Below are positions 1-32,461 of a DNA stretch of 32,461 nt, piece after piece. Under the pieces are notes generated by a model, which was given only the letters and a program-made list of their open reading frames with translations, ran no database searches and was not told the DNA's origin. The stretch is from Verrucomicrobiota bacterium. Lineage in GTDB: Bacteria > Verrucomicrobiota > Verrucomicrobiia > Limisphaerales > UBA9464. The translations under genes were made by a program, and so were the position numbers. The stretch's first letter is position 1, and each line of letters opens with the position of its first letter. The stretch covers positions 1 through 32,461 of the forward strand of contig JAPLUF010000335.1 of assembly GCA_026397755.1 (NCBI GenBank). Direction: 5' to 3'.

Positions 1-178
1 CCATCACCGGAAGGCTCAGATCCATCAAGATAAGGGCCGGTCGCAACTCCATGGCCATGCTCACCCCTTGAGCGCCATCCACAGCCATTTTAATCACGTA
101 CCCCTTGCGCTCCAACCGTCGGCTCAGCATGTCTCGGTTGAGTTCGTTGTCCTCGACCAACAAAATGGTTGTATACAT
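1..178 (-). CDS. Response regulator receiver domain protein, N-terminal part (cut by window edge)
   Basis: The reading frame starts with ATG at 178 and runs off the left edge, giving about 59 residues. It begins MYTTILLVEDNELNRDML and continues to LILMDLSLPVM. This is the start of a CheY-like receiver domain: the acidic pair ED at residues 9-10 binds Mg2+, and the Asp of LMDLSLP (about residue 54) is the phosphorylation site. The VEDNELNRDML opening is common in single-domain or hybrid-associated regulators of PVC bacteria. The output domain, if any, lies outside the window, so the pathway cannot be told. It points the same way as the amidase cluster but is 550 bases from it. The region just upstream is AT-rich (about 205-270) and probably holds its promoter. 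Confidence 0.9.
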   Translation of the reverse strand, partial: MYTTILLVEDNELNRDMLSRRLERKGYVIKMAVDGAQGVSMAMELRPALILMDLSLPVM

Positions 179-412
179 AGGGAATGCCAAAAAAGCAGAC
201 TACGGGGCTAGTTTCGGTAAATATTTACAGTTCTTATCTTTTTTCATAGTGAAATGTAATTTTTCTTGGCTTGGAGACAGCGGTTTTTGATTGGCCGGGT
301 GATAAGTGACTGAAAACGCCCAGCATTCGATCGTTGTGAGTCAATCTGCTTATTTGGGGCCTTGGCACGCGGAATGAATTGCCTGCGACTTGTCCTGGAA
401 GCGTCGACTTCT

Positions 413-655
413 TCAAGCCCCTCGGTTTGCTGGGATACTTCTTAGGAGGATCCGATTGGGTTCGATTGCCAACTCGCCTTGAGAGAGTCCGAAAAGAGGG
501 TTGGCCGAGATGGAGGGACTCGGTTTCCTGCCCGGGCGGTCGAAACGAGCCCAATAACATTGGGTGTATCGCAGCCGATCACTGACGAGAATTGGCCGAT
601 TCTGGCCATCGCCTTCAAAGTCTTCGTCTTCGAAATTGAGCCCAAGGAATGCCAT
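413..655 (-). CDS. Possible small ORF, 80 aa, unrecognised
   Basis: This is a doubtful gene. It starts with ATG at 655, preceded by AGGAGG seven bases upstream, which is a better ribosome binding site than most genes here have. The product begins MAFLGLNFEDEDFEGDGQ, so it is acidic at its N-terminus, and then becomes basic and proline/serine rich with no domain I recognise. It lies 75 bases downstream of the amidase stop on the same strand. Other frames in this 550-base stretch are also open, so it may be chance or part of a dispersed non-coding repeat. Nothing else in 179-730 looks like a gene. Confidence 0.22.
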   Translation of the reverse strand: MAFLGLNFEDEDFEGDGQNRPILVSDRLRYTQCYWARFDRPGRKPSPSISANPLFGLSQGELAIEPNRILLRSIPANRGA

Positions 656-730
656 GTCCTGGCCTCCTGCCTCCCCCGAAAGGACACTGCGGAGACCGCC
701 GTTGGGCAGCCGTCGGCTTCCGGCGAGGGG

Positions 731-2350
731 TCACCCGTTGCTCCGCTCGTCGAAGGACGGCAGGAATCGCGGGGTGCGTCGGGCCGAGGCGGCGGTCTCG
801 AAGGCGTGGGCGAGGCCGATGAGTTTTCCTTCGCTCCAGGCGCGGCCGAAAAACGAGAGGCCGATCGGTAATCCGAAGATCATCCCGGCAGGCAAAGTGA
901 TGGACGGGTAACCGGCGACGGCGGCGATGGATGAACTACTGCCAAGTCCGCCGTCACCCGCCAGCAACTCGATGGCATGGGCCGGGCCGGTGGTCGGTGC
1001 CACGAGGGCGTCGAGCCGGTGCTGATCCATCACGCCGTCGATGCCATCTTGGCGACACACCTTGCGGCATTGGGCGAGCGCTTCCAGATAGCGCGATTCG
1101 GTCAGCGGCCCCTTGGCTTGCGCTTTGATTAAGGTCTCCTGCCCGAAGAACTTCAGCTCCCGGTCCGCATGGCGCTCATTGAAGGCGATCAGCTCAGCCA
1201 ACGACTTCACCGGCGCTGCATCACCCCGTGATGCGAAATACGCGTTCAGGCCCGCCTTGAACTCGTACAGCAACACCTGGAACTCGGCGTCCCCGAATGC
1301 TGAGTGACCAGGGAGGCTGCTGATGTCGATCAATTCGGCCCCGTGTTCGCGCATCATCTTGAGGGCTGATTCCATCACTTGGTCGATGCGTCCATGCCAT
1401 CCGAAAAAGTTTCGGGCAACGCCGATGCGTGCGCCCTTCAGCGCGCCGGGATCGAGGAATTGGGTGAAGTCTTGCCCGGCCAATGCGCCGTTTGAATGAG
1501 CCGAAGCGGTATCGGACGGATCGATGCCGGTCAATGCGCTCAACAACGCCGCCGCATCGGCCACGGTGCGGGCCATGGGTCCGGCGGTGTCCTGTGTGGA
1601 GGAAATGGGAATGATGCCCGAGCGGCTGAGAAGCCCCACGGTGGGCTTCAAACCGACAATGCCGCACGACGACGCGGGCGAGACGATGGATCCATCGGTC
1701 TCGGAGCCAATGGCCACAGTGCACAAGTCAGCCGCTACGGCTGCGCCAGAACCGGAGCTCGAGCCCGAGGCGCTGCGGTCGAGCATGTGGGGATTGCGCG
1801 TGAGACCTCCACGTCCGCTCCAGCCGGAAATGGAACGATCGCCACGGAAATTGGCCCACTCGCTCAGGTTGGTCTTGCCCAGAACGACGGCGCCGGCCGC
1901 GCGGAGCCGGGTAACAATGAACGCATCCTTGGGTGCCGTGGAGCCCGCCAAGGCCAACGAACCGGCGGTCGTCTGCATACGGTCGCCGGTATCGATGTTG
2001 TCCTTGATGAGCACCGGCACACCGTGGAGGGGGCCACGCGGTCCCTTCGTGCGCCGTTCGTCATCGAGCGCTCGGGCCATGGCGACGGCCTCCGGATTTA
2101 ACTCGATGACCGAGCTGAGCCGGGGTCCATTGCGGTCGAGTCGGTGAATTCGCTGAAGAAAGTGGTTCGTGAGTCGCTCCGCGGTGAGCGAACCCGCAGC
2201 CATGCGTCGCTGAGTTTCCACCACGGAAAGTTCCGACAAGGAGCCCGATCCGCCGACCGCTCCGGTGATGCACCCAGGCAAGGTTCCCAGAGAAGTTGCC
2301 GTCAACGATACCAGGCCCAGGCCGTGGAGAAATTGTCGCCGGTTTGTCAT
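731..2350 (-). CDS. Secreted amidase, amidase-signature family
   Basis: A 539-residue amidase-signature hydrolase that cleaves amide bonds, probably in peptides or small amides. The Ser-cisSer-Lys catalytic set is visible: Lys116 in LIKDNID, the cis-Ser within SGSSSGSG (195-202), and nucleophile Ser221 in ETDGSIVSPA, followed by GLKPTVG. The ETDGSIV form is that of the peptide-amidase-like branch and not the GatA form. The N-terminus NRRQFLHGLGL resembles a Tat signal. LPGC at 24-27 is a weak lipobox, so the protein may be exported folded and possibly lipid-anchored. The start is ATG at 2350. It lies 119 bases downstream of the DUF1501 gene on the same strand and may share its transcript. A role as GatA is unlikely given the export signal. 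Confidence 0.93.
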   Translation of the reverse strand: MTNRRQFLHGLGLVSLTATSLGTLPGCITGAVGGSGSLSELSVVETQRRMAAGSLTAERLTNHFLQRIHRLDRNGPRLSSVIELNPEAVAMARALDDERRTKGPRGPLHGVPVLIKDNIDTGDRMQTTAGSLALAGSTAPKDAFIVTRLRAAGAVVLGKTNLSEWANFRGDRSISGWSGRGGLTRNPHMLDRSASGSSSGSGAAVAADLCTVAIGSETDGSIVSPASSCGIVGLKPTVGLLSRSGIIPISSTQDTAGPMARTVADAAALLSALTGIDPSDTASAHSNGALAGQDFTQFLDPGALKGARIGVARNFFGWHGRIDQVMESALKMMREHGAELIDISSLPGHSAFGDAEFQVLLYEFKAGLNAYFASRGDAAPVKSLAELIAFNERHADRELKFFGQETLIKAQAKGPLTESRYLEALAQCRKVCRQDGIDGVMDQHRLDALVAPTTGPAHAIELLAGDGGLGSSSSIAAVAGYPSITLPAGMIFGLPIGLSFFGRAWSEGKLIGLAHAFETAASARRTPRFLPSFDERSNG

Positions 2351-2469
2351 ATTGTTGTTCTGATCAACCTGAGCAGGGACGATTCAATTGGATCGGGTGT
2401 GCCGGCTGCTCCAACACGTTCCTCTCAACTGCCCCGTTCTCGCTAAAACACTGCCGCTACCAAACCTGC

Positions 2470-3915
2470 TCAGGCCAGGATGCCTCGGACCACTTCGCCT
2501 CCGACATCGGTCAGGCGGTAGTCTCGACCTTGGAATCGATGGGTGAAGCGGGTGTGCTCGATGCCTAGCAAGTGCATGACTGTGGCCTGAAAATCGTTGG
2601 CGTGGACAGGGTTGTCGGCGGTGTTGTAGCCGAAGTCGTCGGTAGACCCATAGGTCGTGCCGCCCCGGACCCCGCCACCCGCCATCCACAACGAAAAGGC
2701 CTTCATGTGGTGGTCGCGGCCGTAGTTGCCGTTGGAACTATCGCCTTGGTTCATGGGTGTGCGGCCGAATTCGCCACCCCAAATCACCAGGGTGTCGTCG
2801 AGCAGGCCGCGCTGGCGGAGATCCTGCACCAAGGCCGCTGAAGCCTGATCCACCGCCTTGGCTGTCTTGGCGATGTCGGCCGGCAGATTGTTGTGATGGT
2901 CCCAACCCCGATGGTACAGCTGGATGAATCGGACGCCGCGCTCAGCCAACCGTCGGGCCAAGAGGCAGTTGTTGGCATAAGAAGACTTCCCTGGTTCAGC
3001 CCCGTACATATCGAGCGTGGCCCGATTCTCTTTCGAGATGTCCATAAGTTCCGGCACGCTGGTCTGCATGCGGTAGGCCATTTCAAACGAGGCGATACGA
3101 GTGGCAATCTCAGGATCTCCCACCGCTTGCAAGTGCTCTCGATTGATCTCTCGGGTGCTGTCGATCAACCGGCGTCGGATCTCCGGCGAGATGCCCTGCG
3201 GATTGTTTACAAACAAGATAGGTTCGGCCCCGGAACGGAACTCCACGCCTTGATGGTTGGTGGGCAAGAAACCACTGCCCCAATACCGGGTGAGCAACGG
3301 TTGATCTTGCCCCTGCCCCGAAGCCAAAACCACAAAGGCCGGCAACTGCTCGTTCTCACTGCCTAATCCATAGGAGATCCACGAACCCATGGCCGGCCGC
3401 CCCGCCTGCTGGTGGCCGGTTTGCATGAGGGTGACACCCGGATCATGATTAATGGCCTCGGTGTGCATGGAACGCACCATCGCGATATCGTCGGCAATGG
3501 AACCGATGTGCGGGAGCAACTCGGAGATTTCCATCCCGGACCGACCATGCCGATCGAAACGGAAACGGCTGCCCACGCAGTTGAGCGGTTGACCCATGAG
3601 CTGCGCGATGCGCTGGCCCCGGGTCAGGCTTTCGGGCATGGGCTTGCCGTTCATTTTTACCAACTGGGGCTTGGGGTCGAAGAGATCGAGATGCGACGGC
3701 GCGCCGGATTGGAAGAGGTAGATCACCCGCTTGGCTCGAGGTGATCGGTGCAGCACGCGGGTGTCCTTGGGAAGGCCCGGAACCTCAGCGGATGCGCTGT
3801 GAGACGACCCGAGCAGCGAGGCCAAGGCGGCGGCTCCAATGCCCCGGGCACCCCGAGCAAAAAAATGGCGCCGCGTCAGATGCAGAGGGATGGAATCTTC
3901 AGTCTTCATATTCAT
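2470..3915 (-). CDS. DUF1501 family Tat-exported protein
   Basis: A 481-residue DUF1501 protein. These are alkaline-phosphatase/sulfatase-fold proteins common in Planctomycetota and Verrucomicrobiota, and their reaction is unknown. The Tat signal is LTRRHFFARGARGIG, close to the N-terminus. Family motifs visible are FQSGAPSHLDLFDPKP, MVRSMHTEAINHDPG, GWDHHNNLP, LVIWGGEFGRTPM and GRDHHMKAFSLWMAGGG; the His and Asp residues could bind metal. I chose ATG at 3915, which overlaps the upstream stop as ATGA. A second ATG at 3909 is possible. The frame is open further upstream to 3969, but that would place 18 residues ahead of the Tat signal and a longer overlap. Coupling to the PSD1 gene suggests that the two products act together. 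Confidence 0.93.
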   Translation of the reverse strand: MNMKTEDSIPLHLTRRHFFARGARGIGAAALASLLGSSHSASAEVPGLPKDTRVLHRSPRAKRVIYLFQSGAPSHLDLFDPKPQLVKMNGKPMPESLTRGQRIAQLMGQPLNCVGSRFRFDRHGRSGMEISELLPHIGSIADDIAMVRSMHTEAINHDPGVTLMQTGHQQAGRPAMGSWISYGLGSENEQLPAFVVLASGQGQDQPLLTRYWGSGFLPTNHQGVEFRSGAEPILFVNNPQGISPEIRRRLIDSTREINREHLQAVGDPEIATRIASFEMAYRMQTSVPELMDISKENRATLDMYGAEPGKSSYANNCLLARRLAERGVRFIQLYHRGWDHHNNLPADIAKTAKAVDQASAALVQDLRQRGLLDDTLVIWGGEFGRTPMNQGDSSNGNYGRDHHMKAFSLWMAGGGVRGGTTYGSTDDFGYNTADNPVHANDFQATVMHLLGIEHTRFTHRFQGRDYRLTDVGGEVVRGILA

Positions 3916-6900
3916 TCGCGGGTGACCGATTCGTCGAGATTGAGGAGTGCGCTGGCGACGCCGGTCCACGCGGCCAGGTCGGCAACGGGAAAAGCCTGGA
4001 TCTTGGGTCCCTGCCCGATGCGCGTGATGGCTTCGGCGGCAGGAATGTCTTTGGTGTAAGCCTCCAGCAAATCGTCTAACAGTCGCTTCAATGCGGCCTG
4101 CTCCCGATCAGAGGCCGGTCGGGCCAAGAGGGATTTCATGGCAAAATCAATGCGATCGGAAGAGGCACGACCCGGTGACTCCCGCAAGATTCGCTGGGCG
4201 AAGAACCGGGCCGCCTCCAAGAAGGTCACATCGTTCATGGTCACGAAGGCCTGAAGCGGCGTGCAGGTGGACGGCCGCTGCACCGTGCACAAGGCTCGGT
4301 CGGGCGCATCAAAGGTTTGGAGCGTGGGATTGGGCACGGTCCGCTTCCACAGGGTGTACAGGCTGCGTCGGTACAAGTCTTCACCCTGTCCCACCTGATA
4401 ACTGTTGCCGGCGAACATCTTCTCTTCCCACAAACCGGGCGGTTGATACGGGCGGACACTGACGCCGCCGATACGCTGGGAAAGCAATCCGCTCACGGCC
4501 AACGCGTTGTCTCGCAGCATCTCGGCCGGCAACCGGAACCGAGGGCCACGCGCGAGCAGGAGATTCTCTGGATCGCGAGCAAGAACTTCTGGCGATAGCC
4601 GGGACGATTGACGGTAGGTGGCGCTGAGCACGATTTGCCGGAGTAAGGTCTTCACATTCCAACCGTCTTCGACGAAGCGCCGGGCCAACCAGTCCAGCAA
4701 TTCGGGATGGGTGGGGGGTTGGCCATTGGTCCCAAACTCGTTGGCAGTGCGGACAATGGGATTAGGAAAGAACAACCCCCAGAACCGGTTGACCGCGACT
4801 CGCGAAGTGAGCGGGTGCGACGGATCTACCAGCCAACGGGCCAGATCCAATCGATTGGTTCCCGAGACGTATTGAGCCGGCGGCAAGCAACTCTTGGGAA
4901 CATCGGCCGTGACCCGCTCGCCCTTCGAGCGGTAGTCACCGCGGACCCGGATGTGACTGGCGCGCCCTTCCTTCATGTCTTCCATGACGCGTAGCGTGGG
5001 AATGGAACGGTTCAAGTCGTCGCGACGCTTTTGCTCGGCTGCCAAACGCACCGTCAACTCCTTCACCTCGGGGATGCGGGTGGTGCGGTAATACGTCCGC
5101 AACTCCAAAGCCTGAGCCGGGGTTCTCTGGTCCATCGGCCGGCGGGCAATCTCACGCAAGGCGGCGATCTTCGGATCGCCTGCCTCACGGTCGGTGGCGA
5201 AGTAAAATCCGCTGCCGCTGGCTCGGTTCACAATCTTCAGCAGTAGATGATTCTCTCCGGCTTTCAGCACCGCCTGAACCTCTTCCTGATTGGCGGCAGC
5301 ACCGCGACTCACATCCTTGGCCAGCAACTCGCGGCCGTTGAGCCAAACGCGAATTCCGTCATCGCTTCCCAAGAAGAGCGCCTGGGTGCGCACCTGGCTC
5401 GAGGTCAAAATGCGGTGCAAATAAGTGGCTCCAAGGTCGTTCGACAAAGCCTGCACCACGCCATCCTTCCAACCGGCTTCGAGCACCCACGCTTTCCGAT
5501 CGTTGCCGAACACGGCGTCGGCCTGGAACCCCTTCTCCGGCCCGAACTCCCGCTCGAAGGCCACCTTGCCGTCGGGTTCCACGAAGGGACCCACGCGTCG
5601 CCAGGTCCCTAACTGAAGGACTCCCGCCAATTCGGTGCCGGCGAGCCAGGAGGCCTCCCAGGCGGTTTGGGACGAGTTCCAGTCAGAGCGTTTCTCATTC
5701 AATTGCTCCGTGTGGCTGGCTTCCAACGTCCGGGCCGATTCTTGGAGCGCTTTCAGATCGACCTCCTGACGGGCCGTGGGAACCTGGATAAACGGCGGAG
5801 CCGGATCGCTGTCGAGCCCCTTCTCGGCAATGCGGTTGAAGAAATCGTAGAGTTGGTAGTACTCGCGTTGGGTGAACGGGTCGTACTTGTGATTGTGGCA
5901 CTCGGCGCACTGAATCGACGAACCTAGGAAGACTGTCCCGAAAGTGTTCACCCGATCGGTGACGTACTTGTTGAGGTATTCGTCGGGGTCGGCGCCTCCC
6001 TCCGTGCTCGACATGCCGTTGCGGTTGAAGGCGGTGGCCACGCGCTGATCCAGCGTCGGATGGGGCAAGAGATCCCCTGCTAACTGATCGATGATGAAAC
6101 GGTCAAAGGTCTGATTGGCGTTGAAGGCCCGGATCACCCACTCGCGGTATTGCCACATGGAGCGCGGGGCGTCGGCATGGTACCCGTCGCTGTCGGCGAA
6201 ACGGGCCAGGTCGAGCCACGGCACGGCCATGCGCTCGCCATAGGCCTGACTGTTCAGCAATCGGTCGACCAGCTTCTCGTAGGCTTCGCCCGAGTTGTCG
6301 GCTAGAAACGCATCGACCTCGTCCACCGTGGGCGGCAGTCCGATGAGATCGAGGCTGACACGTCGCAGCAGTGTCCGGCGATCGGCCTCGGGAGAGGGAG
6401 AGAGTCCTTCCTTTTCCAATCGGGACAGGATGAAGGCGTCGATGCCGTTGCGCACCCAGCCCTGCCTCTGGACGGATGGCGGTGTGGGGTCTTCGGGCCT
6501 TTGGTGAGACCAATGTCCCTTAAACTCCGCCCCCTCTTCAATCCACCGACGCAGCGCCTCCATTTGAGGCGCAGACAACTGCTTGCCCGTGGATGGCGGC
6601 GGCATGTGCTCATCGGGGTCGGCGCTCGAGATGACTTGCAGCAAGCGGGATCCTGAGGGATTTCCAGGCACCACCGCACGCGCGCCGGAGGCCAGTTTCA
6701 GTGTTGCCCCTTCAGGCCGATCCAACCGGAGTCCACCCTTGCGCTTCTCCAAATCCGGTCCGTGACACGGGTAACAGTGCTCAACGAGCAGCGGACGGAC
6801 CTCCCGGTTAAAATCGATGCGCGTATTCGCGGCACCGAGCACCGGCAAGACCTGGGTCCCGAGCAACGCCACGAGCAACGAGGTCATCCACAGCGAGCCG

Positions 6901-6947
6901 ATCTGAAAAACACCGGAACGGAAGAGGTGGGGTTCGAGAGTTATCAT
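3912..6947 (-). CDS. PSCyt1/DUF1549/DUF1553 (PSD1) cytochrome-like exported protein
   Basis: A protein of about 1011 residues with the layout of the PVC 'planctomycete cytochrome' families. A signal peptide (hydrophobic stretch around SLLVALLG) is followed by PSCyt1 with heme motif CYPCHG (about residues 58-62). DUF1549 comes next (about 165-370) with a second motif CAECHNHKYDPF near 347. A beta-rich, carbohydrate-binding-like insertion lies at about 420-585 (contains GIRVWLNGREL). DUF1553/PSD1 fills the rest, including FGTNGQPPTHPELLDWLA. Its function is unknown; it is thought to act in periplasmic or outer-membrane polymer degradation with DUF1501 partners. I chose ATG at 6947, which has GGAG nine bases upstream. 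A TTG at 6962 is an alternative. It is the first gene of the cluster and overlaps the next by 4 bases. Confidence 0.94.
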   Translation of the reverse strand: MITLEPHLFRSGVFQIGSLWMTSLLVALLGTQVLPVLGAANTRIDFNREVRPLLVEHCYPCHGPDLEKRKGGLRLDRPEGATLKLASGARAVVPGNPSGSRLLQVISSADPDEHMPPPSTGKQLSAPQMEALRRWIEEGAEFKGHWSHQRPEDPTPPSVQRQGWVRNGIDAFILSRLEKEGLSPSPEADRRTLLRRVSLDLIGLPPTVDEVDAFLADNSGEAYEKLVDRLLNSQAYGERMAVPWLDLARFADSDGYHADAPRSMWQYREWVIRAFNANQTFDRFIIDQLAGDLLPHPTLDQRVATAFNRNGMSSTEGGADPDEYLNKYVTDRVNTFGTVFLGSSIQCAECHNHKYDPFTQREYYQLYDFFNRIAEKGLDSDPAPPFIQVPTARQEVDLKALQESARTLEASHTEQLNEKRSDWNSSQTAWEASWLAGTELAGVLQLGTWRRVGPFVEPDGKVAFEREFGPEKGFQADAVFGNDRKAWVLEAGWKDGVVQALSNDLGATYLHRILTSSQVRTQALFLGSDDGIRVWLNGRELLAKDVSRGAAANQEEVQAVLKAGENHLLLKIVNRASGSGFYFATDREAGDPKIAALREIARRPMDQRTPAQALELRTYYRTTRIPEVKELTVRLAAEQKRRDDLNRSIPTLRVMEDMKEGRASHIRVRGDYRSKGERVTADVPKSCLPPAQYVSGTNRLDLARWLVDPSHPLTSRVAVNRFWGLFFPNPIVRTANEFGTNGQPPTHPELLDWLARRFVEDGWNVKTLLRQIVLSATYRQSSRLSPEVLARDPENLLLARGPRFRLPAEMLRDNALAVSGLLSQRIGGVSVRPYQPPGLWEEKMFAGNSYQVGQGEDLYRRSLYTLWKRTVPNPTLQTFDAPDRALCTVQRPSTCTPLQAFVTMNDVTFLEAARFFAQRILRESPGRASSDRIDFAMKSLLARPASDREQAALKRLLDDLLEAYTKDIPAAEAITRIGQGPKIQAFPVADLAAWTGVASALLNLDESVTRE

Positions 6948-7057
6948 CAAATCGGGCTCCAAGGGGTACTCTGAAAACCTAAGATCAAATTGGATTCACG
7001 GCCATCCCTTTTCCTCACTCTGGACCAATAGGATTTGACGGACTCTTTACGGCCAGT

Positions 7058-7095
7058 ACCACGGGGACGGACCGCTCGGAGATCGGTCCCTACCT
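7058..7095. repeat. Dispersed repeat module A, copy 1
   Basis: A 38-base module (accacggggacggacc... to ...tccctacct) that matches 8923-8960 at 36 of 38 positions in the same orientation. It contains a stem GGACCG/CGGTCC around a 9-base loop. Confidence 0.85.
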
Positions 7096-7100
7096 CGGAA

Positions 7101-7223
7101 GTCATCGGGCTACATCCAAGATTCCTGCCACAAACTCGGCCTCACCCACGCACTTCCGAGGTAGGGCGATTTCTCCGAAAGCGCCACTCCGGCGAGCAGG
7201 ACAGAGATGCGGCGCTCTTCATG
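7101..7223. repeat. Dispersed repeat modules C and B, copy 1
   Basis: Bases 7101-7148 (gtcatcgggctac...) match 8663-8711 with one indel and scattered changes. Bases 7160-7223 (ggtagggcgatttctccg...) match 8853-8916 at 57 of 64 positions, with six of the seven differences being transitions. The 23-base piece at 7139-7161 recurs at 8641-8663 and 8702-8724. All copies have the same orientation. Confidence 0.85.
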
Positions 7224-7244
7224 ACAAGCACTCTCGACAAGCAG

Positions 7245-7296
7245 TGCCTCGGGCCGTCCTTGAGACTCGGCAATGAGGCCGCGGAGGTGAGCGTCA
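7245..7296. repeat. Dispersed repeat module D, copy 1 (touches lipoprotein stop)
   Basis: This 52-base piece (tgcctcgggccgtccttgag...) matches 9229-9280 at 49 of 52 positions. Its right end includes the stop codon of the lipoprotein gene (7294-7296). Copy 2 lies inside a coding sequence. Confidence 0.88.
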
Positions 7297-7674
7297 TTTC
7301 GCCTTCATGGCCTTCAGGAGGCCATAGGCACGTTGGGCCGATTCGCTGCCGGAGGCGATCTCCGCCGCCAACCGCGCCTCGAGCTGCACCGTGGATCCAT
7401 GGATCGCCAAACCTTGCTCGAAGGTGACATTGGTGGCCGCACGCACCGTGGTCAGGGAAACCACCGCCTTCTCGTATTCGCCACGACGCAAGGCCTCAGC
7501 GGCCATATCTGCGGCTCGCCGAGTCTCTTCCGGGGCATGGGCGAAGGCCCGCTCGATCTGACTGGCCGCCTCCGCGGGTGTGGATGCAGTCTTTAAATCC
7601 TCGCCCTCCCGGGAGCCACAGCCCAGCAGCAACCCGCACAACAACAACACTGTGGCACCATCGATGATCCTCAT
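7294..7674 (-). CDS. Small putative lipoprotein
   Basis: A 126-residue protein that starts with a lipoprotein signal peptide, MRIIDGATVLLLCGLLLGC, with the lipobox Cys at residue 19. The mature part is mainly alpha-helical, alanine- and glutamate-rich (for example RRAADMAAEALRRGEYEKAV), which suggests a TPR-like helical hairpin. I do not recognise a named family. The start is ATG at 7674 with an excellent ribosome binding site GGAGGAG (7682-7688) seven bases upstream. It sits just downstream of the split pseudopilin gene on the same strand (24 bases after that frame's final stop) and was probably cotranscribed with it. Its stop codon falls at the edge of repeat module D. Confidence 0.8.
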   Translation of the reverse strand: MRIIDGATVLLLCGLLLGCGSREGEDLKTASTPAEAASQIERAFAHAPEETRRAADMAAEALRRGEYEKAVVSLTTVRAATNVTFEQGLAIHGSTVQLEARLAAEIASGSESAQRAYGLLKAMKAK

Positions 7675-7698
7675 GCGTTCGCTCCTCCAATTCCAGAT

Positions 7699-7908
7699 TC
7701 ACTCACCCGTCAAAGAGTCGGGGACGCACCAGAAGCGACCGGGACGCACCCCTCGGAAGCCACCAATGCCGGCTTCCTGATAGTAAGTGCGGAACTTCAT
7801 GTATTCTGTCTGACCGCCGAACATTCCCATGACCGTTCCCGTATTGTGTCGCTGGGTAACCCCTTCATCCGGACGACTGGCAACATTGTCGAAATTGGAC
7901 GGCTGCTT
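7699..7908 (-). pseudogene. Severed C-terminal part of the pseudopilin gene (after in-frame TAA)
   Basis: In the same frame as the pseudopilin, 69 further sense codons follow the TAA at 7909-7911 before a TGA at 7699-7701. The encoded tail looks like a normal Verrucomicrobia pseudopilin C-terminus: DNVASRPDEGVTQRHNTG, then GMFGGQTEYMKFRTYYQ, then PGRFWCVPDS. No frameshift separates the two parts, only one stop codon. No start codon with a ribosome binding site is evident for separate translation. The likely history is a single change in a sense codon (for example GAA to TAA), but readthrough or a base-call error are possible. Confidence 0.8.
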
Positions 7909-8454
7909 TTAGCCTGCCTCCCAGTACAGCATGGAATTCGGATTGAACTGCAAGAGCTTGTAGGTCGAGAAAGGTTCCTTCGGCCCGGTCGAGTACCTTG
8001 AGACGGCCCCATTCATCATGTAGCTAGAAACCTTCTGGTCCCGAAGTTTGAAGAGTGGCGTGTTGGTGCGGTCCAGAGGGCAGAAGGTCAGCGCTTTGGA
8101 ATTGTGGTAGTTCCACAACTGGCTGCGCTCCACCGTGTGATCTGGCCGATTGGTGGCCACGCGCATGTAGCACCAGTTGGCGACATTGAAAGTGCCCGAA
8201 CTCCACGAGGTGTAGGGCATGTAATCCTGATTGTCGTTGGCGTACATCTGCGTCGCCAGCAGCAACTGCTTGATGTTCGACAGGCAACGGGTCCGGTTGC
8301 CCTGCTCCTTGGCCTTGGAGAGCGCCGGCAGGAGCATGCCGGCCAAGATGGCGATGATGGCGATGACCACCAACAATTCGATGAGCGTGAACGCTTTGCA
8401 GCCTTGGCGTTGGGGCAGCAGCTCGACCGTTTCACAGGGTTTCAGCGCATTCAT
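7909..8454 (-). CDS. Type IV pilin-like pseudopilin, N-terminal part, ended early by in-frame TAA
   Basis: The product is 181 residues with a prepilin leader and cleavage/methylation motif [19 protein letters not shown], followed by [20 protein letters not shown], the usual opening of the Verrucomicrobia H-X9-DG-like pseudopilin families. Such proteins are cleaved by prepilin peptidase just before the Phe and anchor in the inner membrane or assemble into type II-secretion-like pseudopili. ATG at 8454 is taken as start; a TTG at 8472 is also in frame, and neither has a clear ribosome binding site. The frame ends at TAA 7909-7911, right after MLYWEAG, where family members continue. The globular C-terminal domain is therefore shortened by about 69 residues, and the protein may not be functional. 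Confidence 0.88.
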
Positions 8455-8640
8455 GACGGTGACGCGGCTCAAAATTCCGATCCATTGGGATCAAGCATTG
8501 TCTCTACTACTGTTCGTCCTTTGTCACGCCATAATTGGATGACTTTGCATTCCCCACCCAACACAGCGATCGCAGGATCAGCTCAGCCATCACAACAAAC
8601 CGACTAAACCCTACAGACCGGGCTAGGCACCGCTGTTTCA

Positions 8641-8727
8641 GCCTCACCCATGCACTTCCGAGGTCATCGGGCTATACAGCCGGGGTCCTACCACAAACTC
8701 AGCCTCACCCATGAACCTCCCCGGTAG
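8641..8727. repeat. Dispersed repeat module C, copy 2 (with internal duplication)
   Basis: Bases 8663-8711 match 7101-7148. The 23-base piece gcctcacccatgcacttccg at 8641-8663 is repeated with changes at 8702-8724 and also at 7139-7161. Confidence 0.8.
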
Positions 8728-8778
8728 GGACCGAGTCTCTCGGGCCATCCCCTCTTCGCCCGGCAGCCCCGGGGAGCG

Positions 8779-8795
8779 GACGGTGAGACACCGTC
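8779..8795. repeat. Perfect 7-bp hairpin within the repeat block
   Basis: GACGGTG-AGA-CACCGTC forms a perfect 7-bp stem with a 3-base loop. A wider inverted pair, GGTAGGGAC at 8723-8731 and GTCCCTACC at 8793-8801, brackets it. No T-run follows, so a terminator role is uncertain. Confidence 0.6.
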
Positions 8796-8852
8796 CCTAC
8801 CGACTTGCCGCTACCGGCCTTCCGGGCCCTTAGGCCCCGCTGCCACCTCCCC

Positions 8853-8916
8853 GGTAGGTCGATTTCTTCGAAAGCGCCACTCCGACGAACAGGACAGAGG
8901 TGCGGCACTCTCCATG
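8853..8916. repeat. Dispersed repeat module B, copy 2
   Basis: This 64-base module matches 7160-7223 at 57 positions, in the same orientation. Confidence 0.85.
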
Positions 8917-8922
8917 GTCAAC

Positions 8923-8960
8923 ACCACGGGGACGGACCTCTCGGAGATCGGTCCCTATCT
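8923..8960. repeat. Dispersed repeat module A, copy 2
   Basis: This module matches 7058-7095 at 36 of 38 positions. In this copy module A follows module B, whereas in copy 1 it precedes it, so the module order differs between the two blocks. Confidence 0.85.
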
Positions 8961-9036
8961 AACACACCCATCGATTCGGCCTTGTTATGTCCGGGACCGG
9001 GCCTCCTCCGAGACAGCCAAACCATGAAGTTTCAAG

Positions 9037-11607
9037 TCAAAGTCCGAGACGGACTTTGAGATCACGGGCGACGGTGCGCTCCGGTCGGGCTTCGATCAGG
9101 AGGTTCAACAGACGGCGAGCTCCATTCGGATCGGAATGAGCACGCAGCGAGGCACGCGTAATTAATTGGGCATACCCGGGAGTGAAGTCAGCGCTCAAAA
9201 CAACACTCCGAAGGAAACCCTGCTCCGCTGCCTCGGGCCGTCCTTGAGACTCTGCGATGAGGCCCCGGAGGTGAGCGTCACGCGCCTCGAGATAGGCACG
9301 GAACCGACGGCACTCGTCGGCCGGTCGCCCGGCACACAAGCCCTCCGGAAACGGACGCTGGAGATCGAGAAGCTCCGACAGCAGGGCCTGTCCCTTCGGC
9401 GGAACCGGGCCCAACGTCCGGGGGGCGTCGAAGAGCAGGAACGGGTGATCGTCGGTGTTGATCCCAACGCTCTGGGAGTAGGTCTTGAGGGTTTCGGTAT
9501 CAGCGAACCAGGTGCCCATCACCGGCAGGACCTCGGCCAAGGCCATGGGCTTGAGGGCTTCCCGCAAGCTCGGCTGATTCAGACGCCGCTCCAGGGCCTC
9601 CGGCGACCAGAGATGACGTCCGTTCCCTCCGATGAGTCCGATCACCGGCGTGTCGGCGTTGAGTCGCAGCAACAGCGCCGAGGCGTCGGGAAACACCTCT
9701 AGAAACGTGGCGGTGATCATTCGCAGCCCGTAAGTATCCAGCTGGAAGAGCGGCAACCACTGGCAGAAGAGACCGCCGTCCGATAAGCGATCCCGGATCG
9801 CCTGGAAGTGTTCTCGGGTGTACAGGCCCGCCGCCCCATCCCGCGCCGGATGGAACAAGTCGGCGATCACGACATCGTAGCGTTGAGTAGATGCTCGAAC
9901 GAATCGCCGGGCATCCGCAACCCGTACGGTAAGCCGATCACTGTGGGCATTGTGCGATGCGAATTCAGGCATCACCTCGGCGACTTCGGGCACCAATTCA
10001 ATTCCCTCGGCCACCAATCCTGGGTGCGCATCGAGGGCGGAGAAAGAGATGCCTGTGCCGACTCCCAGGAACAACGCCCGACGCGGTTCCGGATGCAGGA
10101 GCAACGGCAGATGACCATGGCGTCGCTCGGCCAAGGCGGAGGCGGTGCCACCCATGGTGAAGCGCTGATTAATGCGGAGAATGCGGTGCTTATCGGCTTG
10201 GACCACTGTGGTCACCGTGTCCGAGGGCCCTTCGCGCAAGGTCACGATGCGTCCCCCGGGCGGAGGGGTTTGCAAATGGAGATCTTTCGGCAGACTCATC
10301 AGTGCCACCGCCGCCACAGCCCACCCCGCCATCGCGACCCAACGCATTCGCCGCCACCCCGGGACCAGCGTCAGGTATCCCAGACCCAGCAAGATCCAAC
10401 TCCAGCGGGTACCCAAGGCCGGTATCAGACCGAGCGCCATCACCGCGGGTGCCAGGGCCGAGCCAATCAGGTTCCACGACAGGGCCACCCCTAGAAAACG
10501 CGGATGCCTTCCTGCTTCAGAGATCAGCGAGGCGAAGAGCATTCCCATGGCCAGCGCTGGAGGAGCCACCACCGAGCTGGCCACCAAGAATTCTGCAACC
10601 ATGGCCGGCAATGCGAGCGTTCCCATGCCGCCGCGCAGCATCGAAACCAGCAGCGGCGTCTGACGCAAAACCCATCCGGCCATCGCCACACTCAGCGCCA
10701 CCCCTGGGAGCAACCACCCCAGCGCGCGACTGGCTTTTGGAGCGAACCGATTTTGCAAAGCCCCGCCCAAGGCGGTGAAGAGCAAATAGGCGGCGAGGAT
10801 CACCGCATAGGTGAAGACCGTGTTCTCGAGGACTTGCGACAGAAGCCGAGTGGCCAACACTTCGAAGCCAATCCCCAGGAGGCCACTGAGCCACAATGTA
10901 GCTCGAAGCCGCGAAGGGTCCAGACGATCCCCACCCTGCGCCACCGTCGAAGTCATCGCTTCCACGGACCGAACCCGGCGTCCCGTCCACAAGAACAAGA
11001 CGGCACAAAGGCACTGAAGGCCCGCGAATCCGATCACCGATCCAGACAGTCCCCAGCGTCGTTGCACCCATAGCACCGAAGCCAGGACGCCCACGACTGC
11101 ACCGAGGGTATTCACCGCATACAAGGGCCCCACCCGAAGTCCATCGGCACGGAAACCCGAGATCAATCGTTCCATCGCCGGCATCATGGCTCCCAGACAC
11201 AGGGTCGCCGGCAACAGAACCACGCCCGGCAACAGCAGGCTTACGACCCAGTGAAGCCCGACCCCGGGAGCAGGCCCGAGCCACTGCCAGGAGGACTCCG
11301 CGACCCACGGCACGAGGAGCACCGTCGCCAGCGCCCAGAAGGCCGTTAGTGCCTCAAGCACTGCACAGCGAATCCCGGGAGACGGCAGGCGATCCAGAGC
11401 ACGACCGCCCCAACGCGAACCCACCGCCAGTCCGCCAAAGAAGGCGGTGATCACCCCTAAGGTGGAGGGCAACTCTTGTCCAAGACCCAGCGCGAACATC
11501 CGTGCCCAGACCATCTGAAGGCCCAGCGCAGAAGCACCAGACGCACCCACCGCCAGCGTCAGGCCGAATGGGATTCGAGAATGTCGGACAGGATGGGGCA
11601 TGATCAT
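9037..11607 (-). CDS. Multi-membrane-span protein fused to a spermidine-synthase-like domain
   Basis: An 856-residue fusion. Residues about 1-440 are strongly hydrophobic with many membrane spans (MFS-like or SpeE-associated membrane domain). A Rossmann methyltransferase-like domain follows, with the nucleotide-binding glycines FLGVGTGISFSAL near 510-525, the acidic GIELVPEV strand, and VRVADARRF. The C-terminal ~130 residues are helical and TPR-like. The segment equivalent to the spermidine synthase active site reads VVIADLFHP in place of a DSSDP-type motif, so polyamine synthesis is doubtful. Bases 9229-9280, encoding DAHLRGLIAESQGRPEA, are the second copy of repeat module D. The start is ATG at 11607. 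It is the last gene of the seven-gene run, 52 bases after pgl. Confidence 0.9.
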   Translation of the reverse strand: MIMPHPVRHSRIPFGLTLAVGASGASALGLQMVWARMFALGLGQELPSTLGVITAFFGGLAVGSRWGGRALDRLPSPGIRCAVLEALTAFWALATVLLVPWVAESSWQWLGPAPGVGLHWVVSLLLPGVVLLPATLCLGAMMPAMERLISGFRADGLRVGPLYAVNTLGAVVGVLASVLWVQRRWGLSGSVIGFAGLQCLCAVLFLWTGRRVRSVEAMTSTVAQGGDRLDPSRLRATLWLSGLLGIGFEVLATRLLSQVLENTVFTYAVILAAYLLFTALGGALQNRFAPKASRALGWLLPGVALSVAMAGWVLRQTPLLVSMLRGGMGTLALPAMVAEFLVASSVVAPPALAMGMLFASLISEAGRHPRFLGVALSWNLIGSALAPAVMALGLIPALGTRWSWILLGLGYLTLVPGWRRMRWVAMAGWAVAAVALMSLPKDLHLQTPPPGGRIVTLREGPSDTVTTVVQADKHRILRINQRFTMGGTASALAERRHGHLPLLLHPEPRRALFLGVGTGISFSALDAHPGLVAEGIELVPEVAEVMPEFASHNAHSDRLTVRVADARRFVRASTQRYDVVIADLFHPARDGAAGLYTREHFQAIRDRLSDGGLFCQWLPLFQLDTYGLRMITATFLEVFPDASALLLRLNADTPVIGLIGGNGRHLWSPEALERRLNQPSLREALKPMALAEVLPVMGTWFADTETLKTYSQSVGINTDDHPFLLFDAPRTLGPVPPKGQALLSELLDLQRPFPEGLCAGRPADECRRFRAYLEARDAHLRGLIAESQGRPEAAEQGFLRSVVLSADFTPGYAQLITRASLRAHSDPNGARRLLNLLIEARPERTVARDLKVRLGL
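9229..9280. repeat. Repeat module D, copy 2, inside a coding sequence
   Basis: This copy matches 7245-7296 at 49 of 52 positions. Read in the frame of the host gene, all three differences fall at third codon positions and are synonymous (Arg CGG/CGC, Ile ATC/ATT, Ala GCA/GCC). Confidence 0.88.
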
Positions 11608-11659
11608 GACGGCATCAACGCACTCGCATTACCTCGATTGTCGCGGCGCTGAGACTGCT

Positions 11660-12385
11660 TCACGCAGGCAGCGGAAGGTCGGTCATGATGCGCGTGTGGG
11701 ATCGCAGAGATAACAAATGAGCCAGCGGAGTGTTTCCACCGATGCGCAACGACTCCCGGAGAGCCTCTTCCTTGCCCGCACCCGATGCCAGCACCCACAC
11801 CTCCTTGGCCGCGGCTAGGACCTGAAACGTCAGGCTCAAGCGCTGCGGCGGCGGCTTCGGCCCGATCACTGGGATCACCCATCGAGTGGAGGTCACCACC
11901 GATTCCGGGGCTCCGGGAAACAGCGAGGCCACGTGACCGTCTTCGCCCATGCCGAGAAACACCAGATCGAGAACGGGCACGCTGCCGGAAGCGGTGCCGG
12001 TCACCCGGGCCAACTCGACCTCGGCCAAGTGGGCCGCCTCGTCCGGCGGCAACTCACCGCGCAGACGATGCTGTTGTTCGACCGCGATCCCCGCCGGATC
12101 TAGCAAGGCCGTCTGAGCCAGCTTGTAATTGCTGTCGGCATGATCAGGCGGTACGCAGCGCTCATCACCCCAATGAAAGTGAACCGTGTCCCAACAAGTG
12201 CGCCGAGCGGTTCCCAGCACATGAGCTGCAGCCATAAATCGACCGGCCACCCGACCGCCCGATAGGGACACATGAAAGGGCTTTTCCGCCGTGGCGGCCG
12301 CATCGACCGCGTCCAACCAGCGACCAGCCACTTGTTGCACGAGGGTTTCGGTGTCGGGAAACGGAATGAGATCCGATCGATTCAT
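11660..12385 (-). CDS. pgl: 6-phosphogluconolactonase
   Basis: A 241-residue cytoplasmic enzyme of the SOL/DevB type that hydrolyses 6-phosphogluconolactone to 6-phosphogluconate, the second step of the oxidative pentose phosphate pathway. Family motifs are clear: SLSGGR (40-45), DERCVPPDHADSNY (74-87) and GMGEDGHVASLFPG (145-158), which form the substrate phosphate and lactone site. The length is normal for the family. The start is ATG at 12385, only 15 bases after the AsmA-like gene, so it is probably on the same transcript. No glucose-6-phosphate dehydrogenase or other pentose phosphate gene is next to it, so its place in this envelope-type operon is not explained by pathway. Confidence 0.95.
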   Translation of the reverse strand: MNRSDLIPFPDTETLVQQVAGRWLDAVDAAATAEKPFHVSLSGGRVAGRFMAAAHVLGTARRTCWDTVHFHWGDERCVPPDHADSNYKLAQTALLDPAGIAVEQQHRLRGELPPDEAAHLAEVELARVTGTASGSVPVLDLVFLGMGEDGHVASLFPGAPESVVTSTRWVIPVIGPKPPPQRLSLTFQVLAAAKEVWVLASGAGKEEALRESLRIGGNTPLAHLLSLRSHTRIMTDLPLPA

Positions 12386-12400
12386 TGGGAAAGAGCACGA

Positions 12401-15400
12401 TTACGGTTTGGGAACCGCGGGGGGATTTTGGGGTTGTTTGGAGGCCGGGGACGCCGCCGGATCCGACACCGCCCGACGCTCCTCGGGCAAGAGATCCTTC
12501 AGGGTTCCAAAGGGTCTGAACGGAAAGAGCAACAAGGTCGGTACATGGGCCGGACCGGTCACGGGCTCATCCAGAGTTCCGGTGAGTCGGTACTCGAAGA
12601 GCTTCTCGAGCGGCGACAGAGCGATGGAAACCACGGGACCGAACAAGGGCACCCGGCGAAACATCGAACCCTGCACCAGCATGTCGACCTTGTAGTCAAA
12701 GGTCACCGATCCGGAATAGCCGAGCGACATCGAAGGCGACTTCATTTGGAGGTCTCGAGTATGGATGGCCCCCTGAGCCAGCGAATACGTGGCCGTTCCC
12801 TCTGTGAATCGAGCCTGCCCCAATCCGGAGGACATGCCGTCGAGGATGGAGGAAAACACACCGAAAACCGGGAATCCCCACAGGAATCCATTGCGCAAGG
12901 TGGCCTGCCCACCGCCCTTCCAAGAGGCCGGATCCGAGGTCAGGCCTTCGTCGACGCGGAAGCTTCCCGACAGGCGCCCTTCCAGACGGTTGGTCCGCCC
13001 CGACACACCGGCCACCAACGCTCCCAATTCTACGTCCCTCAACTCGGTGTCCATGCGCAGGCGATTGCTCTCATCCTTACCGAGTTCGAATTCGAGATTT
13101 CCCCGAAGACGGCCTCCATAAAAGCCAGCCTGGATATTGGTCACATACAATTGGCTGCCAATCGACAGAACGCTGGCAGAAACCCCCTTGGTACGAAACT
13201 TCCACCACTCGAAGGATCCCTCGGATTCGGCGTCGAAACGAATGTTGTTGCGAGACATGTCTCCGCGAATACCGATCACGCCATTCACATGAACTAGCGG
13301 GGGTTCAATGAAATGGTAAGGACTCATCGTCCGGTGCGTGAAAGGTCCAATCAATCGAGTTAGCCGCCACGGATCAAAAACACTGACAGCATTAGTGAAC
13401 GAGATGAGTCCGGCTGCCGCGTCGAAGGCAAACCCATCGACGGAAACCCATTGTGCCCCATCTCGACCGCGGGCCTCGCCGACCGATAAAAATTGGTTAG
13501 AGTAGCCCAATTTCGCGCGGGCTGAATCCAAATGTTCGCCCCGATAAATGACATTGGTCGCCGCGATTTCCACCTCCACCGTCGTCAATTCCGGAGAGAA
13601 CCAGCGCCCGCGAATCTCACCCTTAATTTGGGGCGGTTGGCCAAAGCTCAAGTCATTGAACACCCGCTGGGCTCCCGGCTCGGCGATGAGCGGTTGCACG
13701 ATCTTGGGATCCACCCCAGAAGTTAGTCGGAAGCGATAATCTTGAGTCACCTCGTGACCTTCGTAATCGAAGACTACCCGACCCTCGGGCCGAACCACCG
13801 TCATGCCCGGAATCCGCCACACGCGGTTGGTGTAGGTAAATGCCCCCTTCGCAGAATCCCCCGTGATGCCCCGGAAACTGAAGGACTCTCCCGTGGCCGA
13901 TCCAGCAATAGTGACAGTCGGTAACACGGTGCCACGCCAGTCGGGATTGCTGTTGGTCCAGGGCGGCAACACCAGCCCCAGTTGGGCGGCGATCCGAGGG
14001 GCTTGATTCGTCGGCCAGAAAAACTGCCCCAACCAACGCTGGCCGGCCGGCGTTAGCACGGGGATGACTCCAGAGGGATGGGCCGACGAGGTGGCCTGCA
14101 CACTCAATCGTCGCGTATCCAGATCGCATTCAATATCACCCGCCACGGTGCCGCCCAAGAGGTCGATTTGCGTGTCCTCCAACCGGGCGCGGGCCGAAGC
14201 GAAACGCAACTGGGTCTTAAAACGGTCCAATCGCAGAAGCGGGTGATTCACGGCGCGGGCCTCCAGGCTGCCGGCGATCGCGAGCGGGCGAATCCAACGC
14301 CAAAATGAGGCATCTTCGGGACCAGGACCAGGGCCTTGAGGGTGGCCCGTCAGCGAGAGTTCCAGAGGACCGCAGTCCAGCCAAGGGCTCTGAAAAACCG
14401 GAGCCCGGACTTCCAACTGCGCCTCATGCCATCCCGACAAATCGTGTCCCAGCACCACCTGAACCGTTGCCTCATTCAGGCGGACCTCGGGGGCAAGGGT
14501 CTTGAGTTCGTGCAGGTGGAGTTTCAGGGAGGACTGGAACTGAGGGGTGAGCCCCTTCGTAACCAAAGTTTCGTTTCTGGGATCCCAGGGACGAACCGGG
14601 ATGGCATTGGAAGCCAAGCGCTCGGATCTACCCTCGACCTGAGCCCTGCCCAACAAGAACTGAGGCGTCTGGACCCCCTCCACACTGAGGTTCCAATCGA
14701 CCTTGGCGGGAAGCACGGCGTCGATCGGTTGGGTGGACTTCAGTTGGCCTCGCAGTCCCCGGACAGATCCTTCGCGCGCCGACACCCCATCTACCTCCCA
14801 TTGAACGTGCACGGACAATTGCCCCGGAACCTCGGTGAGCGGACTCATCTGAGCCTCCAACTTCAGGCGCTGAAACGAGCGTTCATTCCAGGTCACCTGT
14901 CCGGCCGAAAGTGTGAACTCAGCCGAGGACGCCTCGGGTAAGGCCAGGTCCGTCTGGAATTGGAGATGAACCTCGGCCGGTGTCTGGAAGCGGATTTCCT
15001 CAAGCGTGCGTTGGATACGAAGCAACGTGGAGCGCCACGCTGGGGAGGCTTGCGCGGGTGCTGAGTCAGGAGCCGATCGGAGGGCCGTCGGGTGCTTCAA
15101 AATTCCAGAGGCACGAAAGGATCCCACCTCCGTGGTCGCACGCAAATCTTCGACGACCCATTCCTCGGCGCCCTCAAACCGAATCCGAGCCTCGACCCCA
15201 TGGAGGTTAAAACGGGATGCCACCCGATTGCTCTCGACGAGTGGGATGGAGACCGACCCCCCGCGGATCTTGAGTCCCCTCACCTCGGGCTTGAGGGCCA
15301 GCACCTGGCCCCAATCCAGAGCCAACTGAACTTCTTGCGCCGAAAACTGCTCCCCGCCGAGGTCGCCCAAACGGCCGAGGGTCACCTGTTCGGCCACGAT

Positions 15401-15658
15401 GCCCCGGGTCGCCCGGAAACGGATGCGCTCAAACTCCATGGCCACTCCTCGTTGTCGAAGGGTCTCGAGAAGGCGGTTCTTGAGACTCTCGGGAATGCCG
15501 ACTTGGTTCAGGTAGGCTCCTAATCCGACGATCACGGCCAAAACCAAATAGACGCTGCGTCGCCCGATCCGAAAGAGGGACCGTGGCCAGGCTCCACGGG
15601 ACCAAATCGACCGTTGAGTCGGACGATTCTCAGGATCCGTGCCATCGACGGGGTTCAC
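12401..15658 (-). CDS. AsmA-like envelope protein (DUF3971/AsmA C-terminal type)
   Basis: A large protein of about 1085 residues. A short cytoplasmic, arginine-rich N-terminus is followed by one membrane anchor (YLVLAVIVGLGAYL, about 37-50) and a very long beta-rich region of repeating strands. The C-terminal section has the look of AsmA/DUF3971 proteins (ATLRNGFLWGFPVFGVFSS, ending in a proline-rich tail). AsmA-like proteins are thought to bridge the periplasm and move lipids to the outer membrane. I chose GTG at 15658 because it overlaps the DUF4340 stop as GTGA. A TTG at 15700 in the same frame would add 14 residues and is less likely. The overlap implies coupled translation with DUF4340. 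Confidence 0.88.
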   Translation of the reverse strand: MNPVDGTDPENRPTQRSIWSRGAWPRSLFRIGRRSVYLVLAVIVGLGAYLNQVGIPESLKNRLLETLRQRGVAMEFERIRFRATRGIVAEQVTLGRLGDLGGEQFSAQEVQLALDWGQVLALKPEVRGLKIRGGSVSIPLVESNRVASRFNLHGVEARIRFEGAEEWVVEDLRATTEVGSFRASGILKHPTALRSAPDSAPAQASPAWRSTLLRIQRTLEEIRFQTPAEVHLQFQTDLALPEASSAEFTLSAGQVTWNERSFQRLKLEAQMSPLTEVPGQLSVHVQWEVDGVSAREGSVRGLRGQLKSTQPIDAVLPAKVDWNLSVEGVQTPQFLLGRAQVEGRSERLASNAIPVRPWDPRNETLVTKGLTPQFQSSLKLHLHELKTLAPEVRLNEATVQVVLGHDLSGWHEAQLEVRAPVFQSPWLDCGPLELSLTGHPQGPGPGPEDASFWRWIRPLAIAGSLEARAVNHPLLRLDRFKTQLRFASARARLEDTQIDLLGGTVAGDIECDLDTRRLSVQATSSAHPSGVIPVLTPAGQRWLGQFFWPTNQAPRIAAQLGLVLPPWTNSNPDWRGTVLPTVTIAGSATGESFSFRGITGDSAKGAFTYTNRVWRIPGMTVVRPEGRVVFDYEGHEVTQDYRFRLTSGVDPKIVQPLIAEPGAQRVFNDLSFGQPPQIKGEIRGRWFSPELTTVEVEIAATNVIYRGEHLDSARAKLGYSNQFLSVGEARGRDGAQWVSVDGFAFDAAAGLISFTNAVSVFDPWRLTRLIGPFTHRTMSPYHFIEPPLVHVNGVIGIRGDMSRNNIRFDAESEGSFEWWKFRTKGVSASVLSIGSQLYVTNIQAGFYGGRLRGNLEFELGKDESNRLRMDTELRDVELGALVAGVSGRTNRLEGRLSGSFRVDEGLTSDPASWKGGGQATLRNGFLWGFPVFGVFSSILDGMSSGLGQARFTEGTATYSLAQGAIHTRDLQMKSPSMSLGYSGSVTFDYKVDMLVQGSMFRRVPLFGPVVSIALSPLEKLFEYRLTGTLDEPVTGPAHVPTLLLFPFRPFGTLKDLLPEERRAVSDPAASPASKQPQNPPAVPKP

Positions 15659-17460
15659 GGCTTCGTTTCGTTGGAGGTGGCCGGCGGGGCACTGAACCAA
15701 GGACCGATGTACTCCTGATAGAGGCTCAGCGAAAACTGCGTCAGGATGGCGGGCTCATCGGCGTCGAAGGCGGCCCAGACAAACTGGTTGATGGCATTGC
15801 GGCCGCCGAACCGGAGATGCAGCGAGCGGAAGTGACCGCCTTCTTTCTGGGTCAACGTCACTGCGTGGTCGAGTTGGTCGAACGCGAACTGTTTTAATGC
15901 GACGTCGTTCGGAACCGGATACCGACCGATTGGGGCCTGGCCGATGCGGTAGAGTCCTTCGTCAATGGCGGGATCCGGCAGCAACCCCTGAACCGCGATC
16001 ACGCCATCCCATCGGCCCAGGGAATTCCGCCGGAGCATCCGCACGCGTCCCTGTTGGCGAATCTCGATTTGGACAATGTTGCTGGGATTGAAGTTCCAGT
16101 CGCGGAATTGTGGAGCCGACACGGGCAGAAGTTGCAGATCCCCTGCGGCAATGCCATAAATCCCAGGCTCATCGGACCGACGGATCGAGAGCCGTCGGCC
16201 CTCACCCAAGGGAGTCCCCACACTGAGACGAGTCAGCATTGCCGGGGAGCCATTGGATTTGCCGAGGTAAAAGGAGTACTCGCGGGCGGGTTGATCCAAG
16301 CCGTAACGACCTGGGTCGGTCCCCAGGTCGTCCAAGAAATCCTCGATCCGCAGCCCCATGAACCGCTGAAAGGTCTCCCGAACCCAGGGACCATCGGCCA
16401 AAAAGCGGCGCGGAGAAATGACCCACCAGTTGGTGCCCTGCTTCTCTAAAGTGAAGGGTTCACTGCCCGCCCGGACCTCGAGTCGCTCTAATCCTGCGAT
16501 GGCCGGCATCAACCGTCGATCCCGATAGGTGGCCAGCGGCCGTTTGAGTGATTCCAAAATGGAATTAGTAATCCGGACGATGTTCCCGAAGTCGGAGCGG
16601 CGTACGAGGATTTCTCCCGGTGCATTCGTCGAGGCCCGGCCAAACTGGAGTCTCAAGAGCTCGTTGGTGCCTCGCTTCAAGACCATTTGGGCGGTGGGCT
16701 TGGTTAATCCGTATTCTTCGGCCGACACGGTGAGCGTGTCGCTCACGAAGGCATTCACCCGGGAATCCGCCGCATCGGTCAAGAGTCGGCGGATTTGATC
16801 ATCATTGGCCCGGGCCACCAACGGACGAATCAGACGCCACGTCCCGTTGGTCGTAATGGCCGCCTCAAACTCGGTCTCCCCAAGAATCTCTACACGATCG
16901 AAGGGCAGCGAATCGGCATCAAAGAGGCGGCGGTCGCGCCAGTCTTCGGGCGAAGCCGGCAAGGCCTCCAAAAGTCCGGCATCGGCCGTGAACACCCCGT
17001 CTTGGCCGACCTGCTGGAAATAGAACTGACTCCCCAGCGGCGTTCGACCGCCGAGGCGCAGAATGTTCATGCCCTCGCGGGTGCGGATGGTTAGCACGTC
17101 GGGACGTTCGAGCCCAAAGGCTGCCAGGGCCCCACGCTGCGCGGTCACCTCGGCGCTCGACTGGTGCGAACGCGGAACCAGATTTCCGAGCATCTCCAAC
17201 AAACGTTCCACGCTCGTCGACTGAACCGGGTAATGGATCGGAGACCTCAGGAACCATCCCGAGTTGGTCCGCTCCAAGCGGATGGCCACATTGGATCGGA
17301 GGATTTCGACCGAGATGACCTCGCGTGGGTCCAATCGGCGAAAGCGCACCGATCCGGTGGCGCCAGCTACCCGGACCTCATCGCGGCGTTCGGTCATAGC
17401 CAGCCATCCCCCGAGCAGGACGGCCAGCAACACCAACACCCATGTGGTTCTTCGGTTCAT
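15655..17460 (-). CDS. DUF4340 domain protein
   Basis: A 601-residue protein with one N-terminal membrane segment (TTWVLVLLAVLLGGWLAM, residues 5-22) and a long extracytoplasmic part. Repeated beta-rich units of the DUF4340 type are visible: ISVEILRSNVAIRLERTN near the start, ERPDVLTIRTREG, and a second unit with LEVRAGSEPFTLEKQG. The biochemical role of the family is not known. DUF4340 genes are regularly found beside GldG-like ABC auxiliary genes, as here. The start is ATG at 17460, 13 bases after the GldG-like gene. Its stop overlaps the AsmA-like start. It probably acts with the ABC system at the inner membrane face of the periplasm. Confidence 0.92.
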   Translation of the reverse strand: MNRRTTWVLVLLAVLLGGWLAMTERRDEVRVAGATGSVRFRRLDPREVISVEILRSNVAIRLERTNSGWFLRSPIHYPVQSTSVERLLEMLGNLVPRSHQSSAEVTAQRGALAAFGLERPDVLTIRTREGMNILRLGGRTPLGSQFYFQQVGQDGVFTADAGLLEALPASPEDWRDRRLFDADSLPFDRVEILGETEFEAAITTNGTWRLIRPLVARANDDQIRRLLTDAADSRVNAFVSDTLTVSAEEYGLTKPTAQMVLKRGTNELLRLQFGRASTNAPGEILVRRSDFGNIVRITNSILESLKRPLATYRDRRLMPAIAGLERLEVRAGSEPFTLEKQGTNWWVISPRRFLADGPWVRETFQRFMGLRIEDFLDDLGTDPGRYGLDQPAREYSFYLGKSNGSPAMLTRLSVGTPLGEGRRLSIRRSDEPGIYGIAAGDLQLLPVSAPQFRDWNFNPSNIVQIEIRQQGRVRMLRRNSLGRWDGVIAVQGLLPDPAIDEGLYRIGQAPIGRYPVPNDVALKQFAFDQLDHAVTLTQKEGGHFRSLHLRFGGRNAINQFVWAAFDADEPAILTQFSLSLYQEYIGPWFSAPPATSNETKP

Positions 17461-17473
17461 CGATGAAATCGCA

Positions 17474-18979
17474 TCAACCCCGCCTCCGTGCCCAGACCAT
17501 GAAGCCCAAGATTAACACGCCACCGGGCAGCGCTCCGAGCAGGACTCCGTTCAGAAGTCGCAACTGAGGCGCCGTGAGGTTCAACCGGTATTCCGAAATG
17601 ACTCGAGGACCAATGGCCATGGATTGCTGACGATCCAGCAACCAATTGACGCAAAGGGCGGCAAAATCGCGATTCCCCAAACTCTGGAGCGGCCCATTGG
17701 CCCAAAGCGCCGAATCCCCAACAACGATCAACCGTGCGGTGCCGCGGCCCGCACTCAGCCCGCTGACCCCGCCCTTTTCGGAAGCCACGGCCAAGGGGAT
17801 TTCACCACGACGGTCTTTGCCCTCAACGTATGAAAATTCTCGTCCGTCAAAATCGGAGAGAGTTCGACCCTCCGGACCGGTCAAGACCAGCGCCGTGGTC
17901 TTCGGCGCGTCGGCAGGCAGTCGATTGGCCGGAATCGGCACCACGACGCGCGGCGCCTGAAAGTGAACCTTCGCCCCGGCCCGGGTCAGGGGTGAAGTGA
18001 CTGGGTGGGATCCGTAAGAGTTGGCGACGATGTCGAACCCTCGCACCGAGGCCTTTTCATCGTTGGCCAATTGCGAGGGCAGAAACACGCCCCACTCCTC
18101 CAGCAAACCCTCAAGAGGACCCTGTCGACGCAGTGTTTCCAGCGACAGGGTCACCAGAACTCGGCCACCTCGGTCCAGGTACTTCGAGATGGCGGCCGCT
18201 TCTGAAGTGAGCAGCGGTTGCACTGGTCCTGCGACCACCAACAAACTGCAACCTTCGGGCACGCCAGCCAGCAAGTTGGTGAAGACCCTCGATTCGACGT
18301 TCTTCTCGGCCAACAGCCGGACCCATCGGGAGTATCCATTCCGTTCGTCGTCGGAGGACGGGTCGTTTTCACCATGTCCACGGAGGAAATACGCACGGGT
18401 CCCAGAAGCCTCGGACAATCCAGCCAGTGCCGCCGTGAACAGAGCCTCACCTCGGAAGGCCACACGGCGGATCTCCTGATTCTTGCCGGCCATCATGCCC
18501 TTCACGTCGGCATCGTAGGTGGACATCTCGGAATCATCGACGGTGCGAAACCGTCCGCCACCTGCATCAAAAATGACCAAATCGCCCGTGTTGGCCCCGA
18601 GGCCGTAGCGGGTCTTGATGGCCGTCGCTAAGGTCGCATCCCGCACGTAGTCAACCAGTTGGACCGAGATCCGCGGCGACTGCAGGGAATATTCCCGAAG
18701 CAAGCCCTTCACATGGCGGTAAAGGTCGGAAGACGGGTCGAACAAGACGATGGCCTTCACCTCGTTGGTGAGTCCGCTCAGGGTGGCCACGGTGAGCGGC
18801 GATAATTGGGGACGCTGGGCCGAGACCCAATCATACCGCCACTGCAGGCGCGTCGCGGCCAAGTAATTGACCATCACCAGAATCGCCAGCAAAGCCACCA
18901 CCCCGATGAACGAATTGAAACCAGCGCTCCAGCGGCGGCCGGGCTCGTAGCTGGGAGGCTGTGTCGTTGGGTCGCTCAT
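17474..18979 (-). CDS. GldG-like ABC transporter auxiliary protein
   Basis: A 501-residue protein of the GldG/ABC_transp_aux family. It has an N-terminal membrane span (FIGVVALLAILVMVNYLAA), a large periplasmic domain with the conserved AYFLRGHGENDP stretch and DGREFSYVEG, and a C-terminal span (LPGGVLILGFMVWARRRG). In Bacteroidota GldA, GldF and GldG form an ABC transporter needed for gliding; in other phyla the role is unknown. I chose ATG at 18979, with ribosome binding site GGAGG five bases upstream and a 4-base ATGA overlap with the permease stop. An in-frame GTG at 18985 is less well placed. Confidence 0.92.
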   Translation of the reverse strand: MSDPTTQPPSYEPGRRWSAGFNSFIGVVALLAILVMVNYLAATRLQWRYDWVSAQRPQLSPLTVATLSGLTNEVKAIVLFDPSSDLYRHVKGLLREYSLQSPRISVQLVDYVRDATLATAIKTRYGLGANTGDLVIFDAGGGRFRTVDDSEMSTYDADVKGMMAGKNQEIRRVAFRGEALFTAALAGLSEASGTRAYFLRGHGENDPSSDDERNGYSRWVRLLAEKNVESRVFTNLLAGVPEGCSLLVVAGPVQPLLTSEAAAISKYLDRGGRVLVTLSLETLRRQGPLEGLLEEWGVFLPSQLANDEKASVRGFDIVANSYGSHPVTSPLTRAGAKVHFQAPRVVVPIPANRLPADAPKTTALVLTGPEGRTLSDFDGREFSYVEGKDRRGEIPLAVASEKGGVSGLSAGRGTARLIVVGDSALWANGPLQSLGNRDFAALCVNWLLDRQQSMAIGPRVISEYRLNLTAPQLRLLNGVLLGALPGGVLILGFMVWARRRG

Positions 18980-19731
18980 TTCCACCTCCGCATTTCGATC
19001 ACGCGCTGAGTGAGGAACAGGAAGAAAAAGGTCATACTCAGGTGAAAGACCAAAGCCCGACCGTCAATAACGCCTCGAGCAAAGTCCTGCATGTGGTGGG
19101 TGACCGACAAGTGATCCATCAGGCGTCCCAACCGGTCGCCGGTGGTGTCGGTCTGCGAGAAGCGCAAGCTGATGGTCCACAGTCCTATTCCGATCAGCAG
19201 CGAGGTCATGGCTGCGATGATCTGACTTCGAGTCAGCGACGAGGCGAAGACCCCGATCGACAGGAAGGTAGACCCGATGCAGGCGATGCCTGTCAGCACG
19301 CCGCACATCGCCCAGGGATCCAACAACTGGGGTTGATGGGTCACCTGCCTCAGAGCCACCAGAACGCCAATCAATGGAGCCCAACTCAAAAGATAAAACG
19401 CCAGAGAACCGGTGAATTTGGCCAAGACCACCTGCCATTCGCCGACGGGTGTGGTCATCAACGCCTCATAGGTCCCAAGCGCCTTTTCGGCGGCAAACGT
19501 GCGCATGGTGATCACCGGGGTCGTGAGGATCAGCACCACCCAGAACACGATGCCATCGGCAAAGAAAATCTCGGGGATCGGCGAGGGCGTCCGGTCCGAA
19601 TTGAGTCGCTGGACGATGTCCATCAGGCCGAACCCGGCCAGGAGCAAGGTGATGGCCACGACCACATAGCCAGTCAACGAGTTGAAGGCGGCTCCCAATT
19701 CGCGCCGCACGAGGGTCAGGAAGACATTCAT
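18976..19731 (-). CDS. GldF-like ABC-2 type permease
   Basis: A 251-residue integral membrane permease with about six hydrophobic segments and a short basic N-terminus (MNVFLTLVRRELGAAF). The stretch TMRTFAAEKALGTYEALMTT is the conserved ABC-2 permease EKxxGT loop that contacts the ATPase. The length matches GldF. It forms the channel part of the transporter with the ATPase encoded one base upstream (stop at 19733, ATG at 19731) and the GldG-like protein encoded downstream. The substrate is unknown. Confidence 0.94.
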   Translation of the reverse strand: MNVFLTLVRRELGAAFNSLTGYVVVAITLLLAGFGLMDIVQRLNSDRTPSPIPEIFFADGIVFWVVLILTTPVITMRTFAAEKALGTYEALMTTPVGEWQVVLAKFTGSLAFYLLSWAPLIGVLVALRQVTHQPQLLDPWAMCGVLTGIACIGSTFLSIGVFASSLTRSQIIAAMTSLLIGIGLWTISLRFSQTDTTGDRLGRLMDHLSVTHHMQDFARGVIDGRALVFHLSMTFFFLFLTQRVIEMRRWK

Positions 19732-19732
19732 A

Positions 19733-20698
19733 TCAAAGGCCCCCTCCTTTGTTCTTCTGCGTGAGTTGAATGAAGATGTCTTCCAGCGACAACCGAGGCC
19801 GGGTCAACTCCCGCAAATTCCACTCCTGCTGGCGTACCTGTTCGAACACCAAGGGCCTGAGGTCTTCCCCCGCTCTGGGCGTGAGGGCCACCCGTTGAAA
19901 ACTGCCCGCGGCGGCCTGGATTTCGATCGAAGCCACCTCGGGCAAATCGCGGAACGCATCGCGGATGGCCTCGGGCGTCGCGTCAATCTCGGCCACGACC
20001 CGGCCATCTTGGCTGAAGCGACTCTCCAAGTCTTCCACCCGATCGGCCGCCAGAATGCGCCCCTGATTGAGGATCAACACCCGGGAGCAAGTCATCTCTA
20101 CCTCGGTCAGGATGTGAGTAGACAGCAGCACCGTATGCTGACGCCCCAATTCCTTGATCAAGGCTCGCACGGATCGCAACTGATGGGGATCGAGACCGAT
20201 GGTGGGCTCATCGAGGATGATCAGGTCGGGCTCATGGACCAGGGCGTCGGCCAGCCCCACGCGTTGGCGGTAACCCTTGGAAAGCTGCCCAATGATTCGC
20301 TTTTCGACGTCTTTGAGCCCGCATTGCTCGATCACCCGATCCACCCGGTCTCGGCTGCGGCCGATGCCCAATCCTTTGAGTCGCGCTCGGAACTTAAGGT
20401 AATCGCGCACCCGCATGTCGATATGCAGGGGGTTGTTCTCCGGCATGTAGCCGATGCGGCGGCGCACTTCGTCGGGCTGATGAAAGACATCGAAGCCAGC
20501 GATGCGAACCGTGCCACTGGTCGCCGGCATGAACGACGACAGGATGCGCATCGTGGTCGATTTGCCTGCCCCATTCGGACCCAGAAATCCGACAACCTCC
20601 CCTCGACCCACGGTGAAGGAGATCCCGTCCACCGCGGTGCGTCCGGGGTAGCGCTTCGTGAGGTCCCGGACCTCGATCATGGGAGTGGAGTCAGACAT
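19733..20698 (-). CDS. GldA-like ABC transporter ATP-binding protein
   Basis: A 321-residue ATPase. It has Walker A GPNGAGKST (40-48), a Q-loop region reading YMPENNPL (84-91), signature LSKGYRQRVGLA (139-150), Walker B LIILDEPTIGLDP (159-171) and the switch His195 in LLSTHIL. The PENNPL form is typical of GldA-type ATPases, where the usual Gln is replaced. A C-terminal region of about 90 residues follows the core, also seen in this group. It powers the GldF-like permease encoded next. The start is ATG at 20698, and it is the first gene of the seven-gene run. The 120 bases upstream should hold the operon promoter, but no clear site is visible. Confidence 0.95.
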   Translation of the reverse strand: MSDSTPMIEVRDLTKRYPGRTAVDGISFTVGRGEVVGFLGPNGAGKSTTMRILSSFMPATSGTVRIAGFDVFHQPDEVRRRIGYMPENNPLHIDMRVRDYLKFRARLKGLGIGRSRDRVDRVIEQCGLKDVEKRIIGQLSKGYRQRVGLADALVHEPDLIILDEPTIGLDPHQLRSVRALIKELGRQHTVLLSTHILTEVEMTCSRVLILNQGRILAADRVEDLESRFSQDGRVVAEIDATPEAIRDAFRDLPEVASIEIQAAAGSFQRVALTPRAGEDLRPLVFEQVRQQEWNLRELTRPRLSLEDIFIQLTQKNKGGGL

Positions 20699-20818
20699 CC
20701 GCCTTGTAGCCTCTGAAAGTACTCGGGAAGCCTCACCGCAGGAACAGAAAACCCCGGAGATTCAACGCTGTGCAGGTAGATGGCAAAACCCGGTTAATGG
20801 CCAAGCACAGCCTAGTGG

Positions 20819-21265
20819 TCAGTATGCGGGTAGAATCGAACCTGGCAGGTCGTTGAGGGGATACCCCAGGTGGAGGGCCGCCTCGCGGAGCCGTTGGTCA
20901 CTGGTCACCAGAGGCCAGTCTTGGAGCTGATCGGCTGTCGCCAAGTGAAGGGCGTCGAGGGATCGCAAGGGCACCTTCGGATGCACGCGCCCCAGAATCC
21001 AATGAGCTCGCCGAACGATCGCCTCGGAAATGGGCGACACATCGATCATTTGCGTACGCATCTGATCCTCGAACCGTTGCCAGGCTTCGAGACGCAGTCG
21101 GGTTCCGATGAGTTGGGCCCGCTCCCGGGCTAGCAAAGCAGACCAGACCTCGGTGAAGGCCAACATGGAGGACGAAACAGGGTGTCCCTCGACCAGGCGG
21201 GCGTAAAACTCGCTGTCCGGTTCGCGGATCAGAAGTTTCACCAGAATGCAGGAGTCGAGATACAT
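20819..21265 (-). CDS. vapC: PIN-domain ribonuclease toxin, VapC-like
   Basis: A 148-residue PIN-domain protein that would cut RNA and is held inactive by the antitoxin encoded just upstream. The acidic metal-binding set is complete: Asp4 (MYLDSCILVKL), Glu39 (AFTEVWSALL), Asp104 (RSLDALHLATA) and Asp123 (LVTSDQRL). The start is ATG at 21265, 24 bases after the antitoxin stop, the usual antitoxin-first order. Which RNA it cuts cannot be told. It lies between the ABC operon and the HtrA gene, all on the same strand. Confidence 0.93.
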   Translation of the reverse strand: MYLDSCILVKLLIREPDSEFYARLVEGHPVSSSMLAFTEVWSALLARERAQLIGTRLRLEAWQRFEDQMRTQMIDVSPISEAIVRRAHWILGRVHPKVPLRSLDALHLATADQLQDWPLVTSDQRLREAALHLGYPLNDLPGSILPAY

Positions 21266-21289
21266 GCAGAGGACTTCGAGATTTTTGGA

Positions 21290-21538
21290 TCAATCCCGTC
21301 CATCGCGCTCGACGCGGATGAGCACCTCCGCCGAAGGGCCGGAAACCAGCGGCTGATCTCTCAACCACTTCCAGTCCACCGAATAGGGTTTGCCGCGGGA
21401 CCTCACAGGCACCAGTCGGGCCTTGGGATGACCGTCGCTGGTAATGATGATTTCAGCACCCCGCGAGGCCTGCTCAAGAAGGCTCGACAACTGATCTTTG
21501 GCAGCACGGACGTTGATCGATGTGGACTGCGGTTCCAA
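21290..21538 (-). CDS. Phd/YefM-type antitoxin
   Basis: An antitoxin that binds the PIN toxin and the operon's own promoter. The diagnostic stretch is SINVRAAKDQLSSLLEQA, then GAEIIITSDGHPKARLVPV, the DNA-binding Phd/YefM fold, followed by a toxin-binding tail. I chose the TTG at 21538: it has a strong ribosome binding site GAGGTGG (21544-21550) ending five bases upstream, and gives 82 residues, the normal family length. An in-frame ATG at 21625 would add 29 residues (MKQCAPPVGYPQG...) that do not look like the family; it has no ribosome binding site and would lie at the predicted transcription start. Pairing a Phd-type antitoxin with a VapC-type toxin is common. Confidence 0.88.
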   Translation of the reverse strand: MEPQSTSINVRAAKDQLSSLLEQASRGAEIIITSDGHPKARLVPVRSRGKPYSVDWKWLRDQPLVSGPSAEVLIRVERDGRD

Positions 21539-21631
21539 CCCAGCCACCTCTCGAAGGACCACACCGGTTTTGGCGCCCTCTGAGGTCCCTTGAGGATAAC
21601 CCACAGGGGGGGCGCACTGTTTCATGATCCA

Positions 21632-21660
21632 AATGTAGCCTCTTGCGGCTCCATTGACAA
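21632..21660 (-). promoter_or_regulatory. Candidate sigma-70 promoter of the toxin-antitoxin pair
   Basis: Read on the minus strand: TTGTCA (21655-21660), a 17-base spacer, then TACATT (21632-21637). This predicts transcription starting around 21625. A perfect 12-bp palindrome lies immediately upstream (21666-21677). Confidence 0.5.
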
Positions 21661-21665
21661 TATTT

Positions 21666-21677
21666 TTGAGGCCTCAA
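21666..21677. promoter_or_regulatory. Palindrome TTGAGGCCTCAA, candidate operator
   Basis: A perfect 12-bp palindrome five bases upstream of the -35 of the toxin-antitoxin promoter. Phd-type antitoxins bind palindromes near their own promoter, so it is a candidate operator. GCCTC/GAGGC motifs recur nearby (21638-21642, 21681-21685). It could equally be part of a terminator region for the HtrA gene, whose stop is at 21774. Confidence 0.35.
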
Positions 21678-21773
21678 GAAGCCTCACTTGATCTGGTCAC
21701 TCCTCCGGTCCGTCTCGAGTCGGCACGCATATCGGCTGGGAGGGCTGGGAAACGGGTCTGTTTGTCCGGGGCG

Positions 21774-23171
21774 CTACCGCAATTTGAGGGCCACGATTCC
21801 CGCCTGACGAACCACTCCCAAGGCCGTGCGCTGATCAAACAAAACCCCCAACTCCACGGTTTCGCCCTTGGGCCGACTGAACAAATAGCGGGCCAAGGCC
21901 ACGACATCTGGGAATTCGGTGCGATCCAACCCGCGGATCAGGTGCCCTCGCTTGAGCCCCGCTGCGGCCGCCGGGCCGTTGGCATCGACACTCTGGATGA
22001 CAAACCCTCCTCCCCGCACCGGAGCCACTTTGAAACCGGCCCGTGCAGACAGGTATTCGTTGTTAAAAAAGTCCGCCTCGTCGACGAGGCGCAGTCGCAA
22101 CTCTTTGAGGTTGCCTCCCCGTCGAACACTCAGAGGGATATCCTTTGAATCTCCAGCCTTCACCAGAGCCCGATTAAATTCGATAATACCGCTGGGAGGA
22201 TCTCCCTGAATCGCAGCGATCACATCGCCCGCCTTGAGCCCCGCTTTTTCAGCCGGACTGCCGGGTTGCACCGCCTGAATGGTCAGGGGCCGCGTCGCCG
22301 CCTTGAGTCGGGCTCCAAACCAAAAGCGCCCCACCGATTCGCCGCTGAGCACCTCGGCTAAGGCCTGGTTAACCCGTTTAATGGGGATGGCAAAACCAAT
22401 CCCCTGAGCGCCCATTTGCGGTCGCAATGTCGCCACATTAATGCCGATGAGATCGCCACGCAGGTTGATCAACGGCCCGCCGGAGTTACCGGGGTTGATG
22501 GCCGCGTCGGTCTGGATCCAGTCCAAGGTATCGAGTTCTCCGCGTGAACGATCCTCATTGGGACCGCGGCGTGCGCGGGAACTCAAGATGCCCCGACTCA
22601 CAGAACCCGCGTATCCGAAGGGATTGCCCAAGGCGATGACCGTCTCACCCAACAAGAGGTCGTCGTCCTTAGCAAATTTGACGGCCGGGAACTTTCGGCC
22701 CGGGGATTTGAGCCTCAGCAAAGCCACATCTTTGGCGGCGTTGAGCGCCACCCGTTCGGCCTCGATCGGATCAGATCCGTCGTTGAACTTTACGAAAACC
22801 CGTTTCACCCCATCGACCACGTGGACATTGGTGAGCACGTAGCCCTCCTCGTCGATGACGACACCGGAGCCGCGGCTGACCACCGCCTCCTGCACTTGCT
22901 GCAACCGCCATCCGAAAAATTCAGCCATCAGGCGGTCGTCGACGCTGTTCGGGTCGACATCGGCCGAACCCTCGACGTTGACCACGCTCGGCATCACCCG
23001 CTCGATGGCCTCCACGACGGCGTCGCGGCGGACATCCAAAGCATCCGCCTTCGTCAGGTCGGTTTGCTGGGCAAAGGCCGGAACAAAGCACGCCCCAACC
23101 AGAAGAGTGCCTGCCCCAAAAATAACGATGAAGGTTCTCTTCAAGACACTCGGTATCATGTCGGTAGCCAT
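21774..23171 (-). CDS. HtrA/Deg-type serine protease with two PDZ domains
   Basis: A periplasmic quality-control protease of the trypsin fold. Counting from ATG at 23171, the catalytic triad is His117 (VLTNVHVVDG), Asp148 (NAAKDVALLRL) and Ser230 (INPGNSGGPLI). Two PDZ domains follow: one with VQPGSPAEKAGLKAGDVI, and a more divergent one with GPAAAAGLKRGHLIRG. A signal peptide (LKRTFIVIFGAGTLLVGACF, cleaved about AFA/QQ) sits near the N-terminus. I prefer ATG at 23171 since it puts the signal peptide near the start; the frame is open to an ATG at 23222, adding 17 residues, and ATG 23159 is also possible. It follows yebC on the same strand and may share its transcript. Confidence 0.94.
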   Translation of the reverse strand: MATDMIPSVLKRTFIVIFGAGTLLVGACFVPAFAQQTDLTKADALDVRRDAVVEAIERVMPSVVNVEGSADVDPNSVDDRLMAEFFGWRLQQVQEAVVSRGSGVVIDEEGYVLTNVHVVDGVKRVFVKFNDGSDPIEAERVALNAAKDVALLRLKSPGRKFPAVKFAKDDDLLLGETVIALGNPFGYAGSVSRGILSSRARRGPNEDRSRGELDTLDWIQTDAAINPGNSGGPLINLRGDLIGINVATLRPQMGAQGIGFAIPIKRVNQALAEVLSGESVGRFWFGARLKAATRPLTIQAVQPGSPAEKAGLKAGDVIAAIQGDPPSGIIEFNRALVKAGDSKDIPLSVRRGGNLKELRLRLVDEADFFNNEYLSARAGFKVAPVRGGGFVIQSVDANGPAAAAGLKRGHLIRGLDRTEFPDVVALARYLFSRPKGETVELGVLFDQRTALGVVRQAGIVALKLR

Positions 23172-23301
23172 AGATGACAATTGACCACATTCGTTCAATT
23201 CCAAGCGGCCGCTCGGATCCATAGCTCACTTCATACTGGGATCCAGCCACCGAATCCTGAAGTGGGATCGTTTCTGTCGTTTGCCGAGGAGCCGAACCGG
23301 C

Positions 23302-24024
23302 TCACTTCATGGCAACGTACAGGCGGTGCACGTCATCATGGTCATCGATGGCATTGAGGAACGTGGAGACCTGCTGCTTTTCGGCGTCGCCAAGTTCCAC
23401 AGGGTTCTTGGCTACGTGGCGGATCTCGCTGGCGAGGACTTTCCAACCGGCTTTGGAGAGCCAGTGGGTGACCGTGGCCAAATCCTTCACCTCGGCTAGA
23501 AACCGAGTGCCCACATGCCCTTCAGGAATTTCTTCCCCGTCGAGCGGTTCGAGATTCTGCGCGCCGGCTTCGATGGCGTCGGATTCGGAATCGCGCTTGG
23601 CGTCGGAATGGGTGGCTTCCACCACACCCAAACGATGGAAAAAAAACGACATACTGCCGGGCTGTCCCAATTGGCCCTCCTTGAACAAATGCCGAATTTC
23701 CGGAGCCGTCCGGTTTCGGTTGTCGGTGAGGCACTCGACGATCACCGGCACCTTGTGCGGGGCAAAGCCCTCATACAGCACAGTCTCGAAATCCACCTTT
23801 TCGTCCAAGAGACCGGCCCCCTTCTTAATGGCCCGCTCAATAGTGTCCTTGTTCACGCTGGCCTTCTTGGCCTTTTCGACCGCCGCCGCCAGATGGGCAT
23901 TGGTCTCGATCTCCGCCCCCCCCAACTTGGCGGCAACCATGATTTCGCGGGTCAGCTTGCCGACCACCTGACCTTTTTTCTGTGCGGCCGCTTCGCGACC
24001 CGCCTGTTTCCATTGGGCTCCCAT
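23302..24024 (-). CDS. yebC: YebC/PmpR (TACO1) family protein
   Basis: A 240-residue YebC-family protein. Members were described as DNA-binding regulators and more recently as ribosome-associated factors that help translate proline-rich stretches. Family features are LTREIMVAAKLGGAE (24-38), the VNKDTIERAIKKGAG helix, VLYEGFAPHKVPVIVECLTD and the NRTAPEIRHLF segment. The N-terminus reads MGAQWKQAGREAAAQKKGQ, unlike the AGHSKWANIKHRK opening of the main branch, so this is a divergent branch. The start is ATG at 24024. It is divergent from the cytochrome gene at 24246, and the 221 bases between should contain promoters for both. Confidence 0.94.
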   Translation of the reverse strand: MGAQWKQAGREAAAQKKGQVVGKLTREIMVAAKLGGAEIETNAHLAAAVEKAKKASVNKDTIERAIKKGAGLLDEKVDFETVLYEGFAPHKVPVIVECLTDNRNRTAPEIRHLFKEGQLGQPGSMSFFFHRLGVVEATHSDAKRDSESDAIEAGAQNLEPLDGEEIPEGHVGTRFLAEVKDLATVTHWLSKAGWKVLASEIRHVAKNPVELGDAEKQQVSTFLNAIDDHDDVHRLYVAMK

Positions 24025-24245
24025 GGGTCAAGGTAAACGAAAGTCCGGCCTCGAACGGAAGCTCAAAGAATCCCAAAGACGACCTGGGGGGCAACTGGCT
24101 CTAGGGCCGGCCCCCAATCCGGATGGCTAACGGAGGTCTAATCCCTCGCCGATTTGTGCCCACCGGAAGGAGCTAAAAACTCACTGTCCCCTGCTCTGCG
24201 GTCTTGGCTGCTTCTGGCATCTCGGCGTAGGGTTGCTTAAATTCC

Positions 24246-27011
24246 ATGAGTTTCCTGCACCGAGTCTCGGCCCCATTGACCGTCGCGGCGGCCTTATTCT
24301 CCGCCGCATTCCAAGCCTCGGCCGGGATCCAGACGGGAGTTCACCCTCCCTCGGTGGACCGCGGCACACTTCTGGTCAGCGAATTGCAATGCGCCGCCTG
24401 CCACAGCGACAAGGGGCTGCCGACCTCGGCTGCCCTCCCCGATTGGGCCGCTCCCAAAGGGGCTCCCGTGCTTGGGGCGGATCCGCTGAAAACCTCGACG
24501 ACCTGGATGCGGCGCTGGCTCTCCAGTCCCCACCAAACTAAACCGGGGTCCGCCATGCCCGACTTGCTGCACGGGATGACTGAGGCCCAGAAGACCAAGA
24601 CGGTCGACGTTCTCACCCACTACCTAGTCTCCCTGCGCAGGACCAACGAACCTTCCGGCCTCCGGTCAGACCCAGCCCGAATCGATCAGGGCCGCGCCCT
24701 GTACCACACGGTCGGCTGTGTCGCCTGCCACGCGCCCGAGACACGCCCCGAGGGAGTCACCGACCAATCCTTCAAAGAAATCCAAGCACAGTCCATCCCG
24801 CTGGGAGACCTCGCCCGGAAATACCCCGCTTCGGAGCTGGCCCGACTGCTGCGCGATCCGCTGGTGCACCGTCCCTCGGGTCGGATGCCCTCGATGAACT
24901 TGTCGCCCTCAGAGGCCGGAGCCATCGCCCTCTACTTGTTGCGTGATCAGGTCTCCGCCAACAACGCACCTTCCAAGACACCGGCCATGGTCGATGGGCT
25001 TCAGTACGAATTCTTCGAGGGAGCGGCCGGTTCCATCGGCCAGTTGCTGACCATGACCCCGAAATCCACCGGGGTCTCCGCCGCCCTCGACTTGAGCCTG
25101 CCCCACCCCAACAACAACTGGGGCGTCCGTTTCTCCGGGTTCATCGACATCCCGGCCGATGGCAAGTACCGCTTCTGGATCCGATCGGACGACGGCTCCC
25201 AACTGTCCATCGATGGGCGCCCGCTCTTGAACAATGACGGGGTTCATCCGGCCGCCGAAAAGAACGGCACCCTAAACCTCAAGCCAGGGCTGCATGAACT
25301 GGAAGTGGTGTATTTCCAAGGCGGCGGCGAAACCGAGTTCCAGGTGCAATGGGCTCCTCCGGGTGAGAAACGCGGCCCCATCCCGGGCGATCGCCTCAAA
25401 CATGGCGGCCAGGTCGTGCGGCCGCTCGACTGGGAAGAGTTCTCGCTCGATCCCGCCAAGGTCTCCGCGGGCCGGGAGCAATTCGCCGCGCTCAATTGTG
25501 CCGCTTGCCATGCAGTGACCGACGCCACGGGATTGGTTCAGGCCCGCAAGTCCAAGCCCATGGTCCAATTGGCCCTGCGAACCCAAGAAGGCTGTTTGTC
25601 TGACATTCCTCCCGCCAAGGCTCCGCGCTTCGACCTCTCAACCGCCGACCGGATGAGCCTCCGCAAGACCCTCCGCAATCCGGCCGAGGCCCAGAAGTTG
25701 GCCATCGGCGCTTCAGCCCAAGTCGACCTCGCTTTGAGCCAATTCAACTGCCTGGCTTGTCACTCTCGCAATGAAGTGGGTGGCCCGACCGCCTCGGGCC
25801 GTTCGGAATGGTTCACCGTCATCGGCGAGGCCGATCTCGGTGACGAAGGACGCATCCCGCCGCACCTCACCGGTGTCGGCAGTAAGCTCAAGGCGGCAGC
25901 CCTCGAGCAAATCCTGACCCAGGGCACCAAGGCGCGTCCGTACATGGCCACCCGCATGCCGGTCTTCGGCCCGAAGGTCCACACGCTGGCGGCCCAATTG
26001 AAGCGCCTCGACACCCCGGCCACCGCGACGCCGGCGCCTGTCACCACTTCTCAGGATGCTAAGATCGGCTGGAAACTCATAGGCCGCGATGGGCTGGGCT
26101 GCGTGGCCTGTCACACCTTTACCACGCATGGATCCATGGGTATTCCGGCCTTGGCCCTCGACAAGATGGGTGAGCGCCTCGAATGGGAATGGCTGCAACG
26201 CTACCTGCCCAACCCGGCGGCCCTGCGCCCCGGCACCCGCATGCCGACCTTCTGGCCCGAGGGCAAGGCGGTGAACACCAAGATCCTCAATGGCGACACC
26301 ACGGGCCAACTACGGGCCATCTACGCCTACCTAGCCGACGGGGCCAAGGCTGAGATCCCGGCCGGACTCATCCGCGGCAAGAAGGAGATCGTGGTCGATG
26401 ACGAGGCAGTGATTTATCGCAACTTCATCGAAGGCGGCGGAGCCCGGGCCATCGGCGTCGGTTATCCTGAGCGGGCCAACCTGGCCTTCGACGCCCAGAA
26501 CCTCCGCATGGCCCTGCTCTGGCAAGGTCCCTTCATTGACATGGCCCGCCACAGCACCGACCGCGGCACGGGCTACGAGCCGCCTCTGGGCGACCACCGC
26601 ATCCGCCTGCCCGAGGGGCCGGCCTTCGCGACCCTGTCTTCGCCCACGGCCCCCTGGCCAACCGCGATCGATACCAGTAGCCAATTCTTGGGCTACCGGC
26701 TGGATGCGCGCCAGCAACCCACCTTCCGCTACCGCGTTCTGGGCCTGACCATTGAGGAAACCCCCCAGGCCAAGCCCGGTAGCGTAGACATGACGCTGGT
26801 GCGGACCTTCCGCTTCCAGGGCACACCGACCCAGCCCCTCTGGCTGCGACTGGCCAAGGGTGGCATCCAACCGGCTGGCAACGGCTTCAAGGTGGACAGC
26901 GGATTACTTATTCAGGTGGGCCCCGGTGCCAAGGCCACCCTCGTCGGCGACGAACTCCGCGTCGCCCTCCAACCGAATGCATCGGAACTCCGCGTGGAGA
27001 TGACCTGGTGA
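24246..27011 (+). CDS. Exported multi-heme c-type cytochrome with PA14 domain
   Basis: A 921-residue secreted protein. A signal peptide (about 1-26, ending QASA/G) is followed by five CxxCH heme motifs: CAACH 49, CVACH 158, CAACH 418, CLACH 502 and CVACH 619. Candidate distal Met ligands occur in GSAMPD (104) and [14 protein letters not shown]14 domain lies between hemes 2 and 3 (about 250-395; [20 protein letters not shown] and [15 protein letters not shown]), pointing to binding of a carbohydrate or surface polymer. The C-terminal ~220 residues are beta-rich and unrecognised. ATG at 24246 has no ribosome binding site. It probably forms a transcript with the beta-propeller gene 52 bases downstream and may accept electrons from it. 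Confidence 0.93.
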
Positions 27012-27063
27012 TCCTCGTGTGGAACCCCTAGAACCCAATCGCAGCCTCTTTCCCCTTTCCCGC

Positions 27064-28539
27064 ATGAAGTTCCTGAACCCCACCGCGCTCACCGCCGCTC
27101 TCGGCCTCGCGACCCTCCTGCCTGTGTTCGCCGCCACCAAGGCCGAGCAGGAAGCCGAGTATTACCCCATCACCACCCTGCCCGTGCCAGAGGGCGTGGT
27201 GCTGGAGGCCGGTGCCATCCAGGTGTTGCCCGACCAACGCATCGCCGTCTCCACACGACTGGGCGAAATCTGGTTCGTCGCCAACGCCTTCGACAAAGAC
27301 CCCGCCAAGGCCAAGTTCACCCGCTTCGCTTCAGGCCTGCATGAGGTGCTGGGCCTGACCACCCGCGGCGATGGATGGATTTACGCCACGCAACGCGGCG
27401 AACTCACGCGGCTCAAGGACACCAACAACGACGGTCGCGCCGACCTCTTCGAAACTGTAGCCGACAGCTGGGGCATTAACGGCGACTACCACGAATACGC
27501 CTTCGGTTCGAAGTTCGATCGCGACGGCAACATCTGGGTAATCCTCTGCCTCACGGGTTCCTTCACGAGCGAGAATCCGTACCGCGGATGGGCCCTGCGG
27601 ATCACCCCCGAGGGCAAGACGATCCCGACCACCAGCGGACTGCGTTCGCCCGGCGGCATCGCCACCAACCATTTGGGCGAAATGTTCTACACCGACAACC
27701 AGGGGCCCTGGAATGGCACGTGTTGGCTCAAGCACCTGAAACCTGGACAGTTTGTGGGCAACCCCACGGGCAACCGCTGGTACGAGAAGGCCTCGAACAT
27801 GGGCCCTCGGCCCAAGGATCCGACTAGCAACAGCCGCATCCCGGTCGAGCGGGCCAAGATCCCTGAGTTCGTGCCTCCGGCCATCGGATTCCCCTACAAC
27901 AAAATGGGCCAGAGCGCCTCGGGCATCCAAAACGACGGCACCGCCGGAAAGTTTGGTCCTTTCAAGAACCAGCTCTTCGTCGGCGACCAAACATGGAGCA
28001 CGGTCATGCGGGTGTACTTGGAAGAGGTCAATGGTGTGTATCAAGGCGCCTGCTTCCCTTTCCGTGAAGGCTTCGATAGCGGCACGCTCAGTCTCGAAAT
28101 GGCCTCCGATGGCACGCTGTTCGTGGGCGGCACCGACCGTGGATGGGGCGCTCGCGGCGGCAAGCCTTTCGCGCTCCAACGGATGAACTGGAGCGGCAAG
28201 ACCCCGTTCGAAATCCACGAAATGCACGTCAAGTCGGACGGGTTCGAACTCACCTTCACCGAACCCGTAGATCCGGAGACCGCAGGCAAGGTGGAGTCGT
28301 ACCAGTTCCGCACCTTCACCTACATTTACCAGTCCAACTACGGATCGCCTGAGGTCGATGCCACCCAACCGGCGATCGAGTCGGTGACCGTAGCTGCCGA
28401 CGGCCGCAGTGTGCGTCTCAAGACCGCATTGCACTTGGGTCACCTGCACGAACTCAAACCCACCGGGGTACGCTCTAAGGCAGGCCAACCGCTGCTGCAC
28501 CCACTGGCCTACTACACCCTCAACGAGATTCCTCGCTAA
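27064..28539 (+). CDS. Secreted beta-propeller protein, PVC sugar-dehydrogenase-like
   Basis: A 491-residue exported protein with the signal peptide [20 protein letters not shown], cleaved about VFA/A. Blade-like repeats resemble PQQ-dependent sugar dehydrogenase or NHL propellers of the PVC group: [70 protein letters not shown] and [20 protein letters not shown]. No heme motif is present. A C-terminal segment ([15 protein letters not shown]) looks like an Ig-like domain. A dehydrogenase role with the neighbouring cytochrome as electron acceptor is an inference; the substrate is unknown. ATG at 27064 is chosen because it begins the signal peptide; an in-frame GTG at 27019 would add 15 residues. 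Confidence 0.9.
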
Positions 28540-28543
28540 GAGC

Positions 28544-28585
28544 CTGTCTGAAAATGGGGAGGGGCCCCTCCCCAGTTTCAGACAG
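28544..28585. terminator. Long near-perfect palindrome between convergent genes, likely bidirectional terminator
   Basis: Two 21-base arms, 28544-28564 and 28565-28585, pair with a single mismatch (CTGTCTGAAAATGGGG... against ...CCCCAGTTTCAGACAG) and no spacer. It lies five bases after the propeller stop and 26 before the end of cdaR, which faces it. The stem is very stable, but there is no T-run on either strand. A short palindromic mobile repeat is an alternative. Confidence 0.65.
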
Positions 28586-28611
28586 TCTCTAAGGACATCG
28601 TCCGGTCGGAG

Positions 28612-29013
28612 CTAACGTGGGCGTTCCACCCGCACCGATTCGGGCAGCACCACAACCACCCGGACCCCCGGAGCTCGGGCATTGACTCGGAACATGCCTT
28701 GCCGAGGGGCCTCCGGGCTCAAGAGGTTCACGTAGGCTTGGACATCACTCGTGGTGAGTCGTTGGACCACATCAGGGTCGCCCTCGACCTCGACATGGAC
28801 CACCGAGGGAAAGATCTGGACCTGGGACTCTCCCTGCCCCGTCGCCAATATGCCCACGGGGATGTTCTCTAGCACCCGAACGCGAAACGACTCGTTGGTG
28901 GCCAACCGATCCATGCCCAGATTGGATCGGACCGTCAGCCAGATAAGGGTGGCCAAAGCCAAAGAGCCCAGCTTCTGGGCCCGATTTTGAATAAGCAATT
29001 CGCGCCAAGCCAT
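28612..29013 (-). CDS. cdaR: YbbR-domain protein, CdaR-like regulator of diadenylate cyclase
   Basis: A 133-residue protein with one N-terminal membrane segment (LGSLALATLIWLTVRSN, about 15-31) and about one YbbR unit (NIPVGILATG, then VQIFPSVVHVEVEG and DVQAYVNLLS). YbbR proteins such as CdaR bind and modulate the membrane diadenylate cyclase CdaA. Typical CdaR has three or four YbbR units, so this one is short, and its stop is not linked to any obvious frame break. The start is ATG at 29013, one base after the cdaA stop, so the two are certainly cotranscribed. The assignment rests mainly on context plus the YbbR pattern. Confidence 0.82.
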   Translation of the reverse strand: MAWRELLIQNRAQKLGSLALATLIWLTVRSNLGMDRLATNESFRVRVLENIPVGILATGQGESQVQIFPSVVHVEVEGDPDVVQRLTTSDVQAYVNLLSPEAPRQGMFRVNARAPGVRVVVVLPESVRVERPR

Positions 29014-29014
29014 G

Positions 29015-29842
29015 TCAGTGTCCTCCGTTGCTCACAGCTCCGGTGAACCAGCGTCGCAGCCAAGAATTCCCCGGGCGACCCGAAGACCGCTTCACCAGCA
29101 CCTCCGTCAGGAAGGCCCGGAGTTGCTCAATAGTGACATTCCGGGTCAGTGCGCCCCGATGGGCATACGAGATGCCACCAGACTCTTCGGACACGACCAC
29201 CACCACCGCATCGGTCTCCTCACTCAGGCCCACGGCTGCCCGGTGGCGGGTCCCCAGGGACTTAGGAAGATCGCCCCGTTGGGTCAGCGGGAAAATTGCG
29301 CCTGCCCGCAAGATTCGATCACCCTTGATGATCACGCCGCCGTCGTGGATGGCATTGTTCGGAAAGAAAATCGTCTCGATCATTTCGGGCGTCGCCTCGC
29401 AGTCGATAGAAATGCCGGATTCGACGGTCTCGGTCACGGAAATCGACTGTTCGATGGCGATGAGCGCCCCCATGCGGGCCGGAGCCATTCGATCGACCGA
29501 CTCGACGATAACTTCCAAGTTCTCACGCTGCTCCTGCAAGTTGGTGAAGAGCGGCAAATTTCCCACCTCAGCGAGCAACCGGCGAATTTCCGGTTGGAAG
29601 AGCACCACAATCGCCAGCGCCAGGAAGGGCAATATCTGGTTCATGATGGCGTTGAGGACATCCAAGCGTAGCAGGCGCACCGACAAAGTAAGCACCAAGA
29701 GCACGACCACGAAACCGGTCACTACGGCCTGTCCACGGGTCCCCTTGAGGAAGCGGTAGCCATAATAAATACCCACCCCAAGGATTCCAATCTCCAGGGT
29801 CGGGCGCCAGATGGCCTGCAATAATGGCAGCAGCAAATTCAA
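29015..29842 (-). CDS. cdaA: Diadenylate cyclase, membrane-bound CdaA type
   Basis: A 275-residue enzyme that makes cyclic di-AMP from two ATP. There are three N-terminal membrane segments (about 15-31, 39-57, 68-82), then the DAC domain with the two signature motifs: Asp167-Gly-Gly in NNAIHDGGVII and Arg199-His-Arg in LGTRHRAAVGL. Length and layout fit CdaA and not DisA. The start is TTG at 29842, which overlaps the folP stop as TTGA; no ATG or GTG lies nearby before the first membrane segment, and the overlap supports coupled translation. The order folP-cdaA-cdaR is conserved in several phyla. It implies c-di-AMP signalling, usually linked to cell wall and potassium or osmotic control, in this organism. 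Confidence 0.95.
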   Translation of the reverse strand: MNLLLPLLQAIWRPTLEIGILGVGIYYGYRFLKGTRGQAVVTGFVVVLLVLTLSVRLLRLDVLNAIMNQILPFLALAIVVLFQPEIRRLLAEVGNLPLFTNLQEQRENLEVIVESVDRMAPARMGALIAIEQSISVTETVESGISIDCEATPEMIETIFFPNNAIHDGGVIIKGDRILRAGAIFPLTQRGDLPKSLGTRHRAAVGLSEETDAVVVVVSEESGGISYAHRGALTRNVTIEQLRAFLTEVLVKRSSGRPGNSWLRRWFTGAVSNGGH

Positions 29843-30684
29843 CTCGTCTTAGTCTGGTTGTTCAGGATTTCCCTCATGCGCAAAGCCTGAACGGTCTGGG
29901 CCACATCGTGAACCCGGAACACAGTCACTCCTGCTTCGGCAGCCCACAAAGCACAGGCAACCGAAGCACCTATCCTCTGATTAGGTTCTACATCAAACAA
30001 TCGGCCGATGAAGGACTTTCGGGAGACGCCGAGGAGCATCGGTCGTTCGAGGGCTGAAATCACCCCCAAACTTCGCAGAAGGGACAAATTGTGAGGTAAT
30101 GTCTTACCGAAGCCGATCCCCGGATCCAACAAAACTTGCTCCCGTCGCACCCCGTGTTCCTCCAATCGAAGCAATCGCTCTTCAAAAAAGGTGCCGACCT
30201 CATCGACGACATTCTCATAGTGCGGATTTTTCTGCATGGTCTGAGGGGTTCCCTGCATGTGCATGAGCACGTAGCCGGCTCCGGTGGCCGCCACTGTTTT
30301 CCAAAGTTCTGGATCCGTCCGATGAGCCTCGATGTCATTAATGACACTGGCTCCGGCATCCAAAGCCGCACGGGCCACCCCGGCCTTGCGAGTGTCGACG
30401 GAAATCACCGCGTGGGTCTTGGCCGCCAGCGCCCGCACCACTGGAATGACTCGTCGCAACTCTTCGGACTCGTCGACCGGAGCCGCCCCCGGCCGGGTGG
30501 ACTCCCCCCCGATATCGATGAACTCAGCCCCTTCGGCGACCAACTCTTCTCCCCGCGCCACGGCCCGCTCGGGATCTAAGAAACATCCGCCATCGCTAAA
30601 GGAATCGGGCGTCACATTGAGGATCCCCATGACCATGGCGGGACGTGGGAAACTCCAACGGTATTGGCGGGCCATGAATTCCAT
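29839..30684 (-). CDS. folP: Dihydropteroate synthase
   Basis: A 281-residue enzyme that joins p-aminobenzoate to dihydropterin pyrophosphate in folate synthesis and is the sulfonamide target. Signature blocks are GILNVTPDSFSDGG (20-33), DIGGESTRPGA (57-67), SVINDIEAHR (pterin-site Asp), LLDPGIGFGKT, GVSRKSFIG with the catalytic Lys, and the C-terminal RVHDV. Nothing is missing and the length is normal. The start is ATG at 30684; ATG 30675 is an alternative. It follows the VOC gene by 36 bases and overlaps cdaA by 4 bases, so the four genes from 31134 to 28612 read as one operon. Confidence 0.97.
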   Translation of the reverse strand: MEFMARQYRWSFPRPAMVMGILNVTPDSFSDGGCFLDPERAVARGEELVAEGAEFIDIGGESTRPGAAPVDESEELRRVIPVVRALAAKTHAVISVDTRKAGVARAALDAGASVINDIEAHRTDPELWKTVAATGAGYVLMHMQGTPQTMQKNPHYENVVDEVGTFFEERLLRLEEHGVRREQVLLDPGIGFGKTLPHNLSLLRSLGVISALERPMLLGVSRKSFIGRLFDVEPNQRIGASVACALWAAEAGVTVFRVHDVAQTVQALRMREILNNQTKTS

Positions 30685-30720
30685 CTGCGGAGGCAGTTCA
30701 GCAAGACCCAGTTACCGGGA

Positions 30721-31134
30721 TTAGTGAGAGGCTGCACCCAAGGCAGCCACAGAAGACCGCTCGATCAGCTCGATTTCATAGCCCTCCGGAGCATCGACGA
30801 AGGCAAACCCGCCGGAACCGTCGGCCTTATAGGTTGGACCGTCACTGTACTGAAGCCCCAGCGTCGCCAAGTGTTGACCAAAGGCCTCCAAGCTCGAGAC
30901 CTCAAACGCCAAATGGGTTAGATCGGCCTGCACCTCCACCGGCCCGCTCGAGGGAAAATGACACAACTCAATGGTCTCCTCGCTCTCTGGAGCCTTCAAA
31001 AAGACCAACTCTGAACCTCGCGGAGACTTGTGACGGCGCACCTCTTCCAGACCCAGAACTTCTTTGTAGAAAAGCACCGAACGTTCCAGGTCGTTGAGCC
31101 GATAGCGGGTATGAAGCAATTTCGAGACGCGCAT
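30721..31134 (-). CDS. VOC family protein, probable lactoylglutathione lyase (glyoxalase I)
   Basis: A 137-residue vicinal-oxygen-chelate protein. The metal ligands of glyoxalase I can be placed: His8 (LLHTRYRLNDLERS), Glu56 (TIELCHF), His74 (DLTHLAFEV) and Glu122 (GYEIELIER). KEVLGLEEVRRH and SDGPTYKADG match the family. The enzyme would convert the methylglyoxal-glutathione hemithioacetal to lactoylglutathione, if glutathione or a similar thiol is used here; another VOC function is possible. ATG at 31134 has AGGA eight bases upstream. It is the first gene of the folP-cdaA-cdaR run and is divergent from the topoisomerase gene. Confidence 0.9.
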   Translation of the reverse strand: MRVSKLLHTRYRLNDLERSVLFYKEVLGLEEVRRHKSPRGSELVFLKAPESEETIELCHFPSSGPVEVQADLTHLAFEVSSLEAFGQHLATLGLQYSDGPTYKADGSGGFAFVDAPEGYEIELIERSSVAALGAASH

Positions 31135-31226
31135 CGGACGATCCTAGTCTTACTTGGATTTGATGGCCAGCGACGTGGGTGTTTTTTGTTCAAAATCTCC
31201 CCCAAAAAACCGGACGAATGCTTCCG

Positions 31227-31255
31227 AATACATAAAAGTAAACTGCGTCTATCAA
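31227..31255 (-). promoter_or_regulatory. Candidate promoter for the VOC-folP-cdaA-cdaR operon
   Basis: Read on the minus strand: TTGATA (31250-31255), a 17-base spacer, then TGTATT (31227-31232), in an AT-rich pocket between divergent genes. It would give a leader of roughly 85 bases. The -10 match is poor, so this is a weak call. Confidence 0.3.
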
Positions 31256-31311
31256 AAGAACTCCTTGCCCGGGACCGGATACGACAGGTAGAGGTCCCCA
31301 CGAATCCTTTC

Positions 31312-32461
31312 ATGGGAAAAACCCTCGTCATCGCTGAAAAACCATCCGTCGCCGCGGACATCGCCAAAGCCCTAGGTGGGTTCAAACGGGTCGATGACTA
31401 CTTCGAACGTGAAGACACGATCGTCGCCTCGGCCGTCGGTCACCTGCTCGAGATCCGCGCCCCTGAGGCCTACGAAGCCAAGAAGGGCAAGTGGAGTTTC
31501 AACGCGTTACCGGTCATTCCACCGCACTTCGACTTGCAGCCCCGCGAGAAATCCGAGGCCAAGCTCAAGACCCTCCAGAAGCTCATTAAGCGCAAAGATG
31601 TCGATGCTCTGGTCAATGCCTGCGACGCCGGCCGCGAGGGAGAACTGATCTTCCGCTACATCGCCCAATACACCCAAGCCCGCCAACCGGTCCGGCGTTT
31701 GTGGTTGCGGTCCATGACGCCCGCCGCCATCCGCGACGGGTTTAATCGGCTGCGCTCCGATCAAGAGATGCAACCCCTGGCTGCTGCGGCCACCTGTCGG
31801 TCAGAATCCGATTGGTTGGTCGGCATCAATGGCACCCGGGTCATGACGGCTTTCAACTCCAAGGGGGGCGGTTTCAACAAGACCACCGTTGGCCGGGTGC
31901 AAACCCCCACGCTGGCCATCCTTGTGGAACGGGAGGAAAAGATCCGGAAGTTCGTCTCCCGCAATTACTGGGAATTGCACGCCACGTTCGGCTGCGAGGC
32001 CGGTCAGTATGTCGGTCGCTGGTTCGACGAGCGCTTCAGCAAGCCGGCTGGCAAAGACGCTGACGAAGCCCTGCGTGCCGACCGCATTTGGGATGCCGCC
32101 AAGGCGTCCACCCTCCGGGAACGCTGCCTGAACAAGCCCGGCGTGGTGACCGAAGAGAGCAAGCCCAGCAACCAGCTCTCCCCCACGTTGTTCGACCTCA
32201 CGACCCTCCAGCGCGAGGCGAACCGGCGCTACGGATTCTCGGCCACACGGACCCTACAAATCGACCAGGCGCTGTATGAGCGTCACAAGGTCCTCACCTA
32301 TCCGCGTACCGATTCACGCGCTCTGCCCGAAGATTACCTCGGGACCGCCCGAAGTGTGCTGGAGACCATGAATAGCAGTGGGTACGGAAAATGTGCGGCC
32401 ACTATTCTGGAACAAGGCTGGGTTCGACCCGACAAGCGCATCTTCAACAACGCCAAGGTCA
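31312..32461 (+). CDS. topB: Type IA DNA topoisomerase, topoisomerase III-like (cut by window edge)
   Basis: The first 383 residues are present; the rest lies beyond the right edge. The enzyme relaxes or decatenates DNA by passing single strands. The TOPRIM domain begins LVIAEKPSVAADIAKALGG (acidic Glu9) and contains NACDAGREGELIFRY near 105-115. Within the DNA gate, the catalytic Tyr is at about 330 in LTYPRTDSRALPEDYL, nearly the same position as in E. coli TopB (328). The segment TTVGRVQTPTLAILVERE is also typical. The opening EKPSVA and Tyr position favour TopB over TopA. ATG at 31312 has no ribosome binding site. It is divergent from the VOC gene. Confidence 0.93.
   Translation, partial: MGKTLVIAEKPSVAADIAKALGGFKRVDDYFEREDTIVASAVGHLLEIRAPEAYEAKKGKWSFNALPVIPPHFDLQPREKSEAKLKTLQKLIKRKDVDALVNACDAGREGELIFRYIAQYTQARQPVRRLWLRSMTPAAIRDGFNRLRSDQEMQPLAAAATCRSESDWLVGINGTRVMTAFNSKGGGFNKTTVGRVQTPTLAILVEREEKIRKFVSRNYWELHATFGCEAGQYVGRWFDERFSKPAGKDADEALRADRIWDAAKASTLRERCLNKPGVVTEESKPSNQLSPTLFDLTTLQREANRRYGFSATRTLQIDQALYERHKVLTYPRTDSRALPEDYLGTARSVLETMNSSGYGKCAATILEQGWVRPDKRIFNNAKV

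Follow-up and report, generated by a model that had tools for sequence, protein, structure and literature searches.

Templated insertions at microhomology junctions arise by template switching or by double illegitimate recombination. The locus described here resembles such an insertion in being a short ectopic patch with a nearby template and short overlaps at both ends, the difference being that it is known only as an old, shared scar. It also resembles ectopic gene conversion between short repeats in that alleles of a gene recur in the intergenic copies of other species, although here the evidence is modest and the tract is only 52 bp. With a partial gene duplicate or pseudogene fragment it has in common that it is derived from coding sequence, has no start codon and is not kept as a protein, but in this case there are only 17 codons with sharp ends and no longer remnant. 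On double illegitimate recombination, PMC8116780 lists Hulter and Wackernagel (2008) among its references. None of the titles listed in literature searches dealt with the locus studied here, which comprises a lipoprotein-like gene and an MFS/spermidine-synthase gene, or on its repeat family.

The DNA that we analysed, referred to as the window, is a stretch of 32,461 nucleotides of contig JAPLUF010000335.1 from a Verrucomicrobiota bacterium. It contains a 52-bp module in two copies, one coding and one intergenic. We consider it likely that the intergenic copy is the product of a one-time templated insertion, the scar of which is shared by a small clade of uncultured Verrucomicrobia. On this reading the scar is an ordinary product of genome rearrangement.

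The repeat pair and its neighbourhood

The source gene (9037 to 11607, minus strand) would encode a fused MFS/spermidine-synthase-like protein of 856 amino acids, which matches the NCBIfam model NF037959 for fused MFS/spermidine synthases at 73.4 bits (cutoff 40) as well as Pfam Spermine_synth. Matches to this protein are found in 53 of 59 genomes, counting the window's own genome and paralogues. The coding copy of the module lies on the minus strand at 9229 to 9280 and corresponds to residues 777 to 793 (DAHLRGLIAESQGRPEA), while the intergenic copy lies at 7245 to 7296, also on the minus strand. The original prediction had paired these two places, and a repeat search confirmed the pair: the copies are identical at 49 of 52 positions (94%) and form a direct repeat (D2) in the same orientation. 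It had further claimed that all three differences are synonymous changes at third positions in the frame of the host gene, which is correct, the codons in the coding and intergenic copies being CGG and CGC for arginine, ATC and ATT for isoleucine, and GCA and GCC for alanine.

When the window's own assembly (G000, with 410 contigs totalling 3.79 Mb and a completeness of 80.6%) was searched with 111 bases around the coding copy, the coding place (E 1.3e-52) and the intergenic place (E 1.2e-16) were recovered, and the next best of the 13 matches covered 27 bases with an E value of 0.056. The search for further copies that had been proposed thus finds the module at such similarity in only two places, with no third copy of similar quality in this 80.6% complete assembly, and the insert matches a single distinct template elsewhere in it. 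With two genomic copies only, the module was rejected as a member of an interspersed-repeat family, unlike the flanking modules D1, D3 and D4, which do belong to one.

Next to the intergenic copy is a small ORF of 126 amino acids (7294 to 7674, minus strand), whose C-terminus and stop are the same in G006 and G018. This ORF has no Pfam or NCBIfam match at E 0.01, and the term lipoprotein rests on its signal-like start. The intergenic copy had been described as lying outside any evident gene and touching the lipoprotein stop; the position is right, but the stop lies inside the module, as the TGA at 7296 to 7294 of the minus strand forms its first three bases. Adjoining the lipoprotein is a prepilin-type ORF (7909 to 8472, minus strand; Pfam N_methyl), and nine genomes of the genus have the lipoprotein and pilin ORFs as a pair.

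On its other side the intergenic copy abuts a truncated interspersed-repeat unit, consisting of D1 plus a linker (7160 to 7244), with several copies in G001, G010 and G014. Shorter matches to the outer part of this unit are frequent in the window's own genome. Further modules of the interspersed repeat (D3, D16 and D4) lie at 7042 to 7162. The repeat also occurs, equally oriented, next to the 3' end of the source gene, in a right-hand cluster between the pilin and source genes (8638 to 8960). For the repeat modules at 7036 to 7244 and 8638 to 8960, a 265-base query (7036 to 7300) gave 49 matches in the own genome, nearly all of them to the repeat part. Contig C56 of G010 ends in this repeat family, and in G001 a unit of about 70 bp belonging to the family is repeated three to four times in tandem (L069, about 8063 to 8322), an array that is absent from the window. 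Elsewhere in the window, an overlapping inverted repeat with 30-bp arms that are 90% complementary lies between two converging ORFs (28536 to 28593) and is perhaps a bidirectional terminator, and two adjacent small ORFs (20819 to 21265 and 21290 to 21625) resemble a PIN-domain toxin and its antitoxin.

Age of the coding stretch and distribution of the joined form

The comparison of homologous C-termini that had been proposed was carried out on 25 homologues, namely 23 of the 29 loci outside the own genome in the homologue search plus two from further searches. The module region is present without an internal gap in 23 of the 25, some of which are only about 43% identical, and is not an insertion. 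The exceptions are G033, where the frame lacks the C-terminus and the match has two stops, and a Rhodocyclaceae homologue with a five-residue insertion within the stretch. In the G033 homologue (L020) one TGA and one TAA fall inside the match. Given the ungapped alignment, the stretch is, on sequence comparison, an ancestral part of the protein. The suggestion that a repeat was recruited into the C-terminus is therefore rejected, the stretch being ungapped even in the homologues of about 43% identity. The last codon of the module encodes alanine in the window's gene and in G001, and glutamate in the eight next nearest homologues (G014, G010, G017, G006, G018, G011, G016 and G009). In G017, two contigs of the same bin (L014 and L076) overlap at the C-terminus of the gene with differing sequence, a sign of strain mixture.

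The order of lipoprotein stop, 52-bp module, linker and repeat unit is found with identical junctions in the window, G001, G014 and G010. A 206-base query made up of the module and the lipoprotein end found the joined form in four of 19 genomes of the genus, the own genome included. In G010 the joined arrangement sits near the end of another contig. A reading under which this genome lacks the lipoprotein-pilin pair was rejected, as the pair is present on that other contig. All of the named records are metagenome assemblies, and the isolate names of other members of the genus (LacPavin, LaPlata, Baikal) suggest a freshwater origin of the relatives.

G006 and G018 have the lipoprotein and pilin in the corresponding position and no module, and their lipoprotein has an unchanged C-terminus and stop. 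The state without the module is known only from these two genomes, in which the spacer is about 300 bp long and wholly different from that of the window, so that they do not show the original sequence of the site. The pair and the source gene are on different contigs in G016, G009 and G011; in the comparison of stops, no lipoprotein end was recovered for G016, G009 and L111. In G017 (L076, contig C469) the pair is absent from this place and the contig runs straight through, with no full-length match to the pair elsewhere in that genome. Beside the place that corresponds to window positions 7238 to 8853, the left repeat cluster on this contig directly joins the right one, the arrangement expected after a deletion between direct repeats.

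The lipoprotein-pilin pair is 92 to 93% identical to that of G006 and G018, while its flanks are 82 to 90% identical. On this account we considered whether a G006-like donor had passed on the pair horizontally, leaving the fragment as a residue of the resident gene. The idea was dropped, because within the clade, too, the pair evolves more slowly (96 to 99% against 86 to 97% for the flanks in G001, G014 and G010), and slower evolution suffices.

Origin of the intergenic fragment

On present comparisons the intergenic module is the derived copy, taken from the coding sequence. The original prediction had raised the possibility that it is a remnant of a coding paralogue. Its derivation from coding sequence agrees with this, but only 52 bp of the gene are present, between an interspersed repeat and the lipoprotein gene. 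Similarity ends sharply on both sides, and no further source-gene sequence is recognisable at the intergenic place beyond the module. With so little of the gene present and flanks of this kind, a decayed gene copy fits less well than a short templated insertion.

Short overlaps are present at both ends of the module, although at 3 and 4 bp they could be due to chance. At the first junction (7245 to 7248, plus strand), identified by comparing repeat units, the bases TGCC are common to the repeat unit and the source coding sequence. The copy of the unit beside the source gene in G014 continues CAGTGCCACGGGGACGG, and the left unit of the window breaks at CAGTGCC and is followed by the gene-like TCGGGCCGTCC. 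The overlap is 4 bp (TGCC) with the G000 gene and 2 bp (CC) if the module in the source ended in the codon GAA, which is the one found in G014, G010, G017, G006 and G018. The second junction (7294 to 7296, minus strand), identified by alignment with G006 and G018, is the TGA stop of the lipoprotein, common to the 3' end of that gene and to the coding sequence of the source gene. The sequences at this end are GAGCGTCACGC in the source gene, AAGCATCATTTCGCC in G006 and GAGCGTCATTTCGCC in the window, which gives an overlap of 3 bp, TCA on the plus strand, within an imperfect AGC[G/A]TCA.

The event would have taken place in the common ancestor of the window's species, G001, G014 and G010. A rearrangement would have brought an interspersed-repeat unit up to the 3' end of the lipoprotein gene. 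About 45 to 52 nt would have filled the junction, copied from the part of the MFS/spermidine-synthase gene, 2 kb away, that encodes the C-terminus, with the short overlaps TGCC and TCA at the two ends of the fill. A likely trigger is the presence of the repeat, equally oriented, next to the 3' end of the source gene, since a template switch or strand invasion within the repeat could then reach that gene. We infer a template switch or repair event with this gene as template, and likewise that it was a single event and that alleles may have been exchanged between the copies.

The fragment could instead be the last remnant of a larger duplication, comprising the 3' end of the source gene and the downstream repeat, that shrank by deletion between the short overlaps. 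Both copies in the window do have D1 on the same side (7151 to 7223 and 8844 to 8916, 86% identical), and the left unit resembles the right-hand units (89% over 64 nt in the window and 87% over 94 nt in G014) slightly more than it does the remaining listed copies above 70 nt in length (70 to 86%). This closeness is small, however, and no other piece of the source gene remains; moreover, the left unit needs no local duplication, because D1 plus linker has several copies elsewhere in G001, G010 and G014. We consider such a duplication unlikely. An assembly artefact of metagenome bins is highly improbable, since the same junction occurs in four genomes with different alleles, even though G017 does contain a mixture of strains, with two differing contigs over the gene end.

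Synonymous differences and exchange between the copies

When the relatives are taken as reference, the probable derived states are ATC and GCA in the G000 gene and CGC in the G000 fragment. This polarisation is imperfect, as ATC also occurs in G017 and in the G014 fragment, GCA in the G014 fragment, and CGC in the genes of G001 and G014. The probable reason why every difference is synonymous is that the gene, under selection at the level of the protein, acquired two of the three changes and the fragment one, and in the fragment a lone change had a one-in-three chance of falling at a third position. Exchange of alleles between the copies may add to the pattern.

Constraint on the intergenic copy as a coding sequence seems doubtful, with observations on either side. 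The proposed check for nonsynonymous changes was run and found them in two of the three other species' copies, a change of E to K in G010 and of Q to E in G001, the outcome that had been named beforehand as arguing against such constraint. The frame of the fragment has no ATG, GTG or TTG either within the module or before it from the upstream in-frame stop, which lies four codons upstream (TGA AGG CGA AAT GAC). Against this, the four intergenic copies show eight changes from their consensus, six of which are at third positions (P = 0.018), a lean that exceeds the expectation for a wholly neutral fragment.

Two routes to translation of the fragment were considered, a +1 frameshift extension of the lipoprotein at AAA TGA C and a coupled ORF at the overlapping ATGA. 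The +1 frame is indeed open for 52 to 70 codons in the four genomes and the ATGA overlap exists, but each of the two frames ends at three different places among these genomes, six of the eight changes are second positions of the ATGA frame, and G006 and G018 keep the lipoprotein end with no fragment. Also against translation, AAA TGA C lacks the slippery codon of the known prfB site. Taken together, translation by either route is barely credible. An RNA element was rejected as well: folding was no better than that of shuffled sequences (z of -0.76 for the module and 0.77 for 7200 to 7310), and the sole Rfam match, at 12.8 bits against a gathering score of 40, was taken as chance. We found no sign of function in the fragment.

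Ectopic gene conversion would keep a coding-like pattern in the fragment with no need for translation, and it is compatible with an origin by templated insertion. Of the eight changes that the four intergenic copies show, five coincide with alleles of the coding pool, with P between 0.0001 and 0.001 for random sites and between 0.006 and 0.04 if only third positions change. The intergenic copy of G014 differs from the window's gene at one base but from the G014 gene at eight, and the module varies at 7 of 52 sites compared with 72 of 1261 beside it (P = 0.03). On the other hand, there are few changes, some of them linked, in species that are not independent of one another. Variation in the adjoining repeat flank, at 7 of 85 sites, is not much less than in the module, and a tree with the intergenic copies as one clade is only two parsimony steps longer (27 against 25 in a heuristic search). 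Within the gene, the coding module is no outlier in 15 pairwise comparisons, the lowest fraction of equally divergent windows being 0.09. On balance we rate conversion as about as likely as not. All four intergenic copies would encode alanine at the last codon of the module, a letter that possibly came from the repeat at the junction.

That the non-coding fragment serves as a small donor which occasionally rewrites C-terminal codons of the gene, a reading to which the alanine codon in the genes of the window and G001 gave rise, seems very doubtful. Proof of allele exchange would show that, in natural populations, conversion can act on a tract of only 52 bp. For repeat pairs that differ only at synonymous sites, the locus carries a caution: both copies need not be coding, as most of the differences may originate in the one partner that is.
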